Assembly: GCA_022616275.1 (NCBI GenBank)
Contig: JAKEFB010000114.1
Span: 1 to 64,000 of the forward strand
DNA length: 64,000 nucleotides
Source of the DNA: Chloroflexota bacterium
Lineage (GTDB): Bacteria > Chloroflexota > Anaerolineae > Promineifilales > Promineifilaceae
Direction of reading: 5' to 3'
The stretch's first letter is position 1; the number at the start of each line of letters is the position of its first letter. The notes under the pieces were generated by a model, which did no database searches, was not told where the DNA came from, and saw only the letters and a list, made by a program, of their open reading frames with translations. Below, in pieces: positions 1-64,000 of this stretch. The position numbers and the translations under genes are program-made.

Positions 1-679
1 CCCGGCGGCCGGCGTCAACACCCACCAAGCGCTTGGTTTCGAGGTTGGTAACGGCGCGTACGAGCATCCCCAGGCCAATGCCACTGAGGAACTTGCCTAA
101 GATTCCCAGGTTCCTGGCGCCATAGAGAGCCAGACCAGCCCCGGCCGCGCCAGTCCCCAACCGGGTAGTCGGCGACCAGACCTCTTGCGCCAACTCAGGT
201 CTTTCACCTGGCCTGGCCTTACCGCCCTGCAGGCCGGACACGTCACCCGGCTCCTGGTAGACCTCCAGCCGGTTTTCAACGCCCGTTACGCCTGGAATGT
301 TAGACAGGGCGTGAATGAGATTGTCTACTTCGTGGGCTAGGATAGGCCCGCTGAGGAACAGGCGGCCCTGGTTAGCCTCAATGGTCACAGAGCGTGGATG
401 AGAGACATAGCGACCCATTTTGGACCGGGCTCGTCGGACGAGCACGGCGTCGGAGACATCTCGGTCCTTGAAGGTGGCCGTCGCTTCTGCTACCAGTCCA
501 CGGGCGCGGTTACTTATATCGCGCATGGTTGGTCCGACGGCGTTTCCCGTCTGGTGGGCCAGATGGACAACCTGATCCTTAGCCTGGGCCCGCCGCCGCG
601 CGCCCATATATGGGTCAAAGAGATACATGAGGGCAGCGCCAAGGCTGGCGCCACCAATGAGGGTTATTTTCCTATCCAT
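1..679 (-). CDS. BON-domain membrane-associated protein (partial, 3' end off the window)
   Basis: The frame is open from an ATG at 679 to the left edge (226 codons, no stop), so the C-terminus is missing. The ATG is preceded by a good Shine-Dalgarno (GGAGAAGG). The N-terminus MDRKITLIGGASLGAALMYL followed by FDPYMGARRRAQAKD is the short membrane anchor plus basic DP.xGxRRR motif of YtxH/BON-type envelope proteins. Residues about 75-130 look like a BON domain (SVTIEANQGRLFLSGPI, then a GVTGVENRLEVY end). A second hydrophobic glycine-rich stretch follows (TGAAGAGLALYGARNLGILG). BON proteins bind phospholipid or stabilise the envelope under stress. DUF2892 and SRPBCC genes often accompany them and lie at 3.9-4.8 kb. 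The family assignment is fairly sure, the exact function is not. Confidence 0.75.
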   Translation of the reverse strand, partial: MDRKITLIGGASLGAALMYLFDPYMGARRRAQAKDQVVHLAHQTGNAVGPTMRDISNRARGLVAEATATFKDRDVSDAVLVRRARSKMGRYVSHPRSVTIEANQGRLFLSGPILAHEVDNLIHALSNIPGVTGVENRLEVYQEPGDVSGLQGGKARPGERPELAQEVWSPTTRLGTGAAGAGLALYGARNLGILGKFLSGIGLGMLVRAVTNLETKRLVGVDAGRR

Positions 680-764
680 GATCCTTCTCCTTATGTAAAT
701 AGGCTTGGATTGTCCAGCTTGGGCAAAGCCGGACAATCCAAACTATTACCGCCACTTGTACTGA

Positions 765-2333
765 TTAGGGCGTTGGTGACGGTGTTGGACTGGCCGCTCC
801 TGGCCCGGCCGGCTGTTCAGGGGCAGTCACAATCCGGTATACCCTACCGGTATTGCCGGTTGGTCCAGTGTTATCGGTCGTCAGAACGTACAGTTCGCCG
901 TCGGCATCCTCGCCAAAAGCCAACAGAAAAGCGCCCAGGCGGCCGCCTTCATTACTGGCCACGGCCACTTCCCACATGGTCCACATTTTGTCCGTGCCGG
1001 ACGGTGGCCTGGCGGCCAGGAGCGTGCCGTCACCCTGTTCAAAGGAAGTGCTCCAGTCGCCAAAGATATATAGCCCCTCAAACTGGGGTAGGTCGCTGCC
1101 CCGGTAGATAAAGCCGCCAATGACCACCAGACCCAATCCACCAGGGGCGTTGGCGTTTTGGTACTCGATGATAGGATCAATCAACGGTTCGCCGTCAGGG
1201 GTGGTATCCGGGCACTCATCCAATGATTCGCCCGGGTTGGCCGTACTAAAGCAGTGAGTGCCCTCTTTGACGTTCCAGCCGTAGTTACCGCCGGCGGTGA
1301 CAATGCTCACCTCTTCCCACAAGTCCTGGCCGGCGTCACCGACAAACAGCTCGTTGTCGCCGCCACGATCAAAAGACATGCGGAACGGGTTGCGAAAGCC
1401 ATAAGCCCAGACTTCGGCCGTGCTTTCCATACCCTCGACGCCGACAAAGGGATTATCGGCTGGGATGGCGTACGGCTGGCCATTATCCCCTTCGTTATCC
1501 ACGTCAATACGCAAGATGCTGCCCAATAGGTTTTCGGCCAGGTCCTGACCATTGCCGCCTTCGTTGACGTCGTACCAGTCTTCAACGTGGCCGAGTTCGT
1601 TGTCATTGGCGGCGCCGCCATCTCCCAGGGGGATGTACAGGAAACCATCCGGCCCAAAGAGGATCCCTCCGGCGTTGTGGTTGAACTGGGGTTCGTCAAC
1701 CTGGAGCAAGATTCGCTCAGAATCAGGGTCGGCTACGTCAGGGTTGTCAGCCGAAACAGTAAGTTCAGATATGTGGCTGGTATGATCCCAATCCTGGGGC
1801 GCTTCTGGCCGCAAGGGCGCACTGTAATAGACAAAAAAGCGGCCGTTCTCGGCGTAATCAGGATGGAAGGCCAGGCCCAACAGACCACGTTCATCAAACT
1901 CTGTCTCCAGGGTAACGATGCTGGCTTGAAGGTCCAGGAAAGGTTCCTCTAACAGTGTGCCATCCTCAGCAATAACGTGGATCAACCCGATCTGGTCTAC
2001 CACAAAGAGACGGCCGCTATCGTCTGGCGGGGACACCAGAGCCACTGGCGACGTGAATCCTTCGGCTACCAGTTCCAGGCCCACGGCGTCCGTCGTACCG
2101 GCGGCCGGAGTCATGGTGACTTCCGGGGTATCTGTTGAGGCTTTGGTTGGTTCCTCGGTTGGGGGCTCGGTTGCGGCGAGGGTGGGCGTGGTCGGTTCAG
2201 TCGCTAATGGCGTAGCCGTTTCTTCAGATACGTCGGTTGGCTGCGGAGGGGGGAAGGTTGCCGTTGGCTCCTCCGTATCACAACCGGCTAATAGAAAAAG
2301 TAAAATCAGGGTAAGAGGTAATCTACGGTGCAT
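765..2333 (-). CDS. PQQ-dependent sugar dehydrogenase-like lipoprotein (glucose/sorbosone dehydrogenase family)
   Basis: 522 aa. A lipoprotein signal peptide is visible (MHRRLPLTLILLFLLAGCD, lipobox LAGC with Cys18), then a long Thr/Pro/Glu-rich linker to about residue 80, typical of exported Chloroflexota proteins. The rest is a six-bladed beta-propeller of the GSDH/Yli type: LGLAFHPDYAENGRFFVYYS, the catalytic-His region FNHNAGGILFGPDGFLYIPL with GDGG, and EVWAYGFRNPFRMSFD. The family oxidises aldose sugars with PQQ outside the membrane. The substrate cannot be told from sequence. The C-terminal tail is again Pro/Ser/Thr rich. It is a single gene with SD GAGGT before the ATG. Confidence 0.85.
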   Translation of the reverse strand: MHRRLPLTLILLFLLAGCDTEEPTATFPPPQPTDVSEETATPLATEPTTPTLAATEPPTEEPTKASTDTPEVTMTPAAGTTDAVGLELVAEGFTSPVALVSPPDDSGRLFVVDQIGLIHVIAEDGTLLEEPFLDLQASIVTLETEFDERGLLGLAFHPDYAENGRFFVYYSAPLRPEAPQDWDHTSHISELTVSADNPDVADPDSERILLQVDEPQFNHNAGGILFGPDGFLYIPLGDGGAANDNELGHVEDWYDVNEGGNGQDLAENLLGSILRIDVDNEGDNGQPYAIPADNPFVGVEGMESTAEVWAYGFRNPFRMSFDRGGDNELFVGDAGQDLWEEVSIVTAGGNYGWNVKEGTHCFSTANPGESLDECPDTTPDGEPLIDPIIEYQNANAPGGLGLVVIGGFIYRGSDLPQFEGLYIFGDWSTSFEQGDGTLLAARPPSGTDKMWTMWEVAVASNEGGRLGAFLLAFGEDADGELYVLTTDNTGPTGNTGRVYRIVTAPEQPAGPGAASPTPSPTP

Positions 2334-2621
2334 TGTGTTCTACCTCGTTAATGAATCTACTGCTCTAATAGCAGTAAAAAGCGCGAGGGGCATCACCCCT
2401 ACTCCAATACAAAACTACTTCACGTGCCATGTAGAGGCGTGGGGAACAAAGCCTTTTGCATCCTGTCATAAACTATGACGCGGCCGGGGAAGCCCCCCTG
2501 GCGCCCCTTTCATCGCACAAACTATAGTATCTGAAGGCAAAGAACAGCACATAGGTAATAACCCCACCCTGGCCGGTAGATAGACCCTATCTTTGGCCGG
2601 GAAATATACTAAACGGCCGGC

Positions 2622-3584
2622 TCATTTTCCGTTCAGATGGGGCAGAATGTCCCGCTGGTAAAAGTCCAGAAAACCCTGCTGGTCCGGCCCAATTTGATGG
2701 ATGTAGACGTGATCGTAACCGGCGTCAATGAATTTCTGGATACCATCCCCGTGGCGCTGGGGGTCCGGACCGCAGATTACTTTCTTAGCCACTTCCTCCG
2801 GGCTGGCCATCCTGGCCGCCTGTTCAAAGTGGGCCACGGTCCGTAATTCCTGGTTAAGCTCACCGGTGAGAACCGTGTTAGGCCAATACTGGTGGACGGT
2901 ACGGATGGCCTCCTCTTCGCTCCTGGCCCAACAAACCGCCAACTGCCCATAGCACGGTTTATCGTTGCCCCCGGCGGCCTGAAACTGGTTCACAAACTCT
3001 GCCTTGGGCGACGTGCTGATAAAACCATCGCCCACGCGGCCGGCAGCTTCAATGGTATCATCGCCACTGCCAGCTATCATGATAGGCGGTGGTTCATCCG
3101 GTAGGCTGTAGATACGGGCATCTTCGATGGTGTAGAAGTCGCCCCAGATGCTCACTGTTTCGCCTTCCCACAGCAGGCGAATAAATTCCACTGCCTCTTC
3201 CAACATCGCCAGGCGGATGTCGTGGGGCGGCCAGCGCTCCCCGGTAATATGCTCGTTCAAGTTCTCGCCTGTGCCTACGCCGAGGAAGAAGCGGCCGGGC
3301 ATCATGGCCGCGGCTGTGGCCGCGGCCTGGGCGATGACGGCCGGGTGAATGCGCATGATCGGGCAGGTTACCCCCGTGCCTAGTTGCAACTTGTCCGTTA
3401 CTTGGGCAATGCCACCAATCACACTCCAGACAAAAGGGCTGTGGCCCTGGCGGCTAATCCAGGGATGGTAGTGATCGGAAATCAGGGCAAACGTGAAACC
3501 GGTTTGTTCAGCCAGGCTGGCATAACGGACCAGGTCTTGCGGCCCGTGCTCCTCGCTCGAAAGGGCGTAACCAAATTCTGTCAT
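2622..3584 (-). CDS. F420-dependent LLM-class oxidoreductase, G6PDH-like family
   Basis: 320 aa from the ATG at 3584, chosen because GGAAGGAATTA lies directly before it; the longer open frame upstream (to 3647) has no ribosome site. The start MTEFGYALSSEEHGPQDLVR, then SDHYHPWISRQGHSPFVW, TGVTCPIMRIHPA and FFLGVGTGENLNEH are hallmarks of the luciferase-like TIM-barrel enzymes related to F420-dependent glucose-6-phosphate dehydrogenase. These enzymes reduce or oxidise substrates with coenzyme F420 in the cytosol. The true substrate is unknown, and many family members are uncharacterised. The call implies that the host makes F420. Confidence 0.85.
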   Translation of the reverse strand: MTEFGYALSSEEHGPQDLVRYASLAEQTGFTFALISDHYHPWISRQGHSPFVWSVIGGIAQVTDKLQLGTGVTCPIMRIHPAVIAQAAATAAAMMPGRFFLGVGTGENLNEHITGERWPPHDIRLAMLEEAVEFIRLLWEGETVSIWGDFYTIEDARIYSLPDEPPPIMIAGSGDDTIEAAGRVGDGFISTSPKAEFVNQFQAAGGNDKPCYGQLAVCWARSEEEAIRTVHQYWPNTVLTGELNQELRTVAHFEQAARMASPEEVAKKVICGPDPQRHGDGIQKFIDAGYDHVYIHQIGPDQQGFLDFYQRDILPHLNGK

Positions 3585-3943
3585 TAATTCCTTCCTTGAA
3601 GTGGCAGTGACCTCACTTTTCATTCGCACTACACAAATGAGGATCACCGGTGGGTGCTATGGAGAATCTATACCTTGCTGTCAGAACCATCGCATGTGCC
3701 AGGATATATATCTGAGATACAGATCATGGATATAGGTTTTGCAGCTATTCTGTACCTGGAGCAAAGAGGGGAGCGTGGTTGAGGATATAGGCAGATAGTT
3801 AAATGTAGCCCCATTTATGCCCCATTCTATATCCAGACATATTGCCGCTAAATAAAGTACCTGTTATCGTCTCTACGATAACATCGCTGTACTTCTTGCA
3901 ACGGCGCAGGAAGGCTTATTCTTAACACTCATGAGGACGTTGA
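3585..3943. other. Non-coding interval with a nested inverted repeat
   Basis: 359 bases with no convincing gene between divergently transcribed genes. The sequence is AT-rich relative to its neighbours. It carries the nested dyad at 3855-3894, described separately, and must hold promoters for both flanking genes. No clear -35/-10 pair was recognised on the plus strand. Confidence 0.5.
3855..3894. promoter_or_regulatory. Nested inverted repeat upstream of the DUF2892 gene
   Basis: Outer arms AAGTAC (3855-3860) and GTACTT (3889-3894) enclose inner arms GTTATCGT (3863-3870) and ACGATAAC (3875-3882) with a 4-base loop. It lies 50 bases before the start codon. It could be an operator with two half-site pairs or an RNA stem-loop in the leader. 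There is no T-run after it, so it is not an ordinary terminator. Confidence 0.5.
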
Positions 3944-4303
3944 ATGGCGCAAAATTTCCTGCGGAGAAACAGTAACTCGCCCCTGGTCAACGTGGACAGC
4001 AACGAGCGGATGCTTTCTATGGTAGCCGGCGTGATGATGGCTCTCTACGGCTTGATTCGTCTGCCCTGGTCAGCGGTCATTGCCCTGGCGGCCGGCCTCT
4101 ACCTGCTTTACCGTGGCGTAACCGGGCACTGTTACCTGTATGAAACACTCAACGTGAACACGGCTGTTTCTCGACTGCCCAACCGGTCTTACGCCAGGGA
4201 TGATGGCGTTCCCCGTGTCGTCAAAGAAGACCCTGTGGCTGAAGCAAGCTGGGAGTCTTTCCCGGCCAGCGATCCACCGGCCTGGACAGGCAGCGAGGTT
4301 TAG
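3944..4303 (+). CDS. DUF2892 (YgaP-like transmembrane) protein
   Basis: 119 aa. Residues about 15-60 hold NVDSNERMLSMVAGVMMALYG and a second hydrophobic segment AVIALAAGLYLLYRGVTGHC, the two-helix DUF2892 inner-membrane domain with its closing Gly-His-Cys. The C-terminus DPVAEASWESFPASDPPAWT is a motif seen at the end of many such proteins. It sits 71 bases upstream of an SRPBCC gene and near a BON gene. These three families often co-occur in envelope stress clusters. The ATG is preceded by ATGAGGACGTTGA, a weak ribosome site. Function unknown. Confidence 0.8.
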   Translation: MAQNFLRRNSNSPLVNVDSNERMLSMVAGVMMALYGLIRLPWSAVIALAAGLYLLYRGVTGHCYLYETLNVNTAVSRLPNRSYARDDGVPRVVKEDPVAEASWESFPASDPPAWTGSEV

Positions 4304-4374
4304 AGTTAAAGGTGAGAGCTGGGGGTAAAGGAGGCTCTAACTTAAGACTCTAACTCTGTAATGCGGAGGAAAAG

Positions 4375-4833
4375 ATGACCCAACAAGTGACCAAAAGTAT
4401 TATCGTCAAGGGGGATATCTCCCACATTTATAGTTTATGGGCCAACTTTGAGAATTTCCCTAACTTTATGCGCTACATTAAGTCCGTCACCATTACTGGA
4501 CCAGGCACCAGCCACTGGGTTATGGACGGTCCGGCCGGTATGAACGTGGACTGGAACGCCGAGATGACGCGCGAGGAAAAGAATAAGCGGATTGCCTGGA
4601 ACAGCAAGGACCACAAAGGCATGATCACGACCAGTGGCCAGGTCACCTTCAATAGCCTGCCGCATAACGAGACCGAGGTAACGATCATGGTCAACTACAC
4701 GGTCCCGGCCGGTAAGGCCGGCGAATTCCTGGCTAACCTATTCAGCAATCCGGCCCACCGGTTGGAACAAGATTTGAAGAATTTCAAGGCTTACGCCGAG
4801 GGATTATACGAACGCCTTCCAGTCACAACTTAA
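4375..4833 (+). CDS. SRPBCC (START-like, cyclase/dehydrase) family protein
   Basis: 152 aa, SD CGGAGGAAAAG before the ATG. The pattern VTKSIIVKGDISHIYSLWAN, FENFPNFMRYIKSVT, W..DGPAGMNVDWNAEMTRE and a final amphipathic helix (FLANLFSNPAHRLEQDLKNF) matches the helix-grip SRPBCC fold of the cyclase/dehydrase group. Such proteins bind hydrophobic ligands; this subgroup has no proven substrate. The 71-base gap after the DUF2892 gene contains a small inverted repeat (AGAGTTA 4302-4308, TAACTCT about 4351-4357), so the two genes are probably co-transcribed. Confidence 0.8.
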   Translation: MTQQVTKSIIVKGDISHIYSLWANFENFPNFMRYIKSVTITGPGTSHWVMDGPAGMNVDWNAEMTREEKNKRIAWNSKDHKGMITTSGQVTFNSLPHNETEVTIMVNYTVPAGKAGEFLANLFSNPAHRLEQDLKNFKAYAEGLYERLPVTT

Positions 4834-5025
4834 CTCCCCTCGTTCACCAAGGGCCGACGTATAGAGCCGCCGGCTCGCCTGGCGCGTCCTGCTACTCCTC
4901 CTCCCTGGTCAGGCAGCCAGCGCTTCTCTACAGAGCCTTGGCAAATCGCCGGTTATACGGGTACACTCACCCCATCGCAGCCCGACTCGTGTAACCGGCT
5001 TTTTGCTTCCCCTTCTATAGTCCCT

Positions 5026-5262
5026 TCAGTGCGCACCACACGAACAGGAGCCGCAACCGCAACCATGCGAAGCCATCGGTACGGGGATCCGCTCTGCTGA
5101 AGCCTGCCCGCCGTTGCTTAACACGGCTACGGCCAGCAAGACCTTCCGGGCCTCCGGTTGGCCACAAACCGGGCAAGTTGCCGGCCGGTGGGCCTCGTCA
5201 AAAGAGCGGCGCTCCTCGAAAACTGTCTGGCAATCGGGGCAGCGAAAATCATATCGTGGCAT
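5026..5262 (-). CDS. FmdB-type zinc ribbon protein
   Basis: 78 aa. MPRYDFRCPDCQTVFEERR followed by ATCPVCGQP gives the CxxC...CxxC zinc ribbon of FmdB regulatory-like proteins. The C-terminus is Cys-rich (HGCGCGSCSCGAH), common in this family and possibly a second metal site. SD AGAGGAAAAG precedes the ATG. Role unknown; fmdB-like genes are usually annotated as putative regulators. Confidence 0.8.
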   Translation of the reverse strand: MPRYDFRCPDCQTVFEERRSFDEAHRPATCPVCGQPEARKVLLAVAVLSNGGQASAERIPVPMASHGCGCGSCSCGAH

Positions 5263-5448
5263 AAACTTTTCCTCTTGCTCTTGTTACTCCCCACTACTGT
5301 ACCAGATGCCTGGCCGGCGTACAACGTGGTAGTGGTAGGCAGCCTACTTTCTCCCTCTCTCGATTATGAGGTATAATCAAGTAATTGAGATGGTGAAACC
5401 ACAGAAGGCTGATAGCTAAAGCTGACAGCTACTGACGAGGAGCAAAAG

Positions 5449-5796
5449 GTGAGCACACTCTTTTCACAAACCTGGCCGGCCGGGCAGGATGGAGACGAGT
5501 CTGAATCAGAAACCAGTTCTGTTGCCGGGACGACCACGCCCGGCGGCAAGCAGGAGGTTCGCTGGCAGGTGGTGGCTGAAACGCCGGGTCTGGCAGGCGC
5601 TAACATTATCGCCGGCCGGCTGCAGGCCGAAGGGATTCCGGCCCGCGCCTGGCAGGAGAGCGCCGGCCAGGCTTTCGGCTTGATCGTCGGCATGTTGGGC
5701 GCCGGTTACGTCGAGGTCCCCGAGGCTTACGCCGAGCAGGCCGAGGCCCTTCTGGCCGAGACCCTGGACGACGCAGCCTTTGACGAAGAAGAGTGA
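5449..5796 (+). CDS. DUF2007-like (putative signal-transducing) protein
   Basis: 115 aa with a GTG start and SD GAGGAGCAAAAG. After a 40-residue acidic N-terminus, the segment RWQVVAETPGLAGANIIAGR, LQAEGIPARAW and YVEVPEAYAEQAEALLAE fits the DUF2007 fold, a small PII-like alpha/beta domain of unknown ligand. A TATAAT box lies at 5372-5377, but its -35 is poor. The leader holds short AGCT-rich repeats (5405-5430) resembling those before the penicillin-binding protein gene at 53.96 kb. Confidence 0.65.
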   Translation: MSTLFSQTWPAGQDGDESESETSSVAGTTTPGGKQEVRWQVVAETPGLAGANIIAGRLQAEGIPARAWQESAGQAFGLIVGMLGAGYVEVPEAYAEQAEALLAETLDDAAFDEEE

Positions 5797-5959
5797 CATT
5801 CGTCTAAAGCACTATTGTGGTTTGTCACTATGGTTTGACGCCCTAGAGACCTACAATTGGCTGGCAGAGAAAATAGACAGATAAATGAGAACGAAAGAAG
5901 GCGTTACTTTTAGAACCATCAAGCGACTACTTCACATGACACCTGGTAGAATTTTGGCC

Positions 5960-5989
5960 TTGCCAAAGTCTGGCACCTGACACTATGTA
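5960..5989 (+). promoter_or_regulatory. Candidate promoter of the ccm operon
   Basis: TTGCCA at 5960-5965 and TATGTA at 5984-5989 are 18 bases apart. Just before it is TTTGGC/GCCAAA (5953-5967), a short hairpin overlapping the -35. It is the best sigma70-like match ahead of ccmE, but the -10 is imperfect. Confidence 0.4.
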
Positions 5990-6005
5990 AGGAGAGTTGA
6001 CGATT

Positions 6006-6485
6006 ATGACCGAAGCGACCTGGACAAATCAAGAAGCTGTTCTGACCGAATCACGCCCCAACCGGATGAAGTTCGTCGTCGCCGGTGTATTGGTGCTGGC
6101 GGCCATTGTTTTTCTGGTCTTCAATGCCATGCAGAACAACACCCAGTTATACGTGACAGTCGGCGAGTTTTACGCCCAGCAGAGCAAATTTGCCGGCCGT
6201 GACTTGCGGGTTTCCGGTTGGGTGATGGGCGATTCGATCCAGTTTACCCAGATTGACGCCACGACCTCGCGCCTGGAATTCGACATCGTGGATGACATTG
6301 CCAACCCCGCCCAGCGGCTGCACGTCGTGGCCATGAATGAGCCGATGCCTGACCTGCTGCAGCACGAGGCCCAGGCCCTGGTGGAAGGCCACGCCGAGAA
6401 CGGGGCGTTCATGGCCAACCAGGGCGGCCTGTTCCTGAAATGCCCCACCCGTTATGAGGAGTTGGAACCGGGGACGACTGGCTGA
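6006..6485 (+). CDS. ccmE: Cytochrome c maturation protein CcmE, Cys-type
   Basis: 159 aa from ATG 6006, 11 bases after AAGGAG; a TTG at 5999 in the same frame is too close to that site. One N-terminal membrane helix (MKFVVAGVLVLAAIVFLVF) is followed by the periplasmic OB-fold domain. CcmE carries haem covalently from the CcmABCD exporter to the CcmFH ligase. Proteobacterial CcmE binds haem with His in HxxxY. Here the site reads CPTRY (Cys146, Tyr150), the CxxxY form known from archaea and some deltaproteobacteria. The gene heads the operon and is followed by a strong hairpin before ccmF. Confidence 0.9.
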   Translation: MTEATWTNQEAVLTESRPNRMKFVVAGVLVLAAIVFLVFNAMQNNTQLYVTVGEFYAQQSKFAGRDLRVSGWVMGDSIQFTQIDATTSRLEFDIVDDIANPAQRLHVVAMNEPMPDLLQHEAQALVEGHAENGAFMANQGGLFLKCPTRYEELEPGTTG

Positions 6486-6486
6486 G

Positions 6487-6520
6487 AGGTGACTGTCACT
6501 TTCGGAAGTGACAGTCGCCT
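6487..6520 (+). promoter_or_regulatory. Intercistronic hairpin between ccmE and ccmF
   Basis: Arms 6487-6501 and 6506-6520 pair over 15 bases (one G-T wobble) around loop TCGG. The stem ends 12 bases before the ccmF ATG and has no T-run, so it looks like an mRNA stability or processing element, or a translational control stem, rather than a terminator. Confidence 0.55.
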
Positions 6521-6532
6521 GAGGAAAAACAG

Positions 6533-8542
<2,010 letters not shown>

Positions 8543-8546
8543 TTGG

Positions 8547-9074
8547 ATGCGTTTGACTACAGACTCCAAGACAGTAAGAGCTATCGCCCTGGCCCTTCTG
8601 GGTCTGTTGCTTGTTCTGGCTGCGGTCCCGGCCGTGGCTCAAGAACAGCAACCCACCCGCGTTGTGACCGCCGACGAGGTCAACGCCGTGGCCCGGGATT
8701 TGTTCTGTCCAGTCTGCGAAAGCACGCCATTGGACGTCTGCCCCACCCAGGCCTGCGCCGACTGGCGGGAAGTGATTCGCACCAAGCTGAGCCAGGGCCA
8801 GAGTCCGGAGGAAATCCGGGCTTACTTTGCCGAACAGTACGGCGTCCGGGCACTGGCCGAGCCGCCGCGCGAGGGCTTTAGCCTGGGCGTCTGGATCGCG
8901 CCCATTGCTGGCGTGGCCATTGGCGCCTTTTTGTTCAGCCGCTACCTGCGCCGCATCCGGGCCGCCGCGCCGGCCACTACGGCGGCCGGGCCACCACCGG
9001 CCATCCCCGAGCCGCCGCGCGACGATTACCAGGCCCGGATTGAACAGGAATTACAAGAGAGATTCGGATCATGA
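8547..9074 (+). CDS. ccmH: CcmH/CycL-type apocytochrome thiol reductase
   Basis: 175 aa with a signal-anchor helix (AIALALLGLLLVLAAVPAVA), the CcmH three-helix domain (residues about 35-105) and a second membrane helix (VWIAPIAGVAIGAFLFS). The redox motif reads FCPVCESTPLDVCPTQACADWR: the usual CxxC is followed by two further Cys, an arrangement I infer to be a lineage variant. The family reduces or chaperones the CxxCH thiols of apocytochrome c. The last 4 bases overlap the following TlpA gene. Confidence 0.9.
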   Translation: MRLTTDSKTVRAIALALLGLLLVLAAVPAVAQEQQPTRVVTADEVNAVARDLFCPVCESTPLDVCPTQACADWREVIRTKLSQGQSPEEIRAYFAEQYGVRALAEPPREGFSLGVWIAPIAGVAIGAFLFSRYLRRIRAAAPATTAAGPPPAIPEPPRDDYQARIEQELQERFGS

Positions 9075-9652
9075 GTGAGACAACTGTAGCAACTCCCACT
9101 ACGGCCAGCCCCAAACGGAGCAGGCTGGGCCGGGGCGCCATGATCGTCTGGGCGGCCGTCATTTTATTGCTGGCCGTTTTGGGCTGGGGGTTGGTCAGCG
9201 CCAACGCCGAACGCCCCAGTGACGTGGCTCCCGATTTTGAAGTGTCCTTCTTTGAAGGCTATGAATGGAATAACCGGCCGTCCGCCCGGCTGTCCGACTT
9301 CAAAGGCCAGGTGGTGGTCCTGAACTTCTGGGCCTCCTGGTGCGTGGAATGCCTGCTCGAAGCCGAAGCGCTGGAAAACACCTGGCGAGCGTATCGAGAC
9401 AAGGGCGTCGTCTTCCTGGGCGTGGCCTACGTAGACGTGGAACCCAAGTCCCTGGAATATTTGCAGCGCTTTGGCATCACCTACCCCACCGCCCCCGACC
9501 TGCGTTCGCTCATCTCCGAAGAGTACGAAATCACCGGCGTGCCGGAAACGTTTTTCATTAACCAGGAGGGCAAGGTCGTCCACATCCAAATTGGTCCGGT
9601 GGACGAACCATTACTGACCGGCCTGCTGGACCAGATGCTGGCCGACGGCTGA
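9071..9652 (+). CDS. TlpA/ResA-like membrane-anchored thioredoxin
   Basis: 193 aa. One N-terminal membrane helix (GAMIVWAAVILLLAVLGWGLV), then a thioredoxin fold with active site WCVEC (Cys91, Cys94), the TlpA-type insertion VVVLNFWASWC and cis-Pro region GVPETFFINQEGK. In ccm loci this protein (CcmG/DsbE role) keeps apocytochrome thiols reduced. ATGA overlap with ccmH shows translational coupling. Confidence 0.9.
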   Translation: MSETTVATPTTASPKRSRLGRGAMIVWAAVILLLAVLGWGLVSANAERPSDVAPDFEVSFFEGYEWNNRPSARLSDFKGQVVVLNFWASWCVECLLEAEALENTWRAYRDKGVVFLGVAYVDVEPKSLEYLQRFGITYPTAPDLRSLISEEYEITGVPETFFINQEGKVVHIQIGPVDEPLLTGLLDQMLADG

Positions 9653-9668
9653 GGAGCGCCGGACAAAG

Positions 9669-10199
9669 ATGACTGTTGGTTCCATTCTCCTGGGCGTCGC
9701 CCTGCTACTGATCGTGGGCCTGTTTGTCGCCCGTCCCCTGTTGCTGGCCTCCGCTCGCCGCCATCGCCGGCCGACCACAGCGCAGGAGTTGCTGCTTCAC
9801 AAAGAAGCTTTGCTGGTTCGCATTCATGACCTGGACTTTGACCACGAAACGGGCAAAGTGCCGGCCGAAGTCTACCAGCAGCAGCGCGCCCGATTGATGG
9901 CCGAAGCCGTGGCTATCTTGACACAACTGGATGCCGCGCAGCAAGCGCTCAGCCAGGCCGCGCCAGCCGTGGCACCAGGAGAAAGCCGGGTTGAGGCGGA
10001 AATTGAAGCCGCTATTGCTCGCCGCCGGCAAGGGGCCGCTCAACCCCCAGCGCCTCAGCCAACCCCCGCTGTTGCGGCGACTCCGGCGACTGGTAACGGC
10101 CGGGTCCGCTTCTGCCCCCAGTGCGGCCAGCCGGCCGACCCCGGAGACAATTTCTGCGCCTATTGCGGCCAGGCCCTACGCCAGCCCCAACCCTCATGA
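9669..10199 (+). CDS. CcmI-like membrane protein with C-terminal double zinc ribbon
   Basis: 176 aa. N-terminal membrane helix, then a short helical segment LLVRIHDLDFDHETGKVPAE, like the region after the second membrane helix of CcmI-type assembly proteins. A Pro/Ala linker leads to FCPQCGQPADPGDNFCAYCG, a zinc ribbon with four Cys. Position between TlpA and a dihaem cytochrome suggests a role in cytochrome assembly. The helical motif recurs at the C-terminus of the next protein. The specific function is inferred. Confidence 0.6.
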   Translation: MTVGSILLGVALLLIVGLFVARPLLLASARRHRRPTTAQELLLHKEALLVRIHDLDFDHETGKVPAEVYQQQRARLMAEAVAILTQLDAAQQALSQAAPAVAPGESRVEAEIEAAIARRRQGAAQPPAPQPTPAVAATPATGNGRVRFCPQCGQPADPGDNFCAYCGQALRQPQPS

Positions 10200-12079
10200 A
10201 GTTACCCCAGCGTAATTGGCAACGAATTAACGCGAATTATCGCCAATTTTTCGCGTTCATTCGCCTCAACGCAATTTTGCGCCATTCGTTGTTCTTTTAT
10301 TCATCGCTGGTCTGCTTCGGCCTGGCTGCACTCCTGGCCTTGTTCACCGTCAAAACCAGCGCCGGTCAGGGGCCGGTTGCCCCGTTGGGGCCGCCTGACG
10401 CTACGGCCGGCCTGGTCGTTTTTAGTGAGCGCTGCGCCAACTGCCACGGCGAGCGCGCTTTAGGCGACGGAGAACTGGCGGCCAACCTGCCGAACCCGCC
10501 GGCCGCCCTGGCCTCCCCGGATTATTTGCGGGCGGCCGTCCCGGCCCTGATGTTCGACACCATCACCAACGGCCGGGCGGAGCGCGGCATGCCGCCCTTT
10601 GGCCCGGCCAGCAGCAACCCACTGGACGAGGCCAGCCGTTGGGACGCCATTGCCGCCGTTTACAGCCTGGGCACGCCGGCCGAAGCGGTGGAGCGCGGCC
10701 AGGCTGTGTACGAAGAAAACTGCCTGGCCTGCCACGGCGTGGACGGCCAGGGGAATGGACTGGCAGACCAGCAACCTCCTGACCTGACCGACCTGGTCTA
10801 TTGGGCCAATACCAGCAACCAGGCCGTCTTTGATCGTCTCAACGACCCGGCCGCCATCCCCACCCACGATTACACCCTGGAAGCAGACGATTTGTGGGCT
10901 GTGGTGGATTACGCCCGGACTTTCAGCTACGGCTACACCGACGCCCTGGCTGCCTTCCGGCCGTTAGAGTTGGCGACCATCAGCGGCCAGGTGACGAACG
11001 GTACGACCGGCGAAGTGGTCACTGCGAACGTTACCGCCCAGTTACGGGCCTTCACACAAGAGCTGGAGATTACGTTAACGCTGACGGAAACGATAGATGC
11101 CGAGGGCCGATTTCAATTTGACCTGAGCGACGTGCCCCAGGATTGGTTCTACCGGGTGGCTGTCACCTACGAGGGGGTGGAGTTCGGCAGCGATTTTGGC
11201 CAGCTCACCTTCAGCCAGCCCTCGCTGGAACTGCCGGTCATCGTTTATGAACAGACGACCGACCCGGCCGCCATTCGGGTGGACCAGTTGCACATCGTCC
11301 TGGAATTTAGCGGCGATAATCAGGTCCAGGTCAACGAGCTTTACGTCGTCAACAACGAGGCCCAGACTGTTTTTATGGGCGAGACGGGCAACACGGCCGA
11401 AGGAACGTTCCAGCTTTCGCTGCCGGCCGGGGCCGAAAGTCCCGAATTCCAGCGCGGCTTCGGCTCATTGGACTCCTTCTTCCCGACCGACGAGCTGATT
11501 GCCACGGAAACAGGCTGGGCTGATACACTGCCTGTCCGGCCGGGCCAGGGCGCCCTGATGTTGCTGGCGCGCTATACCCTGCCCTACGACAACGGCGCGA
11601 CCGTTGCCCACCTGTTGCCTTACCTGGTCAGCCAGGCCAACCTGGTATTGCCGGATGGGGTATCGCTGGACGGCGAAGCAACCTGGACGGCCGCCGGCCA
11701 GCAAAGCCTGGCCGAAGGCGTTTTTGTTACCTACAGCCGGAGCAATCTGCCGGCCGGCAGCGCCGTGGACTTTACCCTGCGCGGCCGGCCACGCTCTGCA
11801 GCCACCACAACGGTTGGCCTGATCCGCGACGAGACCGGCGAACTTCTACTGGGGGCCGGGGCGTTGCTGGCGGCCGCGGCCGCGGCCGTCTTCCTGGCCC
11901 GCGCCTGGCGGTTGCAGGGAGCGGCCGCGCCCCCGGACCGGGAGGCGTTGCTCCAGGCGATTGCCGACCTGGACGACGCCCACGCGGCCGGGGAGGTTGG
12001 CGACAAGGAGTACCGGCGCGAGCGCCAGGAACTTAAAAAAGAGTTAATGACGGTTTGGGAAGCGACACGAAATGAGTGA
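10196..12079 (+). CDS. Membrane-anchored dihaem c-type cytochrome
   Basis: 627 aa from ATG 10196 (ATGA overlap with the preceding stop). An N-terminal signal anchor (HSLFFYSSLVCFGLAALLAL) precedes two mono-haem cytochrome c domains with CANCH (80-84) and CLACH (176-180). A beta-sandwich region of about 300 residues (ISGQVTNGTTGEVVTANVTA, carboxypeptidase-regulatory-like) follows, then a C-terminal membrane helix and a cytoplasmic tail IADLDDAHAAGEVGDKEYRR resembling the CcmI-like protein. It is probably an exported electron carrier or sensor matured by the neighbouring Ccm proteins. The first 30 residues are encoded by a repeat-like AT-rich sequence (see findings). The partner is unknown. Confidence 0.8.
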   Translation: MKLPQRNWQRINANYRQFFAFIRLNAILRHSLFFYSSLVCFGLAALLALFTVKTSAGQGPVAPLGPPDATAGLVVFSERCANCHGERALGDGELAANLPNPPAALASPDYLRAAVPALMFDTITNGRAERGMPPFGPASSNPLDEASRWDAIAAVYSLGTPAEAVERGQAVYEENCLACHGVDGQGNGLADQQPPDLTDLVYWANTSNQAVFDRLNDPAAIPTHDYTLEADDLWAVVDYARTFSYGYTDALAAFRPLELATISGQVTNGTTGEVVTANVTAQLRAFTQELEITLTLTETIDAEGRFQFDLSDVPQDWFYRVAVTYEGVEFGSDFGQLTFSQPSLELPVIVYEQTTDPAAIRVDQLHIVLEFSGDNQVQVNELYVVNNEAQTVFMGETGNTAEGTFQLSLPAGAESPEFQRGFGSLDSFFPTDELIATETGWADTLPVRPGQGALMLLARYTLPYDNGATVAHLLPYLVSQANLVLPDGVSLDGEATWTAAGQQSLAEGVFVTYSRSNLPAGSAVDFTLRGRPRSAATTTVGLIRDETGELLLGAGALLAAAAAAVFLARAWRLQGAAAPPDREALLQAIADLDDAHAAGEVGDKEYRRERQELKKELMTVWEATRNE

Positions 12080-12707
12080 TACGCCCTTCGATTTTAGTGT
12101 ACACATCTTTCGTTCTCCCAAATTCCGTAGCGTGGTAAGAGAGGCAATAGAGTTCTTTATGGCAACGCCCTTGCACAGCGTACCGCCATCCATGCCGTTT
12201 ATCGGTTCTGGAGTTTATGGGCTGTATTACACCGGTGGCCTCGAACTATATGCCCCGATTGCAAAGGTAAACCGAGATGGCTATGTTCAACCAATCTATG
12301 TCGGCAAAGCAGTTCCACCGGGGTGGCGGACCGCAAGGATTGGTAGCTCAAAGACACCAGACCTTTACCGCAGGCTACGAGAACATGCTCGGAGCATCGA
12401 ACAAGCTCTAAATTTGCAACTGGAAGATTTTAAATGCCGGTTTGCGATTTTGAGTGATGTTGAAGGCGATCTGGTCGTACCAGTGGAAGCGGAACTAATC
12501 AGGCTGTACAAGCCCCTTTGGAATATGGTCATAGATGGTTTTGGCAATCATGATCCGGGGTCCGGCCGGTATAACCAGGCGCTTTCGGAATGGGACATTT
12601 TGCATCCAGGCCGTTTGTGGGCCAGCCGCTTGACCGGAACAGCTCCCCTGTTAGAAAACGTCCTTGCCAAGGTTGAACGTTTTCTTGGAGGGCTACCGCT
12701 TTCTTAA
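12072..12707 (+). CDS. Type II restriction endonuclease, Eco29kI family (GIY-YIG fold)
   Basis: 211 aa. GSGVYGLYYTGG (about 46-57) and QPIYVGKAVPPGW (about 73-85) are the GIY and YIG halves in the form typical of Eco29kI-type enzymes, followed by the catalytic Arg/Glu region (YRRLREHARSIEQ, VEAELIRLYKPLWN). Eco29kI cuts CCGCGG; the specificity here is unknown. The ATG overlaps the last 8 bases of the cytochrome gene, so translation may be coupled to it. The 3' end overlaps the convergent methyltransferase by 15 bases. GC content is clearly lower than in flanking ccm genes. Confidence 0.85.
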   Translation: MSDTPFDFSVHIFRSPKFRSVVREAIEFFMATPLHSVPPSMPFIGSGVYGLYYTGGLELYAPIAKVNRDGYVQPIYVGKAVPPGWRTARIGSSKTPDLYRRLREHARSIEQALNLQLEDFKCRFAILSDVEGDLVVPVEAELIRLYKPLWNMVIDGFGNHDPGSGRYNQALSEWDILHPGRLWASRLTGTAPLLENVLAKVERFLGGLPLS

Positions 12708-14075
12708 CTCTAAGACCGCTTCGTAGAGCCGGTGTGAATCCTTGGCTTTAGCCACCCGCACGTTTGATTGAATAATGCTGTTGCCAATCCGGGTTGCCCG
12801 TGGAATGTCAATCTTTACCAGTTCAAGCCCGATATGTTCGGCAATCTGGCCCAGATATTTGTCGGTTGGCATCATGATTCCCTGCAGGATGCTGTTTCCA
12901 ATGACCACCAGGGCCGTGCCGCCAGGTTTGAGAATATGTTTTACGCCGATGGCAAATCCGTAACAATCATTGAAGTACGAAGCGGCATAGTTTGCCCAGC
13001 CGTTACCACCGTAAATACCTCTTTGCGCGTTTATTTCTCTAAGCGCCTCAAGCCGCTCTTCAATATCAGAATGAGGTAACGAGAAAGTCAAACTTAAACT
13101 TTCCTGCTCACGAACTGTTTGCCAATACTTGCCAAAATTGTCGTTTTCAAGTGGTTTCAAATCTTGCGGACCCTGGGCATATCCTAACCAATACAGTTGC
13201 GGCCGCGTGTTTCGATTGTAGTGATAGTTATTCAAGTAAGGAGGTGACGTAATGATTAGATCAATAGATTCGGAGACTAAATAATTCTGGTAGCGGAAAA
13301 ACGAATCGTTGATAATTTTTGCGTTTACCTCTTTGGCCGGCAAATGATCTTGTAACCAACTTATATCCTGGGCTATTTCTAATAACTTCTCAACAATGGC
13401 CCGGCCGACAGAGAAATCGTGAATTTCTTCTTTGCCCGCGCTTACTCGCCTACCTAAACTAGGCTCGTAAGAATAATTCGAGTAGCGTACCATCGTTGAG
13501 GAAAAGGCTATTCTGAACAAGTTTTGGAGCTGGTTGTCCTTGATACTGTCTACAAAATCATGAAGAATAAGGACTTTTCTTAGAACTTGAGGGCTATAAA
13601 ACCTGGCCCGTGTTTTAAATTCTTTGGGCGGCGCACTATTAGGAACATAATCTGAAGAAACTTTCTCTATATAGAATGATTGGAATCTCTCAATCTCGTC
13701 ATGTAACGACTCGATAGAACTCTGGTAAGCATTTACCTTTACCTGGCAGGCAAAAGCAGCATACGGATTAATTTCAAATCCTACGACCTGATGACCAAGT
13801 AAAATGGCTTCTACCAAGGTGGTGCCCACGCCAGCAAACGGATCAAGAACAATACCTTGATGGTTCAAATACTGCTTTAAAGCGCCCCGAACAAACTCGC
13901 GGGAGAACCCGGCAATCCAGGGAACCCATCGGTGAACGGGCAAGGTTTTATTAGTGGCAAAAGCCGGATCGCTAAAACTTGAACGACCGTTATCCGTTGG
14001 TTGAGAAGCAACTAGTGGTTCAGCTTCTGCTTCAAATAACGGCAACTGTTTGAAATGCTTAATGGGCAGGTTCAT
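12693..14075 (-). CDS. DNA methyltransferase (SPPY type, N4-cytosine or N6-adenine)
   Basis: 460 aa. Motif I is DPFAGVGTTLVEAILLG near residue 75 (SAM binding) and catalytic motif IV is LIITSPPYLNNYHYNR near residue 275. Motif I before IV is the alpha/gamma-like order, and TSPPY favours N4-cytosine. The long insertion between them probably includes the target recognition region. It is convergent and overlapping with the Eco29kI-type nuclease, so it is taken as the cognate protector. Known Eco29kI uses a 5-methylcytosine enzyme, so this pairing is unusual. It is read from the promoter at 14.4 kb with the antitoxin gene 11 bases upstream. Confidence 0.85.
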   Translation of the reverse strand: MNLPIKHFKQLPLFEAEAEPLVASQPTDNGRSSFSDPAFATNKTLPVHRWVPWIAGFSREFVRGALKQYLNHQGIVLDPFAGVGTTLVEAILLGHQVVGFEINPYAAFACQVKVNAYQSSIESLHDEIERFQSFYIEKVSSDYVPNSAPPKEFKTRARFYSPQVLRKVLILHDFVDSIKDNQLQNLFRIAFSSTMVRYSNYSYEPSLGRRVSAGKEEIHDFSVGRAIVEKLLEIAQDISWLQDHLPAKEVNAKIINDSFFRYQNYLVSESIDLIITSPPYLNNYHYNRNTRPQLYWLGYAQGPQDLKPLENDNFGKYWQTVREQESLSLTFSLPHSDIEERLEALREINAQRGIYGGNGWANYAASYFNDCYGFAIGVKHILKPGGTALVVIGNSILQGIMMPTDKYLGQIAEHIGLELVKIDIPRATRIGNSIIQSNVRVAKAKDSHRLYEAVLELRKR

Positions 14076-14086
14076 AGAAGGATCTG

Positions 14087-14338
14087 TTAATCGGTTGCCA
14101 GGGTATCCACAACGTTTCCCAGGCGATACTCAGGGCGCATCTCTTTAAGAATCATGTTCAAGCGTTGTCGTTCGCTCTCGCTTTCAAGTACAAGAGCGAA
14201 ATCTTCAAAACTTAGCACGATAGCCTGGGGTATACCGCGACGCTCAATGATATAACGGGTATTATTTTGAGTAACGTCATCCAACATCTGGCCAAAATTG
14301 TTCTGCGCTTGGGTAGAAGCAACGCTTTTTGTAATCAT
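14087..14338 (-). CDS. Phd/YefM-like antitoxin or repressor
   Basis: 83 aa from ATG 14338. ITKSVASTQAQNNFGQMLDD and TRYIIERRGIPQAIVLSFED give the N-terminal DNA-binding and dimerisation core of Phd/YefM antitoxins. No toxin gene is adjacent; the next gene downstream is the DNA methyltransferase. It could be an orphan antitoxin, or a repressor of the restriction cassette, since two palindromes lie in its promoter. An upstream in-frame ATG (14407) lies before the -10 box and is not the start. Confidence 0.75.
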   Translation of the reverse strand: MITKSVASTQAQNNFGQMLDDVTQNNTRYIIERRGIPQAIVLSFEDFALVLESESERQRLNMILKEMRPEYRLGNVVDTLATD

Positions 14339-14358
14339 TGTCAACTCCAAAATAGCCA

Positions 14359-14407
14359 AATTAGCTAATTCAGATAAGATTATAGCGAACAAATGTTTGT
14401 TTGGCAA
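14359..14407 (-). promoter_or_regulatory. Promoter with two palindromes before the antitoxin-methyltransferase genes
   Basis: On the minus strand TTGCCA (14407-14402) and TATAAT (14384-14379) are separated by exactly 17 bases, with start expected near 14372. The spacer contains the dyad AACAAATGTTTGTT (14388-14401). A perfect 12-base palindrome AATTAGCTAATT (14359-14370) lies just after the start point. Both are well placed to be operators, for example for the Phd-like protein. Confidence 0.7.
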
Positions 14408-14429
14408 GGGGTTTTGAAACCATTTTCCT

Positions 14430-15137
14430 GTGATTAAGATCAGTCAGCTCACCAAAAACTATGGCGCCAACCCTGTTTTGCGCGGGGTGGAGTTGCACGT
14501 CCGGCCGGGCGAGTTCGTTGGCCTGGTCGGGCCAAACGGCGCGGGCAAGACCACGCTGCTGCGCATCGTTGCCACCCTGCTCAAGCCCACGGCCGGGCAG
14601 GTACACGTTGGCGGCTGGCCCGTGCCCCAGCACGCCGACAAGGTCCGGCGGCACATTGGCGCCGTCTCCCACCACGCCCTGCTCTACGGCGATCTGACGG
14701 CGGCCGAAAACCTGCTTTTCTACGCCCGCCTCTACCAACTGGACAATGCCGAAGAGCGGGTGGCGGCCGCCCTGAAAACGGTGGGGCTGGCCGCCCGCCA
14801 GCGCGACGCCGTGCGCAGCTTTTCCCGGGGGATGGTCCAGCGCCTGACCATTGCCCGCGCTACCCTCCACGAACCGGACGTGCTGTTGCTGGACGAGCCC
14901 TATACCGGCCTGGACCAGGATGCCGCCCTGCTGTTGGACACGCTGTTGCGCCAGGAAGCCGGCCGCGGCCGGACTATCCTGATGATTACCCACGACCTGG
15001 CCCGGGGACTAAACCTGTGTGACCGGATTGCCATCCTGAATCGTGGTAAAATTGCCCACGAGGTGGAACGCGAGGCCACGACGCCGGCCGAATTTTTACA
15101 ACGGTACACCGAAGTGACCCGTGGCCGGGCACAGTAA
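14430..15137 (+). CDS. ccmA: Haem ABC exporter ATP-binding protein CcmA
   Basis: 235 aa, GTG start without a clear ribosome site. Walker A LVGPNGAGKTTLLRI, signature SRGMVQRLTIARA, Walker B DVLLLDEPYTGLD and H-loop MITHDLARG are all present. Its place before ccmB, ccmC and ccmD fixes the assignment: CcmA powers release of haem-loaded CcmE from CcmC. It is cut off from ccmE-ccmF by the restriction cassette, so it needs its own promoter or readthrough; none was clearly seen. The 3' end overlaps ccmB by 17 bases. Confidence 0.92.
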   Translation: MIKISQLTKNYGANPVLRGVELHVRPGEFVGLVGPNGAGKTTLLRIVATLLKPTAGQVHVGGWPVPQHADKVRRHIGAVSHHALLYGDLTAAENLLFYARLYQLDNAEERVAAALKTVGLAARQRDAVRSFSRGMVQRLTIARATLHEPDVLLLDEPYTGLDQDAALLLDTLLRQEAGRGRTILMITHDLARGLNLCDRIAILNRGKIAHEVEREATTPAEFLQRYTEVTRGRAQ

Positions 15138-15888
15138 AGCCGTGATTACCAGCGAGAAAGCGGAGACCGTTCAACCCCAAACCCAGGTTCAGCGTCCCCG
15201 GTTTTTTCCGGCCGTGTGGGCCATTGTCTGGAAAGACCTGGCCATGGAACGGCACACCCGCCAGGTGGTCAGCGTCATGCTGGTCTTTTCGCTGACGGTG
15301 GTGGTCGTCTTTAACTTTGCCCTGGGCGCGGCGACGCTTAGCCCTGGCTCGACCATTGCCCGCGAAGCGGCCGTCGGCTTCCTGTGGGCCACCATTTTGC
15401 TGGCCGGCACGCTGGGGCTGAACCGCTCGCTGGCGGCCGAGCAGGAAAACCACAGCCTGGAGGCGGTGTTGATGGCCCCGGTTGACCGCAGCGCCATTTA
15501 CCTGGGCAAGGTCATTAGCGTGACCCTGTTCACCTCGCTGGTAGAGGCTATCCTGGTGCCGGTGTTTGTTATTTTCTTTAACAGGCCGTTCTGGCGGCCG
15601 CCGGTGCTGCTGGTCCTGTTCCTGGGCACGATTGGCTACGTGGCCGCCGGAGTGCTGGTCACTTCCATGTCGGCCCAGACCCGGCTGCGCGAGGTGCTGC
15701 TGCCGGTGCTGCTCCTGCCGCTGACGTTGCCCTCGGTGCTGGCTGCAGCCACAGCCGCCTCGGCCTACGTCCAATCCACGCTCCCCGGCTGGGACGAGGT
15801 TCGTTTCCCAATAGCCCTGGTCGTGGCCTTTGACGTGTTGATGTTGACGGCCGGATTTTTGACGTATCATTATGTGGTGGAAGAATAA
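15121..15888 (+). CDS. ccmB: Haem exporter permease CcmB
   Basis: 255 aa with six hydrophobic segments, GTG start inside the ccmA end. FFPAVWAIVWKDLAMERHTR then FNFALGA and GFLWATILLAGTLGLNRSLA are typical CcmB features. It forms the membrane part of the CcmAB ATPase. A 15-base perfect inverted repeat lies just after its stop. Confidence 0.92.
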   Translation: MAGHSKAVITSEKAETVQPQTQVQRPRFFPAVWAIVWKDLAMERHTRQVVSVMLVFSLTVVVVFNFALGAATLSPGSTIAREAAVGFLWATILLAGTLGLNRSLAAEQENHSLEAVLMAPVDRSAIYLGKVISVTLFTSLVEAILVPVFVIFFNRPFWRPPVLLVLFLGTIGYVAAGVLVTSMSAQTRLREVLLPVLLLPLTLPSVLAAATAASAYVQSTLPGWDEVRFPIALVVAFDVLMLTAGFLTYHYVVEE

Positions 15889-15890
15889 AA

Positions 15891-15938
15891 GTTATTGGTT
15901 ATTGGTTATTGAACCTACTGCCACCAATAACCAATAAC
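15891..15938 (+). promoter_or_regulatory. Intercistronic hairpin between ccmB and ccmC
   Basis: GTTATTGGTTATTGG (15891-15905) and its exact complement (15924-15938) flank an 18-base loop. It is followed within 20 bases by the ccmC ribosome site. No T-run follows, so it is probably an mRNA element in the operon. Its arms are themselves tandem TTATTGG units. Confidence 0.5.
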
Positions 15939-15956
15939 CACCTGGTGGAGGTTCGC

Positions 15957-16697
15957 ATGACCAACCGATTAGGCAAAGCCATTCCCGTCTTGAACGTGGC
16001 CTCGGCCGTAATGGTCCTGGTCCTTCTACTCATGGTCTTCTTTTTCGCGCCTGACGAGCGGACGATGGGTAACGTGCAGCGCATCTTTTATTTCCACGTC
16101 GGCTCGGCCTGGGTGGCGGCTGTGACCTTCTTCGTCGCCCTGGTGGCCGGTGTGCTCTACCTGCGACGGCCGTCGAAGACGCTGGACGCCATTTCGATGG
16201 CCTCGGTGGAAATTGGCCTGGCCTTCACCACGATGACTATTGCCAGCGGCACGATTTGGGGCCGGCCGGCCTGGAATACCTGGTGGATCTGGAGCGCGCG
16301 CCTGACCTCCATCACCGTCATGTGGCTGGTCTACGTGGCCTACTTTATGTTGCGTGGAGCGATGGAAGATGAGGAGCGGCGTAACCGCTTTGCCGCCGTC
16401 TACGTCATTGCTGCCTTCGTGACGGTGATCATGACCTACATGAGTATCCGGCTGCTACGCGACATTCACCCGGTCGTCTTTGGCCCCGCCCTGGAATCGG
16501 CCCAGGGACTGGAAGAGGGGCTACAAGAGATTGCGCCTGGCCTGGACTCGGCCAAGATGGGCATCACCCTTACGGTGTCTGTCGTCACCTTCAGCCTGAT
16601 TTATGTGACCTGGCTGGCCAACCGCCTCCACCTGCAGCGCCTGATGGACGAAGCGGCCGCGCTCAAAACACGGGTCATTATGAGGCTACAACAGTAA
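15957..16697 (+). CDS. ccmC: Haem exporter protein CcmC
   Basis: 246 aa from ATG 15957 (SD GGTGGAGG). Six membrane helices and the haem-binding tryptophan-rich segment WGRPAWNTWWIWSARLTS between them; the conserved histidines are in IFYFHVGSAW and LLRDIHPVVFG. CcmC loads haem onto CcmE at the outer face of the membrane. An alternative upstream start (15909) would read through the hairpin and is not favoured. Confidence 0.95.
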   Translation: MTNRLGKAIPVLNVASAVMVLVLLLMVFFFAPDERTMGNVQRIFYFHVGSAWVAAVTFFVALVAGVLYLRRPSKTLDAISMASVEIGLAFTTMTIASGTIWGRPAWNTWWIWSARLTSITVMWLVYVAYFMLRGAMEDEERRNRFAAVYVIAAFVTVIMTYMSIRLLRDIHPVVFGPALESAQGLEEGLQEIAPGLDSAKMGITLTVSVVTFSLIYVTWLANRLHLQRLMDEAAALKTRVIMRLQQ

Positions 16698-16711
16698 GTA
16701 GGGAACACAGC

Positions 16712-16924
16712 ATGATAAGCATCTTTTACCTTCTTGACATTGTCCAGCAGACGAGCGTAGACCCTAATAAATTCAACAATTTCATGGTCCTTGGCTACGT
16801 GGTCTTATGGCTAGTGTTCATGATTTACGTCTTCAGCCTGGCCAACCGCCAGCGCAATCTGCACCAGGAAATCAAGCTGATGCAGCGACTCTTAAAAGAG
16901 GATGAGGAGTCCAAAGAGGCGTAA
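16712..16924 (+). CDS. ccmD: CcmD-like small membrane protein
   Basis: 70 aa: one membrane helix (FNNFMVLGYVVLWLVFMIYV) followed by a charged helical tail (QRNLHQEIKLMQRLLKEDEE). Size, topology and place right after ccmC match CcmD, which helps release holo-CcmE. Its stop codon lies inside a probable terminator hairpin. Confidence 0.8.
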   Translation: MISIFYLLDIVQQTSVDPNKFNNFMVLGYVVLWLVFMIYVFSLANRQRNLHQEIKLMQRLLKEDEESKEA

Positions 16925-16942
16925 GCGCCTTTACTTTTTTTT
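16917..16942 (+). terminator. Possible intrinsic terminator or attenuator after ccmD
   Basis: AGGCG (16917-16921) and CGCCT (16926-16930) form a short stem, followed by TTACTTTTTTTT. The stem is short, so termination may be partial, reducing ccdA expression. Confidence 0.45.
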
Positions 16943-16992
16943 AAGCATTTCAGGGTAAAGTTAAGGCTGAAAATGTTTGTGGAGTTGGTTTT

Positions 16993-18111
16993 ATGTTGGA
17001 CTCGGTAAAAAAAGGACCTTTCCGCTCGCTGTCCACCACGCAGCAGGTGGTTATTGGCGTGGTGGTCTTGGTCTTATTGTTCATGGTTATCGGTACGATT
17101 AACCAGTCTACCGCCCCGGAGCCGGCTTTTAGCTTTGGCCTGCAAACCCAGCCTTTCCTGGCCCTGGGTTTTCTCGCCTTTGCCGCCGGCCTGTTGAGCT
17201 TTGCCTCACCCTGCACGCTACCCATCCTGCCGGCTTACTTTGCCTTTGCTTTCCAGAGCGGCCGCAAGCAAATTGCTCTCAATACCCTGGTCTTTATGCT
17301 TGGCCTGGCAACCACCTTCAGTATCCTGGGCGCAGGAGCTTCCGTTATCGGCCGCACGCTACGCCAGAACCAGCAACTGATCTTGCTCATTGGCGGTTCT
17401 CTCATCCTGGCCTTTGGCGTGATGAGCCTGCTCGGTAAAGGTTTTACCGGCCTCAAACACGAGGAGGAGCGAGAGTACAATACCAGCCTGGGCGGCTCTT
17501 ACCTCTTCGGCCTGACCTTTGCCGTGGGCTGGAGCAGTTGCGTTGGCCCAATCCTGGGCACTGTGTTGACGATGGCCGGTACCGCCGGTTCGGTCGTCCG
17601 GGGCATGATGCTGCTGTTTATTTACGCGCTGGGCCTGGGGTTGCCGCTCATCCTGGTATCTACCTTTTTCGGCCGGGCCAGCCGCCAGAGCCTGTTCTGG
17701 CGTGCCCTGCGCGGCAAGGGCTGGACCGTCACTGGCTACGCCACCCTCATCATGGGTCTGGTGTGGTCATTGGCTATCTGGCGAATCCTGGTGGCGGCCG
17801 CTGCATATGCCTTCCAAAATTTTGACGCGTTCGCCGGCCAGGAGCTGACTATCGGCCACCAGGTGGGTCTGCTGGTCATTGCCATTATCGGCATGGCCTT
17901 ATGGATTCTCACCAGCCCCGGCAAAAAGGATGGCCAGGAAGCTCAACTCCAATTACATAGCACCCAACTTATTAGCGGTGTGCTCTTCATTGTCATGGGT
18001 CTCCTGATGTTGAACGGCACCCTGGCTACCTTTAATAGCCTGGTCCCGACTGACTGGGCGCTATGGTTTGCGGACCTGGAGGACAAGCTGATTACGCTCT
18101 TTGGCGGGTAA
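16993..18111 (+). CDS. ccdA: CcdA-type thiol-disulfide electron transporter
   Basis: 372 aa. After an N-terminal extra helix comes the CcdA/DsbD membrane domain, with the redox cysteines in [16 protein letters not shown] (Cys74) and [14 protein letters not shown] (Cys183). CcdA passes electrons from cytoplasmic thioredoxin to outer-face thioredoxins such as the adjacent TlpA proteins. It is longer than the typical 240 aa because of the N-terminal helix and a C-terminal extension with more helices. Confidence 0.9.
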
Positions 18112-18121
18112 GGCATTGGTT

Positions 18122-18820
18122 ATGGATAGACCTGAATTAGAACCACAAGAAACAACCACAGAACCGGCAGCGCGCTCCGGCCGGAACCCTGTTATCATCA
18201 TCCTGGGCTTCACCCTGCTGGGCCTGGCTCTGGCCCTGTTACTCTTTGGCAACAGCCTGTTTGGCCAGGAAGAGCCGGTGGTGGTTGCGCCAACCGACGT
18301 GCCTGTTCTGGACCAGGTCCCGGCCTTCCCCACCAGCGCCATTGGCCCGGCCGAGATCTCCCCCGGTGAGGCAGACAGCGGTATCCTGGAAGTCGGCGAC
18401 GAGGCCGTTGACTTCACCCTCAATGATCTGGAAGGCAACCCTGTCAGTCTGGCCGACTTTCGCGGCCGGCCGGTAGTCGTCAACTTCTGGGCCACCTGGT
18501 GCGCCCCTTGCCGGATTGAAATGCCGGAACTGCAAGCCGCCCATGAGAAGTATCAAGACCAGGGGCTGGTTATCCTGGCCCTGGACCAGGCCGAGCCGGC
18601 CGATGTAGCCAGCGACTTCTTTTACGGCGAAATGGGCCTGACCTTCACCCCCCTCCTGGATGTGGACAGCGACGTAGCCCTGTCTTTCGGCAACTTCGGC
18701 GTCCTGCCCAGCACCTATTTCATTGACCCGGACGGCGTCATCAGCGACATCCACCGGGGGCCAATGACGCTGGAGCAAATTGAGGGCTACCTGGCTAAAA
18801 TCCTCCCTGAACAGTCTTAA
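18122..18820 (+). CDS. TlpA/ResA-like thioredoxin, second copy
   Basis: 232 aa from ATG 18122, preferred over a TTG at 18101 inside ccdA. Membrane anchor ([20 protein letters not shown]), a 50-residue spacer, then the thioredoxin fold with [15 protein letters not shown] (Cys127, Cys130) and [14 protein letters not shown]. It is likely the redox partner of CcdA next to it. Having two TlpA-like proteins in one locus allows separate roles in reducing CcmH and the apocytochrome. Confidence 0.88.
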
Positions 18821-18867
18821 AATCGAGTTGCAAGTAGGCGATGTGACTGGCTAGGGCCGGATTACTG

Positions 18868-19296
18868 TTGTTGAAACACATCTATGACCCGGCGCTGCTG
18901 GAGCAGTTGCCATCTGTCTTGGGCTTGCTGCGTCAGTTGGCAAACCAGGAAACGGCGTTAGAATACCTGGAGACAATGTTGCGCTACCTCTCGACCGCGG
19001 CCGAGAACGTAACACAAGAGCGATTGACTGAGGCAGTGGAAACGGCCTTTCGTGGCCGTGGAGATAAGATAATGCCAACACTGGCCGAAAAATGGATTGA
19101 ACAGGGTGTGGAGCGTAGTATCTTGCAAGTACTGGAGCGACGGTTTGGCCAACGGCCGGCAGCTCTCCAGGAGCGGCTGGCGTCCCTGTCGCTGGAAACC
19201 CTCGATATGGTGCTGGACGAGGCTTTACTGGCGGCCGATTTGCCAGCCTTTGAGCAGCGACTGAAGGCCATTGAGGCGCAAGCGCATGACAACTGA
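18868..19296 (+). pseudogene. C-terminal remnant of an Rpn/PD-(D/E)XK-type nuclease-transposase
   Basis: 142 codons from a TTG. The sequence MLRYLSTAAENVTQERLTEA, GDKIMPTLAEKWIEQGVERS and VLERRFGQRPAALQERLASL matches the C-terminal part of Rpn-family proteins (with a DUF4351-like end). The N-terminal nuclease domain is missing: in-frame TGA lies 18 bases upstream. It is therefore a truncated copy, although the remaining frame is intact and could still be translated. Confidence 0.6.
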
Positions 19297-20131
19297 TATG
19301 GAAACAAAAACACCGCCCGTTCCCGAGCGGCCGGCGGCCAGGCGCCAGCCGGTTACCGGCCGGCAACGGGCCGTGGTGATTAAGATTGATAAATTTGTCT
19401 ACTGGCTCAGTCGCCACTGGCTGGCGGTGCTGAATACCGTTATCGGCATCTACGTCGCCCTGCCCATCCTGGCCCCGGTCTTCATGAATGCTGGCCTGAC
19501 CGGCCCGGGCCGGGCCATCTACATCATGTATTCACCCATGTGCCACCAGATGGCCCAGCGATCCTTTTTCCTCTTTGGCGAACAGCCGGCCTACCCCCGG
19601 GCCATCGCCGGCACAGAGCTGACCCCTATCGAAGCATACGTGGACGACATCCCACAATTTGAGGGCGTTGCCCCGGACAATTGGGCCCAGTTTTTTGCCG
19701 CGGCCCGGGCCTTTGTTGGCAACGAGCGTATGGGCTACAAGATGGCTCTCTGTGAGCGGGACATCGGCATCTACAGCTTTGTCTTCCTGAGCGGCCTGGT
19801 TTACGCCGTCCTCCGCCGCCGCACCCAGATTAAACCGATGCCCATGCTGGCCTTCATTATTCTGGGTATGGGACCGATTGCTCTGGACGGCTTCAGCCAG
19901 CTTTTCGGCTACTGGACCACTCCCCTCGACGGCTCGGCCGCCAGCGGCCTTGTGGCCACCATCCAGAGCATTTTTCCCCTGCGGGAGAGCACACCTCTGC
20001 TGCGCACGTTGACCGGGGCCTGGTTCGGCCTGGCCCTCGTCTGGCTCACCTATCCCCACGTGGCGGCCGGGATGAAAGAATCCCAGGAAGAGTTGGGTGA
20101 CAAGCTGCGCCAGATTGGGGAAATTCAGTAG
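19286..20131 (+). CDS. DUF2085 membrane protein
   Basis: 281 aa from ATG 19286, overlapping the Rpn remnant. Five or so membrane segments. The DUF2085 signature is seen in YSPMCHQMAQRSFFLFG, MALCERDIGIYSFVFLSGL and GPIALDGFSQLFG, where the Cys/His/Glu/Asp set could bind a metal. Function unknown. The 3' end overlaps the convergent fabF by 7 bases. Confidence 0.8.
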   Translation: MTTDMETKTPPVPERPAARRQPVTGRQRAVVIKIDKFVYWLSRHWLAVLNTVIGIYVALPILAPVFMNAGLTGPGRAIYIMYSPMCHQMAQRSFFLFGEQPAYPRAIAGTELTPIEAYVDDIPQFEGVAPDNWAQFFAAARAFVGNERMGYKMALCERDIGIYSFVFLSGLVYAVLRRRTQIKPMPMLAFIILGMGPIALDGFSQLFGYWTTPLDGSAASGLVATIQSIFPLRESTPLLRTLTGAWFGLALVWLTYPHVAAGMKESQEELGDKLRQIGEIQ

Positions 20132-21366
20132 CTGAATTTTCCCACAATAATCGTGGCGTTGTGCCCGCCCAGGCCAAAGCCATTGGATAAGAAATTGCCA
20201 ATGGCCACCGGCCGGGCTTCATTGGGCACGTAATCCAGGTCGCACTCCGGGTCCGGCGTCTCGTAGTTGATGGTTGGGGGAACGAGGCCGGCCTGCAGCG
20301 CCTTCACGCCGATCAAGGCCTCCAGCGCCCCGGCCGCGCCCAGGAGGTGGCCGTGCATGGACTTGGTGGAGCTGATCGGCACGTCGTAAGCACACTCGCC
20401 AAAGACCGTTTTAATCGCCGCCGTTTCACTCTTGTCGTTAAGCTTGGTACCGGTGCCGTGAGCGTTGATGTAATCAATCTCGGCCGGCTCCAGGCCGGCG
20501 TCGGCCAGGGCAGCGCGAATAGCCTTCACCGCGCCGGAACCGTCCTCACTGGGGGCCGAAACGTGGTAGGCGTCGGCGCTGGTTCCGTAGCCCAGGAATT
20601 CGGCGACAATGTGGGCGCCCCGGGCCAGGGCGTGCTCCAGCGCTTCCAGCACCAGGATAGCCGCCCCCTCGCCGGTGACAAAACCATCGCGATTGGCGTC
20701 AAACGGCCGGGAAGCCCGGGCCGGATCGTCGTTGTGGGTCGAGAGCGCCCCGGTGGCGTTAAAGCCGGCAATGGCCACGGCCAGGATGGGCGCTTCCGCC
20801 CCGCCGGCCAGGATCACGTCGGCCGCGCCCCGCCCGATCATCTTGGCCGCCTCGCCCAGGGCGTTGTTGCCGGCGGCGCAGGCGGTGGCAATGGCCATAT
20901 TCGGCCCGCGCAGCCCGTGGGTAATGGAAATGGTCGCTGCCGGGGAATCGGCCAGCATCATGGGAATAAAAAAGGGACTCACCCGGTGCGGGCCGCGCTC
21001 GTTAAACGTCTTGATGCCCTCCATCGTGCTGCCCAGGTTACCCAGGCCGCAACCCAATACCACCCCGACCATCTCCCGGTCAACGCCAGAGCCTTCCAGC
21101 CCGGCGTCAGCCAGGGCCTGGTTGGCTGCGGCCAACGCCAGTTGCGTCACCCGGTCCATGCGCCGGACCTCTTTGCGGCCGAACAGCGCCTCCGGTTCAA
21201 ACTCCTTGACCTCGCCGCCAAAACGACTCTTCAGCTCGCTGGCGTCAAACAGGGTAATCGGCCCAATGCCGCTCTCGCCGGCCGCCACTCTAGCCCAGGT
21301 CGTTTCCGGGTCGTGGCCCAGGGGATTCATCGTACCCAGGCCGGTAATCACCACACGTCGCTTCAT
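20125..21366 (-). CDS. fabF: 3-oxoacyl-ACP synthase II FabF
   Basis: 413 aa from ATG 21366 (SD GGAGG). Catalytic triad: Cys in IATACAAGNNALGEA (about 162), His in YINAHGTGTKLNDKSE and His in SMHGHLLGAAGALEA. It condenses malonyl-ACP with acyl-ACP in fatty acid elongation. The usual SMTGH is SMHGH here, a mild deviation. No acpP or fabG neighbours, so it is a stand-alone gene in this window. Confidence 0.92.
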   Translation of the reverse strand: MKRRVVITGLGTMNPLGHDPETTWARVAAGESGIGPITLFDASELKSRFGGEVKEFEPEALFGRKEVRRMDRVTQLALAAANQALADAGLEGSGVDREMVGVVLGCGLGNLGSTMEGIKTFNERGPHRVSPFFIPMMLADSPAATISITHGLRGPNMAIATACAAGNNALGEAAKMIGRGAADVILAGGAEAPILAVAIAGFNATGALSTHNDDPARASRPFDANRDGFVTGEGAAILVLEALEHALARGAHIVAEFLGYGTSADAYHVSAPSEDGSGAVKAIRAALADAGLEPAEIDYINAHGTGTKLNDKSETAAIKTVFGECAYDVPISSTKSMHGHLLGAAGALEALIGVKALQAGLVPPTINYETPDPECDLDYVPNEARPVAIGNFLSNGFGLGGHNATIIVGKFSY

Positions 21367-21463
21367 GTGTTGCCTCCACAAAAAAGCGGCCGCGATGCGG
21401 CCGCGATGATGCAGTAATTATAACCCACTTCTGCTTTTAGAGTCACGGGGTAGTCTTAAATTT

Positions 21464-24289
21464 CTACCGGTTTAGCCAGCGTAACGTTAGCTCCCCCACC
21501 CGGCCGGCGCGCTGGCGCAAAACGGTACACTCCGGCAGGGCGTCCAGGAACGCCTGGCCGTAGCGCTTGGTCAGCACCCGTTTGTCCAGGATGACCACTA
21601 CCCCCTGGTCGTCCTGGCGGCGGATCAGCCGGCCGAATCCCTGGCGGAAGCGCAGCACGGCCTCGGGGATGGCGTACTCCATGAAGGAGTTCTCGAACGT
21701 CTCCGAGCGGGCGGCAAAAATGGGGTCGGAAGGCACGTCGAAGGGCAGCTTGGCAATGACCACCGCCTGCAGGGCCATGCCGGGTACGTCCACCCCTTCC
21801 CAAAAGGAGCGGGTCCCCAGCAGCACCGCCCGGCTGTCCTCGGTCTTAAACTGGTCCAGCAAGTGTTGGCGCGAGCTGCCCTCTGTCTGGGCCAGGAGGC
21901 TAATCCCGGCCTCGGCCAGCGGCCGCTCGACAGCCTGGGCCGTCGTTAGCAGGTGGCCGTAGGAGGTAAAGAGGACCATCGTCCGGCCGCCCAGGGCCTG
22001 GGCCACCTCTACAATGGCTCCCTCGACGTATCGTTGGTAACCGGGCTGGTTCGGTTCGGGGATGTCGGTCGGCAGGTAGACCAGCGTCGTCGCCTGGTAA
22101 TCGAACGGTGAGCCAACGGCCAGCTCCTCACAATCTTGGGCGTGCAGCCGGTCGCGCAGGTAGCTAAAGGACGGCCGGCCGTTGTCCTGTGGGCCGGCCG
22201 TGCGCAGCGTGGCCGAGGTCAGGACGACCGTTTCCTTGGCCTGGAAAATGTACTTTTCCACCAACGGTCCAATGTGCAGCGGCGCGGCATGCAGAGAGAG
22301 GCGCTCCCGGTAGACCTCGGCCCAGTAAATAACTGTTTCGGCCGGCTGGGCCACCAGGGCGTCCAGGTTGATCCGCGCTTCCTCCAGGCTGCGGGCCAGG
22401 CTCAGGAGGGCCAGCCGCAATTCCTCGCCATCCTCAATGTCATACCCCTCGGACAGGTCGGCTAGGCCGCCGGCCAGCTTGCCAAAACCTTCGCCGATGG
22501 TTCGGAAATACCGTTCCAGGTTGTCCCAGCTCATGACCACCTGCTCAAAACCGGGCTGGCGGCGTAGCTCCGGCGTAAAGCGGATCTGCTCGGCATACTG
22601 GCTGCGCTTGTTGACCAGGGAATCCAGGAAAAAGGCCAGCGTGGTAAAAAAGTCGTCCAGCCGGAGGGTGGCCTGCTGGCCGGTCTCCCGCAGCCGGTTG
22701 GCATAGCCGTCTATGACGCTGCTCAGCTCGCCGGGCAGCGCGGCCGCTGCCCGGCGCTGCAAATCGGCCACCAGCCCGGCCCGGGGCTTGACCACTTCCT
22801 CCAGGATGCTCTCCAGGAAGCGCTTGTCGGCCCGGAAGCTCAACCCCTCGGTCACGGCCGATTCCAGGTGATGGGCCTCGTCCACAACCAGGTCCAGGTA
22901 CTCTGGCAGCACCCGGTTGTCGGAGGCGATGTCGGCCAGCAGCAGGGCGTGGTTGACGACCAGGATGTGGGCCTGCTCGGCCCGGCGGCGGGCGATGTGT
23001 AGCGGGCAATTCTCTTGGGCGCAACGGTCCATCGTGCAGGCGTCATTCTCGGCGCTCAGCCGGCCCCAGGCCAGCCGCTCGCCCGGCGTACGCAGGTTGA
23101 CTTCGGCCAGGTCGCCGCTGGCCGAATAGGGCAGCCAGGCCAGGATCCGGGCGTAGAGGGCCATCTCGTCGGCGCTGTTGGGGCCGCTGTGGCGCATCTG
23201 CTGGAACAGACGGGTGCAGAGGTAGTTGCGCTTCCCCTTGAGCACGGCCGCCCGCAGTTCAAAAGGCAAAATGTTTTGCAGGTCGGGCAGGTCTTTGTGC
23301 AGGAGCTGGTCCTGGAGGTTGATAGTGTTGGTCGAGATAACGACACGCCGGCCGTTCTCGTTGGCCCAGAAGGCGGCCGGCAACAGGTAGCCAATACTCT
23401 TGCCGGTTCCCGTCCCGGCCTCGACAATAAGCTGCTGGCCCTCGTTGAACGCGTTGGCCACGGCCTGGGACATCTCCACTTGCTGCGGCCGGTGCTCAAA
23501 GCCGGGGAAGAGGCGGCTGAAATTCCCACCCGGCCGGAGCATGGCGCTAATGGCCTTTACGTCAATGGATTCCGTATCCTGGGCGGCAATCAGCGGGCGG
23601 CCGAGCACTTTTTCTGGTTTGAACAATTTGTCCAACTGCCCCCTGGCCCGGCCAAAGGCTTGCTTGCCGGCTGCTCGCAGCGCCTCTTCAAAAAAGATCG
23701 TCTCCGGCCAGCCAAGGTTGTTGCCGGCCCGGACAATTTCATCCAGGATGTCAAAATCCAGTCCCACGGCCCGCTGGTAGAGGGCCAGGAAAAGCGCGGT
23801 CGTCCGGTGAGCGTCATTCAGAGCGCGGTGGGCGGCCTTGGAGGAAGCCTCCTGGGTTCGGCGATCTTCCCGGCCGGGCAACTCCAATAAGGTGGCCAGG
23901 GCATCCAGGCCATAGCGGCCGGCGGTAGGCAGCAGGATGGAGGCCAGGGTGAGGGTGTCTACGCGGTGCTGGGCCACGCCCAGGTTTTCGGCCCGCAAAA
24001 AGCCCAGGTCAAAGCCGACGTTGTGGCCAACCAGAACGTGGTCGCCCAGAATACGCTTCAGGCGTGGCCGGAGGGTAGCCATGCCGGGGGCGCCGTCTAC
24101 CATCTCCTGGGTGATGCCCGTCAGATGGGTGATGGCCGCCGGCACCGCCCGGCGCGGGTTCACCAGTGACGACCACTCGTCCACAATCTGGCCGTCCCGG
24201 AAAGTGACGGCCGCCACCTCGATAATGACGTCGTAGTCCGGGTCCAGGCCGGTCGTCTCCACGTCAACGGCAACGTAGGTAGGAATCAT
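21464..24289 (-). CDS. dinG: DnaQ-type exonuclease fused to DinG-like helicase
   Basis: 941 aa. Residues 1-170 are a DEDD exonuclease (YVAVDVETTGLDPDYD, LVGHNVGFDLGFLRAEN, HRALNDAHRTTALF). The helicase follows: Walker A EAGTGTGKSIGYLLPA near 289 and DEAHHLESAV near 469. Cysteines near 357 (YLCTRLF) and 416 (DACTMDRCAQENCPL) fit an XPD-type iron-sulfur cluster. The C-terminal half has LLGTRSFWEGVDVPG and FRQGFGRLIRRQDD. This is the Firmicute/Chloroflexota form of DinG, used in DNA repair and R-loop or replication-fork processing. Confidence 0.92.
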   Translation of the reverse strand: MIPTYVAVDVETTGLDPDYDVIIEVAAVTFRDGQIVDEWSSLVNPRRAVPAAITHLTGITQEMVDGAPGMATLRPRLKRILGDHVLVGHNVGFDLGFLRAENLGVAQHRVDTLTLASILLPTAGRYGLDALATLLELPGREDRRTQEASSKAAHRALNDAHRTTALFLALYQRAVGLDFDILDEIVRAGNNLGWPETIFFEEALRAAGKQAFGRARGQLDKLFKPEKVLGRPLIAAQDTESIDVKAISAMLRPGGNFSRLFPGFEHRPQQVEMSQAVANAFNEGQQLIVEAGTGTGKSIGYLLPAAFWANENGRRVVISTNTINLQDQLLHKDLPDLQNILPFELRAAVLKGKRNYLCTRLFQQMRHSGPNSADEMALYARILAWLPYSASGDLAEVNLRTPGERLAWGRLSAENDACTMDRCAQENCPLHIARRRAEQAHILVVNHALLLADIASDNRVLPEYLDLVVDEAHHLESAVTEGLSFRADKRFLESILEEVVKPRAGLVADLQRRAAAALPGELSSVIDGYANRLRETGQQATLRLDDFFTTLAFFLDSLVNKRSQYAEQIRFTPELRRQPGFEQVVMSWDNLERYFRTIGEGFGKLAGGLADLSEGYDIEDGEELRLALLSLARSLEEARINLDALVAQPAETVIYWAEVYRERLSLHAAPLHIGPLVEKYIFQAKETVVLTSATLRTAGPQDNGRPSFSYLRDRLHAQDCEELAVGSPFDYQATTLVYLPTDIPEPNQPGYQRYVEGAIVEVAQALGGRTMVLFTSYGHLLTTAQAVERPLAEAGISLLAQTEGSSRQHLLDQFKTEDSRAVLLGTRSFWEGVDVPGMALQAVVIAKLPFDVPSDPIFAARSETFENSFMEYAIPEAVLRFRQGFGRLIRRQDDQGVVVILDKRVLTKRYGQAFLDALPECTVLRQRAGRVGELTLRWLNR

Positions 24290-24396
24290 AAATTGTCTGG
24301 CAACTGCGTCTCTTACTCAACAAACGTTCTTACACCAGGCCTCCACACTGGCGCGAATGGCCGGAATTATAGCACATTTGTTTGAGCAGGCAGCCT

Positions 24397-26769
24397 CTAA
24401 AGGAGGGCCAGGACTTCTTCCCCGGCTTGCAGCTTCAGGAGGGTGTAAGACTTGGTGGAATTTTCACTATCGAGGGGCAACCGGCCGCTCTCTACCGGGG
24501 CCAGTTGCTGGGGGGTCACGACCCAGGTCGGTCTATCCGGCTCCACCCTGGCCATCCCCCGGACGTCGCGGCGGGCGATCATCACCCGGCCGCGAGAGTT
24601 GGCTTTTGGCGCGCTGGGAACCCAGGCGGCGGGCAGGCGCCGGCCGTAACCATCGGCCGTAACCAGCACAATTTCGTCGTCCGCCTCGGCCAGTAAGGCA
24701 CCAATGACCCGTTCGCCTTCGCGGCGGTTAATAGCCTGGAGTCCTTGCAACGGCAGATCCCCCACCCGGATGCGGACGGCCCGGCCGGTGTCCAGCATGA
24801 CCACCAGCTCGTCGTCTGGGCTGGCCCCCAGCGCCGCCACCGGCAGACCGGGCAGCGGCCGGTCAAATTTCAGCGCCGCCGGCCCCTCAATGCTCTCCAC
24901 CAGCCCCTCCAGCGGATAGGAGCGGGCAAAACCGCGCGTCGTCACCAGGAGCAGCCGGGATTGCTGTTTCATGGCCGCCCAATGGCCGAAGGCGCAGATG
25001 TGCTCGTCGGCCTTGAGGTGGTAGAAGTCGGCCGCCGTCAGCCCCATGGCCTGCAACTCCAGCAGGTGGCGCGGTGTGGTCAGCAGGAAGCGGTACTGCG
25101 AAGTCACCAGCAGCAGCGGCTCGTCCGGGGCCATGACCAGGGCGTCTTGCAGCTCCGTGCCGTTCCCCGGCCTCTGTTCGGCCAGGGAAACGGGCTGCTC
25201 TTCGGCCAGGGAGTGGCCAGCAAACAGGCTGGCCAGCAGCCGGTTGTTGCGGGTCAGTAGAATGAGGGCCTGCTCCTGGCCGGGTGCTTCTCCGGCGGCC
25301 TGCTCTTCCTGGGCGGCCATCCGCCGCTGCAGCAGTTCCAGGTTGACCGGGGCCACTCTGGGGGGGGCCACCGGCCGTTCGGGGTGGACCAGCTCGGCCG
25401 GGGTGTGGACCTCAGCCTCCATCTCGCCGGCGGCAATGCCGTGGGCGATAATGCCCAGACCGGAGGTGACGCTGCTGAAGGCGTCCACGGCCATGACCTT
25501 TTCCCGGCCGAACTTTTCCATGAGCATGTACTTGAAAGCCGGAATCTGGGCCGAGCCGCCGGTGCGGACCACGGCGTCAATCTGCCCGATCGGCAGGCCG
25601 GAGTCGCGGACGACTTCGTCCAGGTGCTGGTCAATGGCCTGGATCTCCGCGCGGATAATCTGCTCAAACTCGCTGCGGGTGATCATCTCGGTGACGTGGA
25701 AGCCGGGGCCGTCCAAACGTAGGACGGTGGCCATGTCGTCCGACAGTCGGCGCTTGGCTGCCTCAACGGTGTCAAACATTTGCAGGCCGTAGTTGTTGGT
25801 CACCAGGCTGAGCAGGGCGTTGATACCGCGCCGGTCTTCGGCCGTCTGGGCGATTTCGTTGAGCAGCTTGCGGCTGTCCGGCGTTTGCAGCTCGATAATC
25901 CGCTGCCAGTCGGCAAAAACGTCAAAAATCCACTTGGGTAGCGGCAATCGCCGCTGGCGCGGGCCGTAGCGGCTACCCTCGCCGAAATGCTTGGGCAGCT
26001 TGGCCCGGACCAGCTTCCGGTCAAAGACGTCGCCGGCTACGGGGATACCGCCGGTGGCCAGCACCTCCCGTCCGCGCCGGCCGCCCAGGCGCATGACGGT
26101 AATGTCCAGCGTACCGCCGCCGAAGTCGAAGACGAGGATGTTTTGCGGCCGGTCCACGGTGGCGGCGTAATGGTAAGCGGCGGCAATCGGCTCGTACTGC
26201 AAATAGACCTGCTCGTAGCCGGCGCGGAAAGCGGCGTCGAGCAGCCGGTGTTGGGCCAGGGCGTCGCCTTTGGGGTCGGCGGCAAAGTGGACTGGCCGGC
26301 CCAGGACGACCTGGCGCAGCTTCCGGCCCAGCAGCCGCTCAACCCGAATTTTGGTCAGGCTCAGGTAAGTGGCCACCAGGTTCTCCAGCGAGTAGTAGAA
26401 CTGGCTGACCACCGTGCCCTGGTACTCGGCGTCGCGCAGGCCGGTCTTGATGGACAGGAACAGCCGGCCCGGCGAGAGCACGTCCACCCAGGCGTACACG
26501 TCGGTGACGTAGTACATGTCGGCCCCATAGACCTCGACCTCGCCCACCCAGACCCGCTGCATTTTTGACGGGCGGCCGGTGTTTTGGGCGAAGTAGCGGT
26601 TGACAGCCTCGCGGCCGATGGTCACCGTCTGGTCGTTGGTCACGTACAGCGCGGTGCGGGCCACGTGGGGGTTGGCGTTGGCCGGGTCCAGGGGGAGCAG
26701 TTGCACCTGGCGGCCGTCGTAAACGGCCATGCCGGAGTTGGTGGTGCCAAAGTCCATTCCCACAATCAC
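24397..26769 (-). CDS. Hsp70-family ATPase fused to a GyrA C-terminal-like beta-pinwheel
   Basis: 790 aa from GTG 26769, which follows AAAGGAGG by 9 bases; the longer open frame has no such site. Residues 1-470 are an Hsp70/YegD-like actin-fold ATPase: VIVGMDFGTTNSGMAVYDG, ILVFDFGGGTLDITVMRLGG and VVRTGGSAQIPAFKYMLMEK. The usual substrate-binding domain is absent. Residues about 500-790 instead show about six repeats of the type DEIVLVTADGYGRRLPAAWV, DDELVVMLDTGRAVRIRVGD and SRLLLVTTRGFARSYPLEGL, which resemble the blades of the DNA-wrapping GyrA C-terminal domain. Hsp70 identity is sure; the pinwheel is inferred by motif. Confidence 0.8.
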   Translation of the reverse strand: MIVGMDFGTTNSGMAVYDGRQVQLLPLDPANANPHVARTALYVTNDQTVTIGREAVNRYFAQNTGRPSKMQRVWVGEVEVYGADMYYVTDVYAWVDVLSPGRLFLSIKTGLRDAEYQGTVVSQFYYSLENLVATYLSLTKIRVERLLGRKLRQVVLGRPVHFAADPKGDALAQHRLLDAAFRAGYEQVYLQYEPIAAAYHYAATVDRPQNILVFDFGGGTLDITVMRLGGRRGREVLATGGIPVAGDVFDRKLVRAKLPKHFGEGSRYGPRQRRLPLPKWIFDVFADWQRIIELQTPDSRKLLNEIAQTAEDRRGINALLSLVTNNYGLQMFDTVEAAKRRLSDDMATVLRLDGPGFHVTEMITRSEFEQIIRAEIQAIDQHLDEVVRDSGLPIGQIDAVVRTGGSAQIPAFKYMLMEKFGREKVMAVDAFSSVTSGLGIIAHGIAAGEMEAEVHTPAELVHPERPVAPPRVAPVNLELLQRRMAAQEEQAAGEAPGQEQALILLTRNNRLLASLFAGHSLAEEQPVSLAEQRPGNGTELQDALVMAPDEPLLLVTSQYRFLLTTPRHLLELQAMGLTAADFYHLKADEHICAFGHWAAMKQQSRLLLVTTRGFARSYPLEGLVESIEGPAALKFDRPLPGLPVAALGASPDDELVVMLDTGRAVRIRVGDLPLQGLQAINRREGERVIGALLAEADDEIVLVTADGYGRRLPAAWVPSAPKANSRGRVMIARRDVRGMARVEPDRPTWVVTPQQLAPVESGRLPLDSENSTKSYTLLKLQAGEEVLALL

Positions 26770-26930
26770 GGTAAAAAGCCTCCTTTTGCTCCCTGGAAGG
26801 GTCTCCTCCCCCGGGAGCAACTCGTCGGCGCGCGCAGACCAGGCGGTCCGGCGCGCCAGCCAGAAACAAGGCTGCGCCGCCCTGGGGGTCCGGCGATGGT
26901 GCCAGGCGGCCGGCGCAAAGCGAAACCGCT

Positions 26931-26959
26931 AGTCTACCTCACCGGCCGGCTTTCGTCAA
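26931..26959 (-). promoter_or_regulatory. Candidate promoter of the Hsp70-pinwheel gene
   Basis: On the minus strand TTGACG (26959-26954) and TAGACT (26936-26931) are 17 bases apart. The start would be near 26924, giving a GC-rich leader of about 155 bases with several possible stems before the GTG start. Confidence 0.45.
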
Positions 26960-27023
26960 AAATTCGACGCTAAGGCGCAAAGATTTATTGTTCTTGGCGT
27001 CTTAGCGTCTTTGCGTCAAATTT
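26960..27023. repeat. GACGCAAAG-type inverted repeat element, copy 1
   Basis: Arms of about 24 bases (26960-26983 and 27000-27023) pair with four mismatches around a 16-base loop. Each arm is built of GACGC-AAAG units. It begins just after the stop of the nitrilase gene. A related element sits in the same relation to the gene at 63.2 kb, so both may act as terminators or are copies of a small dispersed element. Confidence 0.6.
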
Positions 27024-27027
27024 AGAT

Positions 27028-27978
27028 TCAGTCGAAGTGGACGTTCGCTTGTGGCTTTTCGCTGATGTGCAACTGGAAAACGTCGGGACGGGCGTAGTGG
27101 CCGGTTACGTCGAGGGTCAACCGGCCTTCAATGGCCAGGTGGGGTTGGATTTCGGCGGTGACGAAGCCCGGCTCGTCGAAAAGGGGGCCGGCCAGATAGT
27201 CGCCGCTGGGGGCGATGATGGCGCTGCCGCCGCGCATCAGCCAGTCGTCTGGGCTGCCGGGAATCTCGTCCAGGAGAGCCAGCCCTAGTCCATCCAGTTC
27301 CCGGCGGCGCAGGACCGAGCCGGCGGCGACGACGAAGCACTGCCCCTCGAAGGCGTAGTGGCGGGAGGCGACCTGGTGCATCTCCTTGACCGTTGGCCAC
27401 TGGGCGGCGTGGACCAGTTCCTGCCGGCCGTGCATGGCGGCGCGGGCCAGCGGCATCCAGTGCTCCCAGCAGACCAGCCCGCCCAGCCGGCCGAAGGGCG
27501 TCTCGACCACCGTTAGCGTGCTGCCGTCGCCCTGGCCCCAGACCAGCCGCTCGGTGTAGGTGGGCATCAGCTTACGGTGTTTGCCCAGCATCTGCCCGTC
27601 CGGCCCCAGGTAGAGGCTGGTGTTGTAGAGCGTCCCGCCGTCCCGCTCGTGCAGGCCCATGACGACGACGGCCCCGGCGGCTTTGGCCGCTTGCCCCAAC
27701 TGTTCGACGGCCGGGCCGGGGATAGTGGCGCTGTTCTGGAACAGCCGGGTAAAGACGGCTTTGGCCGGCGGGTGGTCCCAAAGCGCCGCGCTGGGGGCCA
27801 AGTCCAGCCAGACCGGGTAGCCAGGCAGCCACGTCTCCGCGAAGACGACGAGCTGCGCCCCCAGCCGGCCGGCCTGGGCAATCAGGTCGCAGGCTTTGGC
27901 GACGCTGGCTTCGAGGTTGAGATAGACCGGGCTGTCCTGGACGGCCGCGGCGAGGAAGGGGTGGAGGTTGGTGAACAT
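27028..27978 (-). CDS. Nitrilase-family carbon-nitrogen hydrolase
   Basis: 316 aa, SD AGGAAA. The catalytic triad is visible: Glu48 in VVFAETWLPGYPVW, Lys136 in GKHRKLMPTYTERLVWG and Cys170 in GGLVCWEHWMPLARA. The CWEHW and TYTERLVWGQGDG forms are those of true nitrilases (nitrile to acid plus ammonia) rather than amidases. Usual length. Single gene followed by a repeat element. Substrate unknown. Confidence 0.9.
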   Translation of the reverse strand: MFTNLHPFLAAAVQDSPVYLNLEASVAKACDLIAQAGRLGAQLVVFAETWLPGYPVWLDLAPSAALWDHPPAKAVFTRLFQNSATIPGPAVEQLGQAAKAAGAVVVMGLHERDGGTLYNTSLYLGPDGQMLGKHRKLMPTYTERLVWGQGDGSTLTVVETPFGRLGGLVCWEHWMPLARAAMHGRQELVHAAQWPTVKEMHQVASRHYAFEGQCFVVAAGSVLRRRELDGLGLALLDEIPGSPDDWLMRGGSAIIAPSGDYLAGPLFDEPGFVTAEIQPHLAIEGRLTLDVTGHYARPDVFQLHISEKPQANVHFD

Positions 27979-28108
27979 GGATGTTTCCTGAATATTTTTG
28001 ACACGAATTACACGAATTACACGAAGGTCAAAAGAATGCGACGATGCAGGTAAGTGGCCAAGGTGAGCAAGGCGATCATTATTATGATAGTATCCATTTT
28101 GATTAGCT

Positions 28109-28138
28109 ATGCCACTTCAAGGTCAAATGGGGTACAAT
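28109..28138 (+). promoter_or_regulatory. Possible promoter of the EAD-ATPase gene
   Basis: TACAAT at 28133-28138 is a good -10 box; ATGCCA at 28109-28114, 18 bases upstream, is a partial -35. The transcript would start near 28145, leaving a leader of about 45 bases. Confidence 0.4.
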
Positions 28139-28191
28139 AGTAACCAGCGCCGGTTTTTGATTGAAAACGGGGTGTGAGGGATACGAAGCTC

Positions 28192-29208
28192 ATGAATGGG
28201 GAACAGGATAACCAGGTAGCCACGTCGAGCCGGTTGTACCGGCTGCTGGACCAGCATTTTGACCGGGAGCAGTTGAAGTTATTGGCCTACGACCTGGGCT
28301 ACGACTATGACAACCTGAGCGGCGAGCGGAAGCTTAACAAGGCCCAGGACCTGGTGGCCCAGATGGAGCGTAAGGGCCAGCTAGAGCACCTCATCCGCAC
28401 CGCCCGGCATTACCGGCCATCCGTCGCCTGGCCCGGCTCCAGGCCACCATCTGCCACACCAACAGCAGAACCATCACTCCCACCCGGGCCCCCCTTCGCC
28501 AATCCCTTCGGCCGCACCGGCCGGGTTGAAGACCCGGCTTACTACCTAGTCCGCCGGCCGCTGACGGACGAGATCATGGGTGAGCTGGTCAAGGGAGTCA
28601 GCCTGTCCATCGTCGGCGAGTCGCAAACGGGCAAGTCGTCGTTACTGTGGCACATTAAGACAGCCGGGCCGGCGGCGCTGAACCGGCCGCCGGCGGACTT
28701 TGTTTATATCAGCCTGGAACTGGTCCACAGTGAAGATGATTTCTTCGAACATATTTGCTATGAGTTGGGTGTGCCCACCGGCCGCGGCTACCGACTAGCC
28801 CGCTCCTTGAAGGGGCGCCAGGTGGTTTTTTGCCTGGACGAGGTGGAAAAGATGACGTGGTACGGCTTTAGCCTGGAGGTCCGCAGCGAGCTACGCGGTC
28901 TGGCCGACGGAAGCAACGCACCCTTGACCCTGGTCATTGCCAGTCGCTCCCCCCTCGGCCGTCTTTTCCCCGACAGCCCAGAGCTAACCTCGCCTTTGGC
29001 CGGTCTATGTTCACAGATCCAACTAGCAAACTTCACGCTGGCAGAAGCTAAAGCCCTGGTCGAGTGGCAACTGCGGGGCAGCGGCCTGGTTTTCCCGCCG
29101 GCCGAAGTCGAGCAGGCCTGGCAGCGCTCCGGCGGCCACCCGGCCCGGTTGCAGCAGGCGTTGAAAGAGTCCTTCAACGCCTGGTTGCGGCGGGGATTGG
29201 GGGATTAG
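28192..29208 (+). CDS. P-loop ATPase with N-terminal effector-associated (Death-like) domain
   Basis: 338 aa from ATG 28192 (GTG 28174 is an alternative; neither has a strong ribosome site). Residues about 10-75 (LYRLLDQHFDREQLKLLAYD, LGYDYDNLSGERKLNKAQDL, VAQMERKGQLEHLI) resemble the small helical effector-associated domains of bacterial conflict systems. After a Pro-rich linker comes a STAND-like ATPase: Walker A SIVGESQTGKSSLLWHI near 140, Walker B VVFCLDEVEKM near 210 and sensor segment LVIASRSPLG. There is no C-terminal repeat sensor. It heads a cluster with DUF433 and a large membrane ATPase, 40 bases and 0 bases apart. A defence or signalling role is inferred. Confidence 0.7.
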   Translation: MNGEQDNQVATSSRLYRLLDQHFDREQLKLLAYDLGYDYDNLSGERKLNKAQDLVAQMERKGQLEHLIRTARHYRPSVAWPGSRPPSATPTAEPSLPPGPPFANPFGRTGRVEDPAYYLVRRPLTDEIMGELVKGVSLSIVGESQTGKSSLLWHIKTAGPAALNRPPADFVYISLELVHSEDDFFEHICYELGVPTGRGYRLARSLKGRQVVFCLDEVEKMTWYGFSLEVRSELRGLADGSNAPLTLVIASRSPLGRLFPDSPELTSPLAGLCSQIQLANFTLAEAKALVEWQLRGSGLVFPPAEVEQAWQRSGGHPARLQQALKESFNAWLRRGLGD

Positions 29209-29248
29209 GGGATAGTGTTTGATAAAATGCGACCAGGAGACAGTAGAG

Positions 29249-29557
29249 ATGGCTGATCCTATGAAGTACTCTTCCATCCTCCAGGTTCCGGGCGTTTGCG
29301 GCGGCCGGCCAATCATTGCAGGCACACGGATGTCGGTCAAAGCAATCGTCGGCTGGACGCGGCTGGGGCTGACGCCGGAAGAGATTATTGACGAGTACCC
29401 CCAGCTTTCAGCCGCCCAGGTGGCCGACGCCCTGGCTTACTATACCGATCACCCTGAGGAAATTGAAGCGGAGTTCGCCGAAGAAAAACGTTACCTTAAA
29501 ATTGAATTTCCTCGACTCCAGGCAATGATTGCCGCCCAACGCCAACAACAGGACTGA
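29249..29557 (+). CDS. DUF433 (VapB45-like antitoxin) protein
   Basis: 102 aa from ATG 29249 with AGGAGA 9 bases upstream. VCGGRPIIAGTRMSVKAIVG followed by TPEEIIDEYPQLSAAQVADA is the DUF433 helix-turn-helix. DUF433 is usually the antitoxin beside a PIN-like DUF5615 toxin, but no such toxin is present. Its stop overlaps the start of the membrane ATPase gene (TGATG), so the two are translationally linked. Confidence 0.8.
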   Translation: MADPMKYSSILQVPGVCGGRPIIAGTRMSVKAIVGWTRLGLTPEEIIDEYPQLSAAQVADALAYYTDHPEEIEAEFAEEKRYLKIEFPRLQAMIAAQRQQQD

Positions 29558-32451
29558 TGTCCGTGACTATACCATCTCCACATCCTCACACAACCACACA
29601 ACCACCTAACCATACAGCTACACCCTTCCTCGACCTGGCCCCCAGGCTGAACCGCCCCCTCCGCTTGTGGTGGCCGACCGATTACTTGCGACTGCTCGTC
29701 TGGGTCTTCTATTTTCTTCAGGCGCTACGTTGGTATGAAGTCACTTTTAGTACAAAGGCGGAAAAACGAGAGGATAATCGCTCCATGTCCGGTCGCTGGC
29801 GACGGTTTCTGGCCTTCCTGCGTATCCCGACGGCTGAACGCAACCTCTTTTTCCAGGGCCAGGTACTAATGATTGCCGCACCTGTCTCGCTAGCCTTCTT
29901 ACTGCAGCTAATCAATGTCGAGGTAAGCTGGGTTGGCTTAGCATTTGGGGTGGCGTTCGGCGTGACAGTTAGTGTGGCGAGCGGCGCAGGGGGCGACGTG
30001 GCGTTCGGTGTAGCGTTCGGCGTGGTGTTCGGGGTGGCGTTCGGGGTGCTGTTAGGCGTGGTGTTCGGCATAGGGGCCGGTGTGGTGTTCGGCGTGGAGG
30101 GAGGCGTGATGCGCGGCGTAGTGATCGGCATGGCGGTTGGCGTGGTATTCAGCGTGGGGGGAGGCGTGATGCGCGGCGTGGCAGTCGGTGTGGCGAGCAG
30201 CGTAGTGAGCGGTATATTGGCCAGTGTGGCGGGTGGCATAGGGGTAGGCGCGGCGGTCGTCGCGGGGAGAGGCATAGCGGACGGCGCGGGTGGAGGTGTA
30301 GCGGATGGCATGACGGCAGGCGTGGCGAGTGGCGTAGCGAGCGCTATAGCACTAGCAGTTACCTCGCTCCGTCTGCCGGAGTACCTACTGGCCCTTGTTG
30401 TTGGTAGGCGCAGCCAACGTGGTCAAGAGGCTGCCCTGGGCTGGCTAGGCCGGGCCACCTGGCTGCCATTACCTGGGCTGCGCCGGCAGTTGCTTGCTTG
30501 GCTGCGGCAGGATGCGGCCGGCGGTGTGGCTACCTTAAATGAAATCCTAACTTACACCTACCAATTTATCCCTACTGTCCAGGCAACCAACGACTGGCTG
30601 GCCGGGGTGTTGCCAGATGATCTTTTGTTGGCCACCAACCGGCTGGCCGAGAAGCCGTGTGATTGGTATTTAATCCGTTTCTGCTCGGCTTCATTGGGCC
30701 AGGCCATGTGGCAGGAGGCCGTTGATGGATTAATATTCATACCCAGCCAGCTCCGCCGCCGCTGGCAGGCCCGCTTTGACAGCAACACGCGCCTGGACAC
30801 GCCGGCCCGGGCAGCCTGCGCCGGATATTGGTATCTCAACCGTTTTGAACCTGACCAAGCCAGTCGGGCCTTTGAGTACGTATGTCACCTGCCTTATGGC
30901 GAGGTGCTTTACCGTTCAGCACTGGCTCTGGAGGCGGCCCGCCAAACCAAAAATCTAACAGATATTGCTGGGTGGGCAGGAGAAACGGCCTGGCTGGTCA
31001 GTCTGACCGAAGAGCCGCTGCGCCCCCAGGCGGTGGCTACATTGCGCCGGCTGCGGGTGGCGGCGATGGAGGCGGCTGTGGCTATAGAAAGCGTCTCCAA
31101 GCTCAACCGCAGCACCGCCCTCGGCCGGGCCGGGGCAGCGTTGACGGAATTGATCCAGGACGTAGCCGAAACCTGCCCTTACCCGGAATGGCCGATCGTC
31201 AAGGAGATTGCCGAAAAGTGGCGGGATGTCCTTTCCCTGGCGGCCGGGGAGATCGGGCAGCAGGCCATCACCCGGCCGGTCCACAACCCGTTTGTGGCCG
31301 GGACGCCGGTCCAGGGCAGCCTGTTTGTCGGCCGGGAGGAGATTTTCCGGCGGCTGGAGGAGCTATGGGGCAGCGACCCGGCGCGGGTGACGCCCTCGGT
31401 CGTCCTCTTCGGCCACCGGCGGATGGGCAAGACGTCCATCCTGCAAAACCTGGGGATGCGCTTCGGGGTGGAGACGGCCGTGGCCTCCTTCACTATGCAG
31501 CGGGCCGGCCGGCTGGCCGGCACCGGCCAGTTGTTGGGCTACCTGGCCCTGGCCATTTACGACGCCTTGCGGGAAAAGGGGGTCAAGGGCTTAAGGGAGC
31601 CGGACCCGGCCGGCTACGACCAGGAGTGGTACAGCGCCTTCAACCGCTTCTTGCGGGCGGCCCGGCCGGCGGTTGGCGGCCGGCGGGTAATTTTGACGGT
31701 GGACGAGTTTGAACTGATCGAGCGGGAAATCGAGGAAGGGCGGGTCGAGGTTGAGCTGCTGGAGTTTCTGCGGGGGGCCATTCACAGCGAGCCGTGGCTG
31801 GTCCTGGCCCTGGCCGGGCTGCACACGCTGGAGGAGATGACGGCCGATTACTGGAACCCGCTCTTTGCCAGCGTTACCCCGGTACACGTCAGCTTCCTCA
31901 GCCGGGGGGCGACGGCCCAACTGCTGGCCAACCCCAGCGACGACTTCCCGCTGGACTTTAGCATGGAGACGATAGACCGGGTCTACGGCTTGGTGCGCGG
32001 CCAGCCGTACCTGACCCAGCTCATCGGCCACACCCTGGTGCGGGAGTACAACCGCTTTGTCTTTGAGGAGGGCCGGCCGCGCGACCCGCGCTTTACGGCC
32101 GAAGACGTGGACGCGGTGGTGGCCTCGCCGGAATTTTACGAGCAGGGCAGCTATTACTTTAGCGGCGTCTGGGCCCAGGCCGGGCAGGGTGGCCCGGCCG
32201 GGCAACCGGCGCTGCTGCGGGCGCTGGCGACGGTGGATGAACCGGCGGCCGGGGAGGAACTGGCCGTTCGGATCGGGCTGGGGGAGGTGGGCGGCCGGGC
32301 GGCGTTGGAGACGCTGCGCCAGCACGACGTGATTTTGCCGGCGGCCAATGGGCTGGTGGATTTTGCCGTGCCGCTGATGCGGCGCTGGATCCGGGAAAGG
32401 AAACCTCCCGGAGGTCCAGGCAATGAATACCGCCAACCTTCAGAAGGCTAA
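29557..32451 (+). CDS. Large STAND-like ATPase with GVxx glycine-zipper membrane repeat
   Basis: 964 aa. Residues 1-125 include two hydrophobic stretches (DYLRLLVWVFYFLQALRW; LMIAAPVSLAFLLQLINV). Residues about 127-268 are an almost pure tetrapeptide repeat G-V-x-x (GVAFGVVFGVAFGVLLGVVF and so on), giving an unbroken GxxxG ladder likely to pack in the membrane. A helical region (270-590) follows, then a P-loop ATPase with Walker A FGHRRMGKTSILQNL near 617 and Walker B VILTVDEFELIE near 711, and a winged-helix end (LLRALATVDEPAAGEELAVR). This layout fits a sensor ATPase with a membrane effector; that role is inferred. The last codons overlap half of a dispersed palindrome. Confidence 0.7.
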   Translation: MSVTIPSPHPHTTTQPPNHTATPFLDLAPRLNRPLRLWWPTDYLRLLVWVFYFLQALRWYEVTFSTKAEKREDNRSMSGRWRRFLAFLRIPTAERNLFFQGQVLMIAAPVSLAFLLQLINVEVSWVGLAFGVAFGVTVSVASGAGGDVAFGVAFGVVFGVAFGVLLGVVFGIGAGVVFGVEGGVMRGVVIGMAVGVVFSVGGGVMRGVAVGVASSVVSGILASVAGGIGVGAAVVAGRGIADGAGGGVADGMTAGVASGVASAIALAVTSLRLPEYLLALVVGRRSQRGQEAALGWLGRATWLPLPGLRRQLLAWLRQDAAGGVATLNEILTYTYQFIPTVQATNDWLAGVLPDDLLLATNRLAEKPCDWYLIRFCSASLGQAMWQEAVDGLIFIPSQLRRRWQARFDSNTRLDTPARAACAGYWYLNRFEPDQASRAFEYVCHLPYGEVLYRSALALEAARQTKNLTDIAGWAGETAWLVSLTEEPLRPQAVATLRRLRVAAMEAAVAIESVSKLNRSTALGRAGAALTELIQDVAETCPYPEWPIVKEIAEKWRDVLSLAAGEIGQQAITRPVHNPFVAGTPVQGSLFVGREEIFRRLEELWGSDPARVTPSVVLFGHRRMGKTSILQNLGMRFGVETAVASFTMQRAGRLAGTGQLLGYLALAIYDALREKGVKGLREPDPAGYDQEWYSAFNRFLRAARPAVGGRRVILTVDEFELIEREIEEGRVEVELLEFLRGAIHSEPWLVLALAGLHTLEEMTADYWNPLFASVTPVHVSFLSRGATAQLLANPSDDFPLDFSMETIDRVYGLVRGQPYLTQLIGHTLVREYNRFVFEEGRPRDPRFTAEDVDAVVASPEFYEQGSYYFSGVWAQAGQGGPAGQPALLRALATVDEPAAGEELAVRIGLGEVGGRAALETLRQHDVILPAANGLVDFAVPLMRRWIRERKPPGGPGNEYRQPSEG
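29936..30360 (+). repeat. Degenerate 12-base tandem repeat encoding GVxx
   Basis: About 35 units of a GGCGTGGNGTTC-like 12-mer lie within the membrane ATPase gene, each encoding Gly-Val-x-x. Some longer blocks are duplicated, such as GGAGGCGTGATGCGCGGCGT at two places about 60 bases apart. Units diverge mostly at third positions, so the protein pattern is selected. Confidence 0.85.
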
Positions 32452-32534
32452 GTCCGCAGGGATTCTTCGCTCCGAAGACTCCGCTCAGAATGACAAATGG
32501 GGCGTTTCAATTAACCTACAAAACCGGGCTGGGG

Positions 32535-32568
32535 CCGGGTCAAGCCGGGTTGACCCGGCGTCTTTTAC
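32535..32568 (+). terminator. Probable intrinsic terminator after the membrane ATPase gene
   Basis: CCGGGTCAA (32535-32543) and TTGACCCGG (32550-32558) form a perfect 9-bp stem with a 6-base loop, followed by CGTCTTTTAC. It lies 84 bases after the stop and before the convergent Uma2 gene. Confidence 0.5.
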
Positions 32569-32612
32569 TAGCCTGGCGGCTTCAGCCCCAGGCGGCCAGG
32601 CGCGGGAAAGTT

Positions 32613-33218
32613 TTACACCGGGGCGAAGAGGCCAGCTACCGAGAGCGCCAGGCCGGGGAAGGTGGGGGAGGTGAGGGTGTCGGCCGGGCCAAACTGGCCG
32701 TGTAGGATGTATTCCTGACCACCCTCGGGCAGGTAATGAACGGTTGCTGCGTGTGTCTTGGGGTTGGCCAGCCAGTATTCGCGCACGCCAGTTCGTTCAT
32801 AAGCGACAAATTTTACGAGGTAATCCAGCCGTAACGTTTCAGCGGCCTGCACTTCGACAATAAGGTCCGGCACACCTTCAAAGCTAGCGTCGCCCGGCCG
32901 GGGCTGCCGGGCGGAGGCAATAAAGAGTAGGTCCGGCTGGACCGGCCGGGCAATGCCTGGCAGGTGGACCTCAAAAGGAGCTGTCAGGACTATGCCCATT
33001 TGACTATCACTGACAAATCGGTCTAGTTGGCTGGCCAGCTTCACGCTTGTAAACTGGTGCTCGTAGGAAGGTGGATTAGTCACGTAGAGCACGCCTTCGA
33101 TGATCTCGTAGCGCCGGCCGTCGTCGGGCAGGCGGAGGTAATCCTCGTAGGTCCATTTGCCCTGAGCCGGCCAGGGATGCTGGGCATCAGCAGGTGGAAG
33201 CTCTAGCAGAGTACTCAT
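32613..33218 (-). CDS. Uma2-family (PD-(D/E)XK-like) endonuclease
   Basis: 201 aa from ATG 33218 (GGAGAG 6 bases upstream; the in-frame ATG at 33224 is inside that site). WTYEDYLRLPDDGRRYEIIE, LPGIARPVQPDLLFIAS and GVPDLIVEVQAAETLRLDYL are the Uma2/DUF820 pattern with the conserved E, D and ExQ residues. These proteins are very abundant in Chloroflexota and cyanobacteria and of unproven function. It has no linked operon partner here. Confidence 0.8.
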   Translation of the reverse strand: MSTLLELPPADAQHPWPAQGKWTYEDYLRLPDDGRRYEIIEGVLYVTNPPSYEHQFTSVKLASQLDRFVSDSQMGIVLTAPFEVHLPGIARPVQPDLLFIASARQPRPGDASFEGVPDLIVEVQAAETLRLDYLVKFVAYERTGVREYWLANPKTHAATVHYLPEGGQEYILHGQFGPADTLTSPTFPGLALSVAGLFAPV

Positions 33219-33302
33219 AGCCATCTCTCCATTATTGTAAAGGCCAGTCAGGTCGGTAGCAAAATCCAAAATCTAAAATCTAAAATCCAAAATCCCCTCT
33301 AC

Positions 33303-33330
33303 TCGACCGGCGACCGTGATCCGGTACAAT
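33303..33330 (+). promoter_or_regulatory. Promoter giving a probable leaderless mRNA (SDR gene)
   Basis: TACAAT at 33325-33330 lies so that transcription would begin at 33337, the A of the ATG. TCGACC at 33303-33308 is a partial -35 at 16 bases. There is no ribosome site before the ATG. Confidence 0.5.
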
Positions 33331-33336
33331 GGGCAC

Positions 33337-34323
33337 ATGGAAGTGCTGGCAAACAAGAAGGTTCTGGTAACGGGGGCGACGGGTTTTATTGGCGGCCGGC
33401 TGGCGGAGCGGCTGGCCAGGGAGGCGGGAGCGGTAGTAACCGGCGTGGGGCGCAACCTGGAGCGGGCGGCGCGGCTGGCGGAGGCAGGCGTGGCGCTGCG
33501 GCCGGTGGACCTGCGCGACGAGGCGGCGGTGCAGGCAGCGCTGGCCGGGCAGGAGGTCGTCTTTCACCTGGCGGCGGCGATGGGGCGCAGTAGCCCGGAG
33601 ACGGCCGAGCAGGTCAACGTGACTGCCACCGAAAAGCTGGTCCGCCTGGCGGCCGAGATGGGGGTGGGCCGCTTCGTCCACGCCAGTTCCATTGCCGCCT
33701 TTGGCCCGCCGGACCAGCCGGTGATGGCCGAGGAGCACCCGGTTAACACCGAACAGGCCGCGCCCTACGGCCGGACGAAGGCGTTGGGCGAGGCGCGGGC
33801 GCGGGCGGCGGCGGCCGACTGCGGGCTGGCGCTGGCCGTGGGCCGGCCGGGGATGGTCTACGGGCCGGGCAGCCGGACGTGGTCGCTGCGGCTGCTGCAG
33901 TTGGTCCAGCGACGGGTGCCGGTCTTGCTGGCCGGCGGCCGGGGGCACGCTCACCCGATCTACGTGGACAACCTGGTGGACGGCCTGATCCTGGCCGCCA
34001 CCCGGCCGGAGGCGGCCGGGCAGGCGTTTAACTTTGTGGACCAACCGCTGCCCTGGCGGGAGTTTTTTGGCTACTACGGGGCGATGTGCCGCCGCCGGCC
34101 GCTGGCCATGCCCCTGGGGCTGGCCCGGGTGGCGCTGACGGTTTTCCGCTGGATGACCGGCCGGTCAGAGTCTACCGAGTCGCTGCTGCGCTATTACACC
34201 AATACGGCGGTTTATTCGACGGCGCGGGCCGAGCAGTTGTTGGACTGGCGGCCGGCCGTCAGCCTGGAAGAGGGCATGCGCCGGACAGAAGCCTGGCTAC
34301 GCCAGGCCGGGTATCTGAAATAG
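33337..34323 (+). CDS. NAD-dependent epimerase/dehydratase (extended SDR)
   Basis: 328 aa from ATG 33337. Rossmann motif KVLVTGATGFIGGRLAERLA, then HASSIAAFGP and the catalytic YGRTK (Tyr-x-x-x-Lys), and the substrate-side HPIYVDNLVDGLILA. Similar to sterol/cholesterol-dehydrogenase-like and sugar epimerase SDRs. The product is unknown. A SAM methyltransferase and a Gfo/Idh/MocA oxidoreductase follow on the same strand, suggesting a small-molecule pathway. Confidence 0.85.
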   Translation: MEVLANKKVLVTGATGFIGGRLAERLAREAGAVVTGVGRNLERAARLAEAGVALRPVDLRDEAAVQAALAGQEVVFHLAAAMGRSSPETAEQVNVTATEKLVRLAAEMGVGRFVHASSIAAFGPPDQPVMAEEHPVNTEQAAPYGRTKALGEARARAAAADCGLALAVGRPGMVYGPGSRTWSLRLLQLVQRRVPVLLAGGRGHAHPIYVDNLVDGLILAATRPEAAGQAFNFVDQPLPWREFFGYYGAMCRRRPLAMPLGLARVALTVFRWMTGRSESTESLLRYYTNTAVYSTARAEQLLDWRPAVSLEEGMRRTEAWLRQAGYLK

Positions 34324-34375
34324 CCGGGATCGAGGATGGGCCTTGCCCATCCCTGGGATTAGAGGATTCATCAAA

Positions 34376-35149
34376 ATGGATCCATTGGAAATCGTCCTCA
34401 TCGTTCTGTCGGGTGTGGTTTTAGCTGGCGGATTGCTCTACTGGCTGCTCGTAACGACAGAGGGAGTCTATCTAGGACGGCGGGTGGTGGTGTGGTTGTA
34501 TGATATGACGGCCCACAAGTACGATGCCATCAAGGAGTTTGACCTGGAGAATGAGCGTTTTACGGTGGGCCGGCCGCTGCTGCGGGCGCTGGCCGGGCGG
34601 CCGGAACCTTTGGTCCTGGACGTAGCCACAGGGACCGGCCGGGCGCCGTTGATCCTGGCCCAAGAGCCGTGGTTTAGCGGTTTCGTCGTCGGGCTGGACG
34701 CTTCCGGCCGGATGCTGGCCCAGGCGGCGGCCAAACTGGCTCCCTACTGCCGGCGGGTGGCGCTGGTGCAGCAAACGGCCGAGTGCCTGCCCTTCCCGGC
34801 CGGGACGTTTGACGCCGTCACCTGCCTGGAGGCGCTGGAGTTTTTCCCCTCCGACAGTGCCGCCTTGCGAGAGATGGTCCGGGTGCTGCGGCCGGGCGGC
34901 TTTCTGATGACCAGCCGGCGCAAGGGCTGGGAAGGTTGGGCTTTTGTCGGCCGATACCGGCCGGCGGCCGATTTTGAGGAACTGCTGCGTAGCCTGGGGC
35001 TGGTCAAGGTCCAATCTCACCTGTGGGAGCTGAATTATGACATGGTAATGGCCAGGAGGGGGGACAAGGAGACAAGGGGACAGGACGAAGTTCACCCTCT
35101 CACCTTGTCACCTCCTCACCCCCTCATGAACAAAGGAGGTAAACAATGA
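34376..35149 (+). CDS. Membrane-anchored class I SAM methyltransferase
   Basis: 257 aa from ATG 34376. One N-terminal membrane helix (IVLIVLSGVVLAGGLLYWLL), then a UbiE-like methyltransferase: motif I VLDVATGTGRAPLILAQ, acidic VVGLDASGRM, motif IV FDAVTCLEALEFF and post-motif LRPGGFLMTSRRKG. Substrate unknown. The tail after residue 225 is polar and perhaps unconserved. The stop overlaps the next start (ATGA). Confidence 0.82.
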   Translation: MDPLEIVLIVLSGVVLAGGLLYWLLVTTEGVYLGRRVVVWLYDMTAHKYDAIKEFDLENERFTVGRPLLRALAGRPEPLVLDVATGTGRAPLILAQEPWFSGFVVGLDASGRMLAQAAAKLAPYCRRVALVQQTAECLPFPAGTFDAVTCLEALEFFPSDSAALREMVRVLRPGGFLMTSRRKGWEGWAFVGRYRPAADFEELLRSLGLVKVQSHLWELNYDMVMARRGDKETRGQDEVHPLTLSPPHPLMNKGGKQ

Positions 35150-36138
35150 GGAACACCGTTCGTTGGGGATTGCTGTCTACGGCCAATATTAACCGGCGGG
35201 TCATCCCGGCCATTCGGGCCTCTGACCGGGGCGAGCTGGCGGCGGTGGCCAGCCGGAGCCAGGCGCGGGCCCAGGCTTACGCCAGCCAGTGGCAGATACC
35301 GCAAGCGTTCGGCAGCTACCAATCTATGCTGGACTCGGACGCCGTGGACGCTGTGTACATCAGCCTGCCCAACCACCTGCACGCCGAGTGGTCCATCCGC
35401 GCCCTGCGGGCCGGCAAGCACGTGCTGTGCGAAAAGCCGCTGACCATTAGCCTGGAGGAGATGGACCGGATGGTCCGGGCGGCCGAAGAAACGAAACTGG
35501 CCCTGGCCGAAGCCTTTATGTACCGCCACCATCCCCAGACCAGGATAGTTGGCGAGTGGGTGGGCAGCGGCCGGCTGGGGCAGATTACGCTGGTACGAAG
35601 CGTCTTTAACTTCTCCATTCACGACCGGAGCAACGTCCGCCTGGTGCCGGAGTGGGGCGGCGGCTCGTTGTGGGACGTGGGCGTCTACCCGCTTAGTCTG
35701 GCCCAGTTTATCATGGGCGAGCCGCCGGAATGGGTGGTAGGCGACCAATGGCTGGGCAGCAGCGGCGTGGACGAGGTGTTCAGCGGCCAATTGCACTACA
35801 GTGGCGGCCGGGTAGCCCAGATTACCTCGTCGTTCTACACTCCCTTTTACACCTACGCCGAGATTCTGGGAGCGGCCGGCCGGCTGGCGCTGAACCGCCC
35901 CTTCGTCGGCATGGACCAGGAACGGAAATTGATCTTTTATCCGGCTAACGGTGAACCAGCGGAGATCCTGGTGCCGGACAAGGAGCTGTACCTGGGCGAA
36001 ATTGAAGACATGCACGCCGCTATCCTCGATGGCCAGCCGACCTACCTGACCCTGGCCGAGAGCCGCAACCACGTCCGCACCGCCCTGGCCCTCTACGAGT
36101 CGGCCGAACAGCGCCAGCTCGTTCACCTGGAAGGTTAG
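35146..36138 (+). CDS. Gfo/Idh/MocA-family oxidoreductase
   Basis: 330 aa with a very strong ribosome site (AAAGGAGG). Rossmann start RWGLLSTANINRRVIPAIRA, then the family motif GKHVLCEKPLTISLEEMD with catalytic Lys, and EAFMYRHHPQ. NAD(P)-dependent sugar or cyclitol dehydrogenases belong here. ATGA overlap links it to the methyltransferase gene. Confidence 0.88.
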   Translation: MRNTVRWGLLSTANINRRVIPAIRASDRGELAAVASRSQARAQAYASQWQIPQAFGSYQSMLDSDAVDAVYISLPNHLHAEWSIRALRAGKHVLCEKPLTISLEEMDRMVRAAEETKLALAEAFMYRHHPQTRIVGEWVGSGRLGQITLVRSVFNFSIHDRSNVRLVPEWGGGSLWDVGVYPLSLAQFIMGEPPEWVVGDQWLGSSGVDEVFSGQLHYSGGRVAQITSSFYTPFYTYAEILGAAGRLALNRPFVGMDQERKLIFYPANGEPAEILVPDKELYLGEIEDMHAAILDGQPTYLTLAESRNHVRTALALYESAEQRQLVHLEG

Positions 36139-36153
36139 GCGAAGACTTTTAAA

Positions 36154-36220
36154 CGCGAATCACACGAATAGGACGAATGGCGCGAATTTTTAAGGAATAA
36201 TTATTTGCGTCATTCGCCTG
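36154..36220. repeat. GCGAAT-type dispersed repeat, copy A
   Basis: The unit reads CGCGAATCACACGAATAGGA then CGAATGGCGCGAATTTTTAA and ends with a CATTCGCC complement, so it can fold on itself. A second copy begins at 36283. A similar short form is seen at 27.99-28.03 kb (ACACGAATTACACGAA). Confidence 0.65.
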
Positions 36221-36282
36221 GAAGGTCGTCCACGTCCACAAATCCCCCTCCTGGCTTGCGCCCTACCAGGGTCAAAGTTAAT

Positions 36283-36457
36283 CGCGAATCACACAAATGG
36301 ACGAATGGCGCGAATTTTTGTGACTACTTAGGCTCTCTAGCTGTGGCCGGTCTCAGACCGCGCCACCCCAGGCTCGGTCTGAGACCGGCCTGAGCAGTTA
36401 CGAATTTTTTAAGAAAAATTATTGGCGCCATTCGCTTATTCGCGCCATTCGCGATTG
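36283..36457. repeat. GCGAAT-type dispersed repeat, copy B, interrupted
   Basis: It is nearly identical to copy A up to CGCGAATTTTT (36309-36319), then is interrupted by the 81-base element at 36320-36400 and resumes with CGAATTTTTTAAGAAAAATT. The last part (GGCGCCATTCGCTTATTCGC) is a further set of CATTCG units. Confidence 0.65.
36320..36400. mobile_element. MITE-like 81-base insertion with 9-base target duplication
   Basis: The element is flanked by CGAATTTTT on both sides (36311-36319 and 36401-36409), and removing it with one copy restores the repeat sequence seen in copy A. Its ends are imperfect inverted repeats (TGACTACTTAGG against TAACTGCTCAGG, 9 of 12 bases). Inside is a perfect 16-base inverted repeat (36345-36360 and 36375-36390, GGCCGGTCTCAGACCG). 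It has no coding capacity. Confidence 0.65.
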
Positions 36458-36467
36458 CACCAGGGCC

Positions 36468-36495
36468 TTGCCAAATTCCCTATCCTGCTTACAAT
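36468..36495 (+). promoter_or_regulatory. Promoter of the zinc-ribbon membrane protein gene
   Basis: TTGCCA (36468-36473) and TACAAT (36490-36495) are 16 bases apart; the start would be near 36502, with a ribosome site GGAAGGATGAG before the ATG at 36533. Confidence 0.6.
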
Positions 36496-36532
36496 GTTAG
36501 GTATTAGCGGCCGGTATCTGGAAGGATGAGAA

Positions 36533-37174
36533 ATGTCCCAAAGTTTTAAGTGCCCCTCTTGTAACGCTCCCCTGGATTATGAAGGCGTGGGCGACCCCGT
36601 CATTCGCTGCGCTTACTGCAACAGCGCCATCCTCGTACCCGAGGACCTGCGGGCCAGGCCCCAGCAACCGGCGCAGCCAATGGGCTGGTCGGCCGCTCCC
36701 TTAAAGCCCGCCGGGTTTGGCCCGGCCTTCGGCTACGATGCGAGCCAACTGGGTGGCCTGGTGGCCCAACTCAAGGCAATCAAGGACTTGATTCACAACG
36801 GCCAGAAGAGCGAGGCGGCCCGGATCTACCAGCAGGCCTTTGGCGTCAGCGCCAGCGAAGCCGAGATGGTCGTCAACCTGATCGCTTCGGGCCAGGGCGT
36901 GGCGCTCAGCAGCTTCTCCTTCGGTTCCTCTCTGCCGATGGTTACCAGCCAGCAGTTCCCCGGCTGGTCGGTTGGCATGTCGGCCGGGACGCCGGGTGGA
37001 ACGCAGGAGGCTGTGGCCAGGGCCCAGGCGATCATGCAGCGGAGCATTGAAGCCCAGCAAAAAGATCAGCGGGCCACGAGCGCAGCAGCCATTGGTCTGA
37101 TGCTCTTTATCGGCGTCTCCATCCTGCTCTTGCTCGGCGTCATCTTTGGCGCCATGTTCTTTTTTGCTTTTTGA
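36533..37174 (+). CDS. Zinc-ribbon membrane protein with L7/L12-like helical segment
   Basis: 213 aa. FKCPSCNAPLDYEG...IRCAYCNSAI is a CxxC/CxxC zinc ribbon (residues 5-30). Residues about 75-115 (LKAIKDLIHNGQKSEAARIY, FGVSASEAEMVVNLIASGQG) resemble the ribosomal L7/L12 C-terminal type motif found in other zinc-ribbon proteins. A C-terminal membrane helix (AIGLMLFIGVSILLLLGVIF) ends the protein. Function unknown. Confidence 0.7.
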   Translation: MSQSFKCPSCNAPLDYEGVGDPVIRCAYCNSAILVPEDLRARPQQPAQPMGWSAAPLKPAGFGPAFGYDASQLGGLVAQLKAIKDLIHNGQKSEAARIYQQAFGVSASEAEMVVNLIASGQGVALSSFSFGSSLPMVTSQQFPGWSVGMSAGTPGGTQEAVARAQAIMQRSIEAQQKDQRATSAAAIGLMLFIGVSILLLLGVIFGAMFFFAF

Positions 37175-37180
37175 GCCCAG

Positions 37181-37246
37181 AGGTGCCACGCACTTGAATA
37201 TGGCCCCTTAACCGGGGCTACATCTGGGAAAAAGTACCTGGCACCT
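37181..37246. terminator. Inverted repeat between convergent genes
   Basis: Outer arms AGGTGCC (37181-37187) and GGCACCT (37240-37246) enclose GCCCC-TTAACC-GGGGC. It fills the gap between the zinc-ribbon gene and pstB, so it could end transcription from both sides. The GGCACCTG word also occurs before ccmE (5.97 kb). Confidence 0.45.
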
Positions 37247-37251
37247 GGACA

Positions 37252-38037
37252 TTAACCAAAGCGGCCGGTAACGTAATCTTCTGTCTTCTTCTGCCGCGGC
37301 CGGGTGAAAATCCGAGCCGTGTCGTCAAACTCCACCAGTTCCCCCAGCCAGAACAGGCCGGTTTTCTCAGAGACCCGCGCCGCCTGCTGCATGTTGTGGG
37401 TGACAATAACAATAGTCACCCGGTCGCTCAATTCGTGGATCAACTCCTCTACCTTGCCCGTGGCAATAGGGTCGAGCGCCGAACAAGGCTCGTCCATGAG
37501 CATGACTTCGGCCCGGGTGGCCAGGACGCGGGCAATGCACAGCCGCTGCTGCTGGCCGGCCGAGAGGGACAGGGCCGGCTCGTTCAGGCGGCCCTTTAGC
37601 TCCTCCCACAGCGCCGTCTGGCGCAAACTATTCTCGACAATACCATCCAGTTCCACCCGGTCGCGGATGCCCAAAACGCGCGGGCCAAAAGCGACGTTGT
37701 TGTAGACCGATTGGGGGAAGGGGTTCGGTTTCTGAAAGACCAGCCCCACCTCCTGGCGCAAATTAGGGATGTCTTCGGCCGGGGCGTAGATGTTGCGGCC
37801 GTCCAGCAGCACTTCACCTTCCACCAGCGTCTCGGGAATGGTGTCGTTCATCCGGTTCAAGCAGCGCAAGAAGGTGCTCTTGCCGCAGCCGGAAGGACCA
37901 ATCAGGGCCGTCACCTGGTACTCAGGGATCTCCAGGTTGATGTCCAGGAGGGCCTGGGTCTTCCCGTAGTAGAAGTTCAGGTGGTTGACGACGATTTTTG
38001 CTTTGGCCTTGTCTGGCCGGGGATATGCTTTGTTCAT
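37252..38037 (-). CDS. pstB: Phosphate ABC transporter ATP-binding protein PstB
   Basis: 261 aa (start at ATG 38037; GTG 38058 is possible). Walker [22 protein letters not shown]-loop [15 protein letters not shown], signature [16 protein letters not shown], Walker [14 protein letters not shown] and H-loop [11 protein letters not shown] are canonical PstB. It is divergent from pstS with 42 bases between starts, so the two share a promoter region. A second pstB-like gene ends the pstSCA run. Confidence 0.95.
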
Positions 38038-38042
38038 ATTCT

Positions 38043-38072
38043 TTGGGTAAAGCGCCACTCTACTGTTATACT
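38043..38072 (+). promoter_or_regulatory. pstS promoter, probably leaderless
   Basis: TTGGGT (38043-38048) and TATACT (38067-38072) are 18 bases apart. The predicted start is 38079, one base before the pstS ATG at 38080. There is no ribosome site. No clear Pho-box tandem repeat was recognised. Confidence 0.55.
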
Positions 38073-38079
38073 TTCAAGT

Positions 38080-38979
38080 ATGCCATTTGTACGAAAAAGC
38101 ACAAGTGCTTTTCTGGCCCTCGTCATTTTTCTGCTTTTAGCCGGTTGCCGTCCTCCGGCCGAAGACGCCGAAGCGGCTACCGGCAGCGAGCTGGTCATTC
38201 AAAATAAAGGTTCCGACACGCTGGTCAACGTCGCTCTGGCCTGGGCCGAGGCGTATCGGCAGGTCCGGCCGGAGGTGGCCATTGTCGTCACCGGCGGCGG
38301 TTCCGGCACCGGCATTGCCTCGCTGATTAACGGCACGGTGGACATCGCCAACGCCAGCCGGCAGATCAAAGAAGACGAGCGGGCCGAAGCCCAGGCCAAC
38401 GGCATTACCCCGGTGGAACACGTCGTCGCCCAAGACGCCATTGCTGTGGTCGTCCACCTCTCTAACCCGGTAGACCAGTTAACTTTGCAGCAGTTATCCG
38501 ACATTTACACCGGCCGGATCACCAACTGGCAGGAGGTCGGTGGCGAAGACCGGCCGATTGTCCTCCTCTCCCGCGAAAGCAACTCCGGCACGCACGTCTA
38601 CTTCCTGGAGGAGGTGGTACGCCTGGGCAACCCCGACAGTGAGGCCCTCTTCTCGCAAGAGACGCTGTTGCTGCCCTCCTCGGAAGGCATCAGTGTGGAA
38701 ATTCGCCAGAATCCCAACGCCATTGGCTACGACGGCCTGGGTTACGTCACCCCCGACCAGAAAGTGATTGCCGTCGGCCGGGAGTCGTCCAGTTTCGTGC
38801 TGCCGACGATTGACAGCGTCAACGACGGGACCTACCCGATTTCCCGGCCGCTGTATATGTACACGGCCGGCGAGCCGGCGGGCGTCGTCAAAGAGTACCT
38901 GGAGTGGATTATGGGGCCGGAAGCCCAGACTATCGTCCGTGAATTGGGTTTCGTTCCACTAGAGAGCGAGGGATCGTGA
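38080..38979 (+). CDS. pstS: Phosphate-binding lipoprotein PstS
   Basis: 299 aa. Lipoprotein signal STSAFLALVIFLLLAGCRPP. Then IQNKGSDTLVNVALAWAEAY, the phosphate-loop VTGGGSGTGIASLINGTVDI, IYTGRITNWQEVGG and RESNSGTHVYFLEEVV. This is the extracytoplasmic phosphate receptor of the Pst importer. It heads the run pstS-pstC-pstA-pstB2 with 4-base overlap to pstC. Confidence 0.93.
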   Translation: MPFVRKSTSAFLALVIFLLLAGCRPPAEDAEAATGSELVIQNKGSDTLVNVALAWAEAYRQVRPEVAIVVTGGGSGTGIASLINGTVDIANASRQIKEDERAEAQANGITPVEHVVAQDAIAVVVHLSNPVDQLTLQQLSDIYTGRITNWQEVGGEDRPIVLLSRESNSGTHVYFLEEVVRLGNPDSEALFSQETLLLPSSEGISVEIRQNPNAIGYDGLGYVTPDQKVIAVGRESSSFVLPTIDSVNDGTYPISRPLYMYTAGEPAGVVKEYLEWIMGPEAQTIVRELGFVPLESEGS

Positions 38980-39911
38980 GTACCAGCAGCCAACCGGCGA
39001 CCCTGGCCAGCCCAACCAGGAGTGGCCTGAACTGGGGCGAGTTTCTCATCGAGCGAACTATTCGCCTGATGGGCGTTTCGGCCATCGTCTTCATCGGCCT
39101 GATCTTCTTTTTCCTGGTCCGGGAGAGCGCGCCGACGTTTGTCGAAGTAGACCTGGCGACGCTCTTCAACGTGCGCTGGTATCCCAACGAAGGGCTGTTC
39201 GGCCTGGCGCCCCTGGTATTAGGCTCGCTGGCAGTTACCATAGTGGCTACGCTTATTGCCTTGCCACTGGGGCTGGCCACGGCTGTCTACGTGGCCGAAG
39301 TTGCGCCGCGCTGGCTGCGGGAAATCTTGAAGCCGTTTATCGAGGTCCTGGCCGGGATTCCTTCGGTGGTGTTGGGCTTCATCGGCATGCAGCAAATTGC
39401 GCCCTGGGTGCTCCACAACCTGGGCGCGCCCACCGGGCTGACAGTCTTCAGCGGCGCCTTGCTGCTGGCCTACATGGCCCTGCCAACCATCGTCAGCGTG
39501 GCCGAGGACGCCCTGGACGCCGTGCCCCGCTCGCTGCGGGACGCCGGCCTGGCCCTGGGGGCCACCGGCTGGCAGACTATTTATCGCGTCACCCTGCCGG
39601 CTGCCCGTTCCGGCGTACTGACGGCGGTGATGTTAGGCATCGGCCGGGCCATCGGCGAGACGATGGCGGTCATGATGGTTACCGGCAACGCCGCCCGCAT
39701 TCCGTTGAGCCTGGACTTCCTATTCCGGCCGGCCCGGACGATGACGGCGACCATTGCCGCCGAAATGGGTGAGGTTGCCGCCGGTAGCGAGCATTACCAC
39801 GTCCTTTTTACCGTGGGCATGGTCCTGTTTCTGATCACCTTTCTCATTAACCTGCTGGCGGCCAGCGTCGTCTTCCGCCAGCGACGCCAGGCAACACGTA
39901 TCCTGAGCTGA
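38976..39911 (+). CDS. pstC: Phosphate ABC transporter permease PstC
   Basis: 311 aa, GTG start overlapping the pstS stop. Six membrane helices and the coupling motif GATGWQTIYRVTLPAARSGV (EAA-type loop) with IGRAIGETMAVMMVTGN. It forms the channel with PstA. Confidence 0.93.
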   Translation: MSTSSQPATLASPTRSGLNWGEFLIERTIRLMGVSAIVFIGLIFFFLVRESAPTFVEVDLATLFNVRWYPNEGLFGLAPLVLGSLAVTIVATLIALPLGLATAVYVAEVAPRWLREILKPFIEVLAGIPSVVLGFIGMQQIAPWVLHNLGAPTGLTVFSGALLLAYMALPTIVSVAEDALDAVPRSLRDAGLALGATGWQTIYRVTLPAARSGVLTAVMLGIGRAIGETMAVMMVTGNAARIPLSLDFLFRPARTMTATIAAEMGEVAAGSEHYHVLFTVGMVLFLITFLINLLAASVVFRQRRQATRILS

Positions 39912-39912
39912 C

Positions 39913-40758
39913 ATGCCGCGCCAACAGACCGAACGAATCGCTTTTGGCCTTTTGACCATCGCCGCCGTCCTGGTGGTCGTCCCCATCTTTTACGTCGTGG
40001 CGACCATCGTCGTCCAGGGCATTGGCGCCATCTCCCCGGAATTTCTGACCACTTTTCCGCGGGAAGGGTTGAAAGCCGGCGGAATCTGGCCGGCTATCCT
40101 GGGCACCCTCTACCTGACGATCGGCACGGGGCTGATTTCCGGGCCCATTGGCGTAGCCGCTGCCATCTACCTGAGCGAATACGCCCAGGATAGCGGGCTG
40201 ACACGGGCCATTCGGGTGGCCATCATCAACCTGGCCGGCGTGCCCTCGGTGGTCTACGGCCTTTTTGGGCTGGGCCTGTTCGTCCTCTTTTTGAATTTTG
40301 GCACGTCCATCGTCGCCGGATCGCTGACGCTGGCCATCATGACCCTGCCGGTGATCATTAGCACGGCCGAGGAGGCGTTGCGGGCCGTGCCCCAGTCGTT
40401 CCGGCTGGTCTCCTGGTCTATGGGCGGCACCCGCTGGCAGACCATCTGGCGCATCGTCCTGCCCCAGGGGCTGCCCGGCATTCTCACCGGAGTAATCCTG
40501 GGGTTGGAACGGGCGGCCGGCGAGACGGCTCCCATCCTCTTTACCGTGGCTGCTGTCTTCCTGCCCACGCTGCCCGAATCTATCTTCGACCAGGCGATGG
40601 CCCTGCCCTACCACCTGTTCATCGTCTCCACCCAGGTGCCGGGCATGCCCCTCCAGATCCAGTATGGCACCGCCCTGGTGCTGCTGGTCTTTGTCCTGGG
40701 CATGAATTTGATTGCTACCTTCATTCGCAGCTATTTCCGCCGCCGCCGGCAGTGGTAG
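39913..40758 (+). CDS. pstA: Phosphate ABC transporter permease PstA
   Basis: 281 aa; begins one base after pstC ends. Six helices; PstA features GPIGVAAAIYLSEYAQDSGL, ALRAVPQSFRLVSWSMGGTR and the coupling loop WQTIWRIVLPQGLPGILTG with LERAAGETAPILFT. Complete. Confidence 0.93.
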   Translation: MPRQQTERIAFGLLTIAAVLVVVPIFYVVATIVVQGIGAISPEFLTTFPREGLKAGGIWPAILGTLYLTIGTGLISGPIGVAAAIYLSEYAQDSGLTRAIRVAIINLAGVPSVVYGLFGLGLFVLFLNFGTSIVAGSLTLAIMTLPVIISTAEEALRAVPQSFRLVSWSMGGTRWQTIWRIVLPQGLPGILTGVILGLERAAGETAPILFTVAAVFLPTLPESIFDQAMALPYHLFIVSTQVPGMPLQIQYGTALVLLVFVLGMNLIATFIRSYFRRRRQW

Positions 40759-40762
40759 AGAG

Positions 40763-41515
40763 ATGCCGGCCAAGATAAGCGTGCGCGACGTGAATTACTG
40801 GTACGGCGACGATCAGGCGCTGTTCGACATCTCCGTCGAGTTCCTGGACCGGGCCATCAACGTCATTTTCGGCCCGGCCGGGGGCGGCAAGACGACGTTG
40901 CTGCGGCTGATTAACCGGCTGAACGACACCGTTCCCGGCACACGCCTGGCCGGAACGGTTGAAATGGACAGGCAAAATCTGTATGGCAGCCAGGTAGACG
41001 TGATCCGGCTGCGGCGACGGGTGGGCATGGTCTTTGCCACGCCGGTGGTGCTGCCGATGTCTATCCGGGCTAACCTGGAGTACGGGCCGCGCCTGGGTGG
41101 GCAAAAGAATAAGGCTGTCCTGGACGAAGTGGTCGAGCGTACCTTGAAGCAAGCCGCCCTATGGGACGAGGTCAAGGACCGGCTGGACGACCCGGCCGCG
41201 GCCCTGAGCGGCGGCCAGCAGCAGCGGTTATGCCTGGCCCGCGTCCTGGCCCTGGAGCCGGAAGTGATTTTGCTGGACGAGCCGACCTCCGGCCTGGACC
41301 CCATTTCCACGGCCAAGGTGGAGGAATCGCTGCAAGAGCTGAAGCAAGAGTATACAATTATCATTTCGCCCCACAGCGTCCAGCAGGCAGCCCGCATTGC
41401 CGACCAGGCGGCCTTTTTCCTGCAAGGCCGCCTGATTGAAGTCGGTGGCAATGACTTATTTATCAAGCCCCGGGAAGAGCGGACGGAGGCGTATGTAACG
41501 GGGAGGTTTGGGTAG
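40763..41515 (+). CDS. pstB: Second PstB-like ATP-binding protein
   Basis: 250 aa from ATG 40763. PstB-like throughout and ending in YVTGRFG like the first copy, but diverged: Walker A is IFGPAGGGKTTLLRLINRLN instead of GPSGCGKST, the Q-loop region is VFATPVVLPMSIRAN lacking the usual Gln-Lys-Pro-Asn, and the H-loop is ISPHSVQQAARIAD. Catalytic Lys, signature ALSGGQQQRLCLARVL and Walker B VILLDEPTSGLDP are intact, so ATPase activity is likely. It may pair with PstB as a heterodimer or replace it under other conditions. Confidence 0.85.
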   Translation: MPAKISVRDVNYWYGDDQALFDISVEFLDRAINVIFGPAGGGKTTLLRLINRLNDTVPGTRLAGTVEMDRQNLYGSQVDVIRLRRRVGMVFATPVVLPMSIRANLEYGPRLGGQKNKAVLDEVVERTLKQAALWDEVKDRLDDPAAALSGGQQQRLCLARVLALEPEVILLDEPTSGLDPISTAKVEESLQELKQEYTIIISPHSVQQAARIADQAAFFLQGRLIEVGGNDLFIKPREERTEAYVTGRFG

Positions 41516-41578
41516 GGGGAGTAATTGAGTAATTGGGTAATTGGAGATTAGAGATTAGCCAGTTCTGGGCAGTAAATT

Positions 41579-42406
41579 TTATATCCGCGCCCGCTGCCAG
41601 GGCCAGGCGGCAACGGTGACGTTGCGTCGCTGGAAGCTCCACAGGGCCAGGGCCAGGAAGACGACGGCCGCTCCCAGCAGCACCAGGGCATCGTTGGCGG
41701 CAATACCTTCGGCCAGCATGGCCCCGCCGTCGTAGTAATAAAAGGGGAAGAGCGGCTGGAGGGCCTCCATCGGCTTGGACAAGTCGGCCAGGTTGTTGCC
41801 AAAGTAGCTGAAGATCATGATCGCTGTGGCAGCCCAGGCCGCAATCCGGCGGGTGGGCAGGTAAGCGCCCAGGAAGAGGCTGAAGGTGGCAAAGAGGAAA
41901 ACAATGGGCCAGGTGCCCAGGGAGGCCACCACCAGGTCCATGACCTCCACGCCGCCTTTGTCTACGTCGGCCGGTAGGGAGTTGAAGCCAATCACCAGGG
42001 AACCGGCCATAATGGCCAGGATGAGGAACAGGGCCAGGCCCAGCGCGGCGATCTTGGTCAGCACCAGTTGCCAGCGGGGAATGGGCAGGGCCATGATTAT
42101 TTCCAGCGTGCCGTTGTCCTCTTCTCCGGCCAGCGTCCCGGTGCCGTTGATAACGGCGTAAATGATCAGCAAGACCGGCAAAAAGGTAAAGACTTCGGTT
42201 GAGATGAAGCCCCTAAAGGAGGCCATGTCGCTAAAATTGCCCAACATCTGATAGAGCTGGATGTTGCTGATGTCAAAGTCGGCCAGTAGGGGAGCAAATT
42301 GAGGGTACAGGCTCACGACGTACAAAGCAAAGAGGCCAATTCCCAGCCCCCAGCCAATAATGGCCCCGCGCCGGGCCCGCAGTTCTTGCAGAAATAGGTT
42401 AAGCAT
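41579..42406 (-). CDS. ABC-2 type exporter permease
   Basis: 275 aa from ATG 42406 (SD GGAGG). Six hydrophobic segments. FLQELRARRGAIIGWGLGIG and GTGTLAGEEDNGTLEIIMAL, then PIPRWQLVLTKIAAL are typical of ABC-2 permeases related to multidrug or antibiotic exporters. The start overlaps the ATPase gene by 8 bases. Substrate unknown. Confidence 0.85.
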   Translation of the reverse strand: MLNLFLQELRARRGAIIGWGLGIGLFALYVVSLYPQFAPLLADFDISNIQLYQMLGNFSDMASFRGFISTEVFTFLPVLLIIYAVINGTGTLAGEEDNGTLEIIMALPIPRWQLVLTKIAALGLALFLILAIMAGSLVIGFNSLPADVDKGGVEVMDLVVASLGTWPIVFLFATFSLFLGAYLPTRRIAAWAATAIMIFSYFGNNLADLSKPMEALQPLFPFYYYDGGAMLAEGIAANDALVLLGAAVVFLALALWSFQRRNVTVAAWPWQRARI

Positions 42407-43304
42407 AGTTGCCTCCATTGCTGCCATAGTAAGCCAGGAAAACTTCTTCCAGCGTCACCGGCTGGGTCTCGATGTCCACGATCTGGCAGGCGGCCGCCCG
42501 CTCCATCACTGCCGGCAGGTTCTTCCGCACCTCCAGCACTACCGTGTGATCGTCTCGGTTGAGTTCCTGCACGCCCTCCAGGGTAAAGGTGCCGGCGGCC
42601 GGCATCTGCTCAAAGCAAAAACGAACCCGATGGAACGGCTGGGCAGTCAGGGCGTCTACCCGCTCGACTTTAATCAGCCGGCCGTCGCGGATGATGCCTA
42701 CCCGGTCGCAGACGGCCTGGACCTCGGGCAGAATGTGGGAGGAGAAAAAGACCGTTCGTCCCTCTTGTCTGGCCTCGCGTACCAGTTCCAAGACCGTCTG
42801 CTGGACCAGCGGGTCCAGGCCACTGGTCGGCTCGTCCAGGACCAGCAGCGCCGGCCGGCTCATCAGGACGGCCACCAGCCCTAGCTTTTGCTTGTTGCCC
42901 CGTGAATAATCGCGGATACGGCGGCCGGTATCCAGGTTCAGCCGCTCGCAGAGCATTTTGCGGTAGGCCGGATCGCTTTTGCCGTCCCGGACAGAATCTA
43001 GCATATCCAGGAACTGCTTGCCGCGCATCGTGCCAGGCAGGCTCAGCTCGCCCGGCAGGTAGCCCACCCGCTGGCGGATAGCCACCCCGTCTTTCTGGCA
43101 ATCCAGACCAAAGATCATCGCCCGGCCGCGCGTCGGCCGGATGATGTCCAGCAGCACCCGCTGGGTGGTCGTCTTGCCTGCGCCATTAGGACCCAAAAAG
43201 CCGAACACTTCACCGGCCTCGACGGCCATGTTCACATCTAGAACGCCTCGTTGCCGGCCATAGTAAACGGTCAGTTCTTCGGTCTGAATCACGTGGTTTG
43301 CCAT
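42399..43304 (-). CDS. ABC exporter ATP-binding protein
   Basis: 301 aa from ATG 43304. Walker A GFLGPNGAGKTTTQRVLLDI, signature SRGNKQKLGLVAVLMSRPAL, Walker B LLVLDEPTSGLDP and H-loop FFSSHILPEVQAV. The C-terminal 80 residues form the extra domain of drug-export ATPases (DrrA/CcmA-like class). Pairs with the overlapping permease. Confidence 0.9.
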   Translation of the reverse strand: MANHVIQTEELTVYYGRQRGVLDVNMAVEAGEVFGFLGPNGAGKTTTQRVLLDIIRPTRGRAMIFGLDCQKDGVAIRQRVGYLPGELSLPGTMRGKQFLDMLDSVRDGKSDPAYRKMLCERLNLDTGRRIRDYSRGNKQKLGLVAVLMSRPALLVLDEPTSGLDPLVQQTVLELVREARQEGRTVFFSSHILPEVQAVCDRVGIIRDGRLIKVERVDALTAQPFHRVRFCFEQMPAAGTFTLEGVQELNRDDHTVVLEVRKNLPAVMERAAACQIVDIETQPVTLEEVFLAYYGSNGGNYA

Positions 43305-43441
43305 AAACAAACTCCTGGAACAGTCATAAGCAATGAGTGCTGGATGGATGATAAGTAGGAGATTCGCCCTTTATAAGAATATATTTAGGCATATCAAAAT
43401 ATGTGGGCAGTATACTATAGAATCATTGGGGTTGTCAAGGC

Positions 43442-43485
43442 AAAAAAATGAGATGCCCGATAGCCAGGCGGCTAACGGGCATCTC
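43442..43485 (-). terminator. Intrinsic terminator of the nusA-ribF operon
   Basis: On the minus strand GAGATGCCCG pairs with CGGGCATCTC (43485-43476 and 43459-43450), with an inner AGCC/GGCT pair, followed by CATTTTTTTG. It lies 50 bases after the ribF stop and ends the operon. Confidence 0.85.
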
Positions 43486-43535
43486 TGGGGGGGAGCCAAT
43501 TGGGAGTATAGCGCAGTTTGCTAAAGTTGCAACAA

Positions 43536-44474
43536 CTAAAGTTGCAACAACTCATTCACCCGGCCGATGTCGGCCCGGATCTGGGCAATTAACGCCTCCA
43601 GGCCAGGGAATTTTTGTTCGTCGCGGATGCGGGCGACAAAGTCGAGACTGACCGGCTCGCCATAGATGTCCCGGTCAAAGGCTAACAGGTGGGCCTCTAC
43701 GACTAACTGGTGGCCATCTACCGTCGGCCGGACGCCGACGTTGGTCGCTGCGGCGTACCGCTCTCCCCCCACCCAGGCGTAGGCGGCGTAGACGCCGTTG
43801 GCCGGCAAGATCTGTTCCTCCCACACGCTCAGGTTGGCCGTCGGCACGCCAATCGTCCGGCCACGGCCATCACCCTTCACCACGGTGCCGGTCAGGCGAT
43901 ACGGCCGGCCCAGGCAGCCGGTCGTCTCGGCCAGAGCGCCCCTTTCCAGGGCCTGGCGCACCCGGCTACTGCTCACCGGCTCCCCTTCCCAGGTCACTAT
44001 TTCGTTAAAGTGGTGGACGGTAAAGCCCTTCTCCGGGCCAACCCGGCGCAGAAACTCTAAATCCCCCTCACGGTTGTAGCCCAGGCCAAAGCTGCTGCCC
44101 CACAACTGGCGCAGCGCCAGTTGGTGGCACAACTGGTGTACAAAATCAATCGCCCGCGTCTGGCGGACCTCCTCGTTAAACGGATGAGTGATGACCAGCT
44201 CTACGCCCTGTTGGGCCAGCAAGGCCACCCGCTCTTCCAGAGTGCAGAGGTACAGCCGGCCGGCCCGGCCGTGAATGACCGTCATTGGGTGGGGAAAAAA
44301 GGTGAGGACGGCCGGACGGGCATTTTCAGCGCGGGCCGCCGCTGCCATCTGTTGCAGCAATTGTTGATGCCCCCGGTGAACGCCGTCAAAGACGCCAATG
44401 GCCAGGAACGTCGGCCGCTTCTCAATGACCTCGGTTAAGTGAGAGACGTGCATGAATGGTTGGGGCATAGACAT
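43536..44474 (-). CDS. ribF: Bifunctional riboflavin kinase/FAD synthetase RibF
   Basis: 312 aa if started at ATG 44474 (ATG 44453 is an alternative). FAD synthetase half: LAIGVFDGVHRGHQQLLQQM and SSFGLGYNREGDLEFL with the SSxxR-type SSSRVRQALERG. Kinase half: GRPYRLTGTVVKGDGRGRTI, GVPTANLSVWEEQILPANGV and VEAHLLAFDRDIYGEPVSL. Makes FMN and FAD. Last gene of the operon. TACAAT at 44488-44483 suggests an extra, nearly leaderless internal promoter. Confidence 0.93.
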   Translation of the reverse strand: MSMPQPFMHVSHLTEVIEKRPTFLAIGVFDGVHRGHQQLLQQMAAAARAENARPAVLTFFPHPMTVIHGRAGRLYLCTLEERVALLAQQGVELVITHPFNEEVRQTRAIDFVHQLCHQLALRQLWGSSFGLGYNREGDLEFLRRVGPEKGFTVHHFNEIVTWEGEPVSSSRVRQALERGALAETTGCLGRPYRLTGTVVKGDGRGRTIGVPTANLSVWEEQILPANGVYAAYAWVGGERYAAATNVGVRPTVDGHQLVVEAHLLAFDRDIYGEPVSLDFVARIRDEQKFPGLEALIAQIRADIGRVNELLQL

Positions 44475-44488
44475 TGAGTGTGATTGTA

Positions 44489-45385
44489 TCACAACTGAGC
44501 GGCGTTGGGCGGTTGATAGAAGATTTTATGCGGCTGCCAGGTTTCGTCCTGGCGGGCGGCCACACCCACGAAACGGCCGGCGCTATCGTAGACGCGGACG
44601 GTGGGAGCATCGGGCTGGTCCGGCCGGCGAGGGATGGGCTGGCCGTTGCCCAGGCGCAGCGTTTCCTCGTCGGGCAGGGCCAGTTCCGGCAGGTGGCGGA
44701 CGGCCGTATCCGTGGGCAGCAGGTAGTCGAGCCAGTTGCCCTCGTTCAATACCGCCAGGGCAACCGAGCCGGCAATGGTGAAGTCGCCGACAGCCGTGCG
44801 CCGCAGCGCGGCCAGGTGGCCGCCGTAGCCCAAGGCCTGGCCCAGGTCGTGGGCAATCGAGCGGATGTAAGTGCCGGCCGAACAGATGACGCGAATATCC
44901 AGGTCGGGCAGCTCCCAACGCAGCAGCTCTAACTGATAAACGGTGACCTGGCGGGCCGGCCGCTCCAGCTCTACGCCCTGGCGAGCCAGCTTATACAAGG
45001 GCTGGCCCTGGTGGCGGATGGCCGAGAACATCGGTGGCACCTGGCTGATAACGCCCCGGAACTGTTCCAGGGCAGCCACGACTTCTTCCCGGCCGGCTGT
45101 GACCGGCCGCTCGGCAACGATTTCTCCTTCGGCGTCGTAGGTTCTGGTCTCCTGGCCCAGGCGAATTGTGGCTTCGTAGCTTTTGGGCCGGCCGGTCAGG
45201 TATTCCGAGAGGCGGGTAGCCCGGCCGACGCAGACGAGCAGCACGCCGGTGGCCAGGGGGTCCAGCGTGCCCGTGTGACCCACCCGGCGCAGGCCGCTCA
45301 CCCGCCGGATGCAGTTGGCCACGTCGTGGGAGGTCATCCCACCGGGTTTGTCTACGTTGAGGATGCCTTCAACCGGCCTGGTCAT
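44489..45385 (-). CDS. truB: tRNA pseudouridine-55 synthase TruB
   Basis: 298 aa. ILNVDKPGGMTSHDVANCIR and HTGTLDPLATGVLLVCVGRA with catalytic Asp42, YEATIRLGQETRTYDAEGE, and the C-terminal PUA-like part. Starts inside the end of nrnA (17-base overlap). Confidence 0.95.
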   Translation of the reverse strand: MTRPVEGILNVDKPGGMTSHDVANCIRRVSGLRRVGHTGTLDPLATGVLLVCVGRATRLSEYLTGRPKSYEATIRLGQETRTYDAEGEIVAERPVTAGREEVVAALEQFRGVISQVPPMFSAIRHQGQPLYKLARQGVELERPARQVTVYQLELLRWELPDLDIRVICSAGTYIRSIAHDLGQALGYGGHLAALRRTAVGDFTIAGSVALAVLNEGNWLDYLLPTDTAVRHLPELALPDEETLRLGNGQPIPRRPDQPDAPTVRVYDSAGRFVGVAARQDETWQPHKIFYQPPNAAQL

Positions 45386-46382
45386 AAGCCCCCATATTTG
45401 CCAGCCGGGCCTTCTGCTGGCGAATGGTCTCTTTGCTCCGGGCCACGACTAGTGCTGCGGCCGTGGCCAGCGGGCCAGGCAGAGTGCAGCCGGCCGCCAG
45501 GTGGTGGCCTCCGCCACCCAGCTTCGTGGCCAGTTCGGAAACGCTGAAAGGCGGCCGGCAGCGAAAGCCGACTGAAACGGTCCCGTTGGCCATTTCCAAC
45601 AGCACGGCGCTCATTGCTGCCTCGGTCACGTCGGCCATCATATTCCCCAGGCCGGCGGCGTTGCTGTTGGTGTGTCCGGCGGCCTCTCGCTCGGCGTTGC
45701 CGATCGCCGTCCAAAGAACCCCATCCTCCAGCTTCATATTATTCAGGCCCTTCTGCCAGAGGAGCAGGGTCGAGAGCGGCTTCAGGTTTATCGCCTCGGT
45801 CGTCACGGTAAACAGGTCGGCCCCGGCTTCTACCAAGGCGCCGGCGACTTGCAAAGTGCGCGCCGTGACGCCGGCCGTACGAAAGCTAAGGGTATCGGTC
45901 ACCAGGCCGGTGAGCAGGCAGACCGCCAGCTCTGGGGTCAGCGTCACGCCCAGGTGGGGAAAGAGGTTGAATAAGATTTCGGCCGTGGCGTTGGCCTCCA
46001 GGTCCACCAGGTTCACCTGGCCATACCGGGTGTTGGTGACGTGATGGTCAATGTTAATCAGCGGCGGCCGGGGCTCCGGCAAAAGCTGGTAAGCGCTGCC
46101 TAACCGGTCGGCATCGCCGGCGTCCAGGGCAATGAGCAGATCGTAAGAGGCGCTCCACTCCGGGGCGGTACGTACCTGGCCAGCCAGGGGCAGGTACGTA
46201 AAACGGTCCGGCAAGCCATCGTCACAGACCAGCGTGGCTTTCTTATCCAGTTGCTGCAGCGCCAGGCCGGTGGCCGTGAGAGAGCCCAGAGCATCCCCGT
46301 CGGGCGCAATGTGGGTTATGACTAAAATCTGGCTGGCTGGCGCGAGGGTGGCTCGAATCGCTTCGACGATGGGATCAGCCAC
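45369..46382 (-). CDS. nrnA: DHH-family phosphoesterase (NrnA-like)
   Basis: 337 aa. DHH motifs: ITHIAPDGDALGSLTATGLA, LLIALDAGDADRLG, NIDHHVTNTRYG; DHHA1 end with KLGGGGHHLAAGCTLPG. Degrades nanoRNAs and 3'-phosphoadenosine 5'-phosphate in relatives. Standard place between rbfA and truB. Confidence 0.92.
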   Translation of the reverse strand: MADPIVEAIRATLAPASQILVITHIAPDGDALGSLTATGLALQQLDKKATLVCDDGLPDRFTYLPLAGQVRTAPEWSASYDLLIALDAGDADRLGSAYQLLPEPRPPLINIDHHVTNTRYGQVNLVDLEANATAEILFNLFPHLGVTLTPELAVCLLTGLVTDTLSFRTAGVTARTLQVAGALVEAGADLFTVTTEAINLKPLSTLLLWQKGLNNMKLEDGVLWTAIGNAEREAAGHTNSNAAGLGNMMADVTEAAMSAVLLEMANGTVSVGFRCRPPFSVSELATKLGGGGHHLAAGCTLPGPLATAAALVVARSKETIRQQKARLANMGAYDQAG

Positions 46383-46402
46383 AACCTATCCTTGTAATAG
46401 GC

Positions 46403-46768
46403 TCACTCAGTGTCGTCCGATTCGGCCGGGATGTCCAGTTTGTCCAGCAGGGTGTTAATTCGTTCGGCGTGGGCCAGCGTGGGATCCCAGTGAAAATGGA
46501 GGTAGGGGACAGTACGCAGGCGCAACCGGCTGGCCAGCTCGCGCCGTAAAAAGCCGGTTGCGCCCTCCAGGGCAGCCATGACCTCTTCCCGCCGCGTATC
46601 GTCCCCTAGAGCAGCCACGTACACGTCGGCGTATTGCAGCTCCCGGTCAATCTTGACGTCGGTAAAGGTCAAATCTTGCAGCCTGGGATCGCTCAGCTCG
46701 CGCAGGACGAGTTCGCTGAGGATGTTTCGTATTTGCCCGGCCGTCCGCTGCTGGCGGATCTTACTCAT
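46403..46768 (-). CDS. rbfA: Ribosome-binding factor A
   Basis: 121 aa, full length. RQQRTAGQIRNILSELVLRE, ELSDPRLQDLTFTDVKIDRE, and RLRTVPYLHFHWDPTLAHAE are RbfA. Needed for 30S subunit maturation. The start overlaps the infB stop by 4 bases. Confidence 0.93.
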   Translation of the reverse strand: MSKIRQQRTAGQIRNILSELVLRELSDPRLQDLTFTDVKIDRELQYADVYVAALGDDTRREEVMAALEGATGFLRRELASRLRLRTVPYLHFHWDPTLAHAERINTLLDKLDIPAESDDTE

Positions 46769-48546
46769 TGGCCGACTCGTTCCATGACGAAGAATTCAAT
46801 AATGTCGCCAGGCTGATAGTCGTCCCAGCCGTGCAGATTAACGCCAAACTCAAAGCCGGTCTTGACCTCGCGGACGTTCTCCTGCAGGTGCTTGAGGCTG
46901 CTTACATCGCCGCTGTAAAGTACGTGGCCGTTGCGGATAACACGCGCTTTGGCGTTGCGCCGGCCCTCGCCGGTGCGCATATAAGCACCAGCCACGTTAC
47001 CCACGCTGCGGATCTTGAACACCTGGCGGATCTCGGCCCGGCCGATGATCGCTTCCTGAAACACCGGGCCCAGCATCCCCTTGAGCGCCTTTTCCACGTC
47101 CTCAATGAGCTGGTAAATGATAGTGTACGTTTTAATCTCTACCTGCTCATTCATGGCGGCAACCCTGGCGACTGGGTCTACGTCCACGTTAAAGCCCAAG
47201 ACCACGGCATCGGAAGCGGCGGCCAGCATAATGTCGCTTTCGGTCACATTGCCGGTGGCGGCCCGCAGAATCTCTATGCCGATCTCCTCCGTGCTCAGCC
47301 TATTGACGGATTTGACGATAGGCTCCAGCGAACCCTGAACGTCGGCCTTGATAATCAGGTTCAGGGTCTTGGTTTCGCCCTCTTGCAGCAGGGTAAAAAA
47401 TTCGTCCAGGGTCACCGGCGCCCGCCTATCTTCCTGGCTGCGATCTGCCAACTCGTGCTCGGCTACGATACGGCGGGCTGTCTTTTCACTGTCTACCACC
47501 TTGAACTGTTCCCCGGCTGAGGGGATGCTGTTCAACCCGGAGACGGAAACAGGCGTGGACGGGCCAACAGTAGAAACAGACCGGCCCTTATAATCGAACA
47601 TAGCCCGGATGCGGCCGTAATGATCGCCAATGAGCAGCGTATCGCTCACCTTGAGCGAGCCGTTTTGCACCAACAGGGTGGTCATAACGCCTCGTCCTTT
47701 TTCCACCCGGGCTTCCAGCACGGTCCCGCTGGGCAAGGCCCGGGGGTTGGCTCGCGGCTCAATTTCTTCGGCCGTTAGCAGAATGGCTTCTAGCAAATCG
47801 TCAATGCCTTGCTGTTGCTTGGCCGAGACCGGAATCACCAGGGTGTCGCCATCCCACTCGTCGGGCGTCAAATTCACCTCAGCCAGTTGCTGCTTCACCT
47901 TATTGGGGTTGGCCGAGGGCAGGTCCATCTTGTTCAGGGCCACGATGATGGGCACGCCGGCCGCCCGGGCGTGATCAATGGCCTCCCGCGTCTGGGGCAT
48001 TACGCCGTCGTCGGCCGCCACCACCAGGATGGCAATGTCGGTGGCCTGGGCACCGCGCGCTCGCATGGCAGTAAACGCTTCGTGGCCCGGCGTATCCAGG
48101 AAGGTAATCGTCTGGCCGTTGTGCTCTATCTGGTAAGCGCCAATGTGCTGGGTGATCCCACCGGCTTCGCCGGCGGTGACGTTGCTGTGGCGGATGGCGT
48201 CCAGCAGGGACGTTTTACCGTGGTCCACGTGGCCCAACATGGTAATTACCGGCGGCCGGGGGACCAGGTTTTGCTCTTCTTCCCCGGCCAGAATTTGCTT
48301 CCATAGAGGCTTCTCGGCCGCTTCCTCGGCCTCTTCCTCAGCTTCTTTGACCGGAACGGCGTCAAAGCCCATCTCGCCAGCGACAATGGCCGCCGTATCA
48401 AAGTCAATCTGCTGGTTGATGTTGGCCATAATGCCATTGTTCATCAACTCCTTGATGACGTTGATCGGGCTGACGCCCATAAGACTCGCCAGTTCACGGA
48501 CGGTGACAAAGCCAGGAATTTCGATTAAAGTTTTTGTTTCTGTCAT
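46765..48546 (-). CDS. infB: Translation initiation factor IF-2
   Basis: 593 aa, a short form lacking the long N-terminal linker: the IF2_N domain ([20 protein letters not shown]) begins near residue 13. GTPase motifs [32 protein letters not shown] and NKMD are intact, as are the C1/C2 domains. SD AAGGAA before the ATG. Confidence 0.97.
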
Positions 48547-48610
48547 AGGCTATTATTCCTTACGCTACGTGAATGGTGACGGGCAAGACGCGGGATGCCT
48601 CAGTCACACC

Positions 48611-48904
48611 TCACGCTTCACCCATCGCAGACGGACGATAGGCGGCAATCGCCTCTTTTTCTTCATCGCTCACCTGGACGCCAAAGAGTTGGTCCAGAAT
48701 GGCGCTGCCCAAGACTTTGTCCCAGCAGGTTATCCGGTCACACAGATAAGCGCCCCGGCCGTTACGCTTCCCGGTGGGGTCCACCACCACGCCGCCGTCG
48801 GCCGTCCGCACCAGCCGCGTTAAGCGCCGCTTATCTGTCTTCTGCCGGCAAATGACGCAGGTGCGCTGCGGAACGTGCTTTCGGTATGGTTGCCGGGCGC
48901 CCAT
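48611..48904 (-). CDS. rnpM: YlxR/RnpM RNA-binding protein
   Basis: 97 aa from ATG 48904, whose first base overlaps the nusA stop (TAATG). RKHVPQRTCVICRQKTDKRR and GRGAYLCDRITCWDKVL are the YlxR fold. In Bacillus this protein modulates RNase P. Longer open frame upstream lies within nusA and is not used. Confidence 0.88.
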   Translation of the reverse strand: MGARQPYRKHVPQRTCVICRQKTDKRRLTRLVRTADGGVVVDPTGKRNGRGAYLCDRITCWDKVLGSAILDQLFGVQVSDEEKEAIAAYRPSAMGEA

Positions 48905-50862
48905 TAAAGCTCGTCCAGGTCTTCCTCGTATGTTTCCCACTCGGGCCGGCGGCGACTACCCTTACGCTTGCGCTTTGTCACCACCTTGCCCTGCTTCTCA
49001 TCAAAGACAAGCTCCTTGCTTTTCTGCCGGCGCGCGGCCTCTAAGCTTTCTTCCTCTTCATCAAACGGCGCGCGGGTCGGCCGGGCCACGACGATTTGCT
49101 TCTTTTCCTGCTTCTTCGGCTGGTCAGTGCTGACCAGCGGCCGGGCCAGGTCGTCAATGGCGGCTTCAAAGTCCACCTCTTCCGGCTCCTCGGCCACTTC
49201 GGCCGGGACGGCCGCTTCCACCACGGCCACTAACTCCGGCTCGACCGGGACAACCTCCTCTTCTTCGGCGGCAGGTTCGGCCACCAACTCTTCCTCAGCA
49301 ACCAGGGCGGGCGCTGCCTCAGGCGGCGCCTCGACCTCGGTCACAGCCGGGGCTGCGCCTGCGGCCTGCGTCCGGTTATAAGCGGTAATGGCTTCGCGCA
49401 CCTCTTCCAGGGCCTTGTCGCCAAAACCTTCGATGGCCAGGAGCGTGTTTTCACTCAGCTCCAGCTTCAGTAAGATGTCGCCCAGCGATTTAACGTTGTT
49501 TTCCTCCAGGAGGGTAGCCACGCGAGTTGAAATACCCAGTTCGCCCAACGGTACGTTCCAGGCGTATTCGGGCACGCTCTTACGCGCTTTGGCCCGGGCC
49601 TTCTGAATTTGCTCAAATTCGCCGGCCCGGGTGGTAATAATCCTTCCGATGACGCCAGCCACCAGGCGATTGAGGATACTGTAATCCTCAGAAGTAATCG
49701 GCCGGTTGGCCGCTTTCTTGGCCAGGATCAATTCTACCTGGCCGACCAACTCCTTGTTCTTGACAATGACCGGGTCGGCCGAGGGGTGCTTGAGATGACC
49801 CAACGACTCTTCGGCGGCCTCGGTCAGGCTCTTGATGTCAATTCGCCAGCCGGTCAGCTTGGCCGCCAGACGCGCGTTTTGCCCTTCCCGGCCAATAGCC
49901 AGGGACAACTGGTCGTCAGGCACGATGACCACGGCCGTCTTGCCCTCGTCAGGGTGGTCCTCCAGGAAAACCTGGGACACCCGAGCCGGGCTGAGCGCCT
50001 TGGCAATGAACGTCTTCTGGTCCGGGTCCCACTCGATAACGTCAATTTTCTCGTCGTTCAGTTCCCGAACAATGCTCTGGATGCGCACACCGCGCATGCC
50101 AACGCAGGCCCCGACCGGGTCAATACCCGGCTGCAAGGCAACCACAGCCACTTTGGAACGGGCGCCAGCCTCGCGGGCAATGCTCTTAATTTCCACCTGG
50201 CCGTTGTAAATCTCCGGCACTTCTAGCTCTAGCAGGCGGCGCAACAGGCTGCGGTGGTTACGGCTGACAATAATTTGCGGCCCCCGGCTGGTGCGGCGAA
50301 CCTCCAGCACGTAGACCCGGATCTTGTCGTGGGCGCGGTAGCGCTCGCCGCCCACCTGCTGGCTCTTGGGCAAGACTGCTTCCGTCCGGCCGAGGCCAAT
50401 GGTGATGTTTTGGCCGCTGACGCTCTGCACCGTTCCGTTAATGATCTCCCCTTCACGGGCCGAAAAATCTTCGTACAGCTTTTCCCGTTCCGCCTCGCGG
50501 ACCCGCTGCAAGATGACTTGCTTGGCTGTTTGGGCGGCAATCCGGCCGAAATTCTCGGGCGTGCTTTCCATCATGACCATGTCGCCAATCTCGGCTTCTG
50601 TAAAACCAGCCCGCTTGGCCTCCTGAATCAGGACTTCAGTCCGGCTATCAATCAGCGCATCAACGACCTCTTTTTCCGCGAAAATGGTTGGTTCGCCGGT
50701 CCGTTGGTCAATCTCAGCCACTACCTCCTGGGTATTGCTGACGTTGGTGTTCCGGCGATAGGCGGAAACCAAAGCCGTTTTGAGCGCGTCAATGACTACC
50801 TCTTTCGAGAGGCCGCGCTCCTCACAAATCTCGTTGAAAGCCATCATGAATTCGCTTTTCAT
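48904..50862 (-). CDS. nusA: Transcription factor NusA with long acidic/basic tail
   Basis: 652 aa. N-terminal domain ([20 protein letters not shown]), S1 domain ([20 protein letters not shown]), KH1 ([20 protein letters not shown]) and KH2 ([19 protein letters not shown]), then a helix-hairpin-helix-like repeat near 460-500. The last 150 residues are Glu/Ala/Val rich and then basic ([12 protein letters not shown]), longer than most NusA tails. Heads the operon; rimP, usually upstream, is absent here. Confidence 0.95.
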
Positions 50863-50920
50863 TTACCCGTTCCACCTTTATCAAGTCGGTAAAAGTTATT
50901 CAACACCCTGGTCTAGCAGC

Positions 50921-50955
50921 AATAATAAAACAAAAAAGTGGGGGATGCCCACTTT
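50921..50955 (-). terminator. Intrinsic terminator or attenuator in front of nusA
   Basis: On the minus strand AAAGTGGG (50955-50948) pairs with CCCACTTT (50942-50935), followed by TTTGTTTTATTATT. It lies 70 bases before nusA and 140 after the HTH-Sm gene. It either separates the two units or attenuates nusA. Confidence 0.7.
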
Positions 50956-51058
50956 CTACAGCGCTGGTAAAAAAGTACTATTGTGCGCTTAACCGATGAA
51001 GCTATCTAAGCCTAAATTATAGCACAACAGTATTACCCAGGCAAAAAAAGGTGAGATT

Positions 51059-51091
51059 AACCTCCCGGAGGTTGGCAACCTCCGGGAGGTT
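51059..51091. repeat. Perfect palindrome of SD/anti-SD words, copy 1
   Basis: AACCTCCCGGAGGTT (51059-51073) and AACCTCCGGGAGGTT (51077-51091) form a 15-bp perfect stem with loop GGC. It lies 3 bases after the stop of the HTH-Sm gene on the minus strand. The same core recurs at 58.41 kb, and a half copy at 32402-32415. Confidence 0.8.
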
Positions 51092-51094
51092 TAC

Positions 51095-51520
51095 TTAATC
51101 CTTCCACCGCGTCTCCGTGGCTCCCGGCCAGTCTACCACGGCGTGGCGCTGCACCACCAGCAGGCGGCCGTCGGGCATACGCAGTCCAACAGAGCCCAGG
51201 TCCCACCAGGCCACCTGGCCGGACAGCATCTCGCCGGTGCGCAGGGTCAGGGAAACGATCTCTTTAGTTTGCCAGGCGCGAGCCACGTAAAAGGTCAGGT
51301 GCTTGCGCGGCCGGGCCTGGTGCCACAACAGTTCCTCCACCGGCCGGTCGAAATAGTCAGCCAACTGGCGAATTAATTCTTCATCGCCGATGGTCCGGTA
51401 GCGCTGCTCAACTTGGGTTATCAGGCTGGGCCGTTCCAGGCCAATTTCGGCGGCGATCTCGTTGGGCTCCAGGCCGCCGGCTACCGCACGCAGGTAACGC
51501 AGGTGGTCGCCCAGGCTCAT
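51095..51520 (-). CDS. HTH protein with C-terminal Hfq/Sm-like domain (short member of pair)
   Basis: 141 aa. Residues 1-60 resemble an XRE-like helix-turn-helix (LGDHLRYLRAVAGGLEPNEI, AAEIGLERPSLITQVEQRYR). Residues about 80-135 (KEIVSLTLRTGEMLSGQVAW, WDLGSVGLRMPDGRLLVVQR, HAVVDW) follow the strand order and spacing of an Sm fold: a Sm1-like x-L-x-x-G-x-x-x-x-G segment and a Sm2-like QRHAVVD end, where Hfq has YKHAIST. It starts in the stop of the longer partner (ATGA). The Sm call is by pattern only. Confidence 0.6.
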   Translation of the reverse strand: MSLGDHLRYLRAVAGGLEPNEIAAEIGLERPSLITQVEQRYRTIGDEELIRQLADYFDRPVEELLWHQARPRKHLTFYVARAWQTKEIVSLTLRTGEMLSGQVAWWDLGSVGLRMPDGRLLVVQRHAVVDWPGATETRWKD

Positions 51521-52242
51521 ACGGCTCGCTCCCGCTGGTAGTAGGCCAGCGCCAACTTGTGGATAGTTACTTCCTGGCCGTCCTCAGGCTGGATGGTAAT
51601 CGTATAGGGCGAAAAGCCCACCACCCGGCCCGTAAACACCTGGCCGTTTAGCAGGGTAAAGGTTAAGGTATCGCCGGTTTCCTGGCAGTTGGTCAGGTAA
51701 TCAAGTTCAAAACTGTCAACCGCTTCAGGCAGGTAGGCGCGCTTGCGCCGCGTTCCGGCCGGTCGTTCCTGCTCTTCCATCTGATTAAAAGCAACCACTT
51801 CCTGGGTGTAGACGCCCAGCCACTGCCGGGCCTCGGCCAGAGTCAACTCTTCCAGAGGCTTGCCAAGGCGGGCCACCAGGTCATTCTCAGCCTGGCCCAA
51901 CTTGGCGGCGATTTGTCGCAGGTGGTCCACCTGCGATGGCCGGGCCATTTGTAGCGGCTGGGGCGGGCGCCGGGGCGGCCGGGGCTTCGGCGGGGCTTCG
52001 GCGGCCGGCCGCTCCTGGGGTGAAGGCGCCTGCTTAGACTCCTTGGGCACAGGGTCGGATTTGACCTTCAGCTCCGACTCTTTGATGAAAAGCGCTTTGG
52101 CCAGCCGGGCAATGTCGGCCGCCCGGACCGGCTGGCCGCGCTCATATTCATAAATGGAAGCGGCCGGCACGCCCGATTTTGCTGACAGTTGTTTGACCGT
52201 CATCTTTCTATGTTTGCGCAGGTTCCACAAGTCTTCGGCCAT
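51517..52242 (-). CDS. HTH protein with C-terminal Hfq/Sm-like domain (long member of pair)
   Basis: 241 aa. Residues 1-60 are a clear XRE HTH (LWNLRKHRKMTVKQLSAKSG, VPAASIYEYERGQPVRAADI). A Pro-rich linker (65-100) and a helical segment (105-155) follow. Residues about 175-238 (DSFELDYLTNCQETGDTLTF, TLLNGQVFTGRVVGFSPYTI, TIHKLALAYY) look like Hfq: L-NG-x-x-x-x-G-x-V-x-x-F in Sm1 and x-x-x-H-K in Sm2. It could bind DNA by the HTH and RNA by the Sm part. SD AGGAGA. Function inferred. Confidence 0.65.
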   Translation of the reverse strand: MAEDLWNLRKHRKMTVKQLSAKSGVPAASIYEYERGQPVRAADIARLAKALFIKESELKVKSDPVPKESKQAPSPQERPAAEAPPKPRPPRRPPQPLQMARPSQVDHLRQIAAKLGQAENDLVARLGKPLEELTLAEARQWLGVYTQEVVAFNQMEEQERPAGTRRKRAYLPEAVDSFELDYLTNCQETGDTLTFTLLNGQVFTGRVVGFSPYTITIQPEDGQEVTIHKLALAYYQRERAV

Positions 52243-52337
52243 CGTTTTTCAGTCTCCTGGTTAGTTGCCCCTTGCCACCTGGATATTTATCCACGACGGC
52301 ATATTAGTTTAAATGACCTTTATCCTGTTCGTCAAGC

Positions 52338-52366
52338 TTGACTTGCGTTCTCCCAAGTCATACAAT
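52338..52366 (+). promoter_or_regulatory. Strong sigma70-type promoter of the PLP acyltransferase gene
   Basis: TTGACT (52338-52343) and TACAAT (52361-52366) are exactly 17 bases apart; start near 52373, ribosome site AGGAGAAAAA before ATG 52403. Confidence 0.8.
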
Positions 52367-52402
52367 CCGCCTGGAAGGATACACCCGGTCCAGGAGAAAA
52401 AT

Positions 52403-53584
52403 ATGGATATTTTCGAAAAGTGTAGCCAGTTCACGGCCGCGCGCGAGGCTCAGGCAGCAGGTCTGTACCCCTACTTCATTCCCCTGGAAGAAACAGAGGG
52501 CACCGAAGTGACCGTCCACGGCCGGCGGATTATCATGATTGGCTCTAACAACTACCTGGGACTGACTACCCATCCGAAAGTTCGCCAGGCAGCTATTGAC
52601 GGCATCACCCGCTACGGGACCAGTTGCACCGGCTCTCGCTTCCTCAACGGCACGCTCCGGCTCCACCAGGAGCTGGAAGAGCGCCTGGCCGCCTTTGTTG
52701 GCAAGGAAGCGGCGCTCGTCTTCAGCACCGGGATGCAGGTCAACCTGGGGGTCATTTCCGCCCTGGTTGGCCCCAAGGACACTGTCATTATTGACAAGGA
52801 TAACCACGCCAGCATCGTGGATGGCTGCCGGCTGAGCCTGGGGGAGATGAAGCGCTACCGCCACGGCGACCTGAACCACCTGGAACGTATCCTGGAGAGC
52901 CTGCCGGCCGATTCCGGCAAGCTGGTGGTGGTGGATGGCGTGTTCAGCATGGGTGGAGACATCGTGGACCTGCCCGGCGTGGTTGCCCTGTGCAAAAAAT
53001 ACGGCGCCCGGCTGTACGTGGACGACGCCCATTCTCTCGGCGTTCTGGGCGATGGCCGGGGCACGGCCGCCCACTTTGGCCTGACCGGCGAGGTAGACCT
53101 GATTATGGGCACCTTCAGCAAATCGTTCGCCTCAGTCGGCGGCTTCGTCGCCGGGGATGCCGACATCCTCCATTACATCCAACACCACGCCCGCTCGCTG
53201 ATCTTCAGCGCCAGCCTGCCGCCGCCCAACGTCATGGCCGTTATGGCTGCCCTGGACATTATGGAAAACGAGCCGGAGCATGTCCAACGGTTGTGGCGTA
53301 ACGGCCGCAAAATGCTTAGCGCCCTTAAGGAGCTGGGCTTCAACACCGCCAAAACACAAACGCCGATCATCCCCATCATTATTGGCGAAAACGAGCCCAC
53401 TTTTCTGACCTGGCGGCTGCTGTTCGAGCACGGCCTGTACACTAACCCCGTCGTCGCCCCGGCCGTTCCCCAGGGCCAGGCGCTGCTACGCACCAGCTAC
53501 ATGGCCACCCACACCGAGGAACAACTCGACTGCGCCCTGGACATTCTGGCCAGCGTCGGCCGGCAACTGGGCCTCATTTCATAG
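52403..53584 (+). CDS. PLP-dependent alpha-oxoamine synthase, serine palmitoyltransferase-like
   Basis: 393 aa from ATG 52403. Alpha-oxoamine synthase fold: SNNYLGLTTHPKVRQAAIDG, GTSCTGSRFLNGTLRLHQEL, DKDNHASIVDGC, YVDDAHSLGVLGDGRGTAAH and PLP-lysine GTFSKSFASVGGFVAGD. Residues FSKSFASVGGF and RSLIFSASLPPPNVMAV match the Bacteroidetes-type serine palmitoyltransferases more than glycine C-acetyltransferase or BioF. It may thus make a sphingolipid-like base, or 2-amino-3-oxobutyrate; the acyl-CoA partner cannot be told. Confidence 0.85.
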   Translation: MDIFEKCSQFTAAREAQAAGLYPYFIPLEETEGTEVTVHGRRIIMIGSNNYLGLTTHPKVRQAAIDGITRYGTSCTGSRFLNGTLRLHQELEERLAAFVGKEAALVFSTGMQVNLGVISALVGPKDTVIIDKDNHASIVDGCRLSLGEMKRYRHGDLNHLERILESLPADSGKLVVVDGVFSMGGDIVDLPGVVALCKKYGARLYVDDAHSLGVLGDGRGTAAHFGLTGEVDLIMGTFSKSFASVGGFVAGDADILHYIQHHARSLIFSASLPPPNVMAVMAALDIMENEPEHVQRLWRNGRKMLSALKELGFNTAKTQTPIIPIIIGENEPTFLTWRLLFEHGLYTNPVVAPAVPQGQALLRTSYMATHTEEQLDCALDILASVGRQLGLIS

Positions 53585-53963
53585 TGACGAGTGATGAGGA
53601 CGTGTTCAGGGTGAAGCCTGAACCAGAAACTGAGTAGCAAGTATGCAAGTTACTCACAGACTTGCATACTTGCTACTCACTCACTGGGCCGGGAACCAAT
53701 CCTCTTTTTCTGCCGTCTATAAGAAAGGCTATTACGGCAGCCACTCTTTAACCATGCCTGGATGACGCCACCGGAGATCGGCAGTAGTGAGTAAGTTGCG
53801 ACTCATTGCTCCTCACTCCGTAGGTTACTGTTGGCAAACCGTCACCTTATCGTCACCTAAGCAACGGGTACACGATGACAACCTGATCTAAACTAAAGAG
53901 TAATAGCTGCCAGTCAATAGTTGAAGGCTGAAAGCTGACAGCTTGTAGCTGATAGAGGATGCC
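53585..53963. other. Non-coding interval with repeats
   Basis: 379 bases with no gene. It holds a 20-bp perfect hairpin (53631-53679), further GAGTAAG/CTCACTC words at 53785-53820, and an AGCT-rich leader (53930-53955) just before the penicillin-binding protein gene. Confidence 0.6.
53631..53679 (+). terminator. 20-bp perfect hairpin after the PLP acyltransferase gene
   Basis: Arms TGAGTAGCAAGTATGCAAGT (53631-53650) and its exact complement (53660-53679) with a 9-base loop. It lies 46 bases after the stop. No T-run follows, so it is either a rho-dependent stop barrier, an mRNA 3' end stabiliser or a dispersed palindrome. Confidence 0.45.
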
Positions 53964-56723
53964 ATGTATTACGAACAACCAACTCAACCCGTTCATTACG
54001 TTTACGAGCGGCGGCGCGGCCGGCGCGGCTGCGGCTGCCTGAGCCGGCTCTTTTTGGGCAGCCTGCTCCTGCTGGCCCTGTTGGTCTTTACCGGCACGGT
54101 CGTTGCCAGTACCCTCATTTACGCTGACCTGTCGGCCGAAATCGAGGAGGGCATTGCCACGTTGGACACGGCCGGCAGCCGGGAAACGTTTGAAACGACG
54201 CGCATTACCGACCGCAACGGCGAGTTGCTGTGGGAGATTTTTGGCGAAGGCAAACGGACCAAAGTGCCGCTGGACCAGATTCCCCAGGCGCTGATTGACG
54301 CCACTATTGCTACCGAGGACGATACTTTTAACGAGAACATCGGCCTCGACGCCCCTTCCCTGCTGGCGGCGCTCATTGCCAACCTGCGCCACCCCGACGA
54401 CCGGCCGGTAGGCGGCAGCACGATCACCCAGCAAATCGTCCGCCACATCGTCTTCGACTACGACGAGCGGGCAGAGGTAAGCTACAACCGCAAGACCAAG
54501 GAGATCATCCTGGCCTGGATGATGAACAAAAAGTACACCAAGGATCAAATCCTGGAGATGTACCTGAATGAAATCTATTACGGCAACCTGGCCTATGGTG
54601 TGGAAGCGGCCGCCCAGACCTATTTCGGTAAATCGGCTACCGACCTCACCCTGGCCGAAGCCAGCCTGCTGGCCGCCCTGCCCCAAAGCCCGGTCGAGCT
54701 GGACCCGCTGACCAACTGGGAAGGGGCCAAGCAACGCCAATGGCTGGTGCTCAACCTGATGGTCAGCGAAGGAAACATCACCCGGGCCGAAGCCGAGGCC
54801 GCCTACCTGGAACTCCTCACCTTTGCTCCCCAGGAAGTCAGTCTGGAAGCGCCCCACTTCGCTGTCTACGTCCGCCAGTTGCTGGAGGAACAGTTTGGCG
54901 CTGAGGTGGTGGCCAACGGTGGCCTGCAGGTGACGACCACCCTGGACATGAATTACCAGCGGCTGGCCGAGCTGCTGGCCCGCCAGCACGTGACCGCCGT
55001 AGGGCCGGAGCACAATCTGACCAACGCCTCGCTGGTGGCTCTCAAGCCAGGCACCGGGGAAATCCTGGCTATGCTGGGCAGCCTGGACTACCACGACGAC
55101 ACGATAGACGGCCGGGTGAACATTGCTCTCACCGGCCAGCAACCGGGCAGCTCGATTAAGCCCGTCACTTACGCCGCCGCTCTCTCGCCAGGGGCCGATG
55201 GCTCGCCGCCAGCCTGGAAGGCGGCCGACATTCTGTGGGACGTGCCGGCCGATTACCCCCAGTTCGACGGTTCCACCTACGAGCCGGTCAATTACGACGG
55301 TCGTTTCCACGGCCCGCTGCGGCTGCGCGACGCCCTGGCCAACAGCTATAACGTGCCGGCCGTGCTGGTGCTGCAAGACATCGGCGTGCCGCGTCTGATT
55401 GAGTTTGCCAGCCGGATGGGTATCACCACTTGGCAAAATGATCCCAGCCGCTACGGCCTGTCCCTCACCCTGGGCGGCGGCGAAGTGACCCCGCTGGAGC
55501 TGACGGCCGCTTACGCCGTCCTGGCCAATGGCGGCTACCGCATCCCGCCGGTGGCCATTCTGCGGGTGGAAAAGAGCAGTGGTGAGGTGCTGTACGAGTA
55601 CCAGCCGCCAACCCCGGAGCTGGTGGTAGACCCGCGCGTGGCCTTCCTGATCAGCGACATTCTGGACGACGACGACGCCCGCGTCCCGGCCATGGGGCGT
55701 ACCAACCCGCTGGCCGTGCCCTTCCCGGCGGCGGTCAAGACCGGCACGACCAACGATTACCGTGACAACTGGACGCTTGGCTATACGCCCGGCCTGGTAG
55801 TCGGCGTGTGGACGGGCAATACCGACAACAGCGAAATGATTGACATCAGCGGGCTGACCGGCGCAGCGCCATTGTGGTCAGGCTACATCCAGGCCGTCTA
55901 CGGCAATTATGACCTGCTGGCCACGCTGGCAACCAACGGGGCGCAGCCGCCGGCCGAATTTGTCCCGCCGCCGGGCCTGGAACAGCACAACATTTGCAGC
56001 CTGGCCTCGGTGACGGTGGGGGCCACGGAATGCAGCCTGAGCGATTCTGAGTGGTTCCTGGACGAGCGCCTGGCCGGGGACACACCCGCGCCTGACTCCG
56101 AAGCCGTCGCCTGGGAGCGGATTGACCCGGCCGTGTGGCGCATCCCGGCCGTGGCCCTGCCGCCCCTGCCGGAGGAGGTCCTGGCTTCACTGGGCGACGA
56201 CGACCTGCCACCATCCCCTTACTGCCACTTTGTCCAGGGCACGGCGCTGGCGGCGCTGCCACCGGACGCCCTGCCATTGGTCTTCCTGGCCCCACCGCGC
56301 AACCCGGAAAGCCGGGAAGCGGCCTACGAATGGGCGGCCGATAACAACCTGCCTATCCTGCCGCAAACTGCCTGCACCGAAGAGCTGCTGGCCCAGGCCC
56401 AGGATCCGAACGCCCCGGCCGTCTGGCGCATTCTCAGCCCCAAGGCCGGCGATACGATCAGCGGCATGGTGCCCATCGTCGGCACGGCCGACTTTAACCC
56501 GGAAAGGGTCCAGTTTTACAAAGTAGAGATCGGCGTCGGCCACAACCCCAGCGAGTGGATCACCCTGGGCGAGATACACAACACCCCGGTGGTCAACGGG
56601 CAGCTTGAAACGCTGCTGGCAGCCGCCTTCCCGCCCGGCGAATACGCCTTGCGGCTGGTCGTCGTCCTGTGGGACGGGAACTACGTGGGTGAACCGTACG
56701 TTATACCGGTGGTAATTGAGTAA
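53964..56723 (+). CDS. Class A penicillin-binding protein (PBP1a/1b type)
   Basis: 919 aa. Short basic cytoplasmic start, membrane helix (LFLGSLLLLALLVFTGTVVA), GT51 transglycosylase (ATEDDTFNENIGLDAPSLLA, GGSTITQQIVRHIVFDYDE, LNEIYYGNLAYGVEAAAQTY), then transpeptidase with SxxK in PGSSIKPVTYA, SxN in LANSYNVPAVLV and KTG in AVKTGTTNDYRDNW. A Pro-rich C-terminal extension ends in an Ig-like domain (ISGMVPIVGTADFNPERVQF). Builds and cross-links peptidoglycan. The next gene is an L,D-transpeptidase. Confidence 0.94.
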   Translation: MYYEQPTQPVHYVYERRRGRRGCGCLSRLFLGSLLLLALLVFTGTVVASTLIYADLSAEIEEGIATLDTAGSRETFETTRITDRNGELLWEIFGEGKRTKVPLDQIPQALIDATIATEDDTFNENIGLDAPSLLAALIANLRHPDDRPVGGSTITQQIVRHIVFDYDERAEVSYNRKTKEIILAWMMNKKYTKDQILEMYLNEIYYGNLAYGVEAAAQTYFGKSATDLTLAEASLLAALPQSPVELDPLTNWEGAKQRQWLVLNLMVSEGNITRAEAEAAYLELLTFAPQEVSLEAPHFAVYVRQLLEEQFGAEVVANGGLQVTTTLDMNYQRLAELLARQHVTAVGPEHNLTNASLVALKPGTGEILAMLGSLDYHDDTIDGRVNIALTGQQPGSSIKPVTYAAALSPGADGSPPAWKAADILWDVPADYPQFDGSTYEPVNYDGRFHGPLRLRDALANSYNVPAVLVLQDIGVPRLIEFASRMGITTWQNDPSRYGLSLTLGGGEVTPLELTAAYAVLANGGYRIPPVAILRVEKSSGEVLYEYQPPTPELVVDPRVAFLISDILDDDDARVPAMGRTNPLAVPFPAAVKTGTTNDYRDNWTLGYTPGLVVGVWTGNTDNSEMIDISGLTGAAPLWSGYIQAVYGNYDLLATLATNGAQPPAEFVPPPGLEQHNICSLASVTVGATECSLSDSEWFLDERLAGDTPAPDSEAVAWERIDPAVWRIPAVALPPLPEEVLASLGDDDLPPSPYCHFVQGTALAALPPDALPLVFLAPPRNPESREAAYEWAADNNLPILPQTACTEELLAQAQDPNAPAVWRILSPKAGDTISGMVPIVGTADFNPERVQFYKVEIGVGHNPSEWITLGEIHNTPVVNGQLETLLAAAFPPGEYALRLVVVLWDGNYVGEPYVIPVVIE

Positions 56724-56728
56724 TTGGC

Positions 56729-56758
56729 GTAACATCTGGTTGACCTGAAGGTTATAAT
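56729..56758 (+). promoter_or_regulatory. Promoter giving a probable leaderless mRNA (L,D-transpeptidase gene)
   Basis: TATAAT at 56753-56758 predicts a start at 56765, next to the ATG at 56766. GTAACA (56729-56734) is a partial -35 at 18 bases. No ribosome site is present. Confidence 0.5.
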
Positions 56759-56765
56759 TACAGGT

Positions 56766-58382
56766 ATGGTAGCAAAACATAGATATTACGAGGCCAACGA
56801 CGTGGCCTCTCAACCGACAATCTATTATCACCCGGCCGATATTGCCGAAGCGCCGACGGAACTGTGGCTGCGACCGCCGGCCGAGCCGCACCGCTCGCGC
56901 TGGCCGCTGCTGCTGGCGATGGTCCTGTTTCTGCTGTTGACGGTCGCCGTGGCCGGCGGGCTAGGGCTGGCCTATTGGACCAGCAGCGACTTGATTCTGC
57001 CCGGCGTTCGAGTCATGGACGTCCCCCTGGGCGGCCAGACCACGGCCGAAGCGCAAGCCACGCTGCAAGGCCACTGGCAACAACAGGGCATCCTGCTGGA
57101 TGCCGGCGATTCCCGCTGGGTCACGTCGCCGGCCGACCTGGGGCTGGTGTTGGACGCGCCGGCCACGGTCCAGGCAGCCCACCAGGTCGGCCGGTCGTTA
57201 AGCGGTCTGGAGGAAGCGCTGCGCGCCGGGGGGCGGGTGGAAGTGCAGCCGCGCTGGCGTTTTGACCCGGCGGCGGCCGAGGCTTACTTGCAGTCGTTGG
57301 CCCCCCAGGTGGCCGAAGAGCCGGTCAATGCCGGGGTGCAAATTGTCAACGGCCAGGCCGAGGCTACGCCCCCGGTGGCTGGCCGGGCGTTGGACGTGCC
57401 CGCCACGCTGGCCGCCTTGCGGCAAAATCCAGCCGGGGTGCTGGCGGCCGGCCAACTGCCGTTGCTCACTACGCCGGTGCAGCCGGCTATCGTAGACGCC
57501 AGCGCCGTGGCCGAGGCGGCTAACCAGTTGCTGGCCACTACGTTGAGCATTCACGCTCTCGACCCAATCACCGGCGAGCAAATTGACGGCCTGGTGACAC
57601 CCGAGGTGTGGAGTTCGTGGCTATCACTGGACATCCTCAGCCAGGGCAATCCGCCCCAGTTCCGCTGGGTGGTGGACGAGTCCCAGTTGCGGGCTTACCT
57701 CTCGGCCCAGGCGGCCGGCCTGGGGCCGGCCCGCTACCTGGAGATGCGCGAGGCAGTGGCGGCCGTGACGGAGGCGATCAACGCCGGTACTTACCGGGCC
57801 ACCGTGCGGGTCTACTATCACGACCGGCAGCACGTCGTCCGGGCGGGCGACACGTTGTCCAGCATCGGCCGGGAATATGGCATTCCGTACCCCTGGATCC
57901 AGCAGGCCAACCCCAACTTAGGCAACGGCCTGTACGAGGGGCAGGTGGTGACGATTCCCTCGCCGGACGCCTTGCTGCCCCTGCCGATTGTCTGGAACAA
58001 GCGCATCGTCGTCAGCATCACCGAGCAGCGAGTGTGGGTCTACGAAAATGGCAATCTGAAGTGGGAATGGGCAGCCAGCACCGGCATTGACGAAAGCCCA
58101 ACGGCCCCCGGGGTGTTCCAGATTCAGTCCCACGTGGACAATGCTTACGCCGGCAACTGGGACCTGTGGATGCCACACTTCATGGGCGTTTACCGGCCGG
58201 CGCCGGAGGTGGAGTTCATGAACGGCTTCCACGGCTTCCCCACCCGCAACGGCTCACAGTTATTGTGGACCAACAGCCTGGGCCACAAGGTTACCTACGG
58301 CTGCATCCTCCTGAGTTCGGAAAACGCCTCCACCCTTTACGAGTGGGCTGAGGAGGGTGTGGTGGTGGAAATTCTCCCCTGA
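56766..58382 (+). CDS. L,D-transpeptidase with PG-binding and LysM domains
   Basis: 538 aa. Membrane anchor near 45-65, two PG_binding_4/VanW-N-like repeats (VRVMDVPLGGQTTAEAQATL; VAEAANQLLATTLSIHALDP), a LysM domain (QHVVRAGDTLSSIGREYGIP, GLYEGQVVTIPSPD) and a YkuD catalytic domain (IVVSITEQRVWVYENGNLKW, GFHGFPTRNGSQ, KVTYGCILLSSENASTLYEW). The catalytic Cys motif reads TYGCILLSS where many enzymes have SHGCVRM. It forms 3-3 cross-links or attaches proteins in the cell wall. Confidence 0.9.
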   Translation: MVAKHRYYEANDVASQPTIYYHPADIAEAPTELWLRPPAEPHRSRWPLLLAMVLFLLLTVAVAGGLGLAYWTSSDLILPGVRVMDVPLGGQTTAEAQATLQGHWQQQGILLDAGDSRWVTSPADLGLVLDAPATVQAAHQVGRSLSGLEEALRAGGRVEVQPRWRFDPAAAEAYLQSLAPQVAEEPVNAGVQIVNGQAEATPPVAGRALDVPATLAALRQNPAGVLAAGQLPLLTTPVQPAIVDASAVAEAANQLLATTLSIHALDPITGEQIDGLVTPEVWSSWLSLDILSQGNPPQFRWVVDESQLRAYLSAQAAGLGPARYLEMREAVAAVTEAINAGTYRATVRVYYHDRQHVVRAGDTLSSIGREYGIPYPWIQQANPNLGNGLYEGQVVTIPSPDALLPLPIVWNKRIVVSITEQRVWVYENGNLKWEWAASTGIDESPTAPGVFQIQSHVDNAYAGNWDLWMPHFMGVYRPAPEVEFMNGFHGFPTRNGSQLLWTNSLGHKVTYGCILLSSENASTLYEWAEEGVVVEILP

Positions 58383-58407
58383 GTAACGGTAAAGGAATCG
58401 AAAACCA

Positions 58408-58454
58408 CGTAGTCACCCTCCCGGAGGTTGGCAACCTCCGGGAGGGTGACTACG
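58408..58454. repeat. Perfect palindrome of SD/anti-SD words, copy 2
   Basis: A 22-bp perfect stem (58408-58429 with 58433-58454) around loop GGC. The central part is identical to copy 1 at 51.06 kb; here the arms extend with CGTAGTCAC. It lies 26 bases after the stop of the L,D-transpeptidase gene. Confidence 0.8.
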
Positions 58455-58460
58455 GGCTTA

Positions 58461-58489
58461 TTGTGCTTTAGCCAGGAATTGTTTATAAT
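58461..58489 (+). promoter_or_regulatory. Promoter of the nuclease-like gene and hpt
   Basis: TTGTGC (58461-58466) and TATAAT (58484-58489) are 17 bases apart; start near 58496, leader about 80 bases. Confidence 0.6.
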
Positions 58490-58575
58490 TTATGGTAAGT
58501 TGAGTGGTGAGTGTAATGAAGAAGAAATATCAGGTGATGTAAAGCCGGTCTGCCCTCCACCATTGGAGATTGCCT

Positions 58576-58965
58576 TTGAATAACCCCTCCCCTCCTTCTG
58601 CCCCCCCAACATTTGCCCACCCGATTGAAGAAGAATTTGCCCGAATCCTCGACTACTACGGCATTCGCTGGGAGTATGAGCCGCGCGCATTTGCCCTGGC
58701 CTGGGACGACGCGGGCAACGTGACCGAGGCCTTCTCGCCCGATTTTTACCTGCCCGACCAGGAGTTATATGTCGAATTGACGACGATGCGGCCGCGCCTC
58801 ATTACCCGCAAGAACCGCAAGCTGCGCCGGCTCCGGGAGCTGTACCCGGAGATCAACATCAAGCTCTTCAAACGAGACGATTTGCGCAATATGATGCTCA
58901 AATACGGGCTGGACGAGCACGCGGCGATGATCAGCGGGACAAACGCTCAGAAGAATGGCCGATGA
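58576..58965 (+). CDS. Small PD-(D/E)XK-like protein linked to hpt
   Basis: 129 aa from TTG 58576 (GGAG 7 bases upstream; TTG 58570 lies inside that site). The pattern EEEFARILDYYGIRWEYEPR, AFSPDFYLPDQELYVELTTM and KNRKLRRLRELYPEINIKLF resembles the E...PDF...ExK core of restriction-like nucleases, but Thr replaces the usual catalytic Lys (VELTT). Its stop overlaps the hpt start. Function unknown; it may be a degenerate nuclease or a nucleic-acid-binding protein. Confidence 0.6.
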   Translation: MNNPSPPSAPPTFAHPIEEEFARILDYYGIRWEYEPRAFALAWDDAGNVTEAFSPDFYLPDQELYVELTTMRPRLITRKNRKLRRLRELYPEINIKLFKRDDLRNMMLKYGLDEHAAMISGTNAQKNGR

Positions 58966-59570
58966 GTTCCTATCACCCGCCGGAAGCGTATGAGGAGCTG
59001 GCGGCCGGCATTCGCGAGATTCTCATCCCGGCCGAAGAAATTGAACGGCGCATCATGGAGCTGGGGGCAGCCATTTCCCGGGATTACGAAGGCTGCAACC
59101 CGCTACTCGTCGGGGTCTTAAAAGGCGTTGTGCCCTTTATGGCCGCCCTGATGCAGGCCATCACCATTCCGATGGAAGTGGATTACATGGCCGTCTCCAG
59201 CTATTCGGCCGGCGCTCGCGGCGCGATGCGCGGCGCCGTCCGCCTGGAAAAGGACCTGGGGGAACCAATTGCCGGCCGGCACGTCCTGTTTGTGGAAGAT
59301 GTGATTGACACCGGCCTGACCTTGAACTACCTGTTGCGCAGCTTAAAAGCGCGGGAGCCGGCCACGCTCAAGGTCTGCACCCTGTTTAACAAGCCGGAAC
59401 ACCGGCTGGTGGATATCCCCCTCCACTACAAAGGCTTTGACCTGCCTGACCGCTTCGTCGTCGGCTACGGCCTCGACTACCGCGAGCGCTATCGCAATCT
59501 GCCCTTTGTGGGCCTGCTGTCACCGGAAGTGTTCCAGCGGAGTGATAAAAACGGTTCGCAAAAAGGTTAA
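58962..59570 (+). CDS. hpt: Hypoxanthine phosphoribosyltransferase
   Basis: 202 aa. LLVGVLKGVVPFMAALMQAI, the PRPP motif HVLFVEDVIDTGLTLNYLL near 110 and YGLDYRERYRNLPFVGLL are HPRT. Salvages hypoxanthine and guanine with PRPP. ATGA overlap with the nuclease-like gene. Confidence 0.95.
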   Translation: MSSYHPPEAYEELAAGIREILIPAEEIERRIMELGAAISRDYEGCNPLLVGVLKGVVPFMAALMQAITIPMEVDYMAVSSYSAGARGAMRGAVRLEKDLGEPIAGRHVLFVEDVIDTGLTLNYLLRSLKAREPATLKVCTLFNKPEHRLVDIPLHYKGFDLPDRFVVGYGLDYRERYRNLPFVGLLSPEVFQRSDKNGSQKG

Positions 59571-59696
59571 TCACCTTACTCTGGTGGAACCACTCGCCGC
59601 ACTGCTGACAGGAATCAAAACCCAGGCCTCGCGCCAGTTCGGCATCTTTACGCTCGGTCCTTTTCTTGGCGTGCTGCCAGATATCCATAGGCTGAC

Positions 59697-59730
59697 CAAC
59701 AAAAAAAGCGCCCCCAAAGCAAGGCGCTTT
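59697..59730 (-). terminator. Intrinsic terminator of the non-coding RNA
   Basis: On the minus strand AAAGCGCC (59730-59723) pairs with GGCGCTTT (59712-59705), directly followed by a run of seven T. A textbook rho-independent terminator. Confidence 0.85.
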
Positions 59731-59938
59731 CCTACCCTAAAAAGTGAGGAGCCCCAACAAACCTTCCAGCTTTTCCACCTTTGCTTTAGCAATTCCCTCC
59801 ACCAATCGCTACAAGGTTTATTTCGTAGCTTATCGGCTTGTGGTCCTTGCCTTGGCCGGGGATACGCCTTCCAATTCCTTGGGGCTTCCTCTGGCTCTCA
59901 GGAACTCCCTCTTGTGCAGAGTTTGTTCCTTTGAGTTA
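59700..59938 (-). ncRNA. Candidate structured non-coding RNA, about 240 nt
   Basis: A strong promoter, about 230 bases without a good reading frame, then a textbook terminator. Predicted stems: a 5' hairpin GGAAC-AAA-CTCT loop AGAG-GGA-GTTCC near 59900; a long-range stem GGAAGCCCCAA with TTGGGGCTCC (one bulge) closing a domain; inside it GCTAC...GTAGC with flanking CCGAT/GATTGG. No hallmark of tmRNA, SRP RNA, RNase P RNA or tRNA is seen. A 6S-type RNA cannot be excluded on size and shape. It is convergent with hpt and lies upstream of nothing obvious except a short frame over the hpt end. Confidence 0.65.
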
Positions 59939-59944
59939 TCTCTT

Positions 59945-59972
59945 ATTATATAGGAAAAAAGTCCCCTGTCAA
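59945..59972 (-). promoter_or_regulatory. Consensus promoter of the non-coding RNA
   Basis: On the minus strand TTGACA (59972-59967) and TATAAT (59950-59945) are both perfect consensus boxes, 16 bases apart. It is the strongest promoter in the window, with start near 59938. Confidence 0.85.
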
Positions 59973-60064
59973 CGGTCGCAAGCTTAAAATTTGCTGGCCG
60001 GCCTGACCCCAGGGGCCACTACATCAGAGGTCAGACCGGATTCTTAACGGGAAATTAAAAAACG

Positions 60065-61501
60065 CTAAATCCCCATCTCCATATACGTCCGGGCAATCTT
60101 ACGCAGGGAGACGACAAAGGCGGCCGTGCGAAAATCGGTAATCTCGTCCTTACTGTGGAAGACCTCGCTGATCTCCTGGTAGGCGGTCCGCATAGTGTCG
60201 TCCAGGCCAGAGCGGACCAGGGCCAGCTCGTCGGCCCCGGTGCTCAGCTCGGCCCGCAAGTGGGCCGGCACCTCTTTGCCGGTCAACGATTCCAGGGCGT
60301 GGACGATGGCCTGGCCGCGATATTCGTCCATACGGCGCTGCATCCGGCCGAAGCGAATACGGGACAGGTTCTTGATCCATTCAAAGTAGGAGACGGTCAC
60401 GCCGCCGGCGTTGGCGTAGAAGTCCGGCAGGATGACGACGCCCCTGGCCCGTAGCTTTTCGTCGGCGTTGAAGGTGATCGGACCGTTGGCCCCCTCGACG
60501 ATAAGCGGCGCTCTAATGCCGTCCACGTTCTCGCTGGTAATCTGGCTTTCCAGCGCGGCCGGGATGAGGATGTCACATTCTAATGACAGGCAGGAGCGGC
60601 CGTCGGCGACATAGGTGGCGTTGGGGTAATTCTTCACGCCGCCATGCTCGTTGATGAACTGGCGGACCGCCTCGACAGACAGGCCATCCTGGTTGACGAT
60701 AGCCCCATCCCACTCGATGATGGCGATAATTCTGGCCCCGTCTTCCTCTTCCAGGAACTTGGCGGCGTGGTAGCCGACGTTGCCCAGCCCCTGGACGACG
60801 ACGCGCTTGCCGTCCAGCGTACCGGCCAACCCGGCCAGCTTCATGTCCTCCGGGTGGCGGAAAAATTCGCGCAAGGCGTACTGGACGCCTCGGCCGGTGG
60901 CCTCCACCCGGCCGCGGATGCCGCCGTTGGTGACCGGCTTGCCGGTGACGCAGGCAAAATAGTTAATGTCGTGGGGATTCAAGTCCTTGTAGACGTCGGC
61001 AATCCAGGCCATTTCCCGGGAGCCAGTGCCCATGTCCGGGGCCGGGACGTTGCCGCCGGGGCTGATGTACCCTTTCTCAATCAACTCGCGGGCGAAGCGG
61101 CGGGTGACCCGTTCCAGGTCTTCGACGCTGTATTTCTTGGGGTCTATGATCAGCCCGCCTTTAGAGCCGCCAAAAGGCGCGTCCACCAGGGCGCACTTGT
61201 AGGTCATCAGGGCCGCCAGGGCCTCGACCTCGTCCTGGTTGACGTGGGGGGCGTAGCGAATGCCGCCCTTGACCGGCAGCCGGTGGTAGCTGTGGACGGC
61301 CCGCCAGCCTTTGAAGACGTGGATGCGGCCGTCGCTGAGCTTGACCGGGAACTGGATCTGGATGACGGTGTGGCAGGCCTTGACGTGGTCTTCCAGGCCG
61401 GGCGTCAATTCCATATCCAGGTGGACCAACGCCCGCTCCACCATCCGGTCCACGCTTTCCAGGAAGGTGTTGCGGGTCTTAGGAAGGGGGGGAGTAGCCA
61501 T
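60065..61501 (-). CDS. gdhA: NAD(P)-dependent glutamate dehydrogenase
   Basis: 478 aa, SD AGGAGGAAAG. HSYHRLPVKGGIRYAPHVNQ, the substrate-lysine motif CALVDAPFGGSKGGLIIDP, NVPAPDMGTGSREMAWIADV and Rossmann VVVQGLGNVGYHAAKFLEEE. The Glu/Leu/Phe/Val dehydrogenase family also covers other amino acids, but GIRYAP and PFGGSKGG fit glutamate. Longer than the typical 415 aa because of a C-terminal extension and N-terminal helix. Links 2-oxoglutarate and ammonium to glutamate. Confidence 0.92.
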   Translation of the reverse strand: MATPPLPKTRNTFLESVDRMVERALVHLDMELTPGLEDHVKACHTVIQIQFPVKLSDGRIHVFKGWRAVHSYHRLPVKGGIRYAPHVNQDEVEALAALMTYKCALVDAPFGGSKGGLIIDPKKYSVEDLERVTRRFARELIEKGYISPGGNVPAPDMGTGSREMAWIADVYKDLNPHDINYFACVTGKPVTNGGIRGRVEATGRGVQYALREFFRHPEDMKLAGLAGTLDGKRVVVQGLGNVGYHAAKFLEEEDGARIIAIIEWDGAIVNQDGLSVEAVRQFINEHGGVKNYPNATYVADGRSCLSLECDILIPAALESQITSENVDGIRAPLIVEGANGPITFNADEKLRARGVVILPDFYANAGGVTVSYFEWIKNLSRIRFGRMQRRMDEYRGQAIVHALESLTGKEVPAHLRAELSTGADELALVRSGLDDTMRTAYQEISEVFHSKDEITDFRTAAFVVSLRKIARTYMEMGI

Positions 61502-61570
61502 ACTTTCCTCCTACAAAGAAGTGATGGATAAGGGATAAGTAGGAGTTAGTATAGCGCATGTTGCCCCCTG

Positions 61571-63121
61571 CTACCCATACCTGCTTTCCAGCAGCTTCTT
61601 ATCAATCTTGCCGGCCCCCGTCATCGGCAACTCGTCTACAAAGACGGCCGAGCGGGGGACTTTGTAGCCGGCCAGCCGGCCGCGACAGAAGGCGATCAGT
61701 TCTTCGGCCGTGGCGGTTTGCCCGGCGGCCAGGACGACTACCGCCCGGCCGACTTCGCCCCACTTATCGTCGGGCACGGCAATGACGGCCGCGCCGGCCA
61801 CGGCCGGGTGGCTGTGCAGCACAGACTCAATTTCGGCCGGGTAGACGTTCTCCCCACCGGAGATGAACATCTCCTTCAGCCGGCCGGCAATGCGGTAGTA
61901 GCCCTCGGCGTCGCGCACGGCCACGTCGCCGGTGTGCAGCCAGGCCCGGCCACTGGGGTCGGCCGGCGTGGGGTGGATGGCCGCGGCCGTCGCTTCTAGG
62001 TTGCGCCAGTAGCCGGCGCAGACGTGCGGGCCATGAATGATCAGTTCGCCGGCTTCGCCAGGCTCACACTCACTGCCGTCCGGCCGGACGACCTTCACGT
62101 CCACAAACATCAGGGGCAAGCCAACGTAACCGGGCTTGAGGCGCACGTCGGCCGGCGGTAGCCAGAAGGTGTTTGGCCCGGCCTCGGTCAGGCCGTAGCC
62201 GGTCTTAAAGTCCACCCCTTTGGCCCAGAACTTCTCAAAGACCGGCAGCGGGCAGGGCGCGCCGCCGGAAATGACCAGCTTCAGCCGGGAGAAATCGGCC
62301 GTTTCCCAGCGGGGGTGCTGCTGGAGCATGATAAACATGGTTGGCACGCCAAAAAAGAGCGTGACGCCGCCGCCGGCGACCAGGTCAAAGACCTGGTCGG
62401 GGTCAAACGTCCGGCAGACGACGGACGCGCCGCCGGCGACGATGAGAGGTAGGGTAAAGACGTTTAGCCCGCCGGTGTGGAACAGGGGCGCGTTGAGGAT
62501 GGCCGTGTCACCGGCCGCCAGCCCCCAACTGGTGTGGGTATTAATGGCGTTAAACACCATGGCCCGGTGGGTGAGCAGCGCGCCCTTGGGCAGGCCAGTC
62601 GTGCCGCCGGTGTAGCAAATGACCCAGGGGTCGTCCCAGGAGAGGGATAGGGGAGGAGGGGAAGAGGGGGAGAAGTCGTCGCGTTCCTGGAATGGCCGGT
62701 CGCCGGAAGCAGCCGTCTCACCCAGGGCGACCCAGTGGCGGAGGGAGGGCAGGGGCCTGGCCCGGAAAAAGGATACCCGGTCGAGGAAATCGGGGCCGTA
62801 GATGAGGACGGCCGGCTCGGCGTCGGCCAGCAGGCTGTGCAGCTCCCCGGCGGCCAGCCGCCAGTTCAGGTTTTGCAGGATAGCCCCAATCCGGCCGCAG
62901 GCCAGCCACACGTCCAGGTACTCGACGCAGTTCATAGCCAGCACCGCCACCCGGTCGCCCGGCCGCACGCCCAGCCCGTGCCACAGCCAGTTGGCCGTCC
63001 GATTAATAGACTCAGCCCACTCGGCGTAGGTGATGCGGCGATAGCCATTGAGGCTATCAATGAGGGCAACTTTATCGGGCGTTAGCTGCGCCCGCCGGCC
63101 GACGAGGTCTCCAATGATCAC
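61571..63121 (-). CDS. Acyl-CoA synthetase (AMP-forming, long-chain fatty-acid type)
   Basis: 516 aa from GTG 63121, which follows AAGGAAAAA; the upstream ATG at 63151 lies inside the repeat element and is unlikely. Motifs: PWVICYTGGTTGLPKGALLT, FKTGYGLTEAGPNTFW, DVAVRDAEGYYRIAGRLKEM, FISGGENVYPAEIESVL and catalytic Lys in TGAGKIDKKLL. Activates a carboxylic acid as its CoA thioester. The PHA-synthase-like gene upstream on the same strand may share the pathway. Confidence 0.9.
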   Translation of the reverse strand: MIIGDLVGRRAQLTPDKVALIDSLNGYRRITYAEWAESINRTANWLWHGLGVRPGDRVAVLAMNCVEYLDVWLACGRIGAILQNLNWRLAAGELHSLLADAEPAVLIYGPDFLDRVSFFRARPLPSLRHWVALGETAASGDRPFQERDDFSPSSPPPLSLSWDDPWVICYTGGTTGLPKGALLTHRAMVFNAINTHTSWGLAAGDTAILNAPLFHTGGLNVFTLPLIVAGGASVVCRTFDPDQVFDLVAGGGVTLFFGVPTMFIMLQQHPRWETADFSRLKLVISGGAPCPLPVFEKFWAKGVDFKTGYGLTEAGPNTFWLPPADVRLKPGYVGLPLMFVDVKVVRPDGSECEPGEAGELIIHGPHVCAGYWRNLEATAAAIHPTPADPSGRAWLHTGDVAVRDAEGYYRIAGRLKEMFISGGENVYPAEIESVLHSHPAVAGAAVIAVPDDKWGEVGRAVVVLAAGQTATAEELIAFCRGRLAGYKVPRSAVFVDELPMTGAGKIDKKLLESRYG

Positions 63122-63134
63122 ACTGGCTTTTTCC

Positions 63135-63198
63135 TTGACGCAAAGACGCAAAGGCGCAAAGAAAAATATATCTTCGCGTCTTTGCGCCTTTGCGTCAA
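63135..63198. repeat. GACGCAAAG-type inverted repeat element, copy 2
   Basis: Arms of about 28 bases (63135-63162 and 63171-63198) built of GACGCAAAG units around an AT loop. It covers the stop codon of the upstream PHA-synthase-like gene, whose TGA is part of the arm, and ends just before the acyl-CoA synthetase ribosome site. Same family as 26960-27023. Confidence 0.7.
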
Positions 63199-64000
63199 AT
63201 TTCCCCGCTCCTCGGCCAGAGCCAGGCAGCTAACTGTGGCCACAATTTTTCCCGGGCGTCACGGCCGGCGACGATGCCGATGTGGCCGCCTTCGACGGTC
63301 AGGGTCTGTTTGTCGGCGCTGGAGACGGCCGCGCTGAGGGCCACGACCTGGGGGGCGGGGGCGATGTGGTCGTTGGTGGCGGTGATGCTGAGGATGGGGC
63401 AGGTGATGGCGGCCAGGTTGGCGGTCCGGCCGGCAATCTCCAGCCGGCCCTGGACGAGCAAATTCTCCTGGTACAGGTCGCGAATATACTTGCGGTAGGT
63501 CTCGCCGGGGAAATCCATTTCGTCTTGCAGCCAGTAGCGCAGCCCCAGGTAATCGCGCAGCCGTTCTTCGCCGTCCAGCCGGTCCCACAGGCTGTTCGCC
63601 TGGCGCAGTTGGTTGCCGGGAATCAGGGCGTCGAAAGCGCCGTTCATCAGCCAGCCGGGCATATTGCCAAAGGCGTCCACGATGGCGCCGGCCCGGAAGT
63701 GCTCCGGCCGGGTCCAGGTGCAAAGCAGCCCGTCGCCGGCAAAATCAACCGGCCCGGCCAGGTTGACCAGGTTGGCAATCTCGTCCGGGTAGAGGGCGGT
63801 ATAAATGGCCGTAAACAGGCCGCCAATGCAGTAACCGAGAATAGAAATCCGGCCGGCCCCCGTCTCGCGGCGGACCCGGCCTACCAGCCGGCGCAGATAA
63901 AAGGCAATGTAGTCGTCAAAGGTGTCAAAACGGTCTTCCGGTCCCGGCGTGCCCCAGTCCACCATCCAGACGTCAAAGCCGTGCTGGAGCAAGTAGGCGA
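63195..64000 (-). CDS. phaC: PhaC-like poly(hydroxyalkanoate) synthase / alpha-beta hydrolase (partial, 5' end off the window)
   Basis: At least 268 residues; the frame is open to the right edge, so the N-terminus is missing. AYLLQHGFDVWMVDWGTPGP, the lipase-like box ISILGYCIGGLFTAIYTALY with Cys nucleophile, acid TATNDHIAPAPQ and His GGHIGIVAGRDA form the PhaC triad. The class III form (about 350 aa) would fit the length. It polymerises 3-hydroxyacyl-CoA into storage polyester; no phaE or phaJ is seen in the window. Family sure, class uncertain. Confidence 0.85.
   Translation of the reverse strand, partial: AYLLQHGFDVWMVDWGTPGPEDRFDTFDDYIAFYLRRLVGRVRRETGAGRISILGYCIGGLFTAIYTALYPDEIANLVNLAGPVDFAGDGLLCTWTRPEHFRAGAIVDAFGNMPGWLMNGAFDALIPGNQLRQANSLWDRLDGEERLRDYLGLRYWLQDEMDFPGETYRKYIRDLYQENLLVQGRLEIAGRTANLAAITCPILSITATNDHIAPAPQVVALSAAVSSADKQTLTVEGGHIGIVAGRDAREKLWPQLAAWLWPRSGEI

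Follow-up and report, generated by a model that had tools for sequence, protein, structure and literature searches.

The gene at 24397..26769 on the minus strand of the window, a stretch of 64,000 nucleotides from a Chloroflexota bacterium, encodes a protein of 790 amino acids (GTG start, stop codon included in the coordinates) in which an Hsp70-type ATPase is fused to a GyrA-type beta-pinwheel. This combination, which an earlier note had read from the DNA, is confirmed, and the identity of both halves is supported by profile searches, predicted fold and family-wide conservation. The results suggest that in a group of Chloroflexota a chaperone-type ATPase, joined to or adjoining a gyrase-related ring-shaped domain, forms an ATP-driven module. 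In the accessible parts of the open-licence literature searched, no description of the fusion or of the corresponding gene pair was found.

The ATPase domain (residues 1-447; 25429..26769, minus strand, as are all features of the gene) matches Pfam HSP70 (PF00012) with an E-value of 5e-29 and 101 bits, against a cut-off of 20.6. The phosphate-1 motif GMDFGTTNSG (residues 4-13; 26731..26760), the phosphate-2 motif FDFGGGTLD (residues 214-222; 26104..26130) and the adenosine motif RTGGS (residues 402-406; 25552..25566) were located in the alignment of the fusions, in agreement with the Hsp70/YegD-type ATPase originally described. Catalytic residues, given in DnaK numbering (D8, T11, K70, E171, D194 and T199), were read from an alignment of 28 fusions to which two DnaK-like ORFs from the window's genome had been added. 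All of these but K70, together with the adenosine glycine, are conserved in 28/28 fusions; the K70 column holds lysine in 21 and arginine in 7, and as an invariant lysine (K108) lies close to it the arginine is perhaps a misalignment. PF06723 (MreB/actin-like) reaches 47.8 bits, above its own cut-off and far below the HSP70 score. At E 1e-15, relatives of the ATPase are present in 65/298 genomes of the class, many of them in frames of about 440-540 residues and others of about 600.

The top NCBIfam match is YegD of E. coli (PRK11678/NF008673; E 2.8e-46), which was termed a presumed Hsp70 chaperone in the available text of a 2026 paper (PMC13232886). Both proteins are ATPases that lack a canonical substrate-binding domain, but the YegD profile is 450 long while the fusion adds about 290 pinwheel residues, and its score of 158.3 bits lies under the equivalog cut-off of 331. 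DnaK shares the ATPase motifs and catalytic residues with the fusion and differs in what follows them: a motif search of the 790 amino acids did not detect the VLLLD interdomain linker, and neither Pfam nor the predicted fold revealed a canonical substrate-binding domain. Instead, a linker (residues 448-498; 25276..25428) with a short helix at about 477-492 leads to the pinwheel; this helix bears Arg483, whose position is arginine in 26/26 fusions.

Residues from about 499 to 790 (24400..25275) are predicted to form a six-bladed pinwheel like those of the GyrA and ParC C-terminal domains (CTDs), and the PDB relatives found for it are all subunits of type IIA topoisomerases. The proposal that such a domain replaces the substrate-binding domain is thereby upheld by family profile, predicted fold and conservation. 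With the single sequence the GyrA repeat (PF03989) remained near background, at 19 bits against the curated cut-off of 27, which on its own is the very outcome that the earlier note had named as contradicting its reading, but this is overturned by the match of the family profile and by the predicted fold. The fusion relative L197 exceeds the cut-off (29.4 bits), and two NCBIfam gyrA models match inside residues 549-720 of the window's protein (2.8e-7 and 2.6e-6). Y559, R560, F561, W597, R616, Q678, N724 and R733 are invariant in the fusion pinwheels. Four Pfam families were found in the protein at E up to 10, and the catalytic breakage-reunion domain is not among them. The host genome has two GyrA/ParC-type genes (G000:C216 and G000:C180, the latter with weaker repeat scores) and a stand-alone GyrA-CTD-like protein (G000:C209:140485-141444; L110 4468-5538, minus strand). 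Other such proteins are found at L243-L250, L252, L255, L256 and L259, in frames of about 350-440 codons without a topoisomerase part; a box-like pattern (QRRGGMG) is present in 6/13, the host genome's included, and box position 562 is arginine in 13/13.

The host assembly is an 8.53-Mb bin in 309 contigs with an estimated contamination of 5.5%, which could favour a chance fusion or an assembly artefact, but this explanation is practically refuted by the occurrence of the same architecture in other genomes of the family and in named genomes. Matches at E 1e-20 or better are present in 44/53 genomes of the window's family, host genome included, and in 36/53 there is one stop-free match extending from residue 18 or before to 666 or beyond (that of the window itself, 34 with identities of 51-62% and one with an identity of 32%). 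The reading frame is open throughout in the 28 extracted fusions, one of which comes from a genome in 3 contigs (G033). These 28 of 30 extracted loci make up the fusion alignment (the incomplete L034 and L035 were left out); the C-terminal alignment A1 omits L018 and L021, and A2 consists of 22 of the 28 fusions.

The fusion is also found in named genomes, on whose contigs a single-protein query matched nothing and an alignment query gave 552 relatives. The best 80 of these were analysed, and counts are thus biased toward sequences similar to that of the window. By label, all belong to Chloroflexota or its subgroups except L213 (Bacteroidetes), L229 (Patescibacteria) and L230 (Magnetospirillum). 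The ATPase is followed by the pinwheel in a single frame at 20 of the best 80 loci (L151-L160, L163-L169, L197, L217 and L219), and at 20 a lone ATPase has a pinwheel gene immediately upstream on the same strand. Neither arrangement is visible at 37, four of them with less than 500 bp of upstream sequence (L188, L208, L209 and L228), and at three (L161, L162 and L222) the contig ends before a pinwheel could be seen.

The upstream pinwheels are encoded in frames of about 360-470 codons, and 19 of the 20 form one phmmer cluster situated 5-117 bp ahead of the ATPase match; at L171, the twentieth, the pinwheel occupies 4095-5297 and the ATPase frame 5324-6739. The Pfam GyrA repeat model matches just 6/19 of these proteins at E 0.1. 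Their profile (A3), compared with that of the fusion C-termini (A1), gives a probability of 99 and an E-value of 4e-18, and it matches GyrA in the PDB at 2.1e-25. The AlphaFold2 model of the L175 upstream protein (pLDDT 84.1, pTM 0.72) has helices at residues 3-76 and six blades, and its top 20 Foldseek matches all belong to GyrA or topoisomerase IV A. Strong matches to A3 (at 1e-49 or better) are present in 12/298 genomes of the class, and the ATPase in 12/12 of these against 65/298 overall; the hypergeometric value of 5e-9 ignores relatedness and the construction of A3, whose members were chosen for lying upstream of an ATPase gene, which makes part of the co-occurrence inherent. The two lie 33-207 bp apart in nine of the 12 genomes, 1.3 kb apart in one and on separate contigs in two. 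At 1e-40, A3 matches 5 of 400 genomes of the phylum, all five from the window's class. The adjacent same-strand genes, mostly from Anaerolineae, form a putative operon with the pinwheel, preceded by an N-terminal coiled coil, first and the ATPase second. Since the order in the fusion is the reverse, loss of a stop codon does not explain it. No defence model was matched by P0001 at E 0.01; two weak matches of one gene-pair pinwheel to Cas models (E 0.0018 and 0.0046) are likely due to chance and were dismissed.

The ATPase tree has 76 rows; L165, L171, L196, L222 and L225, five of the best 80 loci, were left out, and L161 and L162, whose contigs stop before a pinwheel would be visible, are called fused by kinship. 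A main fusion clade of 19 rows (support 100/100) and a second clade of 20 rows, 17 being gene pairs (99/98), are sisters with support of 97/96, or 90/86 in a smaller tree of 35 rows. The second fusion lineage (L197, L217 and L219) groups with the 600-residue forms with weak support (91/94). The placement of all fusions in one ATPase clade was rejected (AU p 0.00018, 35 of the 76 rows). In the pinwheel tree of 68 selected rows the pinwheels of both fusion lineages unite (100/100) on long branches, apart from those of the gene pairs; in a smaller tree of 34 selected rows fusion and gene-pair pinwheels come together, unsupported (44/50), and with these 34 rows neither a common origin of those two nor the grouping of gene-pair with stand-alone pinwheels (p 0.34) was rejected. 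The two fusion lineages are distant by the ATPase tree yet together by the pinwheel tree, which might be due to an early fusion that was later lost in places, to swapping of domains or to long-branch attraction. On a branch with the same ATPase another C-terminal domain of about 150 residues was observed (L202, L205, L208, L209, L212, L213, L215, L218 and L220), and no Pfam match was found in it for L209 and L218, the two scanned. It looks as if the ATPase might take interchangeable effectors.

Whether the pinwheel binds DNA can be judged from residues characterized in gyrase. According to the available text of two papers, changes of R612, R667, R712, R766 or R817 in Salmonella GyrA weaken or abolish DNA binding (PMC7210945), and the GyrA box is needed for bending and wrapping but not for binding itself (PMC3510516). 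We mapped the rim positions to E. coli 1zi0, where one offset of ten makes all five arginine; at this offset Salmonella R716 corresponds to cysteine and R556 to glutamate. The degenerate pattern of the box, QRRGGKG, matches 21/29 extracted GyrA ORFs, 0/26 fusion domains and 0/19 gene-pair pinwheels, and its absence from the window's protein had been stated correctly. The 21 Chloroflexota GyrAs used for comparison were chosen by a box-like motif, which makes the comparison circular at the box positions and not at the others. In the MAFFT alignment K/R occurs at 612, 667, 712, 766 and 817 in 21, 20, 21, 21 and 21 of the 21 GyrAs, whereas the counts for the 26 fusions are 5, 0, 0 (a gap), 23 and 4 and those for the 19 gene-pair pinwheels 0, 0, 0, 3 and 2; at 615 the counts are 21/21, 0/26 and 2/19, respectively. 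With HMMER at least 3 of the 26 fusions have K/R at 612, and 10, 18, 23 and 4 have it at the other four positions. The rim arginines are thus incomplete in the fusions: blades 2 and 6 have mostly lost theirs, the result for blades 3 and 4 varies with the alignment used, and blade 5 retains lysine. The basic loop of blade 5 (K722 to R734; 24568..24606) is the sole rim site that clearly keeps a GyrA-like charge. Compared with the GyrA CTD (1suu, 1zi0 and 9gbv), the pinwheel is boxless, has lost most rim arginines and is carried by an Hsp70 ATPase instead of a topoisomerase core.

From the absence of the box pattern and the loss of most rim arginines it follows that gyrase-like wrapping by the fusion pinwheel is unlikely, and the suggestion of the earlier note that a chaperone ATPase works on DNA or a topoisomerase is not supported. 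It is nevertheless possible that DNA is contacted through blades 4-5. An ATP-regulated nucleoid or DNA-binding factor, whose pinwheel would bind DNA, perhaps by the loops of these blades, and whose ATPase would control loading or release, is rather unlikely, since the rim losses weigh against it in fusions and gene pairs alike; it draws on the topoisomerase kinship of the fold, on the dispensability of the box for binding and on basic residues kept in the fusions at 766 and at 705 (22/26, MAFFT) and, with HMMER, at 712 and 667. Mean net charge (-0.5 for the fusion domain and +0.5 for GyrA domains) does not discriminate DNA binding. In the C-terminal alignment 16 conserved K/R columns against 10 conserved D/E columns are compatible with a role with nucleic acid.

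The kinship of the pinwheel with the GyrA CTD, and the presence of two GyrA/ParC-type genes in the genome, would also suit a protein dedicated to gyrase or topoisomerase IV as chaperone or regulator, whose pinwheel would imitate the GyrA CTD and either compete for the contacts of that domain or guard them. This is improbable, because a GyrA/ParC-like cluster occurs in just 3/58 neighbourhoods and because the ATPase, with its 65/298 genomes of the class, is far sparser than GyrA-type matches (369/400 genomes of the phylum). We likewise give little credence to an unusual but otherwise ordinary folding chaperone with the pinwheel in the role of the peptide-binding domain: the conserved catalytic residues agree with it, but the linker and the canonical substrate-binding domain are missing, DnaK-like ORFs are present elsewhere in the genome, and, as had been noted before, neither dnaJ nor grpE flanks the gene. 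The two flanking genes encode a DinG-like helicase that also carries an exonuclease domain of the RNase T type (21464-24289, on the minus strand like the fusion gene and 107 bp downstream of it) and a nitrilase-type carbon-nitrogen hydrolase, and the two adjoin the fusion gene in 1/40 fetched loci (G046), several of which have short flanks. Once ATPase and pinwheel are set aside, the most widespread ORF cluster is present in 12/58 neighbourhoods, so the module seems self-contained and the surroundings give no hint of a partner. Also in the window are a gene for a protein, possibly part of a biological-conflict system, with EAD7 (an effector-associated domain) and AAA (28174-29208, plus strand; nSTAND1 below cut-off) and then a DUF433 gene (29219-29557, plus strand).

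Taken with about even confidence, the reading we prefer is a two-part ATP-switched module, composed of a YegD-like Hsp70 ATPase and a dedicated GyrA-type pinwheel effector, that would gate access of a partner. Conserved ATPase residues, fold and descent of the pinwheel, their recurrent pairing and the loss of rim arginines argue for it; the K/R-rich conserved columns, the 37 of the best 80 loci with neither arrangement and the arginine in the K70 column argue against it. It is known that the beta-domain of Hsp70 docks onto the ATPase and undocks from it. Similarly, the ATPase, being without a peptide-binding domain, would act as an actin-fold nucleotide switch, and the pinwheel, in one chain behind the ATPase in the window's lineage and encoded in a gene pair elsewhere, would be its dedicated effector. 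We infer that ATP binding and hydrolysis alter the hold of the ATPase on a pinwheel docked to it, and that the nucleotide state would thereby gate the access of the partner to a conserved pinwheel surface. This partner is more likely a protein than wrapped DNA, by analogy with the ParC CTD bound to MukB (PDB 4mn4), with the difference that ParC belongs to topoisomerase IV and the fusion has no topoisomerase part. A further and more doubtful proposal is that a gyrase-derived pinwheel was recruited, possibly repeatedly, as an ATP-gated effector of Hsp70, in a machine that would remodel nucleoid- or topoisomerase-associated complexes and not unfolded peptides.

To our knowledge no client has been assigned to YegD-type Hsp70 ATPases. 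The conserved partner, fused or adjacent, offers experimenters a defined effector domain of a well-studied fold, and the role of an Hsp70 without a substrate-binding domain thus becomes testable. The finding also means that the GyrA pinwheel occurs outside topoisomerases, with its DNA-binding rim largely rebuilt. If the ATP-gated, gyrase-derived effector proves true, these Chloroflexota proteins would represent a new class of Hsp70 machine.
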